A stretch of 64,000 bases of DNA from Pantoea sp. WMus005. Lineage in GTDB: Bacteria; Pseudomonadota; Gammaproteobacteria; Enterobacterales; Enterobacteriaceae. Numbering within the stretch: the first letter of the stretch is position 1; each line of letters starts with the position of its first letter. Where the stretch lies: the NCBI RefSeq assembly GCF_013415305.1, contig NZ_JACBXU010000001.1, forward strand, positions 930,001 through 994,000. Reading direction: 5' to 3'. The position numbers were made by a program, and so were the translations under genes. Below the pieces are notes generated by a model. That model did no database searches. It was not told the DNA's origin and was given only the letters and a program-made list of their open reading frames with translations. This document shows positions 1 to 64,000 of the stretch, one piece after another.

Positions 1-193
1 CTTTACTCTGGCGATTGCCCTCTTTGCGTTCTGTTGCTGGCTGCTGTTCCGGGCGGCGCCGTTGATGGTGCGTATTCTGGGTCAGACCGGGATCAATGTT
101 ATCACCCGCATCATGGGACTGTTACTCATGGCGCTGGGTATTGAGTTTGTGGTCACTGGAATGAAGTCCATTTTTCCTGGACTGCTTAATTAG
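1..193 (+). CDS. ychE: YchE, MarC-family inner-membrane protein (3' end only)
   Basis: The window opens inside this gene; 63 codons remain and end at TAG 191-193. The residual protein is strongly hydrophobic with two membrane segments and the sequence GQTGINVITRIMGLLLMA, which is typical of the last transmembrane helices of MarC/YchE proteins. Function in the family is unknown. The identification also rests on position, because ychE lies directly upstream of oppA in E. coli, as it does here. The 5' part is outside the window. Confidence 0.8.
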   Translation, partial: FTLAIALFAFCCWLLFRAAPLMVRILGQTGINVITRIMGLLLMALGIEFVVTGMKSIFPGLLN

Positions 194-231
194 AAGCTCA
201 CTTATTTCAGGCAGTGAAGTGAGTGCGTGAG

Positions 232-271
232 TCGTAATGGTGCAACCGGGCCTTTTCCTGCACCATTACGA
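232..271. repeat. Inverted repeat downstream of ychE
   Basis: Arms 233-244 (CGTAATGGTGCA) and 259-270 are perfect reverse complements around a 14-base loop, and one further T-A pair extends the stem. It lies 40 bases after the ychE stop. No T tract follows on either strand, so it is not a textbook intrinsic terminator. It could be a rho-dependent or processed mRNA 3' end, or a protein site. Confidence 0.6.
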
Positions 272-641
272 TGCAATTATTCGTAATGCTTAACAGAAAC
301 ATTCGATTATAAATTTCATTACTGCGTGCTGGCTCACAGAATTTTTTCCGCTAAATAATGTCACTATTTTCACACGATATTCTCCTATTCATTTTTCAGT
401 CTGCCTCATAATCTGCCAGATTAAGGTTGGTGGTCTGAATTTCATCGCGTTCCAGCCAGTTTCCCCAATATAAATGCCAAAAGAGGCATGATTTTTCGCC
501 ACATGCCGCACTGAAAAAGGGTTTCCCGCTAAATCGCCTATTTTTCATATTGATATGATATTTTCAGGACGAAAATTAACACTTCCGCTGCCAGACATCT
601 CATGATAAAAGAGAATTAGTTAACATTTTCGTTATTTTGCT

Positions 642-669
642 TTGGCGCCCCTTTACTGCTTCTGATAAT
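642..669 (+). promoter_or_regulatory. Possible sigma-70 promoter for the first oppA-type gene
   Basis: TTGGCG at 642-647 and GATAAT at 664-669, with TG just before the -10 and a 16-base spacer. It is about 100 bases ahead of the start at 766. The -35 match is partial, so this is only a candidate. Confidence 0.3.
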
Positions 670-765
670 TTTTGGCCCAACGTGATTTTTTTTCTCCTAA
701 AGCCCAAAGTGAGAACGCTTTTTGCTTAAGCCTATCGGGATACTTAAATAAGGTTGGCGTTTCGG

Positions 766-2400
766 ATGATTGGGATAAAGAATTTACAGCAACAGCGGTC
801 AACACTCGCAGGTGTTCTGTTCATGGCTTTTTCGCCGGCTTATGCCGCCACCGTTCCGCCGGGAACGACACTGGCCGCACAACAGCAGATCGTGATTAAT
901 AACGGAAGTGAAGTCTCCTCGCTGGATCCGCATAAAACTGAAGGCGTGCCGGAATCCAATGTTATTCACAACCTGCTGGATGGCCTGGTTAACACCGACA
1001 ACAGCGGTCAGGTCGTGCCTGGGGTCGCTAAAAGCTGGGAAAATCCGCAACCCACCGTCTGGATTTTTAATCTGCGTGATGATGCGAAGTGGAGCAATGG
1101 TGAGCCGGTGACAGCCGCTGATTTCGTTTATAGCTGGCGTCGGCTGGTGGACCCGAAAACCGCATCGCCATACTCGAGCTATCCGCAGGCCGCCCATTTT
1201 GCCAATATCGATGCCATCCTTGCCGGTAAAGCATCACCCGATCAACTGGGCGTAAAAGCGCTGGATGCTCATCGGCTGCAGATTACCCTGAGCGAACCGG
1301 TGCCTTACCTGGTGGCGATGTTAGCGCATACGGCGATGAAACCGGTTTATGCACCAGCTATTAAGCAGTGGGGCGACGCCTGGACCCGTCCCGGTCACTA
1401 CATCGGTAATGGCGCTTATACACTGGGCGACTGGGTGGTGAATGAAAAAATCGTCGTGAAGCGCAATCCTCAATACTGGGATAATGCACATACAGTCATT
1501 GAGCAGGGGACCTTCCTGCCGATTGCTTCTGAAAACAGTGATATCAACCGTTACCGCAGCGGCGGCACAGACATCACCAACAGTGCGGTGCCGCCGGAGA
1601 TGTTTGGCAAGCTGCGCAAAGAGCTGGGCGATGAAGTGAAGGTTAGCCCGCTGCTTTGCACCTTCTACTATGAAATTAACAACAAAAAAGCACCGTTCAC
1701 CGATGCCCGGGTGCGTGCCGCGCTGAAAATGACCCTCGATCGCGAGGTGATTGCCAATAAGATCATGGCCCAGGGGCAGATTCCGGCTTTCAGCCTGACA
1801 CCGCCTTTCACCGCTGGCATAAAACTCACGCCGCCCGTCTGGTTCACCTGGACGCAGGCGCAACGTAATGAAGCCGCTAAGAAGCTGTTGGCCGAGGCCG
1901 GTTTTGATGCCGCCCATCCGCTGACCTTTACGTTGCTCTATAACACCTCTGATCAGAACAAACGACAGGCGATTGCGGCCGCATCGATGTGGCAAAAAAA
2001 CCTGGGTGCGAAAGTGACGCTGCAGAATCAGGAGTGGAAAACCATGCTGGAGACACGTCATCAGGCGCAGTATGACGTGGTCCGTGCTACCTGGTGTGCT
2101 GATTACAATGAGCCCTCTACTTTCCTGAACATGCTGATCAGCAACGCTTCAATTAACACCGCGTTTTACAGCAGCGCGACCTTTGATCGTCTGATGGCAG
2201 AGACGCTGACGGCGGGTAGCGAGGCGCAGCGCGCCGGGCTGTATCAGCAGGCTGAAACACAACTCGACAAAGACTCACCAATTGTGCCAGTTTACTACCG
2301 CGTAAGTGTGCGCCTGGTAAAGCCCTGGGTTGGCGGCTTTACGGGCAAAGACCCGCAGGACATGACAGACCTGAAGTACTATTTCATCAAAAAACACTGA
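766..2400 (+). CDS. OppA-like periplasmic oligopeptide-binding protein, first of two tandem copies
   Basis: Extracellular solute-binding protein family 5, 544 residues from ATG 766. The N-terminus is a Sec signal peptide ending AYA just before ATVPPG. It aligns along its whole length with the OppA encoded next to it, sharing blocks such as SLDPHK, KWSNGEPVTAADFVYSW, LLYNTSD and WCADYNEP, but differs at many other positions, so it is a diverged paralogue. A TTG at 754 is in frame but sits directly on the AAGG at 750-753. ATG 766 leaves a 12-base gap to that weak Shine-Dalgarno. The product should deliver peptides to the OppBCDF permease encoded downstream. Different peptide specificity, or an MppA-like murein-peptide role, is inference. 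Confidence 0.85.
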   Translation: MIGIKNLQQQRSTLAGVLFMAFSPAYAATVPPGTTLAAQQQIVINNGSEVSSLDPHKTEGVPESNVIHNLLDGLVNTDNSGQVVPGVAKSWENPQPTVWIFNLRDDAKWSNGEPVTAADFVYSWRRLVDPKTASPYSSYPQAAHFANIDAILAGKASPDQLGVKALDAHRLQITLSEPVPYLVAMLAHTAMKPVYAPAIKQWGDAWTRPGHYIGNGAYTLGDWVVNEKIVVKRNPQYWDNAHTVIEQGTFLPIASENSDINRYRSGGTDITNSAVPPEMFGKLRKELGDEVKVSPLLCTFYYEINNKKAPFTDARVRAALKMTLDREVIANKIMAQGQIPAFSLTPPFTAGIKLTPPVWFTWTQAQRNEAAKKLLAEAGFDAAHPLTFTLLYNTSDQNKRQAIAAASMWQKNLGAKVTLQNQEWKTMLETRHQAQYDVVRATWCADYNEPSTFLNMLISNASINTAFYSSATFDRLMAETLTAGSEAQRAGLYQQAETQLDKDSPIVPVYYRVSVRLVKPWVGGFTGKDPQDMTDLKYYFIKKH

Positions 2401-2464
2401 TCTGATCGCCTGTTCGGCGAGACAGACGGATAGCGCATCAGCGTACAGACCCTTTTGGGTCAAT

Positions 2465-2487
2465 CTCCCTGGTTACAGGCCAGGGAG
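2465..2487 (+). other. Hairpin in the oppA leader
   Basis: CTCCCTGG at 2465-2472 pairs with CCAGGGAG at 2480-2487 (8 bp, 7-base loop), just after a smaller GACCC/GGGTC hairpin near 2447-2460. Both lie in the 153-base gap between the two oppA-type genes. There is no T tract, so a leader RNA structure is more likely than a terminator. Confidence 0.4.
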
Positions 2488-2553
2488 CCTGGAGACGGGG
2501 GACACCGGGGCAGGACAGCGCCGCGGTGACGATAATAAAACTGGAGTGTAATA

Positions 2554-4194
2554 ATGAACAACATCACGAAAAAAAGCCTGATTGCAGCGGGCGTGTTCGC
2601 CGCAGTAAGTACCCTGGCAGGGAATGCGGCATTCGCGGCAACCGTGCCTGCGGGCGTTGAGCTGGCCGCAAAACAGGAGCTGATTCGCGGTAATGGCGAT
2701 GAAGTCCAGTCGCTCGACCCGCACAAAATTGAAGGCGTGCCTGAAGACAACGTGGCGCGCGATCTTTATGAAGGTCTGCTGGTCAATGACAGCAACGGTA
2801 AACCCATCCCGGCCGTAGCGGAAAGTTACGAAAACAAAGATTTCAAAGTGTGGACTTTCCACTTACGTAAAAATGCCAAATGGTCCAATGGTGAGCCGGT
2901 TACCGCGCAGGACTTCGTTTACAGCTGGGAGCGTCTGGTCGATCCTAAAACTGCTTCACCGTACGCCAGCTATCCGCAGTATGGTCATATCCTGAACGTC
3001 GATGACATCATCGCCGGGAAAAAACCGATTACCGATCTGGGCGTAAAAGCCCTGGACGATCACACACTGGAAGTCACGCTGAGTGAGCCTGTTCCCTACT
3101 TTGATAAACTGTTGATCAACTCCGTCATGTCACCGGTTTACAAGCCGGCGATTGAGAAGTTTGGCGATCAGTGGACGCAGCCCCAGAACTGGGTCGGCAA
3201 CGGCGCCTTTAAACTGGACGCGCACGTCATCAACGAGCGTATTACTCTGGTGCGTAACCCGAACTACTGGGACAACGAACACACTGTGCTGAACAAAGTC
3301 ACCTTCCTGCCAATCAGTTCTGAAGTCAGTGACGTTAACCGTTACTTCTCTGAGAACGGCAGCGACATGACCTATAACAATCTGCCAATTGAGCTGTTCA
3401 AGAAGCTGCAGCGTGACAACGGTAAAGAGCTGCACGTTGATCCTTATCTCTGCACCTACTACTACGAAATCAACAATCAGAAAGCACCATTTACCGATCC
3501 TCGCGTGCGCGCAGCCCTGAAGCTGGGTCTGGATCGTGACATCATGGTGAACAAAGTACTGGCGCAGGGGCAAAAGCCGGCATACAGCTACACGCCACCA
3601 TCAACCGATGGCATGGACATTCTGCCGCCAGACTGGTTCAAATGGTCACAGGACAAACGTAATGCCGAAGCGAAAAAGCTGCTGGCTGAAGCTGGCTACA
3701 CCGCCGATAAACCGCTGACCTTTAACCTGCTCTATAACACCTCCGATCTGCACAAGAAGCTGGCGATTGCTGCCTCGTCGATCTGGAAGAAAAACATCGG
3801 CGTGAACATCAAGCTGGAAAACCAGGAATGGAAAACCTTCCTGGATACCCGTCATCAGGGTAACTACGATGTGTCCCGTGCGGCCTGGTGTGCGGACTAC
3901 AACGAACCGACGTCCTTCCTGAACACGATGTTGTCTAACAGCAGCAGTAACACCTCGCACTATAAGAGCGATGCGTTTGACAAAGTGATTCGCGACGCGA
4001 TTAAGGCTCCGGATGCTAAAGCGCGCGCTGCGGATTATCAGCAGGCCGAGCAGATTATGGATAAAGACAGCACCATCGTACCGGTTTACTACTATGTGAA
4101 TACGCGTCTGGTGAAACCGTATGTCGGTGGTTATACCGGTAAAGATCCCCTGGATAAAACGCTGGATAAAGACTTCTACATTATCAAACACTAA
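2554..4194 (+). CDS. oppA: OppA, periplasmic oligopeptide-binding protein
   Basis: Solute-binding subunit of the oligopeptide ABC importer, 546 residues, about the size of E. coli OppA (543). The start MNNITKKSLIAAG has a good ribosome site (CTGGAG, about 8 bases upstream) and begins a signal peptide ending AFAATVPAG. The long blocks typical of OppA are present: SLDPHKIEGVPE, LCTYYYEINNQKAPF, SLAIAASS-type segments and WCADYNEPTSFLNTMLSNSS. It is the second of two tandem copies and directly precedes oppB. A stem-loop with a T tract after the gene suggests oppA is made in excess of the membrane and ATPase subunits. Confidence 0.95.
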   Translation: MNNITKKSLIAAGVFAAVSTLAGNAAFAATVPAGVELAAKQELIRGNGDEVQSLDPHKIEGVPEDNVARDLYEGLLVNDSNGKPIPAVAESYENKDFKVWTFHLRKNAKWSNGEPVTAQDFVYSWERLVDPKTASPYASYPQYGHILNVDDIIAGKKPITDLGVKALDDHTLEVTLSEPVPYFDKLLINSVMSPVYKPAIEKFGDQWTQPQNWVGNGAFKLDAHVINERITLVRNPNYWDNEHTVLNKVTFLPISSEVSDVNRYFSENGSDMTYNNLPIELFKKLQRDNGKELHVDPYLCTYYYEINNQKAPFTDPRVRAALKLGLDRDIMVNKVLAQGQKPAYSYTPPSTDGMDILPPDWFKWSQDKRNAEAKKLLAEAGYTADKPLTFNLLYNTSDLHKKLAIAASSIWKKNIGVNIKLENQEWKTFLDTRHQGNYDVSRAAWCADYNEPTSFLNTMLSNSSSNTSHYKSDAFDKVIRDAIKAPDAKARAADYQQAEQIMDKDSTIVPVYYYVNTRLVKPYVGGYTGKDPLDKTLDKDFYIIKH

Positions 4195-4217
4195 TAGCAT
4201 TCAGGCTATCAGCAGTG

Positions 4218-4241
4218 GCGGCGCGTCTCGCGCCGCTTTTT
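4218..4241 (+). terminator. Intrinsic terminator/attenuator between oppA and oppB
   Basis: GCGGCGCG (4218-4225) pairs with CGCGCCGC (4229-4236) around TCT, followed by five Ts. Because oppB starts only 44 bases later on the same strand, the structure probably lowers rather than abolishes read-through into oppBCDF. Confidence 0.75.
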
Positions 4242-4284
4242 ACTTTTTTATATGTTGTGATGCAACAGCCTGGTAGGTACGGCA

Positions 4285-5205
4285 ATGTTAAAATTCATCC
4301 TGCGTCGCTTGCTTGAAGCGCTTCCGACGCTGTTCGTCCTGATCACCATCTCCTTCTTTATGATGCGCCTGGCTCCCGGCAGCCCGTTTACCGGCGAGCG
4401 AACCCTGGCCCCGGAAGTGATGGCCAACATTGAGGCGAAATATCACCTCAACGATCCCATTGGTAAGCAATATGTTGATTACCTGTTGCAGCTGGCGCAT
4501 GGCGATTTCGGCCCTTCGTTTAAATACAAAGATTATTCTGTCAACTATCTGGTTGCGCATGCGTTCCCGGTCTCAGCCAAACTCGGCCTGGCCGCGTTCC
4601 TGCTGGCGGTGATACTGGGCGTTACGGCGGGCGTGATTGCCGCGCTGAAACAGAACAGCGTGTGGGACTTCGTGGTCATGGGGGTGGCAATGACCGGCGT
4701 GGTGATACCCAGTTTCGTGGTCGCGCCGCTGCTGGTGTTACTGTTCGCCATCACCCTGAAATGGCTGCCTGGCGGCGGCTGGAATGGCGGCCAGTGGAAT
4801 TACATGCTGCTGCCGATGGTGGCGCTGTCGCTGGCTTATATCGCCAGTATCGCGCGTATCACTCGTGGATCGATGATTGAAGTGATGCACTCCAACTTCA
4901 TCCGCACTGCACGCGCTAAAGGCTTACCGCTGCGTCGCATTGTGCTGCGACATGCGCTGAAACCCGCGCTGCTGCCCGTTATTTCTTATATGGGACCGGC
5001 CTTTGTGGGCATCATCACCGGCTCGATGGTGATCGAGTCGATCTACGGTCTGCCGGGTATCGGTCAGCTGTTTGTAAACGGTGCGCTAAACCGTGACTAC
5101 TCACTGGTGATGAGCCTGACCATTCTGGTCGGTTTACTGACCATTCTGTTTAACGCGATTGTTGACGTGCTCTATGCCGTTATCGATCCAAAAATTCGTT
5201 ACTGA
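4285..5205 (+). CDS. oppB: OppB, oligopeptide ABC transporter permease
   Basis: Inner-membrane permease subunit, 306 residues, the same length as E. coli OppB. Six hydrophobic segments are visible. The ABC-permease EAA loop near residues 200-225 (RTARAKGLPLRRIVLRHAL) contacts the ATPases. It opens the oppBCDF cluster; the gap to oppC is 14 bases. Confidence 0.95.
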   Translation: MLKFILRRLLEALPTLFVLITISFFMMRLAPGSPFTGERTLAPEVMANIEAKYHLNDPIGKQYVDYLLQLAHGDFGPSFKYKDYSVNYLVAHAFPVSAKLGLAAFLLAVILGVTAGVIAALKQNSVWDFVVMGVAMTGVVIPSFVVAPLLVLLFAITLKWLPGGGWNGGQWNYMLLPMVALSLAYIASIARITRGSMIEVMHSNFIRTARAKGLPLRRIVLRHALKPALLPVISYMGPAFVGIITGSMVIESIYGLPGIGQLFVNGALNRDYSLVMSLTILVGLLTILFNAIVDVLYAVIDPKIRY

Positions 5206-5219
5206 TTGCGGAGTTCGCC

Positions 5220-6128
5220 ATGATGTTAAGTAAGAAAAACAGCGAAGCTCTTGATGCGTTCAGTGAGAAGCTGGAAGTAGAAGGGCGTAGTCTCTGGCAG
5301 GACGCGCGTCGTCGTTTTATCCACAACCGTGCAGCCTTAATCAGCCTGCTGGTGTTGTTAGTGATCACGCTGTTCGTGATTTTTGCCCCGATGCTGGCGC
5401 ATTTCACTTACGATGATACCGACTGGTCAATGATGTCCTCACCGCCCGATACCACATCCGGTCACTGGTTCGGCACCGATTCATCGGGACGTGACATACT
5501 GGTCCGTGTGGCCATCGGGGGTCGTATCTCACTGATGGTGGGCGTAGCGTCTGCGCTGATCGCAGTGATCGTCGGTACGCTGTATGGCTCAGTTGCCGGT
5601 TACCTGGGCGGCAAAACCGACTCGGTGATGATGCGTATTCTGGAAATCCTCAACTCCTTCCCGTTTATGTTCTTCGTCATCCTGCTGGTAACCTTCTTTG
5701 GCCGCAACATCCTGCTGATTTTTGCCGCTATCGGCATGGTCTCATGGCTGGATATGGCGCGTATTGTGCGCGGCCAGACGCTGAGTCTGAAGCGCAAAGA
5801 GTTCATTGAAGCGGCGCATGTCGGTGGGGTATCAACCTGGAAAATCGTGGTGCGTCACATCGTACCGAACGTTCTGGGTGTGGTGGTGGTTTATGCCTCG
5901 CTGCTGGTACCGAGTATGATCCTGTTTGAATCCTTCCTGAGTTTCCTGGGTCTGGGTACACAGGAGCCGCTGAGTAGCTGGGGCGCATTGCTCAGCGACG
6001 GGGCCAATTCGATGGAAGTGTCGCCGTGGCTGTTGCTCTATCCGGCAGGCTTCCTGGTGGTCACGCTGTTTTGTTTCAACTTTATTGGCGATGGCCTGCG
6101 TGATGCCCTCGACCCGAAAGATCGTTAA
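5220..6128 (+). CDS. oppC: OppC, oligopeptide ABC transporter permease
   Basis: Second permease subunit, 302 residues, full length. The start MMLSKKNSEALDAFSEKLEV matches the long cytoplasmic N-terminus of enterobacterial OppC. One membrane helix near 40-60 precedes the five-helix core, and the EAA loop is EAAHVGGVSTWKIVVRHI. It pairs with OppB to form the pore. The stop is 11 bases before oppD with a GGAG ribosome site between. Confidence 0.95.
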   Translation: MMLSKKNSEALDAFSEKLEVEGRSLWQDARRRFIHNRAALISLLVLLVITLFVIFAPMLAHFTYDDTDWSMMSSPPDTTSGHWFGTDSSGRDILVRVAIGGRISLMVGVASALIAVIVGTLYGSVAGYLGGKTDSVMMRILEILNSFPFMFFVILLVTFFGRNILLIFAAIGMVSWLDMARIVRGQTLSLKRKEFIEAAHVGGVSTWKIVVRHIVPNVLGVVVVYASLLVPSMILFESFLSFLGLGTQEPLSSWGALLSDGANSMEVSPWLLLYPAGFLVVTLFCFNFIGDGLRDALDPKDR

Positions 6129-6139
6129 GGAGTTTCCCG

Positions 6140-7156
6140 ATGACTATTCATGAATTCCAGCCAGCGATGGCGGCCCGCGCGGGAAGCGAACAGCTACTTA
6201 CGGTCAAAGATTTGCGCGTGACCTTTGGCACGCACGATGGGGATGTCACCGCCGTCAACGACCTGAACTTTTCGCTGCGCGCCGGTGAGACGCTGGGCAT
6301 TGTCGGCGAATCCGGTTCGGGCAAGTCACAAACCGCCTTTGCCCTGATGGGGCTGCTGGCAAAAAATGGTCGCATTGGCGGCTCAGCGATGTTCAACGGC
6401 AAAGAGATATTGAATCTGCCCGAGAACAAGCTCAATAAGCTGCGCGCCGAACAGATTGCGATGATCTTCCAGGACCCGATGACCTCGCTGAACCCCTATA
6501 TGCGGGTGGGCGAGCAGCTGATGGAAGTGCTTAAGCTGCACAAAGGGATGAACAGCGCGCAGGCGTTTGAAGAGTCGGTGAGAATGCTGGACGCGGTGAA
6601 AATGCCGGAAGCGCGCAAGCGCATGAAGATGTACCCGCATGAGTTCTCCGGCGGGATGCGTCAGCGCGTGATGATCGCCATGGCGTTGCTGTGCCGTCCT
6701 AAACTGCTGATTGCCGATGAGCCTACCACCGCGCTGGATGTCACGGTGCAGGCGCAGATTATGACGCTGCTCAACGACCTGAAGCGCGAGTTTAACACCG
6801 CCATTATCATGATCACACACGACCTCGGCGTGGTGGCAGGGATCTGCGACAAAGTGCTGGTGATGTATGCCGGACGTACCATGGAGTATGGCAGCGCCCG
6901 CGATGTCTTCTATCAGCCCGCCCATCCTTACTCGATTGGCCTGCTTAATGCGGTGCCGCGTCTGGATGCGATCGAAGGTGAAACCCTGACCACCATTCCG
7001 GGCAATCCTCCGAACCTGTTACGTCTGCCGCAGGGCTGTCCATTCCAGCCTCGTTGTCCGCACGCGATGGATATCTGCACCCAGGCACCGCCGCTGGAAC
7101 CCTTCGGCAATGGCCGTCTGCGCGCCTGCTTTAAGCCGGTGGAGGAGTTAGTATGA
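6140..7156 (+). CDS. oppD: OppD, oligopeptide ABC transporter ATPase
   Basis: Cytoplasmic ATPase, 338 residues. Walker A GESGSGKS is at about 56-63, the signature is FSGGMRQR, Walker B is LLIADEPTTALD and the switch His lies in MITHDLG. A C-terminal oligopeptide-transporter extension carries four Cys (CPFQPRCPHAMDIC region and a later Cys), a usual iron-sulfur or metal site in this subfamily. Its last four bases overlap the start of oppF (ATGA), which implies translational coupling; the two ATPases act as a heterodimer. Confidence 0.95.
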   Translation: MTIHEFQPAMAARAGSEQLLTVKDLRVTFGTHDGDVTAVNDLNFSLRAGETLGIVGESGSGKSQTAFALMGLLAKNGRIGGSAMFNGKEILNLPENKLNKLRAEQIAMIFQDPMTSLNPYMRVGEQLMEVLKLHKGMNSAQAFEESVRMLDAVKMPEARKRMKMYPHEFSGGMRQRVMIAMALLCRPKLLIADEPTTALDVTVQAQIMTLLNDLKREFNTAIIMITHDLGVVAGICDKVLVMYAGRTMEYGSARDVFYQPAHPYSIGLLNAVPRLDAIEGETLTTIPGNPPNLLRLPQGCPFQPRCPHAMDICTQAPPLEPFGNGRLRACFKPVEELV

Positions 7157-8154
7157 GCACCGTAGCTGAAAAAAGAGTGTTACTGGAAATCGCCGATCTC
7201 AAGGTGCATTTCGACATCAAAGACGGCAAGCAGTGGTTCTGGCAGCCGTCAAAAACCCTTAAAGCGGTAGACGGTGTCAGCCTGCGCCTCTATGAAGGGG
7301 AAACGCTGGGCGTGGTGGGCGAGTCTGGCTGCGGTAAATCGACGCTGGCACGCGCCATTATCGGCCTGGTAAAAGCTACAGACGGTCGTGTCGCCTGGTT
7401 AGGCCGCGATCTGCTGGGTCAGAGCGAAGAGGAGTGGCGTAAAGCCCGCAGCGATATCCAGATGATCTTCCAGGATCCGCTGGCGTCGCTAAACCCGCGT
7501 ATGACCATCGGCGACATCATCGCGGAGCCGCTGCGCACCTATCATCCGAAAATGGCGCGTCAGGAAGTTAAAGACCGCGTCAAAAATATGATGATGAAAG
7601 TGGGGCTGTTACCTAACCTGATTAACCGCTACCCGCATGAGTTCTCGGGTGGTCAGTGTCAGCGTATCGGTATTGCCCGCGCGCTGATTCTGGAGCCGAA
7701 GCTGATTATCTGTGATGAGCCGGTGTCCGCGCTGGACGTCTCGATCCAGGCGCAGGTGGTGAACCTGCTGCAGCAACTGCAGCGCGAAATGGGCTTATCC
7801 CTGATCTTCATCGCGCACGATCTGGCGGTAGTGAAACACATCTCTGACCGGGTGTTGGTGATGTATCTGGGTCATGCGGTGGAGCTGGGGACCTACAAAG
7901 AGGTCTACACCAATCCACAGCATCCTTACACCCGCGCGCTGATGTCTGCCGTGCCGATTCCCGATCCGGACAAGGAGAAGAACAAGCAGATTCAGCTGCT
8001 GGAAGGGGAGCTGCCGTCGCCGATCAATCCGCCATCAGGCTGCGTGTTCCGCACCCGCTGTCCGATTGCCGGCCCGGAGTGTGCCAAAACCCGGCCGTTG
8101 CTGGAAGGCAGTTTCCATCATGCGGTCTCCTGTCTGAAAGTCGACCCGCTATAA
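7153..8154 (+). CDS. oppF: OppF, oligopeptide ABC transporter ATPase
   Basis: Partner ATPase of OppD, 333 residues. Walker A GESGCGKS at about 56-63, signature FSGGQCQRIGIARAL, Walker B LIICDEPVSALD, and the C-terminal Cys-containing extension (GCVFRTRCPIAGPEC). It starts inside the end of oppD and closes the operon; a strong terminator follows within ten bases. Confidence 0.95.
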   Translation: MSTVAEKRVLLEIADLKVHFDIKDGKQWFWQPSKTLKAVDGVSLRLYEGETLGVVGESGCGKSTLARAIIGLVKATDGRVAWLGRDLLGQSEEEWRKARSDIQMIFQDPLASLNPRMTIGDIIAEPLRTYHPKMARQEVKDRVKNMMMKVGLLPNLINRYPHEFSGGQCQRIGIARALILEPKLIICDEPVSALDVSIQAQVVNLLQQLQREMGLSLIFIAHDLAVVKHISDRVLVMYLGHAVELGTYKEVYTNPQHPYTRALMSAVPIPDPDKEKNKQIQLLEGELPSPINPPSGCVFRTRCPIAGPECAKTRPLLEGSFHHAVSCLKVDPL

Positions 8155-8157
8155 TGC

Positions 8158-8186
8158 AAAACGCCGGGCAAATGCCCGGCGTTTTC
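8158..8186 (+). terminator. opp operon terminator
   Basis: ACGCCGGGCA (8161-8170) pairs with TGCCCGGCGT (8173-8182), followed by TTTTC. A-rich sequence flanks the left arm, so it may also serve yciU on the other strand. Confidence 0.9.
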
Positions 8187-8202
8187 TTATCTGATTTCAC
8201 GC

Positions 8203-8526
8203 TTACTCACGCCACAGGATATGGCAGAGCTTGTGATCTTTCTCGCGGCATAATAGCACGCGTGCAAAGACGTCGGTAATCGGTTCACCGTCCGCTTCAC
8301 CCAGCCCAATCACCACCTCGGCGAAAAAGTCCGGGTTCAGATCAAAATCGACATGATCTTTCCAGTCTTCAGACGGATCAAACAGCTCTGCGCCACCGCG
8401 CTCTTCGAACTGCAGATTGAAGAGAATGACGTCTGCCGGATCAAGATTGTCGACGGCCAGTTCGAGAAAGATATCGTAGGCTTGTTCCAGCGTTTCATCT
8501 TCGGTAAGGCGATTATTTAAATCCAT
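8203..8526 (-). CDS. yciU: YciU, HI1450-family dsDNA-mimic protein
   Basis: A 107-residue, strongly acidic protein with many Asp and Glu ([20 protein letters not shown]). This is the hallmark of the YciU/HI1450 family, whose structure resembles the charge pattern of duplex DNA. Its partner in the cell is not established. It lies between oppF and clsA exactly as in E. coli, 45 bases downstream of clsA on the same strand, so it is probably co-transcribed with it. Confidence 0.9.
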
Positions 8527-8571
8527 AGTCTGTCCTGTCGGCCTGCGGCCATGTACATAATCTGGCTCGTT

Positions 8572-10032
8572 TTACAGTAAAGGGCTGAAGAAGTAAAACA
8601 GTCGTTCGACGATGCGCTGCCACCACGCACGTTTTGCCCAGCGCTTGCCATCCAGCAGGCGTGATCGGGCGATATAGTCATCCTGAACACAGGCAAGATC
8701 GCTGCCAAATCCGGCATCATCTACCACCAGCGTGACTTCAAAATTAAGCCATAAACTGCGCATATCCAGGTTCACGGTGCCCACCAGACTCAGCTGTCCA
8801 TCGACCAGCACGCTTTTCGTGTGCAGCAGACCATCTTCAAACTGATAGATTTTTACGCCCGCTTCCAGCATTTCGCTGAAGAAGGAGCGGCTGGCCCAGC
8901 CGACCAGCAGCGAGTCGTTGTGACGCGGCACAATCACGCTGACATTCACGCCACGCTGCGCGGCCGTACAGATAGCATGCAGCAGGTCGTCACTGGGTAC
9001 TAAGTAGGGCGTAGTCATGATCAGCTGTTCACGCGCTGAATAGACCGCGGTCAGCAGCGCCTGATGAATCATATCTTCCGGGAAGCCAGGACCGGAGGCG
9101 ATCACCTGCACCGTGTGGCCGCTCTCCTGTTCAAATGGCATGATGTTGCGATCGGGCGGGGGCGGCAGAATGCGTTTACCCGTCTCAATCTCCCAGTCGC
9201 AGCTGAACACAATGCCCATCGCGGTCGCTACCGGGCCTTCCATACGCGCCATCAGGTCAATCCACTGGCCCACACCCGCGCTCTGTTTGAAGAAGCGCGG
9301 ATCGACCAGGTTCATGCTGCCGGTATAGGCGATGTAGTTATCAATCAGAACAATTTTGCGATGCTGACGCAGATCCATCCGTCGCAGGAAGACACGCAGC
9401 AGGCTGACCTTCAACGCTTCTACCACATCAATCCCGGCATTACGCATCATGCCAACCCACGGGCTGCGGAAAAAGTCGACGCTGCCTGCAGAGTCGAGCA
9501 GCAGTCGGCAATGAACGCCACGGCGTGAGGCCGCCATCAGCGATTCTGCGACTTCATCTGCCAGACCGCCGGGATGCCAGATATAAAACACCATCTCGAT
9601 GTTGTGGCGGGCGAGCTGGATATCACGAATCAGCGCCTGCATGACGTCGTCGGAACTGGTGAGCAGCTGCAGCTGGTTACCTTTGACTCCGGCAATGCCC
9701 TGACGATGATAGCAAAGCTCAAACAGAGAGCGGGCAACGTCGCTATGCTCGGTTGCAAAAATTTCGCGGCACTGCCTGAGATCGTTGAGCCAGCGGGCGG
9801 TCGACGGCCACATAGTGCGGGCGCGCTCCGCACGACGCTTACCCAGATGAAGTTCACCAAACGAGAGATAAGCGATAATGCCCACCAGCGGCAGAATATA
9901 GATAACCAGCAGCCAGGCCATAGCGGACGTTACGGCCCGGCGCTTCATCAATACGCGCAGCGTAACCCCGGCAATCAGTAGCCAGTAACCAAATACCAGC
10001 AACCAGCTGATCAGGGTATAAAAAGTGGTCAT
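8572..10032 (-). CDS. clsA: Cardiolipin synthase A
   Basis: Joins two phosphatidylglycerol molecules into cardiolipin and glycerol at the inner membrane. 486 residues, the same as E. coli ClsA. Two N-terminal membrane helices (about 5-27 and 37-58) precede two phospholipase-D domains with HKD motifs HRKIVLID and HTKSVLVD. The C-terminus [10 protein letters not shown] is typical. The start [13 protein letters not shown] agrees with the family. kch, which follows cls in E. coli, is absent here. Confidence 0.97.
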
Positions 10033-10194
10033 AAAGTGGACATCCCGTTCGCGCTTTCGTCTGGCAAGTTTACGTGCAGATGCCGACTAACGGAACCCTT
10101 TATCCCGGACATGCTGATCCGATTTGGCATTACCGCAGAGATCTCTATAATGCCTTCGCACAGGTCTCGCCTGTATGACGCCAGAGAGGAAGTG

Positions 10195-10368
10195 ATGAAA
10201 CGAAGCAGAAATGAAGTGGCGCGCTGGAGAATGTTACGTCAGGCTCATCGTCGCCGTTCACGCTGGCTGGAAGGCCAGTCGCGACGGTACAAGCGTATTC
10301 ACAGCATCCGCCATCAGCTTGCGCAGCAGCAGCGTCGATCAATCCTGTTTATTACGCAAATCATCTGA
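10195..10368 (+). CDS. yciY: YciY family small basic protein
   Basis: A 57-residue protein starting MKRSRNEVARWRMLRQAHRR and continuing with SRWLEGQSRR; this matches the conserved YciY protein beside cls in E. coli. It is very rich in Arg in the first two thirds and hydrophobic at the C-terminus (ILFITQII). GAGGAAGTG just before the ATG gives a ribosome site. Function is unknown. A longer in-frame start exists upstream, but the family alignment begins at this ATG. Confidence 0.85.
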   Translation: MKRSRNEVARWRMLRQAHRRRSRWLEGQSRRYKRIHSIRHQLAQQQRRSILFITQII

Positions 10369-10384
10369 ATGATGACGGCGACTT

Positions 10385-10732
10385 TCAGGCTTCAAAAAAT
10401 CCCGATTCTGCCATCACCCGTCGCGCCATGGAGTGCTCCTGACGCGACGCGCCCCGATCGCTGACTTCACGCATCAGGCACTCCATGGTGCTGCCCAGCG
10501 CGACCGGCCTGCGGTAACCCACTCGATCGTACCATTCGTATGACCATTTACCTGATTTACGCTGATAATAGACCGTGAGCCACGCTGAGCAATTAGCAGG
10601 ATAACCACTCATGACTTCTATCCTGGGATCGGCAATTGCCGCGATCCGGGATAAGAGCGGAGTGAGGAGAGTAAGAGACTGGCCAGGATAAGTTTTATGC
10701 ATAATTTGCCCGCGACTGTGCTGTGCATCCAT
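10385..10732 (-). CDS. Hypothetical protein
   Basis: 115 residues from the first ATG, or 105 from the second Met (MHKTYPGQSL, start at 10702). I do not recognise it. It has no signal peptide or membrane segment and is moderately basic, with an aromatic middle (WLTVYYQRKSGKWSYEWYDRVGYRRP). It converges on yciY, with 16 bases between the stops. Neither start has a strong ribosome site, so both the start and the reality of the gene are less certain than for its neighbours. Confidence 0.5.
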   Translation of the reverse strand: MDAQHSRGQIMHKTYPGQSLTLLTPLLSRIAAIADPRIEVMSGYPANCSAWLTVYYQRKSGKWSYEWYDRVGYRRPVALGSTMECLMREVSDRGASRQEHSMARRVMAESGFFEA

Positions 10733-11047
10733 TCAGAAGTTCAACTTACAAGCGCTAAATGTAGACAGCTCTGCCAGATAATTCCTCTTCATGGGTAAAA
10801 AAATGACGGGGAGATCATTTTTTTATGCAAAAAGCCGCGTTGAGAAGCACTTTGTGAAGGTTGTACATCTTTAAAATACTAATCTGTACAACTTTACAGT
10901 TCTGTAAGTGGCTATTAATTATGAAATAATCAATAATTACGGCTGGCGGGACGATGTTTTGAACAAAATACCTGTACAGGTCGGTCATTTTTGTATAACT
11001 TTACTGCATCGGTTAGTAACCTTAAACAAACTTTATGAGGCTCATCC
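10733..11047. other. Intergenic region with inverted repeats, upstream of a YmgB/AriR-like gene
   Basis: 315 bases without a gene. It is notable for GTTGTACA (10860-10867) and TGTACAAC (10885-10892), perfect inverted copies 17 bases apart. A CCTGTACAGG palindrome follows at 10971-10980, and TTGTATAAC near 11001 resembles the second arm. It probably carries the regulatory region of the gene at 11048. Confidence 0.5.
10860..10892. promoter_or_regulatory. TTGTACA-type inverted repeat, possible operator
   Basis: Two 8-base half-sites, GTTGTACA and TGTACAAC, are separated by 17 bases. As remembered, TTGTACA half-sites are typical of MerR-type regulators of the MlrA/BluR group, and BluR controls the ymgABC genes in E. 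coli. The spacer here is longer than the 12 bases I recall for MlrA, so the regulator is only a guess. Confidence 0.4.
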
Positions 11048-11284
11048 ATGCAGACTAACGTTCATATTCCCGCTTCAGTCTCTGATATCACCGCGTATCT
11101 GCACAGCGCCGCACAGCCTTCACAGCAGGCTATTCTGGGCTCTGTGGTGTCCGAAATTATCCAGTCTGGCCGCACCCTTAATCGTAAAGCGATCTGCTCG
11201 AAATTGATCGGCCGTTTACAGCATGTCACCAGCCCGGAAGAAGAGCAGCATTATCATGCGCTGATTGAACTGATTCTCGATTAA
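11048..11284 (+). CDS. YmgB/AriR-type biofilm regulator family protein
   Basis: 78 residues, MQTNVHIPASVSDITAYLHSA at the start and an alpha-helical body (LGSVVSEIIQSGRTLNRKAIC, then a second amphipathic helix ending in LIELILD). Size and pattern fit the YmgB/AriR connector family, which in E. coli acts on biofilm formation and acid resistance. A TATGAGG ribosome site lies just upstream. The assignment is by pattern rather than strong identity. It stands alone with its own upstream region. Confidence 0.6.
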   Translation: MQTNVHIPASVSDITAYLHSAAQPSQQAILGSVVSEIIQSGRTLNRKAICSKLIGRLQHVTSPEEEQHYHALIELILD

Positions 11285-11390
11285 GAGGCCAGCAAGTGGC
11301 GGGAAAGCCAGGAAGAGGAAACGTAGCGACCTGGCCCGCTAAGTTTACACGTAAGCCCTGGAAATATTTCCTGATAAGGGCCCGGGATGA

Positions 11391-11576
11391 CTAGCCCGCC
11401 AGACGTTGTGCCGACATCATCAGCGTCACGTTCACCAGTTGCAGTGCTGCCGCCAGCACGATTAGCATCACAATCCACTGCTTTTTATTACGCCAGCCCT
11501 GGCTGCGCCAGAGATAAACCGCGCCGCCGATAAGGCCGGTAATAATCGCCAGCAGCCCCAGAATGATTATCTGCAT
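11391..11576 (-). CDS. Small two-helix membrane protein, unknown function
   Basis: 61 residues with two clear transmembrane helices (about 2-22 and 33-54) joined by a short basic loop (WRSQGWRNKKQW). An AGAGGAAAG ribosome site 1-9 bases before the ATG supports the start. It is downstream of yciI but separated from it by a strong terminator, so it is likely transcribed separately. I do not recognise the family. Confidence 0.6.
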   Translation of the reverse strand: MQIIILGLLAIITGLIGGAVYLWRSQGWRNKKQWIVMLIVLAAALQLVNVTLMMSAQRLAG

Positions 11577-11601
11577 CTTTCCTCTCTAAACGATCAAAAC
11601 A

Positions 11602-11636
11602 AAAATGGCTTCTGTGCCAGGCACAGAAGCCATTTT
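11602..11636 (-). terminator. Terminator of yciI (bidirectional shape)
   Basis: A 17-base perfect stem (11602-11618 with 11620-11636) containing GGCTTCTGTGCC and its complement, with A/T runs at both ends. On the minus strand it is followed by TGTTTTG, right after yciI. Confidence 0.85.
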
Positions 11637-11652
11637 GACTGCACTTTTTCTG

Positions 11653-11949
11653 TCAGAAGACGCGTTTAAACGGCTTCACTGAAACCTGTTTGTAGACGCC
11701 CGCAGCAAAGTAAGGGTCATCCTGCGCCCAGGATTGCGCGGATTCCAGTGACGGGAACTCGGCAATCACGGTTGAGCCGGTGAAGCCCGCTACGCCCGGA
11801 TCGTTACTATCCACGGCAGGCATGGGGCCTGCAATGATCAGGCGTCCCTCTTCCTGCAGCAGTTTGAGGCGCGCCAGGTGGGCAGGGCGCACGGCGTTAC
11901 GTTTTTCCAGTGACTCTGCAGTATCTTCTGCATAAATGACGTAAAGCAC
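11653..11949 (-). CDS. yciI: YciI family protein
   Basis: 98 residues, the same length as E. coli YciI. The YCII fold is a ferredoxin-like dimer with a conserved His/Asp pair (His24 in RPAHLARL and an Asp in QDDPY), suggested to be enzymatic but without a known substrate. It is divergent from tonB, as in E. coli. Confidence 0.93.
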
Positions 11950-12094
11950 TAAGGAACTCCTGGTTATCAGAATTTTGCAACACGTTAAGGGATTGACGAT
12001 TAGAGTGCAAACGAAACCTGAGGGCGGTTAATGGCTCAGCATAAAGGGCTAAAAAGCGCTTTTCTGCAGGCGTGATGGCGGGAGTTATTGAAAC

Positions 12095-12118
12095 TGATTG
12101 CTATTTGCATTTAAAATC
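12095..12118 (+). promoter_or_regulatory. Possible Fur box in the tonB promoter
   Basis: TGATTGCTATTTGCATTTA within this span resembles the Fur-site region of E. coli tonB, which also reads TTGCATTTAAAATC. The match to the 19-base Fur consensus is partial. It is 30-50 bases before the tonB start, where an iron-responsive operator would act. Confidence 0.45.
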
Positions 12119-12146
12119 GTTGCTCTATTCAATCACTGCGACTGTT

Positions 12147-12884
12147 ATGACCACGCTGACTATGCCATTACCTAAACGCACGCCTGTTTCCATGTTGATG
12201 TCTGTTGCTCTGCATGGGGCCGTGATTGCCGGAATTTTATATGCGTCATTCCAGCAGGTGAGTGAGGTACCCAAAGCGTCGCAGCCTATCAGCGTAACCA
12301 TGGTCGCGCCTGACGTTCAGCCTGAACCTGCACCGGCCATTGTACAGCCACCTGAACCTCAGCCCGAACCACAGCCTGAACCGGAGCCCCAGCCCGCACC
12401 CGAGCCGCCGAAAGCGGAGCCGGTACCGATTCCCAAACCTGAACCTAAGCCAAAACCGAAACCTGAGCACAAGCGGGAGCAGCCAAAACGTGAGGTGAAG
12501 CCGCGCCAGGAGCGTAAACCACAGGCCGACCCGTTTAAGCAGGCAGCACCAGCGACGCAGAGCAAACCGGCTGTTGCGCCAAAAGCTACGCCGTCATCCA
12601 CTGCGTCGGCATCAACGGGCCCGAAAGCGCTGAGCGTGAGCAAGCCGGGCTATCCGCAGCGTGCCAGTGCCCTCAGGATAGAAGGACGAGTAAGGGTGAA
12701 GTTTGATGTGGACAGCGACGGACGGGTGGATAACATCCAAATCCTCTCTGCCCAGCCCAGCAATATGTTTGAGCGTAGCGTCAAACAGGCGATGAAAAAG
12801 TGGCGCTACCAGAGTGGACAGCCAGGACAGGGACTGACGATGAATATTGTGTTTAAGATCAATGGCGGTGCCAGCCTTGAGTAA
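12147..12884 (+). CDS. tonB: TonB, energy-transducing periplasmic protein
   Basis: Couples the proton-motive force sensed by ExbBD to outer-membrane siderophore and cobalamin receptors. 245 residues from MTTLTMPLPKRTP, which aligns with the family; an in-frame ATG 75 bases upstream would add an unlikely N-terminus. One uncleaved helix (about 15-33, with the SxxxH-type pattern MSVALHGAVIAG) is followed by an EP- and KP-rich periplasmic rod at about 60-125 and the C-terminal receptor-binding domain (YPQRASALRIEGRVRVKFDV to KWRYQSGQ). The proline region has long Glu-Pro then Lys-Pro runs. Confidence 0.97.
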   Translation: MTTLTMPLPKRTPVSMLMSVALHGAVIAGILYASFQQVSEVPKASQPISVTMVAPDVQPEPAPAIVQPPEPQPEPQPEPEPQPAPEPPKAEPVPIPKPEPKPKPKPEHKREQPKREVKPRQERKPQADPFKQAAPATQSKPAVAPKATPSSTASASTGPKALSVSKPGYPQRASALRIEGRVRVKFDVDSDGRVDNIQILSAQPSNMFERSVKQAMKKWRYQSGQPGQGLTMNIVFKINGGASLE

Positions 12885-12890
12885 AACACA

Positions 12891-12915
12891 GGGTCAGGCA
12901 GAAACCGCCTGACCC
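12891..12915. terminator. Bidirectional terminator between tonB and yciA
   Basis: GGGTCAGGC (12891-12899) pairs with GCCTGACCC (12907-12915). On the minus strand it is followed by TGTGTTTTAC, and on the plus strand by GTTACTTATT. It serves the convergent tonB and yciA. Confidence 0.75.
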
Positions 12916-12920
12916 GTTAC

Positions 12921-13343
12921 TTATTCGGTATGTTGCTGATTGGCGCGACCGGCGGGAAGAGGACGTGAATTACCCTCATTGTCGACCGCTACGTAGATAA
13001 AGACTGCCTCTGTAGCACAGTAGGTCTGTCCAATCGGCTCAGACGACACTTTTTTGATCCACACTTCCACGTTAATCGTCATGGAACTGTTGCCGGTACG
13101 GAGACAGCTCGCATGACAGCTCACCACATCACCCACTGCAACCGGCTTCATGAATGACATGCCGTCGACGCGCACTGTGACGACGCGTCCTTCAGCAATC
13201 TCTTTCGCCAGGATAGCGCCGCCCATATCCATCTGTGACATCAGCCAGCCACCAAAAATATCGCCATTGGCGTTGGTATCAGCTGGCATGGCGAGCGTAC
13301 GCAGCACCATTTCGCCTTGCGGCAGTTTATGTTTATCGCCCAT
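12921..13343 (-). CDS. yciA: Acyl-CoA thioesterase YciA
   Basis: Hotdog-fold hydrolase of acyl-CoA esters in the cytoplasm, 140 residues from ATG 13343. Conserved TLAMPADTNANGDIFGGWLM contains the catalytic Asp and the coenzyme-A loop. A GTG three codons upstream is also possible; the ATG was chosen because E. coli YciA begins a few residues before the same PQGxxVLRTL segment. It follows yciB on the same strand after a terminator. Confidence 0.95.
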   Translation of the reverse strand: MGDKHKLPQGEMVLRTLAMPADTNANGDIFGGWLMSQMDMGGAILAKEIAEGRVVTVRVDGMSFMKPVAVGDVVSCHASCLRTGNSSMTINVEVWIKKVSSEPIGQTYCATEAVFIYVAVDNEGNSRPLPAGRANQQHTE

Positions 13344-13372
13344 TGCTTCCACTTTTTATGCAGGTGAATGCT

Positions 13373-13397
13373 AAAAAAATGCCCGGCGAGCCGGGCA
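13373..13397 (-). terminator. yciC-yciB terminator
   Basis: Reading the minus strand, TGCCCGG, a four-base loop and CCGGGCA (13397-13380) are followed by seven Ts (13379-13373). It lies directly after the yciB stop and before yciA. Confidence 0.85.
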
Positions 13398-13402
13398 GAT
13401 GA

Positions 13403-13942
13403 TTATTTTTGTTCCTGCTGCGGCATCTGTCGCCAGATGTAAAGCCCGCTGAGCAGGGTAAACAGTAAGGTCAGACCGGAGAGACCGAACACTTTAAAGT
13501 TAACCCAAAACGCCTGAGATAACCAAAAAGCAACATAGATGTTGACCAGGCCGCAGATCAGGAAGAACAGTGCCCAGGCGACGTTGAGCCTGCGCCAGAC
13601 TGCGTCGGGCAGCTGCAGCTCTTTGCCCAGCATGCGCTGGATCAGCGTCTGCTGCATAAAAAACTGGCTGTAGAGCAGGGCGGCGGCAAACAGGCTGTAG
13701 ATCACGGTGACTTTCCACTTAATGAACTCATCGTTGTGGAACACCAGCGTCAGGGTGCCAAAGACGGCCACCAGTACAAAGGTGAAAATCGTCATCTTTT
13801 CCAGCTTGCGATAGAGCACCCAGCTGACAACCAGCGCCAGGCCGGTCGCGACAATCAGTGCGCCCGAGGCGACAAAAATGTCATACAGCTTGTAGAAAAT
13901 GAAAAAGACCACCAGGGGGAGAAAGTCGAGTAGCTGCTTCAT
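13403..13942 (-). CDS. yciB: YciB, intracellular septation protein A
   Basis: Inner-membrane protein of the IspA/YciB family, 179 residues from [21 protein letters not shown], the same length as in E. coli. Five to six membrane helices and the conserved [15 protein letters not shown] segment are present. In E. coli it contributes to envelope integrity and interacts with division and elongation proteins. The start at 13942 has GGAAAA upstream; an upstream in-frame ATG at 13993 would add residues not seen in the family. Confidence 0.95.
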
Positions 13943-13993
13943 AGTTTTTCCATTCAGAGTTGGCTGCAAATGTGCCCGGAGGCACACCGTCAA

Positions 13994-14728
13994 TCAACGT
14001 AACAGCATATAGAGCCGATAGAGATAGATAATCAACATCGCTGAAACCACATTGCCAGCCGCCGTGAAAATCACCGAAGAGACATTCAGCGGTAAAACTG
14101 TTAGCGAAGAGAAGAACAGCATCACTATCACTTTCGCCAGCAGCCAGAGCAGAATGGCGGGGGCTATCAGCTTCACATTCTTCCAGGCCATCCGCATGCT
14201 GGCGCGCATCGCGGCAAAGACGCCCATCTTCTCACTGGCGACCATCACCGGTGCCAGCGACAGCAGCATCGTCAGGAGAATGCCTGGCACCACCAGCACC
14301 ATAAAGCCCAGCTGCGCCACCAAGGTCATCAGGAAGGTGAGCAGTAGCAGCTTTGGCAGCAGCGGAGCAGATGCACCAATCGCCCGTAGCGCACTGACAC
14401 GCTGGCCGGAAGAGACCATGGGAATCAGATAGAGCATGCCACCAAGCAGCAGCGTATTCCCCATCAGCGCCGCAAAGGTGCTGGCCGCCGAAGCGCGCAG
14501 CAACACCTGCTGCTGTTCCGGTGACATATTCTGCACCATCTCAAACAACGAACTGGCACTGTCATCGCCCTGTTGCAGGATGGCCATCTGATCGGCACCG
14601 GGTGTCAGCACATGCACCAGCATGACGGTGATAAAAGCGGCCAGCAGCGACATCAACAGCACTGTAGAGAGTTGATGGCGCGCAAAATTTCCTGTGTCAC
14701 GGTATAACGATCTTGCCGTGATAGACAT
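13994..14728 (-). CDS. yciC: YciC, UPF0259 membrane protein
   Basis: 244 residues with about six membrane helices and the family start [16 protein letters not shown] cytoplasmic N-terminus is followed by a long periplasmic loop ([20 protein letters not shown]). Function is unknown. It is upstream of and probably co-transcribed with yciB, 51 bases apart. Confidence 0.93.
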
Positions 14729-14755
14729 GTACTCTCCTTGGAGGAACCGGGTTAA

Positions 14756-15172
14756 TTAACCCGGCGATTGTACATGTTCTGGCAGCTCCGGGGCACCCGG
14801 CAGGGCATAACTTTCTGTAATATGAGGTAAAGAGGGTGCAAAAAGGGCAGGAAGACCGTAACGCGCGCGGGCGCGATCGCAGGCTTCGTTATGAATACCG
14901 GCTTCACCCGATAGCGTAAACTCGCGACAGGGCGACGGGCGCTGTTCGTAAATACCGCAGGAGACACAGCTGCCAGGTTCGCCCTGCAGCGCAATGCAAC
15001 GGGGTGCTGCGCTGTTAGTGCCACGCATATTGCGCATTAACAGGCTGAGTGGCTCGGTTAATTCGGTCGGCACCAGGCCGCCCGCATCATCGGCTTCAGC
15101 CCAGTAAAATGAGACACGGAAATGGGCGCAGCAGGCGCCACAGCTGACACAAGGGTTAGATATTTCACTCAT
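14756..15172 (-). CDS. YkgJ-family cysteine-cluster protein
   Basis: 138 residues with the N-terminal [11 protein letters not shown] cluster (Cys8, 11, 14, 15) and further Cys in [19 protein letters not shown]. This matches the CxxCGxCC family thought to bind zinc or iron. The cellular role is unknown. It is divergent from ompW and lies just upstream of yciC on the same strand (27-base gap), so it may head the yciC-yciB transcript. GGAGG lies upstream of the ATG. Confidence 0.85.
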
Positions 15173-15425
15173 TTGATCACCCGCCCCTCCCAGGGCATCG
15201 AACCAAAATCAACAATGAAGATAAGCAACATAGAGCGGGCAAAATTATTCAGCAAGGGGAATTTTGCTGCGCAAGCCCGGGCGGAAATTGATCCAGATCA
15301 ATTCATTGTTTTATAAGCACTTTATCTGAAACGTACAGAGTGCAATTTTCTGTAAATCACGTTAAAAAATGGCCAGCAAAAAAGCGACGACGTTCGCGAT
15401 TTTTACATTAAGCAAAGGAGTGATG

Positions 15426-16058
15426 ATGAAACTGGCAAAATGCGCGATGCTGCTGGCTCTGGCTCTGCCCCAGCTGGCAATGGCCCACGAAGCGGGCGAC
15501 TTCTTTATGCGGGCTGGCAGTGCTACTGTCCGTCCCACTGAAGGTTCCGATAATGTACTGGGGATGGGTGAGTTCAGCGCATCCAACGACACGCAACTGG
15601 GTCTGACCTTCACCTATATGGCCACGGACAACATTGGCGTCGAGTTACTGGCGGCTACGCCATTCCGCCATAAAGTGGGTCTTGGCCCGACCGGCACACT
15701 CGCTACCGTGCGCCAGTTACCGCCAACCCTGATGGCGCAATACTACTTCTTTGACAGCAAGAGCAAAGCGCGTCCTTATATTGGCGTGGGTATAAACTAC
15801 ACCACCTTTTACGATGCCGATTTCAACCAGACGGGACGCGATGCGGGCCTGACCGATCTCAGCGTTAAGGATTCCTGGGGTGTGGCGGGTCAGGTTGGTC
15901 TTGATTATCAGATTAACCGCGACTGGATGCTGAATGCGTCGGTCTGGTACATGGATATTGATACGGAAGTGAAGTTTAAAGCGGGTGGCGAACAGCAGAA
16001 CATCAATATGCGTATCGACCCCTGGGTTTTCTTCTTCGGTGCGGGTTACCGCTTCTGA
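15426..16058 (+). CDS. ompW: OmpW, outer-membrane beta-barrel protein
   Basis: Eight-stranded outer-membrane channel for small hydrophobic molecules. 210 residues from ATG 15426: signal peptide of about 20 residues ending QLAMA, then HEAGDFFMRAGSATVRPTEG, and the C-terminal barrel signature FFGAGYRF with terminal Phe. AAAGGAG at 15414-15420 places the start at 15426 rather than at the ATG three bases earlier. Confidence 0.97.
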   Translation: MKLAKCAMLLALALPQLAMAHEAGDFFMRAGSATVRPTEGSDNVLGMGEFSASNDTQLGLTFTYMATDNIGVELLAATPFRHKVGLGPTGTLATVRQLPPTLMAQYYFFDSKSKARPYIGVGINYTTFYDADFNQTGRDAGLTDLSVKDSWGVAGQVGLDYQINRDWMLNASVWYMDIDTEVKFKAGGEQQNINMRIDPWVFFFGAGYRF

Positions 16059-16062
16059 TGAG

Positions 16063-16093
16063 AAAAAGGCCGCTGAATCAGCGGCCTTTTTTT
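16063..16093. terminator. Bidirectional terminator between ompW and the BON lipoprotein gene
   Basis: AAAGGCCGCTGA (16065-16076) pairs with TCAGCGGCCTTT (16078-16089), with a T run to 16093 on the plus strand and an A run before the left arm for the minus strand. Confidence 0.92.
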
Positions 16094-16106
16094 GTCTGTT
16101 AAGACG

Positions 16107-16421
16107 TTATTTGATCTGCATATTGTTGACGACAGACTTCACGCCTGGCACGCTGCGCGTAACCTGAACGGCATGATTAGCCATCTGTGGTGATGAAACA
16201 AAACCGCTCAGCTGAACTTTACCTTTAAAGGTTTCTACGTTGATTTCAGTTGATTTCAGCGAGTCATCTTTCAGCAGTTCACCTTTAACTTTTGTGGTCA
16301 CCACAGTGTCATCAATATAGCCACCGGTTCCCTCTTTGGTTGCGGTAGGCGCACAGGCGCTCAGTGTCAGCGCAACCACGCCAGCCAGTACAGCACCTGT
16401 CAGCAGTTTAACGAATTTCAT
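16107..16421 (-). CDS. BON-domain lipoprotein
   Basis: 104 residues. A lipoprotein signal (LTLSAC, Cys23) precedes one BON domain (DDTVVTTKVKGELLKDDSLK to VPGVKSVVNNMQI). BON proteins of the OsmY/DolP group bind phospholipid at the envelope; this one has a single domain, so it is not a standard two-domain DolP. Residues 24-26 (APT) do not show an Asp at position +2, so outer-membrane sorting is expected. It is convergent with ompW. Confidence 0.85.
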   Translation of the reverse strand: MKFVKLLTGAVLAGVVALTLSACAPTATKEGTGGYIDDTVVTTKVKGELLKDDSLKSTEINVETFKGKVQLSGFVSSPQMANHAVQVTRSVPGVKSVVNNMQIK

Positions 16422-16514
16422 TGCTTTCTCTCCCTGTCACAAAATGGATGCGACGTTACCGTAACGGCGCATTGTCATTGTGGTGCAGATTTTGCAAAAA
16501 GGGCAAATAGCGGA

Positions 16515-16560
16515 ATGAAAAAAAGGAAACAAATCCTGCCTTATCGTGTGATAAGGCAGG
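16515..16560 (-). terminator. trp operon terminator
   Basis: An 11-bp perfect stem (CCTGCCTTATC 16535-16545 with 16550-16560, loop GTGT) is followed on the minus strand by ATTTGTTTCC and seven Ts. It sits ten bases beyond the trpA stop. Confidence 0.9.
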
Positions 16561-16569
16561 GTGGCAGAA

Positions 16570-17373
16570 TTAACGGCTGGCGGCTTTGAGTCGGCTGACA
16601 AAATTCTTCAGTTCGCTCAGCATCACTTCAGGTTCTGCATGGTGCTTTTCAATGATTCTGACAATCGCAGAACCGGAAATAGCGCCTGCGGCACCGGAAG
16701 CGATCGCTTCTTTAACCTGTTCAGGTTCTGAGATCCCAAAGCCCTGCAGCGGCGGCGCGGCGTGATATTCACGCAGCTTGTCGATCAGATGCTTCAGGGG
16801 CAGGCTCGCGCGATTTTCGGCACCGGTAACGCCCGCGCGTGACAGCAGGTAGGTGTAACCCCGTCCGTGCGACGCAATCTCACGCAGCAGTTCATCACTG
16901 GCGTTAGGCGGACAGATAAAGATAGGCGCTACGCCATGGCGCAGCGCTGCCTGACGAAAAGGCGCAGACTCTTCAACCGGCACATCCGCCACCAGTACTG
17001 AATCAACACCCGCTTCCGCACAACGGGCATAGAACTCATCCACGCCGTTAGTGAAGACCAGATTGGCATACATCAGCAAACCAATCGGCAGGTCCGGGTA
17101 TTTACGGCGGATAGTTGCCAGCATTTCAAAACACTGGCTGGTATTAGTTCCCGCAGCAAAGGCGCGCAACGTCGCGTTCTGAATAGTCGGACCATCCGCC
17201 AGCGGATCGGAGAAGGGAATACCCAACTCCAGGGCATCCGCGCCGCCTTCAACCAGCGCATCAATGACGCGCAGTGACAGCTCAGGGGAAGGATCGCCCA
17301 GCGTAACAAAAGGAACGAAAGCGCCTTCGTTATTCGCTGACAGACGGGTAAAAAGTTGATTGTAACGTTCCAT
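16570..17373 (-). CDS. trpA: Tryptophan synthase alpha subunit
   Basis: Cleaves indole-3-glycerol phosphate to indole, which is channelled to TrpB. 267 residues. The catalytic Glu is in [17 protein letters not shown] (Glu49 by family numbering) and the catalytic Asp in [11 protein letters not shown] (Asp60-type site also in SDPLADGP). Its ATG overlaps the trpB stop by one base (TGATG), so translation is coupled and the 1:1 ratio of the alpha2beta2 enzyme is favoured. Confidence 0.98.
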
Positions 17374-18563
17374 CAGATTTCTCCCTGCGCTGTCAAAATG
17401 TCATGAACGGTGAAAATATCTTTGTCGCCACGGCCAGAGAGATTGACCACAATCAACTGCTCTTTTTCCGGCTCAGCATGAATCATCTTCATGGCGTGCG
17501 CCAGGGCGTGTGAGGACTCCAGCGCCGGAATAATACCTTCAGCGCGACACAGCTGTTTAAAGGCGTCCATCGCTTCGTTATCAGTAATGGAGACATATTC
17601 CGCACGACCAATACTGTTCAGGTGCGCATGCTGCGGGCCGACCGACGGGAAGTCGAGGCCGGCAGAGATTGAGTAAGATTCCTCAATCTGGCCATCATGG
17701 GTCTGCATCATCGGCGATTTCATACCAAAGTAAATGCCGACGCGGCCGTGCTTAAGCGGTGCGCCATGCTCGCCGGTTTCGATACCGTGACCTGCCGGTT
17801 CTACGCCGATCAGCTTCACGCTGGGCTCATCGATAAAGTCAGCAAACATCCCGATGGCGTTGGAGCCACCTCCTACACAGGCGAGGATCGCATCGGGCAG
17901 GCGGCCCTCTCTTTCCAGAATCTGCTTTTTGGTCTCTTCGCCGATCATGCGCTGAAATTCACGCACAATGGTCGGGAAGGGATGCGGACCCGCTGCGGTG
18001 CCAAGCATGTAGTGTGAGGTCTCGTAGCTGCCAGACCAGTCGCGCAACGCTTCGTTACAGGCATCTTTCAGCGTGGCAGAGCCGCTATGAACCGGGATTA
18101 CTTCTGCACCCATCAGGCGCATACGGAAAACGTTAGGCGACTGACGCTCGACATCTTTCGCACCCATATAGATGCGGCATTTCATACCCAGCAGCGCACA
18201 GGCCAGCGCGGAAGCGACGCCGTGCTGACCAGCACCGGTTTCGGCAATGATTTCGTTTTTGCCCATGCGTTTGGCTAGCAGTGCCTGACCCAGCACCTGG
18301 TTAGTTTTGTGCGCGCCACCGTGAAGCAAATCTTCACGCTTCAGGTAAAGACGAGTTTTGGTACCTTTCGTCAGGTTTTTGCACAGCGTCAGGGCAGTAG
18401 GACGACCCGCATAGTTCTTCAGCAGATCGGTAAACTCGGCCTGAAACTCAGGATCTTTCTGGGCGTCGACAAACGCCTGTTCCAGCTGGCTCAGGGCTGG
18501 CATCAGGATCTGCGGAACATACATTCCGCCAAATTCGCCAAAGTAGGGATTGAGTAACGTCAT
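17373..18563 (-). CDS. trpB: Tryptophan synthase beta subunit
   Basis: PLP enzyme joining indole and serine into tryptophan. 396 residues. The PLP lysine is in [11 protein letters not shown], the phosphate loop is [12 protein letters not shown], and [11 protein letters not shown] carries the catalytic Glu. It is 46 bases after trpCF, the only sizeable gap within the operon. Confidence 0.98.
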
Positions 18564-18609
18564 TTTTTATCTTCCTTTCTCGGGCCCGCCGTTAAGCAAG
18601 CCAGTCAAA

Positions 18610-19971
18610 TCAGTACGCACGCAGTGTCTGAAACACTGCGGCAATTTTACGGGCATCTTTAATGCCAGGCGCGCTTTCCACGCCAGAGTTGAAGTCCAGT
18701 CCGGCACATCCTAACTGGGCGGCTTCAACACAGTTATCTGCGCTCAGGCCACCGGCCAGCAGCACATTGTTCAGGTTCTGACCCTGTAACAGTGACCAGT
18801 CGAAACGCTGTCCGGTGCCGCCATCGCCATTATCAAACACATAACGGTCAACATGCGGCCAGTCGCGCGCCGGTAAGGCACCTTCAATGCGCAGTGCCTT
18901 CCAGATTTGAATCTCTGCTGGCAGTGCCTCGCGCAGTTCGGCTACGAATTCTGATGTCTCATTGCCATGCAACTGCACTGCTGACAGGGAAAGCGCGGTT
19001 GCTTGCGTGACAACGTCACTGACAGAGTTGTTGCGGAATACGCCGACATAGCGCAGCGGCGCGGCGTCAAGCAGGGTTTGCGCCGTGGCGGTATCAATCA
19101 GGCGCGGTGAACCTTCAGCGAAGATCAGACCGCCATAGATCGCGCCGGCTTCATAGGCGGCACGCGCATCTTCAGCACGGGTTAAGCCGCACACTTTATT
19201 GCTGCCCAGTGTGACGCGACGCACCGCGCCGGTCAGGTCAGCTTCTTCCATCAGGGCAGAGCCAATCAGGAAGCCATTGGCAAAGTGGCTCAGTTCACGG
19301 ATGTCAGCGTAGCTGTTAATACCCGACTCACTGATGACCGTGACGCCGTGCGACAGGCGTGGCGCCAGCTGGCGGGTACGATTGAGGTCGATAGAAAGGT
19401 CACGCAGATCGCGGTTGTTAATCCCCACGACTCTGGCCTGCAGCGCGATAGCCCGCTCCAGCTCCTCTTCATTACTCACTTCAGTCAGAATGCCCATCTT
19501 CAGGTTGTGCGCCACGGCAGCCAGCTGACGATATTGCTCATCATCCAGCACTGACAGCATCAGCAGGATCGCATCCGCCTGGTAGTAACGAGCCAGATAG
19601 ATCTGATAAGGGTCGATGATAAAATCTTTGCACAGCACCGGCTGGGTGATGGCAGCGCTGACAATCGGCAGAAAGGCGAAGTCGCCCTGAAAATACTTCT
19701 CATCAGTCAGCACGGACACCGCAGAAGCGTAATGGCGGTAAACCCCGGCAATGGCGGCTGGGTCGAAATCTTCGCGAATCACACCTTTGGAGGGGGACGC
19801 CTTTTTACACTCCAGGATAAACGCGGTTCTTGCACCCTGCAGCGCGTCGTAGAAATGACGGCTGGCGGGTTCAATGCTGTTTTGAAAGGTGGAGAGAGGC
19901 TGCTGCTGTTGACGGGCTTCAACCCAAATCGCTTTGTCCTGAACAATTTTTTCTAACACGGTGCCTTTCAT
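18610..19971 (-). CDS. trpCF: Indole-3-glycerol-phosphate synthase / phosphoribosylanthranilate isomerase (TrpCF fusion)
   Basis: Bifunctional two-barrel enzyme for the third and fourth steps after anthranilate, 453 residues. The N-terminal TrpC part has ECKKASPSKG and VISESGINS; the C-terminal TrpF part from about residue 257 has KVCGLTRAEDA and GLDFNSGVESAPGIKD. The fusion is the usual enterobacterial form (called trpC in E. coli). The ATG follows the trpD stop by two bases. Confidence 0.97.
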   Translation of the reverse strand: MKGTVLEKIVQDKAIWVEARQQQQPLSTFQNSIEPASRHFYDALQGARTAFILECKKASPSKGVIREDFDPAAIAGVYRHYASAVSVLTDEKYFQGDFAFLPIVSAAITQPVLCKDFIIDPYQIYLARYYQADAILLMLSVLDDEQYRQLAAVAHNLKMGILTEVSNEEELERAIALQARVVGINNRDLRDLSIDLNRTRQLAPRLSHGVTVISESGINSYADIRELSHFANGFLIGSALMEEADLTGAVRRVTLGSNKVCGLTRAEDARAAYEAGAIYGGLIFAEGSPRLIDTATAQTLLDAAPLRYVGVFRNNSVSDVVTQATALSLSAVQLHGNETSEFVAELREALPAEIQIWKALRIEGALPARDWPHVDRYVFDNGDGGTGQRFDWSLLQGQNLNNVLLAGGLSADNCVEAAQLGCAGLDFNSGVESAPGIKDARKIAAVFQTLRAY

Positions 19972-19973
19972 GA

Positions 19974-20972
19974 TTATCCTCTTGCTGCCAGTGCGACTAC
20001 ACGCTCATAAGCCTGTCCGCTGCGGATAGCGTTAAGCGCCTGCTGTGCGTTTTCACGCAGATCTTCCTGACCGAATACTTTAAGCAACATCGCCACGTTG
20101 ACGGCGACCGCTTCCTCATGGGCCTGCTGGCCATTACCCTGGAGTAAAGCCGTCAGAATGTCACGATTTTCTTCCGGCGTGCCGCCCGCCAGCGCCTCTT
20201 TAGGATGGAAGCCAAAACCAAAGTCTTCTGGCGAGAGTTGATAGCGGGTAATTTCACCTTCACGCAGCTCAGCCACATGGGTCACATCGTGCAGCGCCAC
20301 TTCATCCATGCCGCCACCGTGAACGACCGCTGCACGCTGATAACCCAGCACTTTCAGTGTCTGCGCAATCGGCATCACCAGCTCCGGGCTGTAGACGCCA
20401 ATCACCGCCAGTGGCGGACGCGCCGGGTTGATCAGCGGACCTAACACATTAAACAGCGTGCGGGTCTTCAGCTGCTGGCGAACCGGCATCGCGTGGCGAA
20501 AGCCAGTGTGATACTGCGGCGCAAACAGGAAGCAGACGTTAAGATCGTCCAGCGCCTGACGCGCACGGTCAGCGGGCATATCCAGATTAATACCAAAAGC
20601 GGCCAGCAGATCCGACGAACCCGATTTACTGGAGACGCTGCGGTTGCCGTGCTTCGCCACTTTCAGACCGCAGGTCGCGGCTACAAAGGCGCTGGCTGTT
20701 GAGATATTAATACTGTTACTGCCATCTCCGCCGGTGCCTACGATGTCGGCAAAAGCGTAATCAGGGCGGGAAAACGGTTTAGCATCTTCCAGCAGCGCCG
20801 TAGCGGCTCCAGCGATCTCTTCCGGCGTCTCACCGCGTACTTTCATCGCGACCAGCGCAGCAGCGAGCTGCGTTGGCTCCAGCTGTCCGGTAATAATGGC
20901 GCTGAACAGCTGATGACTCTCTGCCTGATTCAGCGTCTGCGCCTGGTAAAGTTTTTCCAGTGTCTGTTGCAT
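19974..20972 (-). CDS. trpD: Anthranilate phosphoribosyltransferase
   Basis: Transfers phosphoribose from PRPP to anthranilate. 332 residues, with glycine-rich [30 protein letters not shown] and the PRPP-site region. In E. coli this is the C-terminal part of the TrpGD fusion; here it is a separate gene, with its own GGGAG ribosome site 14 bases after the trpG stop. Confidence 0.97.
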
Positions 20973-20986
20973 CGTTATTCTCCCTG

Positions 20987-21568
20987 TTACTTCGCCAGCG
21001 CCCAGGCCAGCGTCTGCTCAAGCAGGCGCGCGCCCTGAGAAGTCAAAATCGATTCAGGATGGAATTGAAACCCGCAGACGCGATCGGTTTCATGGCGAAC
21101 GGCCATCACCATCCCGTTATAACTGGCGTTGACCGTCAGCGCGTCCGGCGTATTGCTGCCCACCAGCGAGTGATAGCGCGCCACCGGCAGCGGATTGCTC
21201 AGGCCGTCAAACATCGCCTCGCCGTCATGGACGATAGATGAGGCTTTGCCGTGCAGGATCTCCCCTGCCTGACCTACATGGCCGCCATAGGCTTCGACAA
21301 TCGCCTGATGTCCCAGACAGATGCCAATAATGGGCAGACGTCCGCGCAGCACCTGAAGCAGCTCCGGCATACAACCGGCATCTTTTGGCGCGCCGGGGCC
21401 GGGAGAGAGCATCAGCACCGGATTTTCCATCCGCTGCAGTTGTTCAATAAGAAGTTCAGCGGGCAGGTTATTGCGATAAATCACCACGTTGTGACCAAAG
21501 GTCCGCAGCTGATCAACCAGGTTGTAGGTAAAAGAGTCGATGTTATCGAGCAGCAGAATATCGGCCAT
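20987..21568 (-). CDS. trpG: Anthranilate synthase glutamine amidotransferase subunit
   Basis: Supplies ammonia to TrpE. 193 residues from [17 protein letters not shown], the start of all enterobacterial TrpG/TrpGD proteins. The class-I amidotransferase triad is visible: Cys in [15 protein letters not shown], His and Glu in FQFHPESI. It is separate from trpD, as in Serratia and Erwinia-type bacteria. Its ATG overlaps the trpE stop by one base (TGATG), which keeps TrpE and TrpG equimolar. An in-frame ATG 18 bases upstream, inside trpE, is not preferred. Confidence 0.97.
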
Positions 21569-23133
21569 CAGAAGATCTCCTTGCAATGATGGGCAGTGGC
21601 GATAGCGCGCAGCACAGCGCGGGCTTTATTGCGGCTTTCATCCGCTTCAGCCTGCGGAATAGAATCCAGCACCACCCCCGCGCCGGCCTGAACGGTGGCG
21701 ACGCCATCTTCGACATAGGCCGAACGAATAACGATACAGGTATCAAGATCGCCCTGGGCGGTGAAGTAACCCACCGCACCACCGTAACTGCCGCGACGGG
21801 TGCGTTCAGCACCGGCAATCAGCTGCATGGCGCGAACTTTTGGTGCGCCGCTTAGGGTGCCCATGTTCATACAGGCGCGATACGCATGCAGCACATCGAG
21901 GTCGGCGCGCAGCGTGCCCACTACGCGGGAAACCAGATGCATCACAAACGAGTAGCGATCGACTTTCGTCAGGTCAGCTACATAACGGCTGCCGGGCACA
22001 CAGATACGCGCCAGATCGTTACGTGCAAGATCGACCAGCATAAGATGTTCAGCCAGCTCTTTATGGTCAGTGCGCATCTCCAGCTCAATGCGACTGTCGA
22101 GATCGCGGTCCAGCGAGCCATCCGCATGGCGACCACGTGGGCGGGTACCGGCAATCGGGTAGATCTCAATCTGACGTGAAGTCGCGTCATACTTCAGCGA
22201 GCTTTCCGGCGATGCGCCAAATAGCGAGAAATCCTGATCCTGCATGAAGAACATGTAGGGGCTTGGGTTGCTGTTTTTCAGCGTGTCGTAGGCGGCCAGC
22301 GGTGACGGACACGGCAGTGAGAAGCGGCGTGATGGCACGACCTGGAAAATTTCTCCGATGCGAATCGCCTGCTGCATGGTGCGAACCACGTCGCAATACT
22401 CTTCATCGCTCTGGCTGGTGTTCAGCGTCATCTGTTCAACCGTCTGAACAGGCAGAGCCGGTGATGGCTGAAGCATCTGTCCATGCAACTGCTCAATCCG
22501 GCGCTGCAGGCGCTGGAACTCGCTGGTGGACGGGCAGAAAAGGCTGGCCTGCAAACGCGCACTGCGGGTCTGGTGGTCGATCACCAGTAATGTCTCTGCA
22601 AGGTAAAAGCAGTAGTCGGGGCAGCGTTGCTGATTATCCAGATCCGGCAGGGTTTCAAAGCCTGCGACCAGATCGTAAGCAAACAGCCCACCAAGCAGCA
22701 CGGCTTCGCGCTCGTCAGCAGAGGAGTTAACCAGCTGTGGAATCAGACGCAGTGCATCAAACACCGACAGTGCCTTAAGGCGGGAATCTTCGTCCTGCTG
22801 ATGATCGGTGGTCTGCGGGAAAGTCAGCTCACGCCCGTCGGGACGAACCTGATTGCTGACGGAGGCAGGCAGAGCCTCATCCAGCAGCGGCAGGACAGCG
22901 CGGCCATTTTCGGACAGCGCCTGAATGGTAACCGTATTACCCATGGCGCTGATTCGCAGCGCACTGTCGACAATCAGCAGACTTTTTAAATTGCGCTTGC
23001 TGTCGATGTCAGCAGATTCGAGCAGCAGGGTTGCCGGACGTGCGCCGCACAGCTGATGAAACACTGCGGCCGGATCTTCGCGATAGGGCGCATTGCCGGT
23101 AATCAACTTCACTGTAGGTTTCGCATTTGGCAT
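21568..23133 (-). CDS. trpE: Anthranilate synthase component I
   Basis: Converts chorismate to anthranilate with ammonia from TrpG; the first committed step. 521 residues. LLLESADID at about 36-44 is the tryptophan feedback-site motif, and the chorismate-binding core includes [21 protein letters not shown] and [15 protein letters not shown]. It is the first structural gene, 24 bases after the attenuator T run. Confidence 0.98.
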
Positions 23134-23156
23134 GATGATTTCTCTGAATTTCGCTC

Positions 23157-23184
23157 AAAAAAAAGCCCGCTCGGTGGCGGGCTC
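23157..23184 (-). terminator. trp attenuator (3:4 terminator)
   Basis: On the minus strand AGCCCGC, a six-base loop and GCGGGCT (23183-23164) run into eight Ts (23164-23157). The stem is the same as the E. coli trp attenuator. Upstream segments can form a competing antiterminator: CGGGC, GGT, GCACA and GCG before the leader stop pair with CGC, TGTGC, ACC and GCCCG after it, using the left arm of the terminator. Confidence 0.92.
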
Positions 23185-23201
23185 AGGTATTAGCACAGCG
23201 T

Positions 23202-23282
23202 TTACGCAAAGTGTGCACGACCCAGTCGCCCGTTTTCAGGAGCATCGCGCCAACCGTTTAAATGCGTGATTACAACAGCCAT
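23202..23282 (-). CDS. trpL: trp operon leader peptide (unusual, 26 codons, one Trp)
   Basis: Reads MAVVITHLNGW, then RDAPENGRLGRAHFA and stop. Alignment to the E. coli leader is clear at the DNA level (GGTTGG, then CGC, CCTGA, ACGGG). Here one TGG is missing and two bases are gained after it, so the usual early stop is out of frame. Translation runs on to TAA 23204-23202, which lies in the loop of the 2:3 antiterminator. The only Trp codon (23252-23250) sits directly before segment 1, where a stalled ribosome would still mask that segment. A stop inside segment 2/3 would leave the 3:4 terminator free. Attenuation is therefore plausible but arranged differently from E. coli. Confidence 0.7.
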   Translation of the reverse strand: MAVVITHLNGWRDAPENGRLGRAHFA

Positions 23283-23310
23283 GATGGAATACCCGTTACG
23301 TGTGAACTTG

Positions 23311-23345
23311 TGTACTAGTTAACGGGTTCAGGGCGGAAATGTCAA
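23311..23345 (-). promoter_or_regulatory. trp promoter and TrpR operator
   Basis: On the minus strand TTGACA (23345-23340), a 17-base spacer and TTAACT (23322-23317) match the E. coli trp promoter. Overlapping the -10, AACTAGTAC is an intact TrpR half-site, but the other half reads GAACCCGTT instead of the near-perfect palindromic form. Repression is expected but may be weaker. Confidence 0.85.
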
Positions 23346-23411
23346 TAGCCTTTTTCACTGCGCGTTAAAATCGTTATCATGCTGGCCGGTTTAGTTTCAG
23401 CAGGAGTTCTC

Positions 23412-24296
23412 TTGAGCGATATCGCCCGTTTCCCGGTTTATGATTTACACAGTCACACGCGTGCCTCCGATGGCTTACTGACGCCAGCAGCCCTGGTGCA
23501 GCGAGCTGTTGAGATGCGCGTGGGCGTACTGGCGATCACCGATCACGACAGCGTTGCAGGGGTAGAGGAAGCGCAGCAAACGGCACTCGACCAGGATTTA
23601 CCGATAAAAGTGCTGGCAGGTGCAGAGATCTCAACGCTGTGGGAGAACCATGAGATTCACATCGTGGGCCTGAACATTGATATTCGCCACCCGGCGATGG
23701 TGACCTTTCTGGCCGGACAACATGCGTGCCGTCGGATGCGGGCAGAAGAGATAGGTGAGCGACTCGCGAAGGCGCGCATCCCGGATGCGCTGGCGGGAGC
23801 CATGCGACTCGCGGATGGCGGCATCATTACCCGTGGTCACTTCGCCCGCTTCCTGATTGAGCAGGGCAAGGCGGAGAACATGGCGCAGGTGTTCAAAAAT
23901 TATCTGGCGCGTGGCAAAACCGGCTACGTGCCGCCACAATGGTGTACAATTAAACAAGCTATTGATGCAATTCATCATTCTGGTGGTTGTGCCGTGCTGG
24001 CGCATCCTGGCCGTTACGGTTTATCGGCGAAGTGGCTCAAACGGCTGGTCGCCCATTTCCGCGAAGCGGGTGGCGATGCAATGGAAGTCGCGCAGTGTCA
24101 GCAGCCACCGAATGAGCGCACGACACTGGCGCAATATGCCAGAGATAATGAACTGGCCGCATCACAAGGTTCTGATTTTCATCAACCCTGCCCGTGGATT
24201 GAGTTGGGCCGCAAACTCTGGCTGCCCGCGGCGGTTGAGCCGGTCTGGGAACGCTTCCCGGATCTGGCGCCCAGCCTGGCAATCACGGAAAGGTGA
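23412..24296 (+). CDS. rnm: RNase AM, PHP-domain 5'-3' exoribonuclease (YciV/TrpH)
   Basis: In E. coli this enzyme trims the 5' ends of rRNAs and degrades short RNAs. The PHP metal ligands are visible in order: YDLHSHT, ITDHDS, GAEIST, NHEIHIVG, LAHPGRY and SDFHQPC. 294 residues from TTG 23412 (SDIARFPVYDLHSH), chosen because AGGAG lies five bases upstream and the family starts just before YDLHSH; an ATG 33 bases upstream would add an unlike N-terminus and overlap promoter sequence. It is divergent from trp. Confidence 0.93.
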   Translation: MSDIARFPVYDLHSHTRASDGLLTPAALVQRAVEMRVGVLAITDHDSVAGVEEAQQTALDQDLPIKVLAGAEISTLWENHEIHIVGLNIDIRHPAMVTFLAGQHACRRMRAEEIGERLAKARIPDALAGAMRLADGGIITRGHFARFLIEQGKAENMAQVFKNYLARGKTGYVPPQWCTIKQAIDAIHHSGGCAVLAHPGRYGLSAKWLKRLVAHFREAGGDAMEVAQCQQPPNERTTLAQYARDNELAASQGSDFHQPCPWIELGRKLWLPAAVEPVWERFPDLAPSLAITER

Positions 24297-24308
24297 CACG
24301 AGGTTTTT

Positions 24309-24929
24309 ATGAGTCAATTGTTTCACATTCATCCGGACAACCCCCAGCCGCGCCTGATTAGTCAGGCTGTCGACTATCTGAACAAAGGCAGCGTCATCGT
24401 CTATCCAACCGATTCCGGCTATGCGCTGGGCTGTCGGCTGGAGGAGAAGGGCGCGATGGAGCGCATTTGCCGTATCCGTCAGCTCGACGGTCACCACAAT
24501 TTCACCCTGATGTGCCGGGATCTCTCCGAGCTGTCGGTTTATTCGCAGGTGGGCAACTCCGCTTTTCGCCTGCTGAAAAACAACACGCCAGGCAACTACA
24601 CCTTCATTCTTAAGGCAACCAAAGAAGTACCGCGCCGCCTGATGAATGAGAAGCGTAAGACCATTGGTCTGCGTGTCCCCTCCAATCCTGTGGCGCTGGC
24701 GTTACTGGAGGCCCTGAATCAGCCGATGATGTCGACTTCGTTAATCCTGCCGGGCAACGATTTCACCGAATCCGACCCGGAAGAAATCCAGCAAACCATA
24801 GGCAAGCTGGTCGATTTGATCATCGACGGCGGTACGCTGGGGCAGCAGCCGACCACGGTGGTCGATCTGACAACCGATTCGCCGGAAATCGTGCGTGAAG
24901 GCGTGGGCGATACTCGTCCGTTCCTGTAA
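24309..24929 (+). CDS. yciO: YciO, YrdC/Sua5-family protein
   Basis: 206 residues, the same as E. coli YciO. It has the YrdC fold with the nucleotide and RNA-binding motif KRKTIGLRVPSNP and PTDSGYALGC near the start. Unlike YrdC/TsaC it is not known to make the tRNA t6A modification, so its substrate is unresolved. It is 12 bases after rnm and probably in the same transcript. Confidence 0.95.
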   Translation: MSQLFHIHPDNPQPRLISQAVDYLNKGSVIVYPTDSGYALGCRLEEKGAMERICRIRQLDGHHNFTLMCRDLSELSVYSQVGNSAFRLLKNNTPGNYTFILKATKEVPRRLMNEKRKTIGLRVPSNPVALALLEALNQPMMSTSLILPGNDFTESDPEEIQQTIGKLVDLIIDGGTLGQQPTTVVDLTTDSPEIVREGVGDTRPFL

Positions 24930-24934
24930 CCAGG

Positions 24935-24972
24935 TCTGGCTTCAGGCACCGCGTGTTGGTGTCTGAGCCAGA
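24935..24972. other. Long hairpin between the convergent yciO and lipoprotein genes
   Basis: TCTGGCT, CAG and GCACC on the left pair with GGTGT, CTG and AGCCAGA on the right, with one bulged T and the loop GCGTGTT. It overlaps the last ten codons of the minus-strand gene. No T tract follows on either strand, so termination is likely but not certain. Confidence 0.5.
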
Positions 24973-25604
24973 TTCGACTCTAGCCAGTTCTTAAACTGGC
25001 TGTAAGGAATATAAAGTGACACATCTTTCAGGATCACTTTATTGTTACGACCATTCTTAATCGAGTCAGAATAGCCCACAATAACGCCGCTCAGCGTATC
25101 GTCACGGTTATAAACACCGCCGCCAGACATTCCCTGAACCACGCCTGCATTTGAGGCCATGGCTATGCAGGGACTTTTATTCCAGTTATTCCGAATCGCT
25201 GTGCGTGCTAAATTAACGCCGGTCGACTCAACCGGCATCGCAGAAATAAAACTGTAGCCATACATTTTAACGGGATCGCCGATATCACCGCTGCGGAATT
25301 TAGCCAGCGTTCGGGCATCATTCTTGTGATAAATAATCGCAAGGTCGCAATAAGGGTGATAAGACTTCACGCGCTGCACCGCAGTTTTAGCAACGTGCGC
25401 AGCGGTGAGACTATATTCAGGCGTCAGAGGTATGCTGGTGCCCAGTGTACCGAGACCGAGTATCGTCGGAATGCCAGTCACGCTCATATCCACGTGCTGC
25501 ATCGCCATTCGACTGTACTCAGTGTGGCCCACAGAGCACCCGCTCAGGACCAGTGCAGCAAGCACCGGGCACAGAAACAGGTTTCTCATGATGGTTTTCT
25601 TCAT
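24942..25604 (-). CDS. Trypsin-like serine protease lipoprotein (predicted)
   Basis: 220 residues. A lipoprotein signal peptide (LVLSGC, Cys23) is followed by a compact domain with the order and spacing of a chymotrypsin-fold triad: His70 in LTAAHV, Asp87 in YCDLAIIY and Ser160 in QGMSGGGVYN. Val25 and not Asp follows the lipidated Cys, so outer-membrane anchoring is expected. It occupies the place of yciQ in E. coli and is convergent with yciO. The protease call rests on motifs only. The substrate is unknown, and no inhibitor or partner gene is adjacent. Confidence 0.75.
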   Translation of the reverse strand: MKKTIMRNLFLCPVLAALVLSGCSVGHTEYSRMAMQHVDMSVTGIPTILGLGTLGTSIPLTPEYSLTAAHVAKTAVQRVKSYHPYCDLAIIYHKNDARTLAKFRSGDIGDPVKMYGYSFISAMPVESTGVNLARTAIRNNWNKSPCIAMASNAGVVQGMSGGGVYNRDDTLSGVIVGYSDSIKNGRNNKVILKDVSLYIPYSQFKNWLESNLAQTPTRGA

Positions 25605-25766
25605 TCAGGCATGTCGGAAAATCCCTGGTGAAGATTTTTGACATGCAAGCAGGGTTCATCATTGAACCGTATTAACGCAACAACTCCGGATGCGCCGGTT
25701 TATTGGATTAATTTAAAACACGCTTTTTATTAACGAATAACTAAAGTCAGGCTCTGGTGTCGCAAG

Positions 25767-25796
25767 AACGCTTAATCAAGCGTTTGGCTTTTTTTA
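25767..25796 (+). terminator. Orphan intrinsic terminator
   Basis: AACGCTT (25767-25773) pairs with AAGCGTT (25778-25784), loop AATC, followed by TGGC and seven Ts. The only plus-strand sequence before it is non-coding, so it could end a small RNA or a read-through transcript. Confidence 0.55.
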
Positions 25797-26254
25797 TTGT
25801 GTTGCTGAGATAAAGTGTACCAGCTTAATAGTGTCGTACAATTTATTAAATCTAATAAAAATAAAATATTACGTAAAATAAGGTTTTAAATAAATCTTCC
25901 TTAGGAATAATCTGACTTTTCCATATTCACAGATCACTTAGCATGGCTAAAATCAATCAGGTAGTTTTTTGTTCTGTCTTTAATGTTTTTTTTAGAATGT
26001 TAAAGGCAGGTGATAAACTGAGGAAGTGTAAGATAGCGTTAAGGTTTTCTTCCTTAGAACATCACTTTGAGGGTAAGGGAGTAGTTAGAAAATTTAATTT
26101 TCATCAGCTATAAAGTTTTCGATGGCTGTGTTTTATTAAACATATTTTCTTATCATAGGGGCGGATATTAATTAAATCAGCATGACGAATAATCAGATAT
26201 AAAATGATTAGAGGTAAACCTTCTTTATTCGCTGTTGCGTCACTCATAAAGCGC

Positions 26255-26283
26255 GTTACATCAGCGTTAAATGCCTGTATAAT
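26255..26283 (+). promoter_or_regulatory. Sigma-70 promoter for rluB
   Basis: GTTACA (26255-26260), a 17-base spacer and a perfect TATAAT (26278-26283), about 88 bases before the rluB ATG. Confidence 0.7.
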
Positions 26284-26370
26284 GGGGCAAACTTACTAAG
26301 TTAACCTGTTGATTTAGAAGGGATTATCACCCAATGATGACGCCTGGGAAGGCGACAAAGAGGAAGCTCA

Positions 26371-27261
26371 ATGAGCGAAAAGTTACAGAAAGTCTTAGCG
26401 CGTGCCGGTCATGGCTCGCGTCGCGAAATCGAATCAATGATTGCTGCAGGCCGTGTCAGCGTTGACGGCAAGATCGCCACCCTGGGCGACCGCGTCGAAA
26501 GCAGCAAATCCCTGAAAATCCGAATTGATGGCCATCTGGTGTCGATTGCTGAATCAGCAACCGAAGTCTGCCGTGTGCTGGCTTACTACAAACCGGAAGG
26601 TGAACTCTGCACCCGCAGCGATCCTGAAGGCCGCCCGACGGTCTTTGACCGTCTGCCTCGCCTGCGCGGTTCACGCTGGATTGCTGTTGGCCGTCTGGAT
26701 GTGAACACCTGTGGTCTGATGCTTTTCACCACCGACGGTGAACTGGCGAACCGCCTGATGCATCCGAGCCGGGAAGTAGAGCGTGAATATGCGGTGCGCG
26801 TTTTTGGTCAGGTCGACGATGATAAAATTCGTCAGCTGAGCAAAGGCGTTCAGCTGGAGGATGGTCCGGCTGCCTTTAAGACCCTGAAGTTTGGCGGCGG
26901 AGAAGGCATCAATCAGTGGTACAACGTGACCCTGACCGAAGGACGTAACCGTGAAGTACGTCGTTTGTGGGAGGCGGTTGGTGTGCAGGTCAGCCGTCTG
27001 ATGCGTGTGCGTTACGGCGATATCACCTTACCAAAAGGCCTGCCACGCGGTGGCTGGACTGAACTGGATCTGCCCGCGGTGAACTACCTGCGTAATCTGG
27101 TAGAACTGGATGATGAAACCGTCACCAAGCTGGTGGTCGAGAAAGATCGTCGTCGCACCAAAGCGAACCAGATTCGTCGTGCGGTGAAACGTCACAGCAA
27201 AGTGAGTAGCACACCCCGTGCACCACGCCGCAATCCGGGTAGCAAACGTAACTCCGGTTAA
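26371..27261 (+). CDS. rluB: 23S rRNA pseudouridine synthase RluB (U2605)
   Basis: Makes pseudouridine 2605 in 23S rRNA. 296 residues. An N-terminal S4 RNA-binding domain (about 1-60) precedes the RsuA-type catalytic domain with Asp110 in [12 protein letters not shown]. The C-terminal tail is basic and disordered ([18 protein letters not shown] and an Arg/Asn/Ser-rich end). AGAGGAAG gives the ribosome site. Confidence 0.97.
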
Positions 27262-27280
27262 TCCCGTTGACCGTTCGCGA

Positions 27281-27310
27281 AAAACGCAGCCCCAGGGCTG
27301 CGTTTTTTTT
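27281..27310. terminator. Bidirectional terminator between rluB and btuR
   Basis: AACGCAGCCC (27283-27292) pairs with GGGCTGCGTT (27295-27304), with Ts to 27310 on the plus strand and As before the left arm for the minus strand. Confidence 0.9.
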
Positions 27311-27312
27311 TG

Positions 27313-27903
27313 CTACCAGTCAATTCCCTGCTGAGCCTGTATACCGGCATCAAACGCGTGCTTGACCGGCCGCATCTCCGTTACCGTATCCGCCATTTCA
27401 GTCAGGCTGCGATGACAGCCACGTCCGGTAATGATCACGCTCTGATGCGCCGGCCGCTGCTGCAGGGCGGTAATCAAATCGTCCAGTGGCAGATAATCCA
27501 TGCTGACCATATAGGTGATTTCGTCGAGCACCACCAGATCGAGCTGTTCATCGGACAGCATCCGTTTTGCATGCTGCCACACAACCAGACAGGCGGCGGT
27601 ATCCGTTTCGCGGTTCTGTGTGTCCCAGGTAAACCCGGTTGCCATCACCTGAAACTCGACACCGTGTTGTTCCAGCAGATTACGCTCACCATTCGGCCAG
27701 TCACCTTTAATAAACTGAATGGCCGCCACGCGCTTACCATGTCCGGTGGCGCGAAGTGCCGTGCCAAAGGCCGCGGTAGTTTTTCCTTTGCCATTTCCGG
27801 TAAACACCATCAGGATGCCGCGAACTTCGGTGGCTGCCGCAATACGTGCATCGACCTGCTCTTTTAACCGCTGCTGGCGCTGTTGATGACGATCGTCAGC
27901 CAT
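27313..27903 (-). CDS. btuR: Cob(I)alamin adenosyltransferase
   Basis: Transfers the adenosyl group of ATP to corrinoids and is used for both salvage and synthesis of adenosylcobalamin. 196 residues, the same as E. coli BtuR. P-loop GNGKGKTTAAFG is at about 36-47, with VVLDEITYMV and ITGRGCHR further on. The ATG overlaps the yciK stop by one base (TAATG), so it is coupled to yciK. Confidence 0.97.
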   Translation of the reverse strand: MADDRHQQRQQRLKEQVDARIAAATEVRGILMVFTGNGKGKTTAAFGTALRATGHGKRVAAIQFIKGDWPNGERNLLEQHGVEFQVMATGFTWDTQNRETDTAACLVVWQHAKRMLSDEQLDLVVLDEITYMVSMDYLPLDDLITALQQRPAHQSVIITGRGCHRSLTEMADTVTEMRPVKHAFDAGIQAQQGIDW

Positions 27904-28664
27904 TATTCCGCGGCCCCGGGTTTTCTGCCTGGCTGAGCATCAAAGCTGATCCCGGTTTTCCGTCTGCTGTCATCACCCATCAGATAAAGGTAGAGCGGCA
28001 TCAGATCGGCGGGCGTTTTCAGCTTGTTAGCATCTTCCTGCGGGAAGGCGCTGGCGCGCATTTTGGTACGTGTGCCGCCTGGATTGATGCAGTTCACCCG
28101 CAGCGACTGAGTTTTATACTCATCGGCCAGCACCTGCATCATGCCTTCGGTAGCAAATTTAGAGACAGCGTAAGCGCCCCAGCCTGCGCGACCGGTGCGG
28201 CCAACGCTGGAAGTGGTAAAGACCAATGAACCAGCATCCGATTTTAACAGCAGCGGCAGCAGCGCCTGCGTCAGGAAGAAGGTAGCGTCCAGATTGATGT
28301 TCATCACCTGCTGCCAGACCTGTGGATCGAGTTCGGCCAGCGGCACAATCTCACCAAGGATACCAGCGTTATGCAGTACGCCGTCCAGACGCGGAAACTG
28401 CTGGTCCAGTTGTTCTGCGATCTGATGGCAGCGTTCCGGTGTCGCCTCGGCCAGATCGAACACCACGGTGTGAGCAGGGCATTGATTAAGCTGATTGATG
28501 GCCTGTTCGACCAGCTGAAGTTTCTCAGCGTTACGACCCATCAGGATCACTTCGGCGCCATAACGGGCGTATGTCAGCGCCGCTTCCCGGCCAATGCCAT
28601 CTGAAGCGCCAGTAACCAGGATAATACGGTGATTGAGCAGGTCGCTTTTCGGTTGATAATGCAC
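27903..28664 (-). CDS. yciK: YciK, short-chain dehydrogenase/reductase
   Basis: 253 residues from GTG 28664 (HYQPKSDLLNHRIILVTGASDGIG). The Rossmann motif GASDGIG, NAG (LHNAGILG) and Tyr-x3-Lys (WGAYAVSKFATEG) are intact. The natural substrate is not known. GGAGGAA seven to eight bases before the GTG, and the family N-terminus HYQPK, favour this start over an ATG 27 bases upstream. Confidence 0.94.
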   Translation of the reverse strand: MHYQPKSDLLNHRIILVTGASDGIGREAALTYARYGAEVILMGRNAEKLQLVEQAINQLNQCPAHTVVFDLAEATPERCHQIAEQLDQQFPRLDGVLHNAGILGEIVPLAELDPQVWQQVMNINLDATFFLTQALLPLLLKSDAGSLVFTTSSVGRTGRAGWGAYAVSKFATEGMMQVLADEYKTQSLRVNCINPGGTRTKMRASAFPQEDANKLKTPADLMPLYLYLMGDDSRRKTGISFDAQPGRKPGAAE

Positions 28665-28837
28665 AGCGGGTTCCTCCGGCGAAAACAGCATGATTCCGCT
28701 TTATGCCTTAATTTACGAATGGGCGCAATCGCCAACCCACGCATTCTGTGCCAGCTGCTGGCATTTCAGGCGACGGAACAGGGCAAAACGGCTAAACTGG
28801 CGTACTGTTTTTGATTCTCTGTTACTAAGGCGACCTG

Positions 28838-29884
28838 ATGGATTTTATTTCAACGTATGGACTGTTTTTAGCGAAAGCGGTGACACTGGTGGTTGCCGTC
28901 GCTGCGATTGTCATGATTATCATGAATGCCGCGTTACGCAAACGGGCACAAAGCGGTCAGCTTCGCCTGACTCACCTGGGTGATGACTATCAGCAGATGA
29001 AAGAGGATTTACAGCTGGCAAAAATGCAGCCCCAGGCGCAGAAAGTCTGGCTGAAAAATCATAAAAAAAGCGAAAAGCTGAAAGCCAAAGCGGAAAAGCA
29101 GGCGGCGAAGCAGGGCCGGAGTGACAGTGTTAAACCTACACTCTATGTCATTGATTTTAAAGGCAGCATGGATGCAGGTGAAGTGGCCTCACTGCGCGAA
29201 GAGATTTCAGCTGTGCTGGCCGTGAAGCAGCCCGGCGATGAAGTCCTGCTGCGTCTTGAAAGTCCTGGCGGTGTGGTGCATGGCTATGGGCTGGCGGCCT
29301 CTCAGTTGCAGCGTCTGCGCGATCAGGGTCTTCGCATCACAGCAGCCGTCGATAAAGTGGCTGCCAGCGGCGGTTACATGATGGCCTGCGTGGCCGATCG
29401 CATTGTGGCCGCGCCGTTCTCGATTATCGGCTCCATCGGCGTGGTTGCGCAAATCCCAAATTTTAACCGCCTGCTGAAGCGTAACAATATTGATGTTGAG
29501 CTGCATACCGCAGGTCAGTATAAGCGCACACTGACGCTGTTTGGTGAGAACACTGAAGAGGGACGTGAGAAATTCCAGGAAGATCTGGACGAAACGCACC
29601 TGCTGTTTAAGCAGTTTGTCCACCAGATGCGCCCGACACTTGATATTGATCAGGTAGCCACCGGCGAACACTGGTATGGCCGTCAGGCGCTGGATCTGGG
29701 CCTGATTGACGAAATCGGTACCAGCGATGATTTGATCATCCGTCAGATGGAGCAGTTCAACGTGCTCGGTGTGCATTACGCCCGTCGCCGCAAAATGATG
29801 GACCGCTTTACCCAGAGCGCAGGTTCAGCGGCAGAGGGCCTTTTGCTGAAACTCTGGCAGCGCGGTGAGAAGCCACTGCTCTGA
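28838..29884 (+). CDS. sohB: SohB, S49-family inner-membrane peptidase
   Basis: 348 residues. An N-terminal membrane helix (about 10-32) and a basic linker precede the S49 (signal peptide peptidase A-like) domain. The serine nucleophile is Ser177 in VAASGGYMMA and the general base is Lys229 in GQYKRTL, the Ser/Lys dyad of the family. In E. coli extra copies suppress loss of the DegP protease. It is divergent from yciK. Confidence 0.95.
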   Translation: MDFISTYGLFLAKAVTLVVAVAAIVMIIMNAALRKRAQSGQLRLTHLGDDYQQMKEDLQLAKMQPQAQKVWLKNHKKSEKLKAKAEKQAAKQGRSDSVKPTLYVIDFKGSMDAGEVASLREEISAVLAVKQPGDEVLLRLESPGGVVHGYGLAASQLQRLRDQGLRITAAVDKVAASGGYMMACVADRIVAAPFSIIGSIGVVAQIPNFNRLLKRNNIDVELHTAGQYKRTLTLFGENTEEGREKFQEDLDETHLLFKQFVHQMRPTLDIDQVATGEHWYGRQALDLGLIDEIGTSDDLIIRQMEQFNVLGVHYARRRKMMDRFTQSAGSAAEGLLLKLWQRGEKPLL

Positions 29885-29888
29885 TGCG

Positions 29889-29917
29889 AAACCCGGCCTG
29901 TGCCGGGTTTTTTTATT
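29889..29917 (+). terminator. sohB terminator
   Basis: AAACCCGGC (29889-29897) pairs with GCCGGGTTT (29902-29910), loop CTGT, followed by Ts. Its end touches the yciN stop on the other strand. Confidence 0.9.
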
Positions 29918-30161
29918 CCAGGTGATAGCGCGGCGACAGCACCACAGCAAGGTGTTTAAATACGTTAAACACCGCAGTGGTTTTCGCGGTCGGCAGTCCC
30001 TCTGCATCGAGAAAAAACGGTCCGCGAAAGACCAGAACATCCGCCTGCTGAATCACCTCGTCCGCCTGCATCCCGGCTAAATAATCATCATGTTCTTTAA
30101 TCAGCGCATTGGCCTTTTCCAGTAACGCCTGGCGGGAAATAGCCTCAGTCGATCTCTGCAT
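29913..30161 (-). CDS. yciN: YciN family protein
   Basis: 82 residues, matching E. coli YciN (83) in ISRQALLEKAN, VLVFRGPFFLD, GLPTAKTTAVFNVFKHLA and the C-terminal HLxVVLSPRYHL. Small, soluble, of unknown function. It is convergent with sohB and divergent from topA, as in E. coli. Confidence 0.92.
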   Translation of the reverse strand: MQRSTEAISRQALLEKANALIKEHDDYLAGMQADEVIQQADVLVFRGPFFLDAEGLPTAKTTAVFNVFKHLAVVLSPRYHLE

Positions 30162-30532
30162 TTATTCACTCCTTCTTCACAGCATTCTGATTCCTTCTAT
30201 ATTACTGTCCAGTCAGGCGGTGTGACAAATCGCTCTGAACGATGAAAACCTGGCGTAACTTCGGGCTGAGTGCTAATTAAGTTGCGTAACAGATTTTATC
30301 AGGTAGAGTGTGGGCGATTCCGATTTCAGGGATTTTGCACCAGGATGTGCGAAGAGTTCAGATTGAAAAAGCACGCTTTATCATGAGGTTGCATAACGCC
30401 ACATCATCTGATCTGAGATTGACCCCTCCGCCTTGAAATGTTAAACAGGCGCAGCAATATTGAACCCACTGGGTTTTTGGGCATCCAATCCTCTCCCGTT
30501 AAGCAGGATGTTTTCATTAGGTAAAGGTAAAT
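30162..30532. other. yciN-topA intergenic region (topA control region)
   Basis: 371 bases without a gene. E. coli topA is driven by several supercoiling- and stress-responsive promoters here. A TTGACC at about 30420-30425 with a weak TAAACA 17 bases on is the best candidate I see; other promoters cannot be placed with confidence. AGGTAAAGGTAAAT gives the topA ribosome site. Confidence 0.45.
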
Positions 30533-33157
30533 ATGGGTAAAGCACTCGTTATTGTTGAGTCCCCGGCAAAGGCTAAAACAATCAATAAATATCTGGGCAA
30601 TGACTACGTGGTTAAATCCAGCGTCGGTCATATCCGGGATCTGCCGACCAGTGGTTCAACCGCGAAGAAGAGTGCTGACGCCTCGACTGAAAAGAAAGCC
30701 AAAGACGCTGCGACTGACAAGAAAGTCAAAAAAGTTAAAAAAGATGAGAAAGCCGCACTCGTCAGCCGCATGGGTGTTGACCCTTATCACGGCTGGGAAG
30801 CGGATTACCAGATTCTGCCCGGCAAAGAGAAAGTCGTTGCGGAACTGAAGGCGTTAGCCGCCAATGCTGACCACATTTATCTCGCAACCGACCTTGACCG
30901 CGAAGGGGAAGCCATTGCCTGGCACCTGCGGGAAGTGATCGGGGGTGACGACTCGCGCTTCAGCCGTGTGGTCTTTAACGAAATTACCAAAAATGCGATT
31001 CGTCAGGCGTTTGAGAAGCCGGGTGAGCTGAATATTGATCGGGTGAATGCTCAGCAGGCGCGTCGTTTCATGGACCGTGTTGTTGGTTATATGGTCTCGC
31101 CACTGCTGTGGAAGAAGATCGCCCGTGGTCTCTCAGCCGGCCGCGTGCAATCCGTTGCCGTTCGCCTGGTGGTGGAGCGTGAACGTGAGATCAAAGCCTT
31201 TGTTCCCGAAGAGTACTGGGAAGTTAATGCCGCGCTGACCACGCCAAAAGGCGATGAGCTGTCGATGGACGTGACGCACAAAGGCGATAAAGCTTTCCGT
31301 CCGGTCAACCGCGACGAGACCTATGTCGCTGTCGCGCTGCTGGAAAAAGCGCGCTATGAAATCGTCGACCGCGAAGATAAGCCGACCAGTAGCAAGCCGG
31401 GCGCGCCTTATATTACGTCGACGCTGCAGCAGGCTGCCAGTACCCGCCTCGGTTTTGGCGTCAAAAAGACCATGATGATGGCCCAGCGCCTGTACGAAGC
31501 GGGTCACATTACTTATATGCGTACCGACTCAACCAATCTGAGTCAGGATGCGGTCGCGATGGCGCGTGGCTATATCGAAAGCAATTTCGGTAAAAAGTAC
31601 CTCCCTGAAACGGCCATTACTTACGCCAGCAAAGAGAATTCCCAGGAAGCGCATGAAGCAATTCGTCCTTCTGATGTGGAAGTGGTGGCAGAACAGTTGA
31701 AAGATATGGAAGCGGATGCGCAGAAACTCTATCAGCTGATCTGGCGTCAGTTTGTTGCCTGTCAGATGACGCCGGCCAAATATGACTCCAGCACCATCAC
31801 GGCGGCGGCGGGTGAATTTAAACTCAAAGCGAAAGGTCGTATTCTGCGTTTCGACGGCTGGACTAAAGTGATGCCCGCGCTGCGTAAAAATGATGAAGAT
31901 CGTACGCTGCCTGCGGTGACAGTGGGTGATGTTCTCGACCTGCAACAATTGCTGCCCGGCCAGCACTTTACTAAACCGCCGGCGCGCTTCAGCGAAGCGT
32001 CACTGGTGCGTGAGCTGGAAAAGCGTGGCATTGGCCGTCCATCAACGTACGCAGCCATCACCTCGACCATTCAGGATCGTGGCTATGTGCGGGTGGAAAA
32101 CCGCCGTTTCTATGCGGAAAAAATGGGTGAGATTGTCACCGATCGTCTGGAAGAGAACTTCCGCGAACTGATGAACTACGATTTCACCGCCCGCATGGAG
32201 AGCAATCTTGACCAGGTTGCCAATAACGAAGCGGAATGGAAAGCGGTACTCGACCACTTCTTCACCGACTTTACTCAGCAGCTTGAACTGGCTGAGAAAG
32301 ATCCTGAAGAGGGCGGCATGCAGCCGAACCAGATGGTGCTGACCTCAATTGAGTGTCCTACCTGTAGCCGTCAGATGGGGATTCGTACCGCCAGTACCGG
32401 TGTCTTCCTGGGCTGCTCCGGCTATGCGCTGCCGCCTAAAGAGCGCTGCAAACAGACCATCAACCTGATTCCGGAAAATGAAGTCCTTAATATTCTGGAA
32501 GGGGATGATGCTGAGACCAATGCCCTGCGTGCCCGTCGTCGCTGCCAGAAGTGTGGCACGGCGATGGACAGCTACCTGATCGACAATGAACGTAAACTGC
32601 ATGTCTGTGGTAATAACCCGGAATGTGACGGTTACGAAATCGAAAAGGGCGAATTCCGCATCAAAGGCTACGACGGCCCGATAGTGGAGTGCGAGAAGTG
32701 TGGTTCTGAGATGCACCTGAAAATGGGACGCTTTGGAAAGTACATGGCGTGTACCAACGAAGAGTGCAAAAACACCCGTAAGATTCTGCGTAGTGGTGAA
32801 GTTGCCCCACCGAAAGAAGATCCGGTTCCACTGCCAGAGCTGGCGTGTGAGAAGTCAGATGCTTACTTCGTGTTGCGTGACGGTGCAGCGGGCGTTTTCC
32901 TCGCCGCCAACACCTTCCCGAAATCACGTGAAACGCGTGCACCGCTGGTTGAAGAGCTTCAGCGTTTCCGGGATCGTCTGCCTGAGAAGCTGAAATACCT
33001 GGCCGACGCGCCAGCAGCCGATCCGGAAGGCAATAAGGCGATGGTGCGCTTCAGCCGCAAAACCAAACAGCAGTATGTCTCCTCTGAAAAAGAGGGCAAG
33101 GCAACGGGCTGGTCCGCCTTCTATATAGATGGCAAATGGCAGGTTGCGAAGAAGTAA
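30533..33157 (+). CDS. topA: DNA topoisomerase I
   Basis: Relaxes negative supercoils. 874 residues against 865 in E. coli. TOPRIM domain with [11 protein letters not shown] and [16 protein letters not shown]; active-site Tyr328 in [14 protein letters not shown]; then zinc-ribbon domains with Cys pairs ([27 protein letters not shown]) and the C-terminal DNA-binding part. The nine extra residues lie in a Lys-rich loop at about 43-70 between the TOPRIM beginning and VSRMGVDP. Confidence 0.98.
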
Positions 33158-33163
33158 TCCACA

Positions 33164-33189
33164 CCGGCCAGCGTTTGCTGGCCTTTTTT
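33164..33189 (+). terminator. topA terminator, first copy
   Basis: GGCCAGC (33166-33172) pairs with GCTGGCC (33177-33183), loop GTTT, followed by six Ts. Confidence 0.9.
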
Positions 33190-33216
33190 CTGCGCCGCTA
33201 CGATTTCCGCCATACT

Positions 33217-33242
33217 CAGGCCAGCGTTCGCTGGCCTTTTTC
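33217..33242 (+). terminator. topA terminator, second copy
   Basis: GGCCAGC (33219-33225) pairs with GCTGGCC (33230-33236), loop GTTC, followed by five Ts. The stem is identical to the first terminator 53 bases upstream, so the unit is repeated in tandem. Confidence 0.88.
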
Positions 33243-33324
33243 TGAGCCTTATATCAATCCGTTCTACTCTCTTACTTAAACTGATATAGTTGTTATAGCA
33301 TTTCCGACCTTTCCTGATGCATAG

Positions 33325-34368
<1,044 letters not shown>

Positions 34369-34391
34369 AGTTTACGCACTCTGCTTACACT

Positions 34392-34418
34392 AAAGGCTGC
34401 CGTGTGCAGCCTTTTTTG
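34392..34418 (+). terminator. cysB terminator
   Basis: AAAGGCTGC (34392-34400) pairs with GCAGCCTTT (34406-34414), loop CGTGT, T run to 34417. Confidence 0.9.
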
Positions 34419-34865
34419 TCTCCAGGGTTTAGCGCCAAATGAGACTCAAAAGTTTTAATGATTTTTTTGTAAATAAAACATTGATCACATGTTTTCCGAT
34501 TGGGCTTTCTTAAATGCGAATTACAACACATTTTTAACTATGTCACTTTGCGGCTTGCCAGGATTATTCCCATACTCCAGTTAAGAGCTGATGTGGGAAG
34601 CCAGTAAACATATAGGTTCTTAAGTAGGGACTAAAGTTTTAAATGGATCTGTTTTTAAATTAACTCAAATTTATGCGCTGTCTGTTTAAATAAATATTTG
34701 TTCGGGAGTTAATGATTTCTGACGTTACAGAAGCCTATTGATTAATACTGTTAATCGTTTTACTCAATAAAAATAACTGGATTTTTGGCCTTAACGCGTT
34801 TAGGATTCCTCCTAAATCTTAATCGATGTTATCAATCATTTTGTTGAGAGTGATTATCAAAAACT
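34419..34865. other. AT-rich intergenic region cysB-ymiA
   Basis: 447 bases, strongly AT-rich, with no coding sequence I can support. It presumably holds the promoter of the small-protein genes that follow. I see several TTTAAAT-like stretches but no clear -35/-10 pair. Confidence 0.5.
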
Positions 34866-35024
34866 ATGAATACACGACTGACTGTACAACCGGGTTTCCC
34901 GGTAAAAAGCACCAAGGTTGAGCGTACCGGCAACACCCGTCGCAACGCCTGGTTAACCGTATTCGCTGCCTCTGCGCTGTTCTGGGTAGTCGTAGCGTTA
35001 ATGATCTGGCGTATCTGGGGCTAA
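34866..35024 (+). CDS. ymiA: YmiA family small membrane protein
   Basis: 52 residues. A basic N-terminal half (VERTGNTRRN) precedes one membrane helix, AWLTVFAASALFWVVVALMI, then WRIWG. The sequence ALFWVVVALMIWRIWG closely matches the C-terminus of E. coli YmiA, which lies at the same place after cysB. Function is unknown. Confidence 0.85.
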   Translation: MNTRLTVQPGFPVKSTKVERTGNTRRNAWLTVFAASALFWVVVALMIWRIWG

Positions 35025-35028
35025 AGCC

Positions 35029-35208
35029 ATGTGGGCAAACACACTCAGCCATAAACGTTCCCTGACCTCGCGTCAGCACAAGCCGGTTGCCTGCAAAGGA
35101 AAAGAACCGCTTGCAAAGGACGAGAAAGTGTCTATCCCGGAGTCATGGGATTTGAGTGATAACCAGAGACTTTTTATTGAGTCTTTTCTTGACCCTAAAA
35201 GTAAATAA
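35029..35208 (+). CDS. Small soluble protein downstream of ymiA (yciX position)
   Basis: 59 residues, MWANTLSHKRSLTSRQ at the start and ESWDLSDNQRLFIESFLDPK near the end; basic N-terminus, acidic C-terminus, no membrane segment. The ATG begins four bases after the ymiA stop, so it is probably translated from the same mRNA. E. coli has yciX in this position, but I cannot confirm sequence similarity from memory. Confidence 0.6.
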   Translation: MWANTLSHKRSLTSRQHKPVACKGKEPLAKDEKVSIPESWDLSDNQRLFIESFLDPKSK

Positions 35209-35375
35209 CGTTTTCAGACCAACTGTAAGTACACGTTCTTTTATTACCGGCGTTTCCGGCGGGCTTTTTTTATAATGCCCTTTTCCACATCCTGTACGAC
35301 CAAAGGGTGTCGCCCCATTAGATAGGGTGACCGCAAAAAACTTTTACGCCCGATTCCGGCGAAGGAGTGAACCAA

Positions 35376-35459
35376 ATGAATATGATAAAAATGTCCTGGC
35401 TCAGCGCGTATGCTTTCTCCTTTGCGTTCTGGTCTGCGGCGGTGTGGATTACGCTGTAA
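35376..35459 (+). CDS. 27-residue membrane peptide upstream of acnA
   Basis: MNMIKMSWLSAYAFSFAFWS followed by AAVWITL; nearly the whole peptide is one hydrophobic helix. The start has a strong ribosome site (AAGGAG, eight bases before ATG) and a good terminator begins 26 bases after the stop, so this small frame has the signs of a real gene. E. coli encodes a similarly placed small protein (ymiC) before acnA; homology is a guess. Confidence 0.6.
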   Translation: MNMIKMSWLSAYAFSFAFWSAAVWITL

Positions 35460-35484
35460 TTTGATTTAAAATCACCTTTTTATG

Positions 35485-35512
35485 ATGCCTCGTGACTTCA
35501 CGGGGCATTTTC
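35485..35512 (+). terminator. Terminator of the small-protein genes before acnA
   Basis: ATGCCTCGTGA (35485-35495) pairs with TCACGGGGCAT (35498-35508), with one G-U pair and the loop CT, followed by Ts. Confidence 0.8.
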
Positions 35513-35634
35513 GTTTATGCGCGATTGTAGCAATTTGTGTTGTAATCAAAACGTTAACGAATTTGTGGTCTATCTTTAACATAAACCTTTGTCTCTCTAA
35601 GGTTTAAGACCATGAACGAAGAAAAGGAGGAGCT

Positions 35635-38316
35635 ATGTCGTCTACCCTACGCGAGCAGAGTCAGGAAATACTGCAGGTCGACACCAAAAAATATCACATC
35701 TTCAGTCTTCCCCGCGCTGCTCAACATCTTGGCAATATCGATAGCCTGCCAAAATCCCTCAAAGTTTTGCTGGAAAATTTACTGCGCTGGCAGGATGGGG
35801 ATTCCGTTACGGCAGAGGACATCCAGGCGCTGGTTGACTGGCAGAAAGATGCCCATGCTGAGCGAGAAATTGCCTATCGTCCAGCCCGCGTACTCATGCA
35901 GGACTTTACCGGCGTCCCTGCCGTAGTTGACCTGGCAGCAATGCGCGAAGCGGTGAATCGCCTGGGCGGCGACGTGGCCAAAGTGAATCCGTTATCGCCG
36001 GTTGATCTGGTTATTGACCACTCAGTCACGGTCGATCATTTTGGCGACGATGATGCCTTTGAAGAAAACGTCCGGCTGGAAATGGAACGCAACCATGAGC
36101 GCTACGTTTTCCTCCGCTGGGGCCAGAAAGCGTTTGATAAATTCCGCGTTGTGCCGCCGGGCACCGGGATCTGTCATCAGGTCAACCTGGAATATCTGGG
36201 TAAGGCAATCTGGCATGAAACGCTCAACGGTGAAGAGTATGCCTGGCCGGATACCCTGGTGGGTACTGACTCCCACACCACTATGATCAATGCGCTTGGC
36301 GTGCTGGGATGGGGCGTTGGGGGGATCGAGGCCGAGGCTGCCATGCTGGGTCAGCCCGTCTCAATGTTGATCCCGGATGTGGTGGGTTTCAAACTCACTG
36401 GCAAGCTACGCCCGGGCATTACTGCAACTGACCTCGTTTTAACCGTCACCCAGATGCTGCGTAAGCATGGCGTCGTGGGTAAATTCGTGGAGTTTTACGG
36501 TGATGGCCTGGCCGATCTGCCGCTGGCAGACCGCGCGACTATCGCTAACATGGCTCCGGAATATGGTGCGACCTGCGGTTTCTTCCCGGTCGATGACGTC
36601 ACACTGAGCTACATGACATTGACCGGCCGGGATGCTGAACAGGTCGCCTTAGTGGAAGCCTATGCCAAAGCGCAGGGCCTGTGGCGCAATCCCGGTGATG
36701 AGCCGCGCTTTACCAGCACGCTGGCACTGGATATGAATGAGGTGGAATCAAGCCTGGCGGGACCAAAACGTCCGCAGGATCGGGTTTCACTGGGCGATGT
36801 GCCCGCTGCGTTTGATGCCAGCAACGAGCTGGAAGTGAATCAGGCGCAGAAACCGCATAAAAACGTCGAATATACCGACAGCGATACCGGACTGACGCAT
36901 ACGCTGACCGATGGTGCGGTAGTGATCAGTGCGATTACATCCTGTACCAACACCTCTAATCCCAGCGTGCTGATGGCGGCTGGTTTACTGGCGAAAAAAG
37001 CGGTCGAGCGTGGTCTGAAACGTCAGCCCTGGGTTAAAGCCTCTCTGGCTCCGGGTTCTAAAGTCGTTTCAGACTACCTGGCCGTCGCGCAACTCACCTC
37101 GTATCTTGATGAACTGGGCTTTAACCTGGTCGGTTATGGCTGCACCACCTGTATCGGTAACTCCGGCCCGCTGAAAGATGAGATTGAGTCTGCGATTAAA
37201 GCGGGCGATCTGACGGTAGGGGCTGTACTGTCCGGCAACCGTAATTTTGAAGGCCGTATTCATCCGCTGATTAAAACCAACTGGCTGGCGTCACCACCGC
37301 TGGTGGTGGCCTATGCGCTGGCCGGTAACATGAAGATCAACCTGCAGACGGAGCCGCTGGGCCACGATCGCCAGGGCCAGCCGGTGTATCTGAAAGATAT
37401 CTGGCCGTCACCGGAAGAGATCGCCACAGCCGTGCAGCAGGTCACCAGCGACATGTTCCATAAAGAGTACGCCGAAGTCTTCGATGGCACGCCAGAATGG
37501 CAGGAGATTAAGGTCAGTGAAGCGGCAACTTATGACTGGGATGAAGGCTCGACCTACATCCGTCTGTCGCCGTTCTTTGATGATATGGAGAAAGAGCCTA
37601 AGCCGGTACAGGATATTCGCGGTGCCCGGGTGCTCGCACTGCTGGGCGACTCCGTCACCACGGACCATATTTCGCCAGCGGGCAGTATTAAGGCGGAAAG
37701 TCCGGCCGGGCGTTATCTGCTGTCACACGGCGTTGAGCGCAACGACTTTAACTCCTACGGTTCGCGTCGCGGCAACCATGAAGTGATGATGCGCGGCACG
37801 TTCGCCAACATCCGTATTCGCAATGAGATGGTACCGGGTGTAGAGGGCGGCTATACCCGCCATTACCCGAGTGGCGAACAACTGGCCATCTATGACGCCG
37901 CGATGAAGTATCAGGAAGAGGGTGTGCCGCTGGCGGTTATCGCAGGGAAAGAGTATGGCTCCGGTTCAAGCCGTGACTGGGCGGCTAAAGGACCTCGTCT
38001 GCAGGGCGTCAGAGTCGTCATTTCGGAGTCTTTTGAGCGTATTCACCGCTCTAACCTGATTGGGATGGGCATTCTGCCACTGGAGTTCCCGCAGGGCGTG
38101 ACCCGCAAAACCCTGGGATTGACGGGTGAAGAGCACATTGATGTGGAAAATCTTCAGTCACTGACGCCAGGCTGCAGCGTGAAAGTCACGCTGACCCGTG
38201 CTGACGGCAGCAAGGAAGAGCTGGATACCCGTTGTCGCATTGATACCGGTAATGAGCTGACCTATTACCGCAATGACGGCATACTGCACTACGTTATCCG
38301 CAATATGCTGGACTGA
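35635..38316 (+). CDS. acnA: Aconitate hydratase A
   Basis: Iron-sulfur enzyme of the citric-acid cycle, the stress and stationary-phase aconitase in E. coli. 893 residues (E. coli 891). Cluster ligands Cys437 ([14 protein letters not shown]) and Cys503/Cys506 ([12 protein letters not shown]) are present, with the active-site region [11 protein letters not shown] and C-terminal [29 protein letters not shown] lies six bases before the ATG. Confidence 0.98.
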
Positions 38317-38317
38317 C

Positions 38318-38345
38318 AAAAAAAGCCGGGGAGACCCGGCTTTTT
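38318..38345. terminator. Bidirectional terminator between acnA and ribA
   Basis: AAAAAGCCGGG (38320-38330) pairs with CCCGGCTTTTT (38335-38345), loop GAGA. It serves both convergent genes. Confidence 0.92.
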
Positions 38346-38348
38346 CAT

Positions 38349-38942
38349 TTATGACTTCGGCAGCAGGTGTCCCATTTTTGCCGCTTTCGTATCCAGATAG
38401 TGCGCATTCTTCGGGTTACGTCCCACAATCAGGGGGACACGTTCAACAATATTGATCCCGGCTTCACTCAGGATCTCCACTTTACGTGGGTTATTGGTCA
38501 GCAGACGCACTTCATTAACGCCCAGCAGTTTGAACATATCGGCGCACAGCGTGAAGTCGCGCTCATCGGCGGCAAAACCCAATTGATGGTTCGCTTCTAC
38601 GGTGTCATAACCTTTGTCCTGCAACGCATAGGCGCGGATCTTATTTAGCAGGCCAATATTACGGCCTTCCTGACGGTGATAAAGCAGCGCGCCGCGACCC
38701 TCTTCTGCGATGGCATTGAGGGCAGCTTCCAGCTGAAAGCCACAGTCGCAACGCAGGCTGAAGAGTGCATCGCCGGTCAGGCATTCGGAGTGAACGCGCG
38801 CCAGTACCGGCTCGTTATCATTAATATCACCAAAGACCAGCGCAACATGGTCATGTCCGGTTGCCAGTTCTTCAAAACCAACCATCAGGAAATCTCCCCA
38901 TGGCGTGGGCAGTTTGGCTTCTGCCACCCGTTTAAGCTGCAT
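38349..38942 (-). CDS. ribA: GTP cyclohydrolase II
   Basis: First step of riboflavin synthesis from GTP. 197 residues from [18 protein letters not shown], as in E. coli (196). Zinc ligands Cys54, Cys65 and Cys67 ([20 protein letters not shown]) and the GTP-site [11 protein letters not shown] are present. GGAG seven bases upstream supports the start at 38942; the longer open frame above it is not protein-like. Confidence 0.97.
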
Positions 38943-38967
38943 GTGACTCTCCAGAACCTTCAGAGGA

Positions 38968-38990
38968 TGCACTATCATCATGATAGTGCA
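38968..38990. promoter_or_regulatory. 10-bp palindrome upstream of ribA
   Basis: TGCACTATCA (38968-38977) and TGATAGTGCA (38981-38990) are perfect inverted copies around TCA, 26 bases before the ribA ATG. It could be an operator or a stable hairpin in the ribA leader. Confidence 0.5.
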
Positions 38991-39169
38991 CAGGCCAGTG
39001 TGGCCCGACAAACGTGCAATATTGTGCCACAACCCGCAGGCGGGCTGGTAATCTCTGATACCAATTGCAGTGATAAAGCACAATTATCCAATCGGCAACG
39101 GTTATGTTATTCTTTTTTAAGCTAAAGTTATGCAATTGTTGTCTTTTGACACCGGGATAAGGGAAGAAG

Positions 39170-39928
39170 ATGTTTAAGATTTCGCGTCGTACCACCTTCG
39201 GAATGCTGCTGCTGCTGATCATGCCGGTTGCCGTCTGGCTTACCGGCTGGCGCTGGCAGCCGGGCGAAAGCAATGCGCTGCTGAAAAGTCTCTTCTGGAT
39301 GACCGAAACCGTTACCAATCCGTGGGGCATTGTTACCAGCGTTGTGTTGAGTGCCTGGATGCTCTGGTGCCTGCGCTTTCGCCTGAAACCCGCCATTTTG
39401 CTGCTGCTGATCATGAATGCGACGATTCTGGCAGGGCAGTACACCAAATCTTTTATCAAAGAGCAGATTCAGGAGCCACGCCCCTATGTGATCTGGCTCG
39501 AACAGCATCACGGCCTGGATGAGAAGACCTTCTATGAACTCAGGCGCAAACAGCGTGGCGAGATGGTGACGTCATTGATCGCCGATGAGACGCAGATTCC
39601 AGGCTGGCTGAAACGGCACTGGGCGTTTGAAACCGGTTTTGCCTTTCCCTCTGGCCATACCATGTTTGCCGCCAGCTGGGCACTGCTGGCATTGGGTCTG
39701 CTCTGGCCGCGTCGTCACTATAAAACCGTTGTGGTGATCTTCCTGTGGGCTACCGGCGTAATGGCGAGCCGTCTGCTGCTGGGCATGCACTGGCCACGCG
39801 ATCTGGCAATGGCAACGGTCCTCTCCTGGATACTGGTCACCGTTGCCACCTGGCTGGCGCAGCGTTTCTGTGGCCCGCTGACGCTGCCGCCGGAAGAGCA
39901 AAAAGAAGTGGCGCAGCGGGAGCCCTGA
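39170..39928 (+). CDS. pgpB: Phosphatidylglycerophosphatase B / undecaprenyl-diphosphatase
   Basis: Membrane PAP2 phosphatase acting on phosphatidylglycerophosphate and undecaprenyl diphosphate. 252 residues (E. coli 254). The three PAP2 motifs are visible: KEQIQEPRP, PSGH in FAFPSGHTMFAA, and SRLLLGMHWPRD. Six membrane helices. It is divergent from ribA. Confidence 0.96.
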   Translation: MFKISRRTTFGMLLLLIMPVAVWLTGWRWQPGESNALLKSLFWMTETVTNPWGIVTSVVLSAWMLWCLRFRLKPAILLLLIMNATILAGQYTKSFIKEQIQEPRPYVIWLEQHHGLDEKTFYELRRKQRGEMVTSLIADETQIPGWLKRHWAFETGFAFPSGHTMFAASWALLALGLLWPRRHYKTVVVIFLWATGVMASRLLLGMHWPRDLAMATVLSWILVTVATWLAQRFCGPLTLPPEEQKEVAQREP

Positions 39929-40062
39929 TTGTAATTCACCCTTAAGACCCCATATTATTAGGCAGGCCCGCGCAAAAGTGACGAGTCAGATGCTGCTGGG
40001 AGCAGCATTTTTGCTGGAGTTTTGGCATAATTATACCCGACAACCTCACAACAGGATGCACT

Positions 40063-40371
40063 GTGAAATATTTGCTGATTTTTTTAGTGGTACTGGTCAT
40101 TTTCATTATTTCCGTCACCCTGGGTGCACATAACGATCAGGTCATTACTTTTAACTATCTGCTGGCGCAGGGTGAGTTCAGCATCTCGACCTTACTGGCA
40201 TCACTGTTTGGCGCAGGTTTCGTGCTTGGCTGGATTATCTGCGGTCTGTTCTGGTTACGGACCCGCGTCTCCCTGGCGAATGCCAACCGGAAAATTAAGC
40301 GTATGCAGACCCAAATCGAGCAGAGTACTGCACTGGCGACCACGCCATCTTCGCCGGCTGGCCGGGAATAA
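40063..40371 (+). CDS. lapA: LapA, LPS assembly protein A
   Basis: 102 residues from GTG 40063 (KYLLIFLVVLVIFIISVTLG). Two membrane helices (about 2-22 and 42-66) precede a coiled-coil cytoplasmic tail (ANANRKIKRMQTQIEQ). It acts with LapB in controlling LpxC proteolysis by FtsH. AGGA lies upstream of the GTG. The stop is six bases before lapB. Confidence 0.93.
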   Translation: MKYLLIFLVVLVIFIISVTLGAHNDQVITFNYLLAQGEFSISTLLASLFGAGFVLGWIICGLFWLRTRVSLANANRKIKRMQTQIEQSTALATTPSSPAGRE

Positions 40372-40377
40372 TACCCG

Positions 40378-41547
40378 ATGCATGAATTGCTGTTTCTGTT
40401 ACTGCCGGTGGCGGCTGCGTATGGCTGGTATATGGGCCGTCGCAGCGCGCATCAGGACAAGCAACAGGAAGCCAACCGACTCTCTCGTGAATATGTCGCT
40501 GGCGTAAACTTTCTGCTCTCAAACCAGCAGGATAAAGCGGTCGACCTGTTTCTCGATATGCTGAAAGAGGACAGCGGCACGGTTGAAGCGCACCTGACGC
40601 TGGGAAACCTGTTCCGATCGCGCGGTGAAGTCGACCGCGCCATCCGTATCCACCAGGCGTTAATGGAAAGCGCGTCTCTGAGTTATGAGCAGCGTCTGCT
40701 CGCCGTACAGCAGCTGGGTCGCGACTACATGGCGGCGGGCTTATATGACCGCGCTGAAGATATGTTTAAGCAGCTCACCGATGAAACTGACTTTCGGGTG
40801 GGCGCCCTGCAGCAGCTGCTGCTGATCCATCAGGCAACCAGCGACTGGCAGCAGGCGATTGAAGTTGCAGAACGGCTGGTTAAGCTCGGCAAAGAGAAGC
40901 AGAAAGGTGAAATCGCCCACTTCTACTGTGAACTGGCATTACAGGCGATGAGCAGCGACGATCTGGATCGTGCGATGAACCTGCTGAAGAAAGGGGAGGC
41001 CGCCGACCGCAACAGCGCACGCATCTCTATCATGATGGGCCGTATTCTGATGGAGAAAGAAGACTTCGCCAAAGCAGTTGGTCATCTGCAACGTGTGCTG
41101 GATCAGGATAAAGAGCTGGTCAGTGAAACGCTGGGCATGCTGGAGACCTGTTTCGAGCGGCTCAAACAGCCAGAAGCCTGGGCTGATTTCCTGCAGCGCT
41201 GTGTGGAAGAAAACACCGGTGCGGCAGCAGAACTCTATCTGTCCGATATCCTGGAGCAGCAGCAGGGGCCTGAAGCAGCCCAGAACTACATCAGCCGTCA
41301 GTTGCAGCGTCATCCGACAATGCGTGTGTTTCATCGTCTGATGGATTTAAACCTGCATGAAGCGGAAGAGGGGCGCGCTAAAGATAGCCTGATGGTCCTG
41401 CGTGACATGGTTGGTGAACAAATCCGCACCAAGCCGCGTTATCGCTGCCAGAAGTGTGGCTTTACCGCCCATGCACTTTACTGGCACTGCCCATCCTGCC
41501 GTACCTGGTCATCCGTTAAACCTATTCGTGGTCTCGACGGCCAGTAA
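40378..41547 (+). CDS. lapB: LapB, TPR protein controlling LPS synthesis
   Basis: 389 residues, the same as E. coli LapB (YciM). A single N-terminal membrane anchor (LLFLLLPVAAAYGWYMGRRSA) is followed by TPR repeats over about 35-345 and a rubredoxin-like metal domain (RCQKCGFTAHALYWHCPSC). It acts as adaptor for FtsH degradation of LpxC and is opposed by YejM/PbgA. Confidence 0.97.
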   Translation: MHELLFLLLPVAAAYGWYMGRRSAHQDKQQEANRLSREYVAGVNFLLSNQQDKAVDLFLDMLKEDSGTVEAHLTLGNLFRSRGEVDRAIRIHQALMESASLSYEQRLLAVQQLGRDYMAAGLYDRAEDMFKQLTDETDFRVGALQQLLLIHQATSDWQQAIEVAERLVKLGKEKQKGEIAHFYCELALQAMSSDDLDRAMNLLKKGEAADRNSARISIMMGRILMEKEDFAKAVGHLQRVLDQDKELVSETLGMLETCFERLKQPEAWADFLQRCVEENTGAAAELYLSDILEQQQGPEAAQNYISRQLQRHPTMRVFHRLMDLNLHEAEEGRAKDSLMVLRDMVGEQIRTKPRYRCQKCGFTAHALYWHCPSCRTWSSVKPIRGLDGQ

Positions 41548-41744
41548 ACAGGCCGTTCAGTCCTGTGGATGGCACCTTATTATAGTTACAACATACTTAA
41601 AGTCTGATTATCTTCCCCATTTCAGCGCCAGTGCGGAAATTGCCGGGCAGAGGGGGAATGGCGATTGTGATGGTCAGACACGGAAGGTAGAATGCTTGCC
41701 GTTTGTCTATTGCGCCTGCGGGCGCCTGTTGCAGAGGAAATGCC

Positions 41745-42464
41745 ATGCCTTCACCCCACAACGTGACCGCTTCGCCGATTCTGGTAGCGCTGGATTATCA
41801 TGACCTCGACAGCGCGTTGCGTTTCGTCGACCAGATCGATCCCCGAAGTTGCCGCCTGAAAGTAGGCAAAGAGATGTTTACGCTGTTTGGCCCTTCGCTG
41901 GTTAAAACCCTGCAGCAGCGCGGCTTTGAAGTCTTCCTCGATCTGAAATTCCATGACATTCCCAACACCACTGCACATGCCGTGGCTGCCGCTGCCGATC
42001 TGGGGGTCTGGATGGTCAACGTCCATGCCAGCGGCGGGGCGAGGATGATGCACGCGGCACGTGAGGCGTTGCTGCCCTTTGGTAAAGATGCGCCGCTGCT
42101 GATTGCGGTGACCGTACTGACCAGCATGGATGCAGACGATCTCAAAGGGCTGGGCATCACGCTGTCTCCTGCCGAACAGGCAGAACGGCTGGCAAAGCTG
42201 ACGCAGTCATGCGGGCTGGATGGTGTAGTCTGTTCAGCGCATGAAGCCGTTCGCTTCAAACAGGTTCTGGGCCAGGATTTTGCGCTGGTCACGCCGGGAA
42301 TTCGCCCGGCTGGCAGTGATGCAGGCGATCAGCGTCGCATTATGACGCCACAGCAGGCGAAGCAGGCGGGCGTGGACTACATGGTTATAGGGCGTCCGAT
42401 CACCCAATCAGCCGAACCCGCCGCCACGCTGCAGGCGATCCTGCACAGTCTGGAGACACCATAA
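41745..42464 (+). CDS. pyrF: Orotidine-5'-phosphate decarboxylase
   Basis: Last step of UMP synthesis. 239 residues from ATG 41745, chosen because GAGGAAA lies five bases upstream; a TTG 42 bases earlier would add a Cys-rich extension unlike the family. Catalytic region [11 protein letters not shown] carries the Lys/Asp pair, and the phosphate site is in [12 protein letters not shown]. Overlaps yciH by one base (TAATG). Confidence 0.97.
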
Positions 42465-42787
42465 TGGCAGATAATAATCGACTGGTTTACTCCACCGACA
42501 GCGGGCGCATTACCCAGCCTGAGACCAAAGCGGAACGGCCGAAAGGGGATGGCATTGTGCGCATCCAGCGTCAGACCAGCGGGCGCAAGGGCAAAGGGGT
42601 CTGCCTGATCACTGGCATTGATCTGGATGACGCGGCACTGACAGTGCTGGCAGCTGAACTGAAAAAGAAGTGCGGCTGTGGCGGTTCGGTAAAAGAGGGT
42701 GTGATTGAGATTCAGGGCGATAAGCGCGATTTGCTGAAAAGTCTGCTGGAAGCCAAAGGCATGAAGGTCAAACTGGCCGGCGGCTGA
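42464..42787 (+). CDS. yciH: YciH, SUI1/eIF1-like protein
   Basis: 107 residues with the SUI1 fold (KGKGVCLITGIDLDD to LKSLLEAKGMKVKLAGG). Related to eukaryotic eIF1; in E. coli it influences start-site fidelity and may inhibit translation under stress. Coupled to pyrF by the overlapping TAATG. Confidence 0.96.
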   Translation: MADNNRLVYSTDSGRITQPETKAERPKGDGIVRIQRQTSGRKGKGVCLITGIDLDDAALTVLAAELKKKCGCGGSVKEGVIEIQGDKRDLLKSLLEAKGMKVKLAGG

Positions 42788-42790
42788 ATA

Positions 42791-42818
42791 AAAATCGGGC
42801 TACCAGAGTAGCCCGATT
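42791..42818. terminator. Terminator between yciH and osmB
   Basis: AATCGGGCTAC (42793-42803) pairs with GTAGCCCGATT (42808-42818), loop CAGA. The T tract is on the minus strand (TTTATT), so it mainly terminates osmB; it may also stop yciH weakly. Confidence 0.75.
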
Positions 42819-42864
42819 GTCGTGTAGATGCTTAGCGTAGCCGACTATTCTTTTAATAAGGTCT

Positions 42865-43080
42865 TTAGTGGACCTGATGACCGATAATACCACCGACAGC
42901 TGCGCCACCGACTGTGCCGAGTGCGCTACCATTGGTCAATACTGAACCCCCAATCGCACCCGCGCCCGCACCAATGGCGGTATTGCGGTCACGCTTAGAC
43001 CAGTTAGAACAGCCGCTCAGTGCAACAGCTAACGTGGTCGCCAGTACAACGGCAGTGATTCTTTTCATTGTTGTTGTCAT
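42865..43080 (-). CDS. osmB: OsmB, osmotically inducible lipoprotein
   Basis: 71 residues from ATG 43080 (MTTTMKRITAVVLATTLAVA), supported by AAAGGAGAAG seven bases upstream. Lipobox LSGC, then SNWSKRDRNTAIGAGAGAIG and a Gly/Ala-rich glycine-zipper tail ending GGIIGHQVH, all as in E. coli OsmB. Expected at the outer membrane in stress and stationary phase. Confidence 0.95.
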   Translation of the reverse strand: MTTTMKRITAVVLATTLAVALSGCSNWSKRDRNTAIGAGAGAIGGSVLTNGSALGTVGGAAVGGIIGHQVH

Positions 43081-43116
43081 ACACTTCTCCTTTGATGTGC
43101 TCACAGAGGCAACACT

Positions 43117-43126
43117 CTTAGTATAG
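43117..43126 (-). promoter_or_regulatory. Sigma-S-type -10 element of osmB
   Basis: The minus strand reads CTATACTAAG, matching the CTATACT core preferred by RpoS. It lies about 40 bases before the osmB start. No strong -35 is seen, as is common for RpoS promoters. Confidence 0.6.
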
Positions 43127-43432
43127 CTCCGATATTTCCTCAGCCCGCTTGTGTCGCATCATTGCCGCATCCGTGACGGCATAGAAATGTGATCACCATG
43201 GACAAACCGTTTGTAGCGGGTGAGTCACAATGCCGGTCTGACAGAACAGGTCCACGCATTGCCTGAGAAGATTCTAAGCATTTCGCGCACATTCCGAAGA
43301 TAGAAAATTCTGAAATCACGACACATTTTTGCATTCACAGCCATTCCTTCTGCGTTTATAGCCATTTGCTCCATAACCCTTTGGCGTCTGACTCCGCAAA
43401 ATTCAGGGACGATTGTCAGCAGGAGAAAAGGC
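43127..43432. other. Intergenic region osmB-araD
   Basis: 306 bases with no gene I can support. It presumably holds the araD promoter, but I see neither a clear sigma-70 pair nor a good AraC or CRP site. AGGAG at the end is the araD ribosome site. Confidence 0.45.
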
Positions 43433-44131
43433 ATGCTGGAACACCTTAAACAACAGGTTCTGGAAGCGAATCTGGATCTACCTAAATACAACCTGGTGAC
43501 GTTCACCTGGGGCAATGTCAGCGCGATTGATCGCGAACAGGGTTTGCTGGTAATTAAACCTTCCGGCGTGCGCTATGAGGTGATGAAGCGCGACGATATG
43601 GTTGTCGTCGAACTGGCGAGTGGCAACGTGGTAGAAGGCGATAAACGCCCTTCATCGGACACGGCGACGCACCGCGCACTCTATCTCGCCTGGCCGGAAG
43701 TCGGTGGTATTGTCCATACCCATTCGCGTCACGCCACCATTTGGGCGCAGGCTGGACGACCGATTCCGGCCTGGGGAACCACCCACGCCGACGATTTTTA
43801 TGGCGAGATCCCCTGCACCCGTGCAATGCGCAACGACGAGATTCAGCATGAGTACGAGTGGAATACTGGCGAAGTGATTATCGAGACCTTTGCGCAGCGT
43901 GGACTGTCTCCCTCGGCAATTCCGGGCGTGCTGGTCAACTCACATGGTCCGTTTGCCTGGGGCATAGATGCTCACGCCGCCGTGCACAGTGCGGTGGTGC
44001 TGGAGGAGGTGGCCTATATGGGCCTGTTCAGCCAGCAACTGACCCCTGATCTGCCGCCAATTAACCAGACCCTGCTTGACCTGCACTACCTGCGAAAGCA
44101 TGGCGAAAATGCCTGGTACGGGCAAAAATAA
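43433..44131 (+). CDS. araD: L-ribulose-5-phosphate 4-epimerase
   Basis: Class-II aldolase-family zinc enzyme converting L-ribulose 5-phosphate to D-xylulose 5-phosphate. 232 residues, very like E. coli AraD (231). The known functional residues are all present at the same numbers: Asp76, His95, His97, Asp120, His171 and Tyr229. AraD is favoured over UlaF/SgbE by the start ([20 protein letters not shown]) and by [18 protein letters not shown]. No araA, araB or araC is adjacent, so it is an orphan here, between osmB and kdgT. Confidence 0.88.
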
Positions 44132-44135
44132 CAGG

Positions 44136-44164
44136 CGGGGCGCGAAGGCGTCCCGTTTTTTTTA
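44136..44164 (+). terminator. araD terminator
   Basis: CGGGGCGC (44136-44143) pairs with GCGTCCCG (44148-44155) with one G-U pair, loop GAAG, followed by eight Ts. Confidence 0.9.
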
Positions 44165-44224
44165 GTCTCTTTTGAGACTGGTATGGCGATCCTCATCATA
44201 GTTATCAAAACATCCCGTCAACAA

Positions 44225-44244
44225 AATTAAAACAGCGTTTCATT
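44225..44244 (+). promoter_or_regulatory. Possible KdgR box upstream of kdgT
   Basis: AATTAAAACAGCGTTTCATT has an intact right half (GTTTCATT) and an approximate left half of the KdgR palindrome known from pectinolytic enterobacteria. It lies 105 bases before the kdgT start. KdgR normally represses kdgT until 2-keto-3-deoxygluconate is present. Confidence 0.5.
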
Positions 44245-44348
44245 TTATCGGGGCGATCACTGTTTTGATTACCTCAAGTCACTATTTTGCTTGCATCGCC
44301 TTCGGGCACTTTCTGCTCCACCACTTGCAAAGCAAAGGTGACTACCCT

Positions 44349-45332
44349 ATGCACATTAAACGGGCAATAGACAAAATTCCGGGCGGCATGATGCTCATTC
44401 CGCTGTTTATCGGCGCGCTCTGTCATACCTTCTCTCCTGATGCCGGGAAATATTTCGGTTCATTCACCAATGGTCTGATGACCGGCACAGTGCCGATTCT
44501 GGCCGTCTGGTTCTTCTGTATGGGTGCGTCAATTAAGCTCAGCGCCACCGGAACGGTATTGCGTAAATCGGGCACGCTGGTGCTTACTAAAATTGCTGTC
44601 GCCTGGGTGGTTGCTGCCATCGCCTCACGCGTAATGCCTGAGAATGGCGTGGAAGTGGGGATGTTCGCCGGATTATCGACGCTGGCGCTGGTGGCCGCGA
44701 TGGATATGACGAATGGCGGCCTCTATGCTTCCATCATGCAGCAGTACGGTTCTAAAGAGGAAGCGGGCGCATTTGTACTGATGTCACTGGAGTCCGGGCC
44801 ATTAATGACCATGGTTATCCTTGGTACGGCCGGTATCGCCTCGTTTGAGCCACACGTGTTTGTCGGCGCGGTCCTGCCGTTTGTCGTGGGATTTGCATTA
44901 GGGAATCTTGATCCCGAGTTGCGCGATTTCTTCGGTAAAGCTGTACATACGCTGATCCCTTTCTTCGCCTTTGCCCTGGGAAACACGATTAACCTTGGTG
45001 TCATTGCTGAAACCGGACTACTGGGCATCATGCTCGGCGTGGCCGTGATCATCATCACCGGTATCCCGCTTATTCTGGCCGATCGGCTGATTGGGGGCGG
45101 GGATGGCACGGCTGGCATCGCGGCATCGAGTACGGCAGGCGCAGCGGTGGCGACCCCCGTGCTGATTGCCGAGATGCTGCCACAGTTTAAACCCGTGGCT
45201 CCTGCAGCGACGGCGTTGGTTGCCACGTCCGTTATTGTGACCTCTGTCCTGGTCCCCATCATCACCGCCATCTATTCAAAACGTCTTAAGCGTCATCATC
45301 TCGCCGTCGGACAGCGTGCCGCTATTAAGTAA
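44349..45332 (+). CDS. kdgT: 2-keto-3-deoxygluconate permease
   Basis: Proton symporter for 2-keto-3-deoxygluconate, a breakdown product of pectin and uronic acids. 327 residues from [20 protein letters not shown], the same length as E. coli KdgT. Ten hydrophobic segments and the blocks [20 protein letters not shown] and [19 protein letters not shown] are characteristic. The open frame extends 28 codons upstream, but the family starts at 44349. No kdgK, kdgA or uronate genes are adjacent. Confidence 0.95.
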
Positions 45333-45344
45333 CCTGCCTAATCA

Positions 45345-45368
45345 ATCCCCGGCGCGCCAGTCGGGGAT
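45345..45368 (+). terminator. Possible weak terminator of kdgT
   Basis: ATCCCCG (45345-45351) pairs with CGGGGAT (45362-45368) around a ten-base GC-rich loop. Only a short, interrupted T tract follows. Confidence 0.35.
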
Positions 45369-45477
45369 CACTCTGGATTTTGTGTTGTAAATCAATCTCT
45401 CATTTGGTCTGGCCTCACTCTGCATTACGCTGATGTGGCGTATTTAACGCATCAAAATATAAACAGAGGATGAGACA

Positions 45478-46344
45478 ATGACAGTTATTAACCAAGCAAC
45501 GTGCAGATTATTTACCGAAGTTGGCAACACCACACAGTTAGTCGCCTATTACGAAGAAGGGCGTCGTACCATGTGGATGATGTTGCGTGCACAACCCCGT
45601 CCGAGCTTCAACCATGAACTGATTGAGGAGATTATGAACCTGAGCTACGCCGCTCAGCGTTCCGGTCTGCCAATCGATTTTTGGGTCACCGGGTCACTGG
45701 TTCCGCAGATGTTCAACGCGGGTGGCGATCTGCGCTTCTTCGTCGAGTGCATTCGCAATAACCGCCGTGAGGCGTTACGTGCCTATGCCCGTGCCTGTGT
45801 TGACTGCATCCATTCTGCAGCACGCGGTTTTGATACCGGCGCGGTAACGCTGGCGATGATTGAGGGCAGTGCGTTAGGCGGCGGATTCGAAGCGGCGCTG
45901 GCGCACCACTTCATTCTGGCGCAGAACAACGCGCGGATGGGCTTCCCGGAAATTGCTTTCAACCTTTTTCCCGGCATGGGCGGCTACTCGCTGGTGGCGC
46001 GTCGTTCCGGCATGAAACTGGCCGAGGAGTTGATCTGTGAAGGGGAGTCCCATAGCGCGGAGTGGTATGAGACGCGCGGGCTGGTGGATAAAGTTTTCCA
46101 GCCGGGCGATAGCTATCGCGCTACACGCACTTTTATCGATACGTTACGGCCAAAACTCAATGGCGTGCGGGCGATGCTGAAAGCGCGTCAGCGCGTGCTG
46201 CAATTGTCACGCGCTGAGCTGATGGATATCACAGAAGACTGGGTCGATTATGCGTTTACCATCGAACCCAAAGACATTGCTTACATGGAACGCCTGGTCC
46301 AGTTACAAAACCGCCACAGCGCATCACTGCGTAAAGCGGGATAA
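45478..46344 (+). CDS. rpfF: RpfF, diffusible signal factor (DSF-family) synthase
   Basis: Crotonase-fold enzyme that dehydrates 3-hydroxyacyl-ACP and releases a cis-2-unsaturated fatty acid signal. 288 residues, as in Xanthomonas RpfF (289). Both catalytic glutamates are at the expected places, Glu138 (GSALGGGFEAAL) and Glu158 (MGFPEIAFNLFPGMG), equivalent to Glu141 and Glu161. The C-terminal ITEDWVDYAF and LVQLQNRHSASLRKAG also fit. AGAGGATGA precedes the ATG. It is convergent with the receptor gene rpfR (12 bases between stops), as expected for an RpfF/RpfR system. E. coli lacks it. By analogy with Burkholderia and Cronobacter the main product would be cis-2-dodecenoic acid (BDSF). Confidence 0.92.
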   Translation: MTVINQATCRLFTEVGNTTQLVAYYEEGRRTMWMMLRAQPRPSFNHELIEEIMNLSYAAQRSGLPIDFWVTGSLVPQMFNAGGDLRFFVECIRNNRREALRAYARACVDCIHSAARGFDTGAVTLAMIEGSALGGGFEAALAHHFILAQNNARMGFPEIAFNLFPGMGGYSLVARRSGMKLAEELICEGESHSAEWYETRGLVDKVFQPGDSYRATRTFIDTLRPKLNGVRAMLKARQRVLQLSRAELMDITEDWVDYAFTIEPKDIAYMERLVQLQNRHSASLRKAG

Positions 46345-46356
46345 TCTGAAGCAGCG

Positions 46357-48342
46357 TTAAACGCGGGCAGGATGCTTAGCCAGCCAATGCCCAAATTGTT
46401 CTGCGGGCATTGGTTTTGCATAATAGTAACCCTGACGCCCATCGACACCACTTTTGAGGACAAAGGCCTCTTCATCCGACGTCTCAATACCTTCCGCGAT
46501 CACCTGCAAATCGAGCGCCTTGGCGACGGCGACGATAGCTCGTACCAGCGATTGTGAAACCGGCTGCTTGTTAATATCACGGATAAAGCTCTGGTCCAGC
46601 TTAATGGCATTGATCGGCACACGTGCAAGCTGTGAAAGCGACGAGTAACCGGTGCCAAAGTCATCCAGATGAACCTGAGCGCCCAGCTCCTGAAACTGCT
46701 TCATCAGCCGTAGTGCTTCGGCTTCATTCTCAATCAGGCAGCTTTCGGTGAGCTCAATATCAATCGGGCAGTCAGTGACATTTGACTCGTGCAACGCCTG
46801 TTTCAGGTCGGTGTAGATACTTTGATCGATCAGTTGACGTGCCGACACGTTGACGGCGACGCGCAGGAAAATGCCCTGCTGGCGCCAGAGGATAATCTGC
46901 TTCAGCACGTTAAGCATCACCCAGCGCCCCAGCGGGACAATCAGTCCCGACTCTTCGGCATAGGGTATGAAATCTGCGGGCGAGACCAGGCCGCGCTCAG
47001 GTGAGTTCCAGCGCACCAGAGCTTCGGCGCTGCGGACCTGACCATCGCTGTCGATTTTCGGCTGGTAATGAACCAGCAGATGATCCAGCTCCAGCGCCTT
47101 GCGCAGGTTGGTGTCCAGCCACAGGTATTCAAAAACCCGCTGATTCATCTCGGCCGCAAAGACACAGAACTTGCCGCGACCGTTCTCTTTGGCGTGATAC
47201 ATCGCGGTATCCGCGTTGCGAATCAGGCTCTCGCGATCTTCGCCATGCAGCGGCGCGAACGCAATCCCGATTGAGCAGCCGCTGTAAACTTCAATCAATC
47301 CGATACGGAAAGGCTGACGCAGGCGCTCAAGAATGCGGGAGGACATCGCCTCAAGTGCCGCCTGGCTGGTGTGCTCAGCCAGCACTACAAACTCATCGCC
47401 ACCCAGACGACCCAGAGTCTGATCTTTGCCCAGACAGCTAAGAATCGCCAGTGAGACGGCCTGAAGTAACTGGTCGCCAAACATATGACCGTAGGCGTCA
47501 TTCACTTTTTTAAAATTATCGAGATCGAGATAGACCACGCCGGTTTCATCGCTCTCCGCGCGCTCCAGTGCCAGGCTTATCTGTTGATGAATGGCGTTAC
47601 GATTAGGCAATCCGGTCACCGTATCGGTGTTTGCCAGCACCCGAAGCCGTTCCTGGGCCCGTCGCTCCTCGGTTATGTCTGTGCCAGAACAGATGAGGAA
47701 AATTTCATTTTTGCCACTGCCGCTGTGAACAAACTTATTACGAAACAAGAACAGTCGCTGGCCCTTTTTGGTTTTAACCCAGCGTTCGACTTCGTAAGAG
47801 TTACCGTCACGGAAGAAGCCCGCAATGTTGCGTCGCGACTGTGAGGCTTCCTGTTTGGTCATAAATAACTGAAAGACATTCCGGCCAATAACCTCATGCT
47901 CATTCAGACCGGTGTATTCTTCACTCAGGCGGTTAAACCGCTGAATATTGCCGCGCTGATCGAGGATCACAATGACGGAATTGGCTTCAGAAACGACCTG
48001 TTCGGCGAATGAAAGTCCCAGGGTTAAGTCGCGGGCGACCGCAGACGTATCACCCCAGGCCGAGGCGGTTCCGGCCCAGGAGGCCTGGTTCACTTTGCGC
48101 CCGACAAAATGCATTGGCACATCAATGCCCTGCAAAGTTATGCTCAGATTGATACTTGAGGTGATAACCGGCATTGCGCGGATTATTGCAGCCTGGCCGG
48201 GTGTTAACGGGAGGGCGATATTGGTTTTTGACGACTCATCTTCGGCAAAATGCAACGCATCGCTGTCCGCGGTCAGACGCCAATGAGGGCTGGTTGTACC
48301 AAATAGCGTGTACAACAACGTTTGCCCTTGTTCATCGGTCAT
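46357..48342 (-). CDS. rpfR: RpfR, DSF receptor with FI-PAS-GGDEF-EAL domains (PdeR/YciR/Gmr orthologue)
   Basis: 661 residues, the same as E. coli PdeR. Domains in order: RpfF-interaction (FI) domain about 1-95, PAS about 110-225 (EANSVIVILDQRGNIQRFNR), GGDEF about 235-395 with intact GRLGGDEF at 311-318, EAL about 405-655 with Glu440-Ala-Leu, DDFGTGYSS at 560-568 and KLDQ at 581-584. Both output motifs are intact, so both c-di-GMP synthesis and hydrolysis are possible. In Burkholderia, BDSF binding to the PAS raises phosphodiesterase activity and the FI domain binds and restrains RpfF. In E. coli the orthologue acts with DgcM and MlrA on csgD. Confidence 0.95.
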   Translation of the reverse strand: MTDEQGQTLLYTLFGTTSPHWRLTADSDALHFAEDESSKTNIALPLTPGQAAIIRAMPVITSSINLSITLQGIDVPMHFVGRKVNQASWAGTASAWGDTSAVARDLTLGLSFAEQVVSEANSVIVILDQRGNIQRFNRLSEEYTGLNEHEVIGRNVFQLFMTKQEASQSRRNIAGFFRDGNSYEVERWVKTKKGQRLFLFRNKFVHSGSGKNEIFLICSGTDITEERRAQERLRVLANTDTVTGLPNRNAIHQQISLALERAESDETGVVYLDLDNFKKVNDAYGHMFGDQLLQAVSLAILSCLGKDQTLGRLGGDEFVVLAEHTSQAALEAMSSRILERLRQPFRIGLIEVYSGCSIGIAFAPLHGEDRESLIRNADTAMYHAKENGRGKFCVFAAEMNQRVFEYLWLDTNLRKALELDHLLVHYQPKIDSDGQVRSAEALVRWNSPERGLVSPADFIPYAEESGLIVPLGRWVMLNVLKQIILWRQQGIFLRVAVNVSARQLIDQSIYTDLKQALHESNVTDCPIDIELTESCLIENEAEALRLMKQFQELGAQVHLDDFGTGYSSLSQLARVPINAIKLDQSFIRDINKQPVSQSLVRAIVAVAKALDLQVIAEGIETSDEEAFVLKSGVDGRQGYYYAKPMPAEQFGHWLAKHPARV

Positions 48343-48501
48343 GGAAACTTCCTCCGGGAAGTGCTCTGCAGGCGTTATCTCATTATTTTAGCAACAGTAT
48401 TCATCATCTCATGCAAGCACAAGATGCAAACCGAATATATTTTCCCATCCAGATAAGAATGGCACAAAAAAGCCCCGATGTGTCGGGGCTGTAGAGTGCC
48501 G

Positions 48502-48792
48502 TCAGCAAGGACATTTGCCCAGTTTACCCGCCTGGCTTGGGAAGCGTGCGTCCAGACAGTACCGATGAAAATCCCGCTCATTCATCGGCAACTGATTGGG
48601 ATGATGCAGTCGCATATGCTGCAGATATTTTTGATAATCCTGCACCCCGACCATTAAGCGAAAGCACTGTTGCAGGCCGCGCCAGAATTCGCGCCAGCTG
48701 AACGCCTGTGGCTGTGCCGGAGCGGTTGGGTGGCAGCGGATAATCTGCCACTTTCCCTTTGGTCGGTGGGCCTGGCAGAGAGCATCAGACAT
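48502..48792 (-). CDS. YbdD-family protein encoded with the CstA-type transporter
   Basis: 96 residues from ATG 48792, which overlaps the end of the transporter gene by eight bases (ATGTCTGA), so translation is coupled. The C-terminal half (VGVQDYQKYLQHMRLHHPNQ, then ARFPSQAGKLGKCPC) matches the YbdD/YjiX family, small CstA/BtsT partners ending in Cys-rich GxxC. The first 45 residues (HRPKGKWQIIRCHPTAPAQP) have no counterpart in the 65-67-residue E. coli proteins; a later start inside this extension cannot be excluded. YbdD/YjiX are needed for pyruvate transport by their partners. Confidence 0.8.
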   Translation of the reverse strand: MSDALCQAHRPKGKWQIIRCHPTAPAQPQAFSWREFWRGLQQCFRLMVGVQDYQKYLQHMRLHHPNQLPMNERDFHRYCLDARFPSQAGKLGKCPC

Positions 48793-50854
48793 GACGCACC
48801 TCCTTGCTGCGCAGTGCCACTGGCGTCTCACTGGTAGTCGGTACCGTACTGTTCAGCGCACGACGAATCACAAAGAATGCCGAGATCAGCATCGTGACCG
48901 CCACCAGCATAAAGAAGGCACACAACGCGGCGTTAATCTGATTGCTGAATACAATGGTCTGCATATCCGCCACGCTTTTTGCTGGCGCGATCATTACGCC
49001 TTCATCCAGCCCTTTGCGGAATTTATTTGCCTGTGCCAGGAAGCCGATAGACGGTTTCTCATGGAAGATTTTCTGCCAGCCCGCGGTCATCGACGTGATA
49101 AACAACCAGACGGTCGGCAGGATGGTCACCCAGGCGTAACGCTGCTTTTTCATTTTGAACAGCACGACGGTACCGAGAATCAGCGCCATCGACGCCAGCA
49201 TCTGGTTACCGATACCAAACAGGGGCCACAGGGTGTTAATTCCACCAAGCGGATCGACCACACCCTGATAGACAAAGAAGCCCCAGCCCGCGACCGCAAC
49301 GGTCGTGCCTGCCATATTGCCGAGCCAGGAGCGGTTGTTCGCCATAGACGGCACCACGGTGCCCACCAGATCCTGCACCATAAAACGGCAGGCGCGGGTA
49401 CCGGCATCAACGGCCGTCAGGATGAACAGCGCCTCAAACAGAATGGCGAAGTGATACCAGAAGGCCATCATCGCCCGGCTGTTAAAGATTTCGGTGATGA
49501 TGTGTGCCATTCCAACGGCAAAGGTCGGCGCGCCACCTGCGCGGGACAGAATTGAGCCTTCACCCACGTCGCGGGCGATACCACTCAGCATTTCAGGTGT
49601 AACGACAAAGCCCCAGCCATTGATCACCTGCGAGGCGCTTTCAACCGTGGTGCCAATCAGCGCGGCAGGTGAGTTCATGGCAAAGTAGACGCCTGGATCC
49701 AGCACCGAAGCACAAATCAGCGCCATGATCGCCACAAAGGACTCCATCAGCATCGCGCCATAGCCAATAAAGCGAATATGGCTTTCCCGCTCCACCAGTT
49801 TTGGCGTGGTGCCGCTGGAGACCAGTGCGTGGAAGCCGGAGATTGCGCCACAGGCAATTGTAATAAACAGGAACGGGAACATCGCGCCGGAGAATACCGG
49901 GCCGGTACCGTCGATGAATTTGGTGACTGCCGGCATTTTCATTTCTGGCATGGCGAAAACGATACCCACCGCCAGACCGACAATCACGCCGATTTTCAGG
50001 AAGGTCGAAAGGTAGTCGCGCGGCGCCAGCAGCAGCCACACCGGCAGCACCGAGGCAATAAAGCCGTAGATCACTAGCACCCAGGTCAGCGAGGTGCCCT
50101 TGAGCGTAAAGAAGGGGCCCCAGTATGGATGTTGTGCCACATTGCCACCATAGATAATCGCCGCCATCATCAGCACAAAGCCAATCAGTGACACCTCGGC
50201 GATTTTACCCGGGCGGATAAAGCGCATGTAGATGCCCATAAACAGCGCAATCGGAATGGTCGCTGCAATGGTAAACAAGCCCCACGGGCTGTTCGCCAGC
50301 GCCTTCACGACGACCAGCGCCAGCGCCGACAGGATAATGATCATCACGCCCAGTGCGCCGAGCATCGTCACCACACCGGCAAACGCGCCCAGTTCCTGCC
50401 GCGCCATCTCGCCCAGTGAACGGCCATCACGGCGGGTGGAGATAAACAGGATCAGGAAATCCTGGACCGCGCCGGCCAGCATTACCCCGACCAGAATCCA
50501 GATGGTGCCCGGCAGAAAACCCATCTGCGCCGCCAGAATCGGACCGACCAGCGGACCGGCACCGGCTATGGCTGCGAAGTGGTGGCCAAACAGCACCCAT
50601 TTATTGGTCGGGACATAATCCAGCCCGTCGCTCAGCCGCTCGGCAGGCGTCATCCGGCGGTCATCCAGTTCGAAAATATTGCGGGCGATAAACAGGCTGT
50701 AGAAGCGATACGCGATGCTGTAACAGGCGACAGCGGCTATCACCAGCCAGACTGCGTTGACGTGTTCGCCGCGGCTGAGGGCCAGCATGGCGAAAGCGCC
50801 CGCGCCGATTAACGCCACCACTAACCAGATCGCACTGGTTTTGACGTTTTTCAT
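48785..50854 (-). CDS. CstA/BtsT-family pyruvate or carbon-starvation transporter
   Basis: 689 residues with about 18 membrane helices. Family blocks: GLDYVPTNKWVLFGHHFAAI, GAGPLVGPILAAQMG, AVQDFLILFISTRRDGRSLG and VVDPLGGINTLWPLFGIGNQ. E. coli has two relatives, CstA and BtsT (YjiY), both pyruvate importers; this protein resembles both and cannot be assigned to one by eye. It sits between rpfR and rnb, where E. coli has no such gene. AAGGAG precedes the ATG and a YbdD-type gene overlaps its end. Confidence 0.9.
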   Translation of the reverse strand: MKNVKTSAIWLVVALIGAGAFAMLALSRGEHVNAVWLVIAAVACYSIAYRFYSLFIARNIFELDDRRMTPAERLSDGLDYVPTNKWVLFGHHFAAIAGAGPLVGPILAAQMGFLPGTIWILVGVMLAGAVQDFLILFISTRRDGRSLGEMARQELGAFAGVVTMLGALGVMIIILSALALVVVKALANSPWGLFTIAATIPIALFMGIYMRFIRPGKIAEVSLIGFVLMMAAIIYGGNVAQHPYWGPFFTLKGTSLTWVLVIYGFIASVLPVWLLLAPRDYLSTFLKIGVIVGLAVGIVFAMPEMKMPAVTKFIDGTGPVFSGAMFPFLFITIACGAISGFHALVSSGTTPKLVERESHIRFIGYGAMLMESFVAIMALICASVLDPGVYFAMNSPAALIGTTVESASQVINGWGFVVTPEMLSGIARDVGEGSILSRAGGAPTFAVGMAHIITEIFNSRAMMAFWYHFAILFEALFILTAVDAGTRACRFMVQDLVGTVVPSMANNRSWLGNMAGTTVAVAGWGFFVYQGVVDPLGGINTLWPLFGIGNQMLASMALILGTVVLFKMKKQRYAWVTILPTVWLFITSMTAGWQKIFHEKPSIGFLAQANKFRKGLDEGVMIAPAKSVADMQTIVFSNQINAALCAFFMLVAVTMLISAFFVIRRALNSTVPTTSETPVALRSKEVRHV

Positions 50855-50949
50855 GACTAACTCCTTGTGAGGACCGAGGGAAGGCGATCGAAAACAACGA
50901 GTTAAACTTAATGTAATGGAATGTAAGTGAAAGTTAATCAGTGGAGAAG

Positions 50950-50965
50950 TGTGAAGCGGGGTACA
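50950..50965 (-). promoter_or_regulatory. Possible CRP site upstream of the cstA-type gene
   Basis: TGTGAAGCGGGGTACA (plus-strand reading) has one intact TGTGA half and a partial second half with the standard six-base spacer. It lies about 96 bases before the start. CRP control is well known for E. coli cstA. Confidence 0.35.
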
Positions 50966-51002
50966 AATTTAACTTTTTTGCCATGCGGGCGAGGCGGGAA
51001 CA

Positions 51003-51027
51003 GGCGGGATAACTCAGTTATCCCGCC
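51003..51027 (-). other. Strong hairpin downstream of rnb
   Basis: GGCGGGATAACT (51003-51014) pairs with AGTTATCCCGCC (51016-51027), a 12-bp perfect stem with a very short loop, 27 bases after the rnb stop. No T tract follows on the minus strand, so it may protect the mRNA end or mark a rho-dependent stop. Confidence 0.5.
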
Positions 51028-51053
51028 AGATTGACGGTTTAAACAGGCGTGAT

Positions 51054-52988
51054 TCAGACGGCGGGACGGGCCACGACGCTGCGGGTTTCCATGCGGACTT
51101 CGGCGATGGTGACATCAATCACGTCAGTGACACGGTAAACCACTTCACCTTTGATCTGGACGCTGCCATTTTCCTGGCTGAGAACCAGCTCATCACGCAC
51201 CGCGTGAATGAACGGTGCCGGGATAAAGGCGACCGCGCCAAACTCGACCAGACGAACACGCATGCCGCCGCGCGAGACATCAATAATCTCAGCGCTGAAG
51301 CGGCGGTCGGTGGCTGCAAACGGTGCCAGATAACGGGCGTAGAGCCAGTCACCCACGTCACGCTCCGCCATGCGGTTCAGGCGACGGCGCTCACTCATCG
51401 TTACCGTCAGCGCATCGTCCGGACGCGCAACCTGCTCGCCGCGAATAATCGCTTTCAGCAGACGATGGTTGATCATGTCGCCGAACTTACGAATCGGTGA
51501 CGTCCAGGTGGCATACGCCTCAAGGCCCAGGCCGAAGTGCGGGCCTGGCTCGGTGCTGATCTCTGCGAAGGTCTGGAAACGGCGAATTCGGCTGTCAAGG
51601 AACTGCGTCGGCAGGGCGTCCAGCTCACGGCGCAGCACGCGGAAACCCTCCAGCGTGGTGATCGCCTGCGCATCCACGGTAATACCGTGATTGGCCAGCA
51701 CGGCGGCAGCCTGTTCAGCATTCGTGGCATCGAAACCGGCATGGACGTTGTAGATACCAAAGCCGAGACGATCACGCAGCACTTTCGCCGCGCAGACGTT
51801 CGCCAGAATCATTGACTCTTCGACAATGCGGTTGGCGATGCGACGAGGTTCAGCCACGATCTCCAGCACTTCGCCTTTCTCACCCAGCAGGAAACGGTAA
51901 TCCGGACGGTCTTTAAACACCAGCGCGTGGGTCTGGCGCCACTCGCAGCGTGCCAGACAGAGGCGATGCAGCAGACGAATCTGTTCAGCAATCGCCTCAC
52001 TCTCCGGCTGCCAGGTCCCGCTGTTTTCCAGCCAGTCAGAGACGTCGTCATAAGCCAGCTTGGCTTTGGACTCGATCCAGGCAGCGAAGAACTCAACGTC
52101 ATCACCTAAGGTGCCATCGGCTGCCACAGTGACGCGGCAGGCCAGCGCCGGACGACGCACATTCGGACGCAGCGAGCAGACATCATCAGAGAGTTCGCGC
52201 GGCAGCATCGGGATGTTGAAGCCCGGCAGGTAGTTGGTAAACGCACGCTGCGCCGCGAGCTTATCGAGCTGACTGCCTTCTGCTACATAGGCGGTTGGAT
52301 CGGCGATAGCGATGGTCAGACGCAGGCTGCCATCTTCCTGCGCGTCGACATAGAGCGCATCATCCATATCCTGGGTGCTGGCGCTGTCGATGGTAACGAA
52401 ATCCAGCGCGGTCAGATCTTCACGCGTCAGATTTTCATCCATCATCTCGCCAAAACTGACATCGGGCGCTTCACGCTCAAGGTTGTGACGCGACAGCGTC
52501 ACCCACCATGGCGCCAGATGGTCATCCGCTTTGACGATAAAATCGGTAAGTTCGGCATAAAAGCCGCGATCGCCTTTTAATGGATGGCGACGCATTTCTG
52601 CTACTGCCCAGTCGCCATTCTCAAACTCATGGCTGACATCGCGCGCAGGGCGACACTGGATAGCCTCCTTCAGCAGGGGATGATCCGGCACAATCGACAG
52701 GCGATCATCTTTCTTCTGGACCCGGCCAACAAAGCGGGTCAGGAACGGCTCAACCAGGGTTTCCGGCTCAGCGCTTTCGCGATCTTTATCGCTGTGAATC
52801 ACGGCGGTAATACGGTCGCCATGCATCACTTTCTTCATCTGCGGAGGCGGAATGAAATAACTTTTCTGCGCATCGACTTCAAGAAAGCCGAAGCCTTTCT
52901 CGGTGCCTTTAACAACGCCTTCAGCACGAGGCGTTTGCGAATGGAGCTTTTGTTTCAGCTGCGCGAGCAGCGGGTTATCCTGGAACAT
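51054..52988 (-). CDS. rnb: Ribonuclease II
   Basis: 3'-5' exoribonuclease for mRNA decay. 644 residues from [20 protein letters not shown], identical in length to E. coli RNase II. Two N-terminal cold-shock domains, the RNB catalytic domain with the Asp cluster in [19 protein letters not shown], and a C-terminal S1 domain. The start at 52988 is set by family alignment; an in-frame ATG at 53057 would add 23 residues. Confidence 0.98.
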
Positions 52989-53056
52989 AATTTTTACGTT
53001 TCGTGGCCTGATTGCGGCTGACAGTTTTACGCGAATCGACGCCGCGCGGCAAGGCA

Positions 53057-53079
53057 AAAAGCCGGACGAACCGGCTTTT
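53057..53079 (-). terminator. Terminator of the ydeP-type gene
   Basis: AAAAGCCGG (53057-53065) pairs with CCGGCTTTT (53071-53079), loop ACGAA; on the minus strand the right arm runs into five Ts. It lies between the ydeP-type gene and rnb. Confidence 0.85.
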
Positions 53080-53100
53080 CAGGGAGTGATGAAGGGGCTA

Positions 53101-55404
53101 TCAGGCAATGCGCTGATCGGCCAGCGCTTCAGAGAGTTCCAGCTTAACCGGTACCGATTTAGAGGTCGGTGTCCCGCTGTCATCACCAAAGCTGTTCAGC
53201 GGGACCAGCGGGTTGGTTTCCGGGTAATAGGCCGCAAGGTTACCGCGCGGAATATTGTAAGGAACCAGTTTGAAGCCACTGACGCGACGGGTAATGCCAT
53301 CATTCCACAGTGTTTCGATATCGACATTCTGGCCTTCGGTGAAGCCCAGGTCTGCCATATCGTCCGGGTTGATGAACACCACTTCCCGCTGACCAAACAC
53401 GCCACGATAACGGTCATCAAGGCCGTAAATGGTCGTGTTGTACTGGTCGTGTGAACGCAGCGTCTGCAGCGTAAATGGCACGTCCTGATCCAGCGTCGGG
53501 AACAGCGAGGCTGGCAGCGCTGAGGCGTTGAACTCCGCTTTCTGGCTCGGCGTATTAAAGCGCAACTCGGCAGCCGCATTACCCAGATAGAAACCGCCTG
53601 GAATATCGCATTTGGCGTTGAAATCGGCAAAGCCCGGAATCGTCGCAGCGATGTGCTCACGGATCAGGTTGTAATCACCGGCCAGCTCGCGCCATTTCAC
53701 CTTTTCATCACCCAGCACCGCCTGCGCGATACCGGCAACAATCCAGGTCTCAGAGCGCTGTGTTTCCGCCAGCGGAATGCCGATTCCTTCAGAGGCGTGC
53801 ACCATGCTGAAAGAATCTTCCACGGTAATAAACTGATTGCCGGTCGCCTGCAAATCACGCTCTGTGCGGCCCAGGGTCGGCAGAATCAGACCTTCGTGAC
53901 CCGGCACCAGATGGCTGCGGTTCAGTTTGGTACTGATATGCACGGTCAGACCACAGCGTGACATCGCCTCTTCGGTGCGCGGTGAATCCGGCGCAGCCGC
54001 GGCCAGGTTGCCACCCAGCGCGATCAGCACTTTCACTTCATCACGCAGCATCGCGTTCAGCGCTTCAACGGTGTTGTGGCCTGCTGCACGCGGTGGCTCG
54101 AAACTGAAATGATTACCCAGCGCGTCCAGGAAGGCTTTAGCCGGTTTCTCATCAATGCCCATGGTGCGGTTGCCCTGCACGTTGCTGTGACCGCGAACCG
54201 GGCAGAGGCCTGCGCCTTTTTTGCCCAGCTGACCAAACAGCAACTGCAGGTTAGTGATTTCACGAACCGTGTCGACCGAGTGTTTGTGCTGGGTGATGCC
54301 CATTGCCCAGGTACAGATCACCCGGTCAGCGCTCTGGTAGATCGCCGCAGCTTCACGGATCTGCGCCTGCGTCAGGCCAGACTGCGCCACAATCTGCATC
54401 CAGCTGGTGTTATCCACCGCGTCGAGATAGGCCTCAATGCCGTTGGTTTTGGCATTGATAAAGGTCTGGTCAAACAGACCACTTTCACCCGCTTCCAGAC
54501 GCGCGCGATGGGTCTCCAGCAGCGACTTCACCATGCCGCGCACCGCCGCCATATCACCGCCCAGGTTCGGCTGATAATAGGAGGAGCTGATGTTGCCCGC
54601 TTTCGAGGTGACAACTTCCAGCGGCTTCTGCGGATCGGCAAAACGTTCCAGACCGCGCTCGCGCAGGGTATTGAAGGTAACAATTTTCGCACCGTGATCG
54701 GCGGCATGACGCAGGCTGTGCAGCATACGCGGATGGTTGGTGCCGGGATTCTGACCGAAGACAAAAATGGCATCGGCGTGGTCGAAATCATCCAGACGAA
54801 TGGTGCCTTTACCGACGCCAATGCTGCGCTTCAGGCCGGTGCCGCTGGCTTCGTGGCACATGTTGGAGCAGTCAGGGAAGTTATTGGTCCCCATCAGGCG
54901 ACCAAACAGCTGATAGAGCCAGGAGGCTTCATTGCTGGCGCGACCCGAGGTGTAGAGCTCCATCTGGTTCGGATGATCCATTGCCTTGATGTGCTGCGCG
55001 ATCAGCGCAAAGGCATCATCCCAGCTGATCGGCTCATAGTGGTCGGTTTCCGCGTTGTAGCGCAGCGGATGGGTCAGACGCCCCTGATACTCCAGGAAGT
55101 AATCACTCTGGGTATAGAGCGTGGTCACGCTATGTTTAGCGAAAAAGTCGGTGTCGACCATACGGCGTGTCGCTTCCCACGTGACCGCTTTAGCGCCGTT
55201 CTCGCAGAAGCTGAATGTACTTTTATTGTCATCACCCCAGGCGCAGCCTGGACAGTCAAAACCGCGTGCTTTGTTCATGCGCATCAGGTTGCGCATATTT
55301 TTCAGGGCCGCTTTGCTGTCAAGAACGAAACGCGTAGTGGCTTCCAGTGAACCCCAGCCGCCCGCAGCCGCGCGATAGGGTTTGATTTGGCGTTTAAATT
55401 TCAT
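53101..55404 (-). CDS. ydeP: YdeP-family molybdopterin oxidoreductase
   Basis: Formate dehydrogenase H-like molybdoprotein, 767 residues (E. coli YdeP 759). GFDCPGCAWGDD carries Cys51 and Cys54, probable iron-sulfur ligands. FYTSGRASNEASWLYQLFGR-type and NNFPDCSNMCHEASG, GTNHPRMLHSLR, CPVRGHSNVQGNRTMGI and RSHDQYNTTIYGLDDRYRGV are the family blocks. No Tat signal, so cytoplasmic. In E. coli ydeP supports acid resistance through the EvgA regulon; the electron donor is unknown. The gene is monocistronic here. No formate or other redox partner is adjacent. Confidence 0.9.
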   Translation of the reverse strand: MKFKRQIKPYRAAAGGWGSLEATTRFVLDSKAALKNMRNLMRMNKARGFDCPGCAWGDDNKSTFSFCENGAKAVTWEATRRMVDTDFFAKHSVTTLYTQSDYFLEYQGRLTHPLRYNAETDHYEPISWDDAFALIAQHIKAMDHPNQMELYTSGRASNEASWLYQLFGRLMGTNNFPDCSNMCHEASGTGLKRSIGVGKGTIRLDDFDHADAIFVFGQNPGTNHPRMLHSLRHAADHGAKIVTFNTLRERGLERFADPQKPLEVVTSKAGNISSSYYQPNLGGDMAAVRGMVKSLLETHRARLEAGESGLFDQTFINAKTNGIEAYLDAVDNTSWMQIVAQSGLTQAQIREAAAIYQSADRVICTWAMGITQHKHSVDTVREITNLQLLFGQLGKKGAGLCPVRGHSNVQGNRTMGIDEKPAKAFLDALGNHFSFEPPRAAGHNTVEALNAMLRDEVKVLIALGGNLAAAAPDSPRTEEAMSRCGLTVHISTKLNRSHLVPGHEGLILPTLGRTERDLQATGNQFITVEDSFSMVHASEGIGIPLAETQRSETWIVAGIAQAVLGDEKVKWRELAGDYNLIREHIAATIPGFADFNAKCDIPGGFYLGNAAAELRFNTPSQKAEFNASALPASLFPTLDQDVPFTLQTLRSHDQYNTTIYGLDDRYRGVFGQREVVFINPDDMADLGFTEGQNVDIETLWNDGITRRVSGFKLVPYNIPRGNLAAYYPETNPLVPLNSFGDDSGTPTSKSVPVKLELSEALADQRIA

Positions 55405-55665
55405 ATTGAGTGCAGGCTTTTTATAGTAGGAATTATTGTTTGATGTTTGTTATCAGGTTATAGCCTGATGGTGAAGGGAAGTCTGCAGTTATCCTCATAC
55501 CTTGTCTAATTGATTGACATAATGGTGCGATAGCTGGCGTTTATCGTGCATCGGCCAGAAATGTGATGGTGGTCAGATTTTACCCGCCTTTAACCTGTTG
55601 ATAACGGGAGTTCTCCTCACAACAGGCTAATACTTGCTGTTCACAATCAGAGAGGGCGCGACTCC

Positions 55666-57252
55666 ATGAAACAGCTGACCAGTCAGATCCATGCGTTTGG
55701 CAAAGCGTTGATGATGCCAATCTCGGTCATTGCGGCCGCCGGTATTTTTCTCGGTCTGGCGGCAGCGATGCAGAACCCCGCGGTGACTGGCGATGCCTTT
55801 GCGCAGATGCAGGTGCCGCAATTAATCATTGGCTTTATTCGCAAGGTCGCCGGCGCGCTGTTCGCTAACCTGCCGGTCTTCTTTGCGGTAGCGAGTGCTA
55901 TCGGACTGGCGAAAGCGGAAAAGCCCACCGCCGCCTTTGCTGCAGTGATTGGCTATATCGTAATGAACGTGGGTATCAGCGCCACGCTGGCGGCCAAAGG
56001 GATCACGGCCGCCACTACTACACCGGCCGCTCTGCAGCAGGCAGGGATGGATCAGACCACCGCCATGATGACCTCGGCGGAATACATCAGCATGCTCGGT
56101 GTCTTTACCTATAACATGAGCGTACTGGGTGGGGTGATAGCCGGACTGATCACAGTGGTGCTGCATAATCGCTTCTATACCCAGCAACTGCCCACGGCAA
56201 TCAGCTTCTTCGGTGGACGGCGTTTTGTGCCAATCGTCACCGTGGTCTGTCTGCCGCTGGTGGGGGTGCTGCTGGCGCTGGTCTGGCCGACGATTGGCAA
56301 CGGTATCGCCTGGATAGGCCAGATGATTGGCAAAAGCGGCCAGTATGGCGCGTTTCTGTTGGGGACCTTTGAGCGCATTTTGATTCCCACTGGTCTGCAT
56401 CATATTCTCAACGAAACGGTGCGCTTCACGCCGATTGGCGGCATGGCAGTGGTGGATGGTCAGACGATTGTCGGTGCGCTGAACATCTTTAATGCCTCGT
56501 TGACCCATCCGGGCTCGATCCCCGATGAGACGCTACGCACCGCCACGCAGTTTCTGGCACAGGGCAAGATTCCGGTGATGATGTTTGGCCTGCCCGCGGC
56601 GGCACTGGCGATTTATCACACCGCGCGGCCCGAACATAAACAGCGAGTCAAAGCGCTGGTGATGGCGGGGGCGCTGACTTCTTTTACCACGGGCATTACG
56701 GAACCGCTGGAGTTCTGCTTTATCTTCGTTTCACCGGTGCTCTACCTGCTGCACGCTTTCCTGACCGGCCTGTCGTTTATGCTGATGTCGATGCTGCATC
56801 TGATGATCGGCAACGTGCAGGGCGGCGTCATCGACCTGGTGGTATTCGGCATGCTGGGCGGCGCGAAAACGCACTGGTGGTGGACGCTGGCGCTGGGCGT
56901 GATTTATGCGCCAATTTACTACTACGCGTTCCGGCTGGTAATCACCCGGATGAACGTCGAAACGCCGGGTCGTGAATCGGAAGATGAGAAACCCCAACAG
57001 GTCGCCGCAGATGAGCGGACGCAGGTGATCATCAGCGGACTGGGCGGGCAGGCCAACATCGAGGATGTCGATTGCTGCTTTACCCGATTGCGGGTGCGGG
57101 TCAAAGAGATGAATCAGGTCGTCGATCAGACGCTAATGAGCACGGGTGCCAACGGCGTTAATCGCGTCAGCGAGCACGATGTTCAGGTGATCTACGGCCC
57201 GCAGGTTGAGAAGATCGCTAACGAGGTGAAAACTGCGCTGGGCATCGCGTAA
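55666..57252 (+). CDS. Sugar PTS enzyme IIBC, MalX/AglA/GlvC (glucose/alpha-glucoside) type
   Basis: 528 residues. An N-terminal IIC domain (about 1-420) has ten membrane segments and the motifs PTGLHHILNE, LPAAALAIYHTA and TGITEPLEFCFIF. A C-terminal IIB domain (about 440-528) has the phosphorylation site C-x-T-R-L with Cys471, preceded by a second Cys470. It has no IIA domain, so it would take phosphate from another IIA such as Crr. No phosphoglycosidase, phosphatase or regulator is adjacent, so the sugar is undetermined; alpha-glucosides or maltose are the best guess. Not part of the E. coli order. Confidence 0.85.
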   Translation: MKQLTSQIHAFGKALMMPISVIAAAGIFLGLAAAMQNPAVTGDAFAQMQVPQLIIGFIRKVAGALFANLPVFFAVASAIGLAKAEKPTAAFAAVIGYIVMNVGISATLAAKGITAATTTPAALQQAGMDQTTAMMTSAEYISMLGVFTYNMSVLGGVIAGLITVVLHNRFYTQQLPTAISFFGGRRFVPIVTVVCLPLVGVLLALVWPTIGNGIAWIGQMIGKSGQYGAFLLGTFERILIPTGLHHILNETVRFTPIGGMAVVDGQTIVGALNIFNASLTHPGSIPDETLRTATQFLAQGKIPVMMFGLPAAALAIYHTARPEHKQRVKALVMAGALTSFTTGITEPLEFCFIFVSPVLYLLHAFLTGLSFMLMSMLHLMIGNVQGGVIDLVVFGMLGGAKTHWWWTLALGVIYAPIYYYAFRLVITRMNVETPGRESEDEKPQQVAADERTQVIISGLGGQANIEDVDCCFTRLRVRVKEMNQVVDQTLMSTGANGVNRVSEHDVQVIYGPQVEKIANEVKTALGIA

Positions 57253-57281
57253 CGACAATCCGCTTCAGACTGCATTACCCA

Positions 57282-57320
57282 GCTAACCGCCTGGTGCAAG
57301 CGGGTGGTTAGCGCCTTTTA
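57282..57320 (+). terminator. Probable terminator of the PTS gene
   Basis: GCTAACC (57282-57288) pairs with GGTTAGC (57306-57312), extended inward by CC/GG pairs, followed by GCCTTTTA. The T tract is short. Confidence 0.5.
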
Positions 57321-57377
57321 GTGCACAGATACAGACCGCTGCCGTCCCGCTTATTGTAACTAAAAAAAGCATGACCC

Positions 57378-57404
57378 TAATGGGCCGCATCTTTCTGCCG
57401 ATAT
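57378..57404 (+). promoter_or_regulatory. Sigma-28 (FliA) promoter for the chemoreceptor gene
   Basis: TAATGGGC, an 11-base spacer and GCCGATAT closely match the flagellar class-3 consensus TAAAGTTT-N11-GCCGATAA; the -10 differs only in the last base. It lies 35 bases before the chemoreceptor ATG. Confidence 0.7.
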
Positions 57405-57438
57405 AGCGACTCATCCTCCCGATTATTGGAACTGAGTC

Positions 57439-58983
57439 ATGTCGTTAAAAAAATCTTCCCTGATTATTTTCTCCTTTCTGCTGGCATTGTTTCTCACCAG
57501 CGTAGCGATCAGTACCTGGCTGCTGATTCAAAGCAATCACTCCCTGAATGCGGTTAACAAAGAGATCCGCGTGGTGCTCTCGGTCATTGACCCGATCAAC
57601 CACAGCCGCACGCTGCGTGTCCGTCTGATGGAGTACATGAAGGAGATTGAGGGCAGCGATGCGAATAATCCCGCTACGCTGGACAGCGTGCGGATCGTGG
57701 CAGGCAAAGCCGATGCCGCATTCCAGGCCTACATGAATGCGCCGCGTTTGCCGGGCGAAGAGGCCGAGGCTGACGCCTATAGTCAGGCTTATCTGGCCTA
57801 TCGTCAGCAGGGGCTGCAGCCGCTGATTGATGCGGCAGAAGCACACGATCAGGTACGCTTTAAAAGTCAGATCCCCAACGTGGTTCGCCTCGATCGTCAG
57901 TATGAAATCATCCTGGATCGGGTACTGGCGCAGCATGAAACCTATGCCAAAAAGTTGAACAGCGACGCACAAAGCCACTTCACCTCCGGCATTACCCTGC
58001 TGGGTCTGTTTGGCGTGCTGTTTTTCGCCATCATCGTTGCCATTTATCTCTTCATAAAGCGCTATGTGCTGTCGCCAATTAATGATGCGCAGGAACACTG
58101 CAAGCTGATTGCGGCGGGTGTGCTGGATGCAACCGTGCCGGTCAAACCGGGTTCACGCAGTGAAATTCAGCTGCTGATGGGCTCGCTTGAGCAGATGCGC
58201 AGCGCGCTGACCACCATTATTCTCCAGGTCCGTGATTCGACCCGCTCCGTTTCTACCGCCTCGCAGGAGATTGCGGCAGGTAACATCGATCTCGCCTCGC
58301 GTACCGAACAGCAGGCTGCCGCACTGACTGAAACGGCAGCCAGCATGGAGCAGCTCGGGGCCACGGTGAAACAGAACACGGAAAACGTCTTTGAAGCCTG
58401 TCGTCTTACCAGTGAAGCGGTGAAAAACGCGGAAAGCGGTGAGAAAGTCTCGCAGGAAGTGGTGACTTCGATGGCGCTGATTAATGCCAGCTCGAAAAAG
58501 ATTGAGGAGATCACCACCGTGATCGACAGCATCGCTTTCCAGACCAATATTCTGGCGCTGAACGCGGCAGTCGAAGCTGCCCGTGCGGGTGAGCAGGGAC
58601 GTGGCTTTGCGGTAGTGGCAGGCGAAGTGCGTAATCTGGCCCAGCGCAGCGCCACCGCAGCCAAAGAAATTGAAGGACTGATTGCAGAATCGGTCTCCAT
58701 CATTCATGCCGGTTCCGATCAGGTCAGCCGGACCGGTGAAGCGATGAGCGCAATTATCTCCTCGGTCAGCCGCGTGAACCTGCTGATGGAGCACATCTCC
58801 ACGGCGTCTGATGAACAGAGTCGCGGCATCGGTCAGATTGAACAGGCAGTCACCGAGATGGACAGCGTCACCCAGCAGAACTCGGCGCTGGTACAGGAGT
58901 CTGCCGCAGCCTCTGCCTCGCTGGAAGAACAGGTGCAGTATCTGACGCAGTCGGTTTCTACCTTCCGTCTGGCAACCCATTAA
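57439..58983 (+). CDS. Methyl-accepting chemotaxis protein (Tar/Tsr-type)
   Basis: 514 residues. Transmembrane helix 1 about 8-30; periplasmic four-helix ligand domain about 31-183 with a Tar-like Arg pair near 57-62 (RTLRVRL); transmembrane helix 2 about 184-206; HAMP about 207-260; cytoplasmic signalling coiled coil to the end. The hairpin tip [20 protein letters not shown] and [20 protein letters not shown] are fully conserved, and methylation-helix sequence follows. The C-terminus FRLATH lacks the NWETF-type CheR/CheB tether, so it is a low-abundance-type receptor. Ligand unknown. A sigma-28 promoter precedes it. The sugar PTS gene upstream is a possible but unproven link to the ligand. 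Confidence 0.93.
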
Positions 58984-58991
58984 TCCGGTCA

Positions 58992-59019
58992 CTCCGCGCT
59001 GAGTTTATGCAGCGCGGAG
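58992..59019 (+). other. Hairpin after the chemoreceptor gene
   Basis: CTCCGCGCTG (58992-59001) pairs with CAGCGCGGAG (59010-59019), a perfect 10-bp stem. No T tract follows, so it is a possible rho-dependent or processed 3' end. Confidence 0.45.
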
Positions 59020-59135
59020 CCCTGAATGCCACGATGCTGAGCAACGCACGACAAAAAGGGAGAGTTTGATTCAGCGGCTTGTAGCAAGCGGTTAATCGGC
59101 AGATTATAGGGCTTTCCATTGAAAACAGGGTCGTC

Positions 59136-59864
59136 ATGCTCATTAGCACCATTGCCCGCAGTAACAGCGCCGATACCCGACTGGCCTGCACGCTTGCCGC
59201 TGCAGCAGGCGCGCTGAACACCGCTGCCTTTGAGATCGTTGGTTTTTTTTCAGCTAACATGACCGGGAACGTCTCGCTGCTTTCCGATCATCTGGCAAAA
59301 GCGAATCTGGGGCCTGGCCTGTTTTTTCTGTCGATCGTCCTGCTGTTTATTGCCGGTTCTGTGTGTTCAACGCTTGCCATTAACGCCGGACACCGCAGAA
59401 ACATTCGTACCATCTATGCCTTTGTGATCCTGATTGAGGGCGCCGCGCTGATTGCGCTCGGCATGATTGAGAATCACTTTCCGCCGCTTTCGCCTGGCGT
59501 GGTATTAATCATGAGCCTGAGTTTTTTGATGGGTCTGCAGAATGCGGTCGTCACGCGGATCTCTGATGCCCGTGTTCGCACCACCCATATCTCCGGCACG
59601 GCGACCGATATCGGCATTGAGCTGGCGATGCTGTTTGAGGTTTTGCGGCGAAAAGCGTCACCGAAAGATGCGCCGATCTGGCTGGGACGTCTGCGGCTGC
59701 ACTGCCTGACTCTGCTGGCTTTCCTCACAGGGGGAGTAGCCGGAATCGGACTTTACCGGCTGCTCAGCTACGATTTCCTGCTGCCGGTGGGGTTCGGTTT
59801 AATCTGCCTGGCGCTGAATGCTATTTTTACTCAGCCAGCAAAAGAGCAGGGTGCGGTGCGTTAA
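59136..59864 (+). CDS. DUF1275 (YoaK-type) membrane protein
   Basis: 242 residues with about six membrane helices. GALNTAAFEIVGFFSANMTGN near the N-terminus and SLSFLMGLQNAVVTRISDAR with HISGTATDIG are the DUF1275 signatures. Substrate and function are unknown. It lies between the chemoreceptor and the LysR gene without overlap to either. Confidence 0.85.
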   Translation: MLISTIARSNSADTRLACTLAAAAGALNTAAFEIVGFFSANMTGNVSLLSDHLAKANLGPGLFFLSIVLLFIAGSVCSTLAINAGHRRNIRTIYAFVILIEGAALIALGMIENHFPPLSPGVVLIMSLSFLMGLQNAVVTRISDARVRTTHISGTATDIGIELAMLFEVLRRKASPKDAPIWLGRLRLHCLTLLAFLTGGVAGIGLYRLLSYDFLLPVGFGLICLALNAIFTQPAKEQGAVR

Positions 59865-60049
59865 TGGCGCACTATCCTCTGCTGTTAAAATCAGGGTGGT
59901 GCCCGGCCCTGATTTTATCGTTTCGCCAGTGCAAATGAACCGTGCGGTTAAAACATCAGGACCTGAGCAGGGTAACATTGAGTCTTATACTTTGGTTAAC
60001 CCTGGCGGTGAGACAGTGACGCAAACAGCCTTCAACCTGCTGATGGATA

Positions 60050-60952
60050 ATTAACATCGACATTAAACAACTAATTTACTTGTGTAACCTGGAGCGGGAA
60101 CGCCATTTCGGGCGGGCCGCGGAAGCCAGTTTTGTGACACAGCCAACTCTCTCAATGCGCCTGAAAAATCTGGAGCGCGAGCTGGGCCTGCCGCTGATTA
60201 ACCGCAGCAATAACTTTGCCGGATTTACGCCAGAGGGCGATCGCGTGCTGGCGTGGGCGCGGGAGATCGTGTCGGTCTATCAGGGGTTAAAGCTGGAAGT
60301 CGAATCGCTGAAACATGGGGTGAACGGCACGCTGCGGGTTGGCGTGGTACCGCAGTGCAGCATGGCACTGCCGCTGCTGCTGAAAGCGGTGCAGGCGCGT
60401 TACCCTCAGCTCGATTACCGTATTGCGGTACTGAGTGCTGACCAACTGCTGGAAGCGCTCAACAGCCACACCGTGGATGTCGGAATTGGTTTTTTTGAGA
60501 TGGCAACCCTGCGGGAACTCCATTTTCAGACCGAGATGCTGGCAGACCGGGGCGTTGAAGCCATATTCCATCCTGACCATTTCGCGGAGCTGGTGGGCGA
60601 AACCCCGCTGACGCTGGATGAACTGGCTCAACAACCTCTTTGCCTTGCGGAGCCAACGCGTTATTTCCGCCGCTACCTTGATATGGCTTTTCGTGAAGCG
60701 GCGCTGGTGCCCCGGGTGATTGTGGAGAGCGCCTCAGTTATGCAACTGATGCAGTGCGCACAGGTCGGTCTGGGTGTACTGGTCTCGCCAGTCGGGCATC
60801 TGCTGCCCGCATCACGCCAGGGACTGCAGCAGCGAGCGATTACGCTGCCGCCGATGGCGCGCCAGGCGGCGCTGGTGATTGCCGAACCGGGCCGTGCTAC
60901 ACCGCTTGCGCAGCATTTTTTCGACGAAGCGCGTGGCCTGCTGCCGGTATAG
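60050..60952 (+). CDS. LysR-family transcriptional regulator with non-standard start
   Basis: About 300 residues. The helix-turn-helix is intact: IDIKQLIYLCNLERERHFGR continues into RAAEASFVTQPTLSMRLKNLE; effector domain about 90-295. The conserved first residues are encoded from about 60050, but no ATG, GTG or TTG is in frame there: a TGA at 60041 bounds the frame and the codons are TGG ATA ATT AAC ATC GAC ATT. The first ordinary start, TTG 60080, would delete part of the first recognition helix and lacks a ribosome site. An ATG at 60043 is in the wrong frame by one base (ATG GAT AAT TAA). Either ATT is the start, or a one-base change has broken the gene. Target unknown. Confidence 0.7.
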   Translation: MNIDIKQLIYLCNLERERHFGRAAEASFVTQPTLSMRLKNLERELGLPLINRSNNFAGFTPEGDRVLAWAREIVSVYQGLKLEVESLKHGVNGTLRVGVVPQCSMALPLLLKAVQARYPQLDYRIAVLSADQLLEALNSHTVDVGIGFFEMATLRELHFQTEMLADRGVEAIFHPDHFAELVGETPLTLDELAQQPLCLAEPTRYFRRYLDMAFREAALVPRVIVESASVMQLMQCAQVGLGVLVSPVGHLLPASRQGLQQRAITLPPMARQAALVIAEPGRATPLAQHFFDEARGLLPV

Positions 60953-60957
60953 CGCAG

Positions 60958-62070
60958 CTACTGCGCCTCGCCAAGCGCGTAAAACAGGCGGCTGTTCCAG
61001 TTGCCTGTCGCCACGCTCTGAATCAGCGCGAACAGCGCCTCAGCTTCCCAGCCCGCTTCCATCAGCGGTTGCAGATGGGCCGCGCTGAATCGCTCAGGTG
61101 AACGGGTCAGCTGTGCTGCCAGCGCAATAATCTGCTGCTCTTCAGCTTTTAAAGCCGCATCATCCACGCCCTCAATTAAAGCTTCATTTCCCTCCAGCAG
61201 TCCGAACGCCCAGCGACTGCCAAGAATTCGGGCAACAGTTGCCTCAGCCAGCGTGTTGTCATGCGAAAGATGCTGACGCAGCTGCGCCCAGCCATAAAGC
61301 GCGGCGGGATCGTGGGCCAGAAGCCATACCGCCTCCTGCATGCCGGGCAGTGACTGACACCGGGTAACGGCAGCAAGTTGCTCTGCACTGGCATAACGTA
61401 ACTCCAGCGGTTTCAGCACCGGTTGCCAGCGTGCAGGCCGGTCAAAACCCGTCGCATCCGCATCCGGAGGTGCAGTGGTGCCGGGCAGCCAGCGTACCGG
61501 CTGGGCCTGCAGCGCCTGTAATCCGGCGACCACCCGCGCCTGATAACTGACAAAACCGATGACCTGATTCAGCGTCACAATATCGGGTTCGGTCAGGCCG
61601 ACCCCGTCCAGGGCGGTGATGGCGCTGGCGTTAATGAGCTCAGGCTGCATCGCCAGCTGGCGCGCATACTGCGTAATCTGAGTCAGACGATTATTACTTT
61701 CGCGCGAAGAGTCAGGTCCGGGCAACGGATTGAGACGGGCAGAGTAGTGATTACACAACCGCTGCACACCCGCAACCTGCGCCACGGTGAGCGCGGTGCT
61801 GAGGCGATCGTAAAGCGTTAAGGTATGGGTCAGTGACGTCGCCACGCGATCCGGGAACAGTAATTGCGCCAGATCGCGCGCTGCCAGCAGGGCCGGCTGG
61901 TTCGCATGAAGCAGTGACTGCACGACGGTGTTATCGGCGTAACATCCCAGCAGGAAACGGTCATCAATATGGGCGGCCTCGGGTACCAGCGGTGCGGCCT
62001 GAGCGATACGTGGACTGGTCTGGCTCTCGTAAAACCAGTGGTTATGGCCCGGATAGCGGCGTTGTTCCAT
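60958..62070 (-). CDS. yciW: YciW, AhpD/CMD-domain family protein
   Basis: 370 residues from MEQRRYPGHNHWFYESQTSP, with AAGGA seven bases upstream. It matches E. coli YciW in this N-terminus and in context (rnb-yciW-fabI order). The family is related to carboxymuconolactone-decarboxylase/alkylhydroperoxidase-like proteins with two helical repeats, but I see no CxxC pair, so a peroxidase role is doubtful. In E. coli it is CysB-dependent and linked to cysteine metabolism. An open frame 61 codons upstream is ignored. It is convergent with the LysR gene (five bases between). Confidence 0.88.
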   Translation of the reverse strand: MEQRRYPGHNHWFYESQTSPRIAQAAPLVPEAAHIDDRFLLGCYADNTVVQSLLHANQPALLAARDLAQLLFPDRVATSLTHTLTLYDRLSTALTVAQVAGVQRLCNHYSARLNPLPGPDSSRESNNRLTQITQYARQLAMQPELINASAITALDGVGLTEPDIVTLNQVIGFVSYQARVVAGLQALQAQPVRWLPGTTAPPDADATGFDRPARWQPVLKPLELRYASAEQLAAVTRCQSLPGMQEAVWLLAHDPAALYGWAQLRQHLSHDNTLAEATVARILGSRWAFGLLEGNEALIEGVDDAALKAEEQQIIALAAQLTRSPERFSAAHLQPLMEAGWEAEALFALIQSVATGNWNSRLFYALGEAQ

Positions 62071-62257
62071 GATCAATCCTTTTGCAAATTCGGGTTCGGC
62101 ATGCAGGCGGCAAAATCTGAAAATGTGCATAAACCGAAGGGCAGGGTTATCGTCGCTGATGGGCCGTCCCGGGCAAAAGAATGATCGGTGATAATTAATA
62201 GCGTTACGGTATAACGGGAGCGAAATCAGGCAGGAAGAGCGAGGCGGGAGCACGGAG

Positions 62258-62280
62258 AAGGGCGAGCGAGGCTCGCCCTT
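62258..62280 (-). terminator. fabI terminator
   Basis: AAGGGCGAGC (62258-62267) pairs with GCTCGCCCTT (62271-62280), loop GAG; eight bases after the fabI stop. The T tract is short. Confidence 0.7.
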
Positions 62281-62287
62281 GCAGAAC

Positions 62288-63076
62288 TTATTTCAGTTCC
62301 AGTTCGTTCATTGCGGCGATGCTGAAGCCACCATCAACGTGTACCACTTCACCGGTAATGCCGCCAGCCAGGTCAGAGCAGAGGAATGCTGCTGAGTTGC
62401 CGACATCTTCGATGGTAACGGTACGGCGAATCGGGGTAACCGCTTCGCAATGTGCCAGCATCTTACGGAAATCTTTGATGCCTGATGCCGCCAGGGTGCG
62501 GATCGGACCCGCTGAAACGGCGTTAACACGCACGCCTTCCGGGCCCATGGCATTTGCCATGTAACGCACGTTAGCTTCCAGCGACGCTTTCGCCAGACCC
62601 ATCACGTTATAGTTCGGAATTGCGCGCTCAGCACCCAGGTAAGAAAGGGTCAGCAGAGCAGAATGTGGATTCAGCATCTCGCGGCACTCTTTGGCCATCG
62701 CGACGAAGCTGTAAGCACTGATATCGTGCGCGATTTTAAAGCCTTCGCGGGTAACGGCGTTCACGTAGTCGCCAACCAGCTGATCGCCAGGGGCGAAACC
62801 GATTGAGTGAACGAAACCGTCAAATTTCGGCCAGGTTTTTGCCAGTTCAGTGAACAGCGATTTGATGCTCTCATCTTCGGCTACGTCACATGGCAGCACG
62901 ATGTCTGAACCCAAATCTTTGGCAAACTCTTCCACACGACCTTTTAATTTGTCGTTCTGGTAGGTGAAAGCCAGTTCTGCGCCCTGTTTGTGCATCGCCT
63001 GTGCAATACCGTAGGCGATGGAAAGTTTACTGGCAACGCCAGTAATCAGAATGCGCTTACCGGAAAGAAAACCCAT
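62288..63076 (-). CDS. fabI: Enoyl-[acyl-carrier-protein] reductase (NADH)
   Basis: Last reduction of the fatty-acid elongation cycle; target of triclosan. 262 residues from [20 protein letters not shown], the same as E. coli. The catalytic Tyr-x6-Lys is in [11 protein letters not shown] (Tyr156, Lys163) and SIGFAPG is the inhibitor-contact loop with the wild-type Gly. An in-frame ATG upstream at 63172 is ignored because AAGGAT lies eight bases before 63076. Confidence 0.98.
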
Positions 63077-63217
63077 AGCTGTAATCCTTATGGTCATTGT
63101 AGTTGGCGGCCGCATGATTAATAAGTAAGCGACCGACGTTAATCGACGTGCGGATTCTAGCACGTCTCTCATAAATCAGGTAAATCGGCCCGCAATTTCC
63201 GCGATATGCAGCAAAAA

Positions 63218-64000
63218 TCAGCGCTCACGCCGCCAGGCTTCGGCACTCAAAGCTTCACCAAAATGGCTGCTAATCAGCCGCCGGGTCAGATCGTGCAGCG
63301 GTGAGGCCAGCACGTCCGCCGTACCGCCGCGCTCGACCACTTCCCCCTGATGCATCACCAGCACTTTATCGCTGATGTGCTTCATCATGCCCAGATGCTG
63401 GGTGACATAAATGTAGGCGATCCCGTGCTTCTCCTGCAGTTCCAGCATCAGATTCACCAGCTGGGACCGCATCGTCATATCCAGCGAGGCCAGCGCTTCA
63501 TCCGCCACAATCACTTTGGGCTGCAGGATCAACGCGCGTGCCAGGCCCAGACGCTGCTTCTGACCGGGTGCCAGCATATGCGGATAATAGCCGGCGTGAT
63601 CGCGCAGCAAGCCCACCTGACGCAGGGTGGCGATAATCCGTTTCTCGCGCTCCTCCGCATTCAGCTCCGTGTTAAGCCGCAACGGGAACTCCAGAATCTG
63701 ACTGATGCGCTGACGCGGATTCAGTGAGGTGGAGGGATCCTGAAAAATCATGCGGATGCGCTGACTGCGATAGCCATAATCGCCGAAGGTCAGCGGATGA
63801 TCGTCTATCAGAATGTCGCCTTCGGTGGGCGCGACCATCCCGCTAAGCATCTTCGCCAGTGTAGACTTGCCGGAGCCATTTTCGCCGATAATCGCCAGCG
63901 TCTGTTTCTCACGCAGGGTAAAGCTCACTGATTTCACTGCTTCAACGTGCTGGCGACGGAACAGGCCCGTGCGATAGCGGAAGGTTTTACTCAGGTTGCG
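63218..64000 (-). CDS. sapF: SapF, putrescine/peptide ABC transporter ATPase (5' end outside window)
   Basis: C-terminal 260 residues; the frame is open to the window edge. RNLSKTFRYRTGLFRRQ near the edge, Walker A GENGSGKST, signature LAPGQKQRLGLARAL, Walker B VIVADEALASLD and the end GEALSAEAWRRER match E. coli SapF (268 residues). Part of the sapABCDF system linked to putrescine export and peptide resistance. Only about eight N-terminal residues should be missing. ycjD, between fabI and sapF in E. coli, is absent. Confidence 0.94.
   Translation of the reverse strand, partial: RNLSKTFRYRTGLFRRQHVEAVKSVSFTLREKQTLAIIGENGSGKSTLAKMLSGMVAPTEGDILIDDHPLTFGDYGYRSQRIRMIFQDPSTSLNPRQRISQILEFPLRLNTELNAEEREKRIIATLRQVGLLRDHAGYYPHMLAPGQKQRLGLARALILQPKVIVADEALASLDMTMRSQLVNLMLELQEKHGIAYIYVTQHLGMMKHISDKVLVMHQGEVVERGGTADVLASPLHDLTRRLISSHFGEALSAEAWRRER

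Follow-up and report, generated by a model that had tools for sequence, protein, structure and literature searches.

The window analyzed here, a stretch of 64,000 nucleotides from Pantoea sp. WMus005, carries two intact convergent genes. The rpfF gene (positions 45478 to 46344, forward strand) encodes a 288-aa DSF/BDSF synthase of the crotonase family, and rpfR (46357 to 48342, reverse strand), an orthologue of pdeR (yciR, gmr), encodes a 661-aa BDSF receptor with c-di-GMP domains. The TAA codon of rpfF (46342 to 46344) and the rpfR stop codon (46357 to 46359) are separated by only 12 bases, TCTGAAGCAGCG (46345 to 46356), just as the initial annotation had placed the two genes. The convergent arrangement was found in all 81 rpfF/rpfR loci compared (that of the window and 80 from other genomes), with a gap of -4, i.e., overlapping stops, in 19 of them. 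One flank carries pyrF-yciH-osmB and the other rnb-fabI, the same genes that border E. coli pdeR, although those in between differ; the “E. coli-like backbone” proposed earlier thus holds for the shared gene order but not otherwise, the host being Pantoea.

Among solved structures, the best relatives of RpfF are 6dgn_A (E value, 2e-128) and 5fus (7.4e-128), aligned over residues 6 to 285, and the protein also matches the Pfam ECH_1 family. Residues Glu138 and Glu158, which we take to be the catalytic glutamates, are invariant in 119 of the 119 aligned rows (∼110 distinct genes, with the gene of the window and eight genomes entered twice); of the 120 RpfF loci, the 118 products of 288 to 289 aa were aligned with RpfF of the window, and two broken genes (247 aa and 4 aa) were left out. 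The score against NF006452 (crotonase/enoyl-CoA hydratase) is 410.7 bits, with a cut-off of 177. The sole RpfF-named model among the 25 NCBIfam matches listed, NF053515, yields 177.1 bits, below its cut-off of 550, and RpfF is therefore not filed under that model, which, at a guess, describes the Xanthomonas-type RpfF. Closest to characterized BDSF synthases and adjoined by a convergent rpfR, the RpfF protein of the window can be assigned, judging from its sequence, to the Burkholderia/Cronobacter type.

RpfR scores well above the NF007474 cut-off (1205.7 bits versus 782). Its domains, all on the reverse strand, comprise the N-terminal RpfF-interaction (FI) domain (residues 1 to 95, positions 48058 to 48342), delineated from 6dga (residues 1 to 95), a structural model, and a Foldseek search, followed by the PAS (residues 118 to 224, 47671 to 47991), GGDEF (residues 237 to 390, 47173 to 47634), and EAL (residues 412 to 644, 46411 to 47109) domains recognized by Pfam. 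The FI domain of the AlphaFold2 model, predicted to contain six strands and two helices, matches 6dgn_B with a TMt of 0.93 and an rmsd of 0.7 Å over 87 columns; the mean pLDDT of the model is only 65.5, with values of 66 to 93 in the blocks across residues 1 to 100. All five residues that contact BDSF in the PAS domain (Ser169, Asn172, Tyr183, Arg187, and Asn202, numbered as in PMC6361424) are present, and the GGDEF, EAL, and DDFGTGYSS motifs are intact (at positions 314, 440, and 560, as read on L004, a protein of the same length as RpfR of the window). The complete pair described by the initial annotation, with both glutamates of the synthase and the FI-PAS-GGDEF-EAL receptor, is therefore present. 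So is its likeness to the systems known from Burkholderia and Cronobacter, the sources of the closest solved relatives of RpfF and of the FI and PAS domains; the control of c-di-GMP by a BDSF-type signal is predicted by analogy with those systems. By that analogy, RpfF would convert acyl-ACP into a cis-2-unsaturated fatty acid of the BDSF type, and the FI domain of RpfR would bind and restrain RpfF. Binding of the signal by the PAS domain would increase the c-di-GMP phosphodiesterase activity of RpfR, favoring dispersal over matrix.

Within the family, rpfF was detected in 99 of the 392 genomes, and in 99 of these 99 the contig that holds it also carries a convergent rpfR. RpfR matches without rpfF (hereafter, orphans) were found in 42 of the 392 genomes and rpfF without rpfR in none of them, in keeping with the proposal in PMC6361424 that RpfF has to be held in check by RpfR. 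The RpfR protein alignment contains 156 rows, 147 of them distinct (109 pairs and 38 orphans). Because eight genomes and the 3' end of one orphan had been entered twice, the final counts refer to distinct rows. Two other crotonase genes (L002 and L003) were dropped from all counts, and the short RpfR rows of L001, L006, and L014 (494, 563, and 523 aa, respectively) were dropped from the alignment, whereas L127 and L128, with a truncated or broken rpfF, are still counted as pairs. The orphan set includes E. coli (L161) but not G269 (broken, 49% complete), G298 and G433 (at contig ends), or G448, which were not fetched. The match in G448 is one of 42% to the PAS part only and perhaps does not represent an RpfR.

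The two trees require minima of 11 and 10 changes, which we read as losses of rpfF. Outside the enteric clade, all 73 distinct rows are pairs, and orphans are nested among the enteric pairs. The patchy presence of rpfF (99 of 392 genomes) could be taken to indicate that the pair of the window was recently acquired by horizontal transfer in the Pantoea lineage. Such an origin appears highly improbable, given the nesting of the orphans, the consistent presence of convergent rpfR on the same contig, the flanks shared with E. coli pdeR, and the correlation between RpfF and RpfR distances (r = 0.89, computed for this gene pair only, from 115 loci, eight of the genomes being represented twice). A recent gain of rpfF was likewise rejected, based on the nesting of the orphans and the linkage of rpfF to rpfR. 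Of the two origins that the initial annotation had left side by side, ancestral or acquired, these comparisons support the former: the pair is ancestral and, as far as its sequences tell, was inherited vertically.

The orphan receptors differ from those of pairs in the FI domain and the signal pocket. At the 16 FI positions that are invariant in the 73 outgroup pairs, the 36 enteric pairs show no departures (0 of 576), whereas the 38 enteric orphans show 100 of 608 (16.45%), and all five residues of the BDSF pocket are retained by 109 of the 109 distinct pairs but by only 16 of the 38 orphans. These differences could in principle reflect a generally faster evolution of orphan RpfR that has nothing to do with the loss of RpfF. 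Departures are indeed also elevated in the orphan GGDEF (0.88% versus 0.15% in pairs) and EAL (2.47% versus 0.83%) domains, and among close relatives, at EAL identity of 0.95 to 0.98, the FI domains of orphans are no less similar to each other than those of pairs (0.93 versus 0.87). At EAL identity of 0.89 to 0.92, however, the median FI identity is 0.71 for pairs and 0.56 for orphans, and orphans have the lower FI identity in each of the bins spanning 0.70 to 0.95. Furthermore, the only orphans with no FI departures, L084 and L121, are both placed by the tree among pair-bearing genomes. In the test of phylogenetically independent pairs, only four usable pairs on supported branches were available, two of them for FI decay, none against, and two equal (P = 0.5). 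A general acceleration seems quite unlikely, and we strongly favor, as part of the overall reading given below, the decay of the FI domain and the signal pocket of RpfR after loss of rpfF, with the catalytic motifs retained. DgcM was considered as a reason for rpfF loss and rejected: it is found in 23 of the 42 orphan genomes versus 21 of the 99 pair genomes, an enrichment confounded by kinship.

The statement that the locus has no obvious terminator looks wrong. A terminator-like element for rpfF, CCAATGCCC-N12-GGGCATTGG followed by TTTT (46384 to 46417, forward strand), lies antisense within the 3' codons of rpfR, and a weaker terminator-like hairpin for rpfR (46303 to 46339, reverse strand; hairpin at 46311 to 46339, tail TTTTG) lies within the 3' codons of rpfF. 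The rpfF element forms 9 to 11 pairs (-14.3 to -17.5 kcal/mol) and has only UUUU followed by GC; its 12-base loop falls outside the pattern of the scanning tool, and the first terminator scan did not list it. Compared with synonymous shuffles at this locus (L001), the hairpin is significant (P = 0.003), whereas the 86-base 3' region on the rpfF side and the 96-base reverse-strand end on the rpfR side fold no better than shuffles (z = -1.12 and -0.82, respectively). In the Pantoea group, synonymous variation at the element is the lowest across the last ∼400 codons of rpfR (measured on the 31 of 36 Pantoea-like loci left after alignment filtering), and the stem is kept in 35 of the 36 loci, with TTT after it in 32.

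The initial annotation suggested that antisense read-through across the 12-base gap, with no obvious terminator, is possible and could couple RpfF and RpfR levels. The tight convergence seen in all 81 loci, the short T run (TTTTGC), and the absence of the hairpin from many Erwinia-like pairs (the stem is found in 2 of 22) are in its favor. The near absence of synonymous change in the stem codons, the retention of stem and T run in the Pantoea group, and the hairpin-plus-T sequences within the 79- to 85-base gaps of L068, L069 (both found by eye and missed by the scan), and L071 (scored by the scan) make such coupling unlikely. A brief 3' overlap of the transcripts can be inferred, but unhindered read-through is doubtful; given the embedded hairpin, its T run, and the strong constraint on synonymous change in the Pantoea group, the antisense transcripts probably share no more than approximately the last 60 to 70 bases of rpfR.

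Among the 113 loci left after removal of near-identical 3' ends, pairs and orphans cannot be told apart simply by whether rpfR contains some terminator-like hairpin (49 of 85 versus 17 of 28). Only comparison with synonymous shuffles (27 of 85 versus 2 of 28 at P ≤ 0.05; 45 of 85 versus 5 of 28 at P ≤ 0.1) and the exact hairpin motifs distinguish them. Enteric pairs carry a hairpin at a different position of rpfR in 27 of 36 cases, and it is missing from 34 of the 38 orphans. Of the 29 predicted base pairs, 2 have changes on both sides with pairing kept, neither in the main stem, which is too conserved for a covariation test. Alternatively, the conserved block could represent a small RNA derived from the rpfF 3' untranslated region, a stem stabilizing the end of the rpfR mRNA, or an inverted repeat bound by a protein. 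The constraint does extend past the stem, to rpfR codons 655 to 660 and AACGCGGGCAGGATGCTTAGCCAG, the T run is weak, and the genome holds a single copy of the motif when up to two mismatches are allowed. Nevertheless, the T run is on the rpfF side only, there is no Rfam match at the gathering threshold, and the absence of the enteric hairpin from most orphans points to a function on the rpfF side, although kinship could also account for it. Roles of this kind are conceivable but are not the favored explanation. An antisense small gene as the source of the constraint was rejected for lack of a frame of constant length.

Taken together, the locus is best explained (with a probability of roughly 85%) as the Pantoea copy of a vertically inherited RpfF/RpfR system with a BDSF-type signal, c-di-GMP control by RpfR, repeated loss of rpfF followed by orphan decay, and an embedded rpfF terminator. 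The common ancestor of the sampled lineages would have had the pair; rpfF alone would have been lost several times, never leaving rpfF without rpfR in the sample; and the FI domain and pocket of the orphan RpfR would then have decayed, its catalytic motifs being kept. Transcription of rpfF would probably end at the hairpin within the last codons of rpfR, the 3' ends overlapping briefly. A more specific scenario, which we favor only slightly, is that RpfF alone maintains the FI domain, so that each loss of rpfF sets FI and pocket drifting and leaves RpfR signal independent or rewired like E. coli PdeR, and that in pair-bearing lineages the rpfF terminator arose at varied sites of the rpfR coding end and goes with rpfF.

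For Pantoea and related bacteria there is nothing unusual about the convergent pair, which is of the published Burkholderia/Cronobacter type. Xanthomonas RpfF belongs to the same DSF synthase family (3m6m; E value, 1e-43; glutamates aligned) but is far more distant from RpfF of the window than the Burkholderia and Cronobacter proteins, and the RpfC/RpfG route of Xanthomonas, as outlined in PMC4698668, differs from RpfR. RpfF-Bc/RpfR of Burkholderia cenocepacia (5fus, 6dgn; PMC9684580) represents the same synthase and receptor families, with an RpfR partner, BerB, described there. The system of Cronobacter turicensis (PMC6361424 and PMC4698668) shares the convergent genes (drawn in PMC6361424), the FI-PAS-GGDEF-EAL architecture, the crotonase-type synthase, and the five PAS contacts. 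Its FI domain inhibits RpfF and its PAS domain binds BDSF (PMC6361424), and its rpfR and rpfF mutants show 3.9- and 3.4-fold-increased c-di-GMP, respectively (PMC4698668); it comes from a different genus.

In E. coli, as previously claimed, only the receptor is found: in a collection of 5,426 genomes, blastn (E value, 1e-5) gave no rpfF matches and rpfR matches in 5,372 genomes, annotated as pdeR in the 10 matches listed. E. coli thus lacks the rpfF gene carried by the Pantoea window. PdeR (YciR/Gmr) is orthologous to RpfR of the window and syntenic with it, between osmB and rnb, but in strain PapM-32-1 it differs at FI residues (D26S, A29V, and G72E) and in the pocket (R187L). The known partner of E. 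coli PdeR is DgcM, which gave no match at an E value of 1e-15 in five sampled Pantoea genomes, including that of the window. The E. coli gene ymiD, antisense at the 3' end of pdeR where rpfF would be expected, was rejected as an rpfF remnant, that locus showing no likeness to RpfF (tblastn; E value, 0.01). The comparison suggests that PdeR of E. coli once served in quorum sensing as a receptor and has since lost the face that binds the synthase and one signal contact, Arg187. The value of this comparison exceeds that of the pair itself, as it would recast the well-studied PdeR as an ex-receptor, and residues 26, 27, 29, 71 to 72, 172, and 187 offer a direct test of that origin.

The window carries the complete gene pair coding for the predicted BDSF-type synthase RpfF (45478-46344, plus strand) and its predicted receptor RpfR (46357-48342, minus strand), which are convergent, with their stops separated by 12 bases. 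The initial annotation had placed both genes exactly so, and its observation of the pair is real and well read. The host (4.49 Mb in 41 contigs) is a Pantoea, probably of the agglomerans group, since RpfF residues 1-288 show 100 percent identity (rounded) to proteins of “Candidatus Pantoea varia,” P. agglomerans, P. conspicua, and P. brenneri. As read from translations, pyrF, yciH, and osmB lie to one side of the pair, and cstA-like, rnb, yciW-like, fabI, and sapF genes lie to the other. The E. coli order is lapB, pyrF, yciH, osmB, yciT, yciZ, ymiD, pdeR, rnb, yciW, fabI; therefore, the chromosomal place is the same, with some intervening genes differing. By eye, an aldolase-like gene and a KdgT-like permease gene (43433-45332) lie beside the pair on the side where E. 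coli has yciT/yciZ/ymiD, and a small frame together with a CstA-like gene (48502-50854) on the side where a 34-residue hypothetical frame is all that the E. coli record shows. Elsewhere, an Rfam tryptophan operon leader (23157-23258, minus strand) precedes apparent trp genes.

RpfF matches the solved RpfF structures 6dgn (E 2e-128) and 5fus (E 7.4e-128) and, more weakly, 3m6m (E 1.4e-43), a Xanthomonas-type protein. The two glutamates noted earlier, E138 and E158, do not vary across the 119 aligned rows. Among the matches listed (25 of 56), RpfF exceeds the NF006452 cut-off and stays below that of the NCBIfam model named RpfF (177 bits versus 550). RpfR exceeds the NF007474 cut-off (1205.7 versus 782), and its attributed PAS, GGDEF, and EAL domains were all recovered, with the GGDEF and EAL motifs whole in 156 of 156 aligned rows. 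Its FI (RpfF-interaction) domain is supported by an AlphaFold2 model that covers residues 1-236 and was built from 37 sequences (mean pLDDT 65.5, good for FI and poor for PAS), with predicted FI helices at 3-14 and 48-55 and strands at 20-24, 29-33, 40-45, 62-70, 73-85, and 88-95; this predicted part superposes on 6dgn_B with a TMt of 0.93 and an rmsd of 0.7 A. The PAS residues S169, N172, Y183, R187, and N202, which are reported to surround the BDSF carboxylate and C3 (PMC6361424), are all found in this RpfR.

Of the 81 loci compared, one in the window and 80 in named genomes, all have the two genes convergent; L002 and L003, which hold other crotonase genes, were left out. Gaps range from -4 (overlapping stops, 19 loci) to 299. 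The GTDB family was sampled with 392 genomes: 99 contain rpfF (E <= 1e-60) and 141 the RpfR N-terminal part (E <= 1e-25); all 99 carry both genes, convergent and on a single contig. None of the 392 has rpfF without RpfR, and 42 have an RpfR match without rpfF (G269 and G448 are doubtful). E. coli was correctly described as having the receptor only: rpfF had no match in 5,426 genomes (blastn, E 1e-5), and rpfR matched in 5,372 of them. Inserts separating the genes measure ~1.5 kb (G112, G140, G546, and G603), 1.7 kb (G302), 6 kb (G479), and 0.3-0.4 kb (G420 and G562); by eye, that of G112 (L124) holds a LysR-like gene plus a further small reading frame and that of G479 (L123) fimbria-like genes. 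At loci L122, L123, L124, and L126, the inserts lie between the convergent stops and both genes are retained. Genome G493 has, besides the usual pair, a second rpfF-like gene (G493:C7:1005864-1006727; 72 percent identity to the window's). In G591, the DgcM N-terminal part is 95 percent identical to that of E. coli and no RpfR N-terminal match reached E 1e-25; this genome may have lost the receptor itself.

Taken together, the trees, distance correlation, linkage, and shared gene order indicate that the pair is ancestral and that rpfF has been lost repeatedly. The GGDEF-EAL tree (122 rows with 33 orphans, i.e., RpfRs without rpfF; quick method, midpoint root, 39 of 119 inner branches open) requires at least 11 pair/orphan changes, and an enteric-only tree requires 10. 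All Erwinia/Pantoea rows are pairs, as is every row of a deep 13-row group; orphans are confined to the enteric clade, several next to pairs, and regain of rpfF beside rpfR may apply to single branches. Across 115 loci, with eight genomes counted twice and no control gene pair, the distances in RpfF and in RpfR show a correlation of r = 0.89. The initial annotation had left the choice between an ancestral and an acquired pair; orphans nested among enteric pairs, linkage, and gene order common with E. coli favor the ancestral pair. At L128 (G553:C1), rpfF is apparently split in two frames near residue 135-138 with rpfR open, possibly a loss in progress. The E. coli ymiD (L161:5704-5832, NZ_CP049204.1) is antisense to the pdeR 3' end, the position of rpfF in pair genomes; no sequence likeness between ymiD and RpfF was found.

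After rpfF loss, the FI domain of RpfR appears to decay. To avoid circularity, 16 FI positions were picked as invariant in 73 distinct pair rows outside the enteric clade. Departures at these numbered 0/576 in 36 enteric pairs versus 100/608 in 38 orphans, 36 of which had at least one; keeping repeated genomes left the result unchanged. The two orphans without departures, L084 and L121, are placed among pair-bearing genomes. Departures in pairs versus orphans were 0.89 versus 4.59 percent for PAS, 0.15 versus 0.88 percent for GGDEF, and 0.83 versus 2.47 percent for EAL. FI identity was lower in orphans in all EAL-identity bins from 0.70 to 0.95 (at 0.89-0.92, medians of 0.71 for 247 pair and 0.56 for 156 orphan comparisons), but not at 0.95-0.98 (pairs 0.87, orphans 0.93); above 0.98, the values were 0.94 and 0.93. 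An independent-pairs test had too few cases to decide: of 4 pairs on starred branches, 2 supported the decay, none opposed it, and 2 were equal. The sites most affected were D26, S27, and A29, in the first turn and the second strand, and positions 71-72. In pairs, these last are mostly F/Y/H/Q followed by G; in orphans, they are often D or E. They lie in the β4-β5 loop of the predicted model, a loop described as buried against RpfF (PMC6361424). All five PAS contacts are complete in 109 of 109 pairs versus 16 of 38 orphans; the one E. coli sequence in the set has L187.

The view that no obvious terminator separates the genes probably needs revision: within the last rpfR codons (those for KPMPAEQFGHW), the rpfF strand (plus) carries a candidate hairpin followed by TTTT, CCAATGCCC-N12-GGGCATTGG-TTTTGC (46384-46419), which is rare among 300 synonymous re-drawings of the rpfR end (p 0.003). 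The 46-base segment containing it has a folding energy of -17.5 kcal/mol, a value reached by 4 of 200 shuffles; the fold of the whole 86-base rpfF 3' end is not unusual (z -1.12). The stem is present in 35 of 36 Pantoea-like loci (with TTT in 32), 2 of 22 Erwinia-like loci, and 2 of 53 other distinct pairs; none of the 38 orphans has it. Pantoea-like synonymous diversity is minimal in the last rpfR windows (z -2.16, lowest of 375, residues 260-661), likewise the lowest of 361 in 31 Pantoea-like loci. One study reports nearly full repression of a terminator placed several base pairs past a gene, with activity rising as the distance grows (PMC4824070); one 40 bases beyond the rpfF stop, within the neighbor gene, would fit. 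We infer that this element would act as the rpfF terminator. Enteric pairs have a different hairpin, GACGCC-N15-GGCGTC-TTCTTT, deeper inside rpfR (27/36 pairs; 4/38 orphans: L084, L085, L086, and L121); synonymous diversity over this hairpin, taken from the scanning window at residue 622, is the lowest of 386 in enteric pairs (z -1.05) and average in enteric orphans (-0.09), the single p values from synonymous re-drawings being modest, about 0.01-0.1. Against the terminator reading, hairpins of any kind under a loose rule are equally common in orphans (17/28) and pairs (49/85), and Erwinia-like loci mostly lack one.

What makes this locus of interest is the apparent decay of FI once rpfF is lost, together with the 3' element embedded in rpfR; no literature joining rpfF, rpfR, and a terminator was found, and titles and abstract openings yielded none comparing FI decay in pairs and orphans. 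Nor did titles or abstract openings yield any on rpfF/rpfR in Pantoea, in a search that most subscription journals fall outside. In published work, rpfF and rpfR are convergently transcribed, the FI domain inhibits RpfF, the PAS domain is the BDSF site, and E. coli has the receptor gmr without the synthase (PMC6361424); a functioning system was demonstrated in Cronobacter, with homologues in Achromobacter, Yersinia, Serratia, Enterobacter, and Cronobacter (PMC4698668), and BerB is described as a further component in Burkholderia (PMC9684580). The RpfF/RpfR system of the window is a known one, ordinary for its group.
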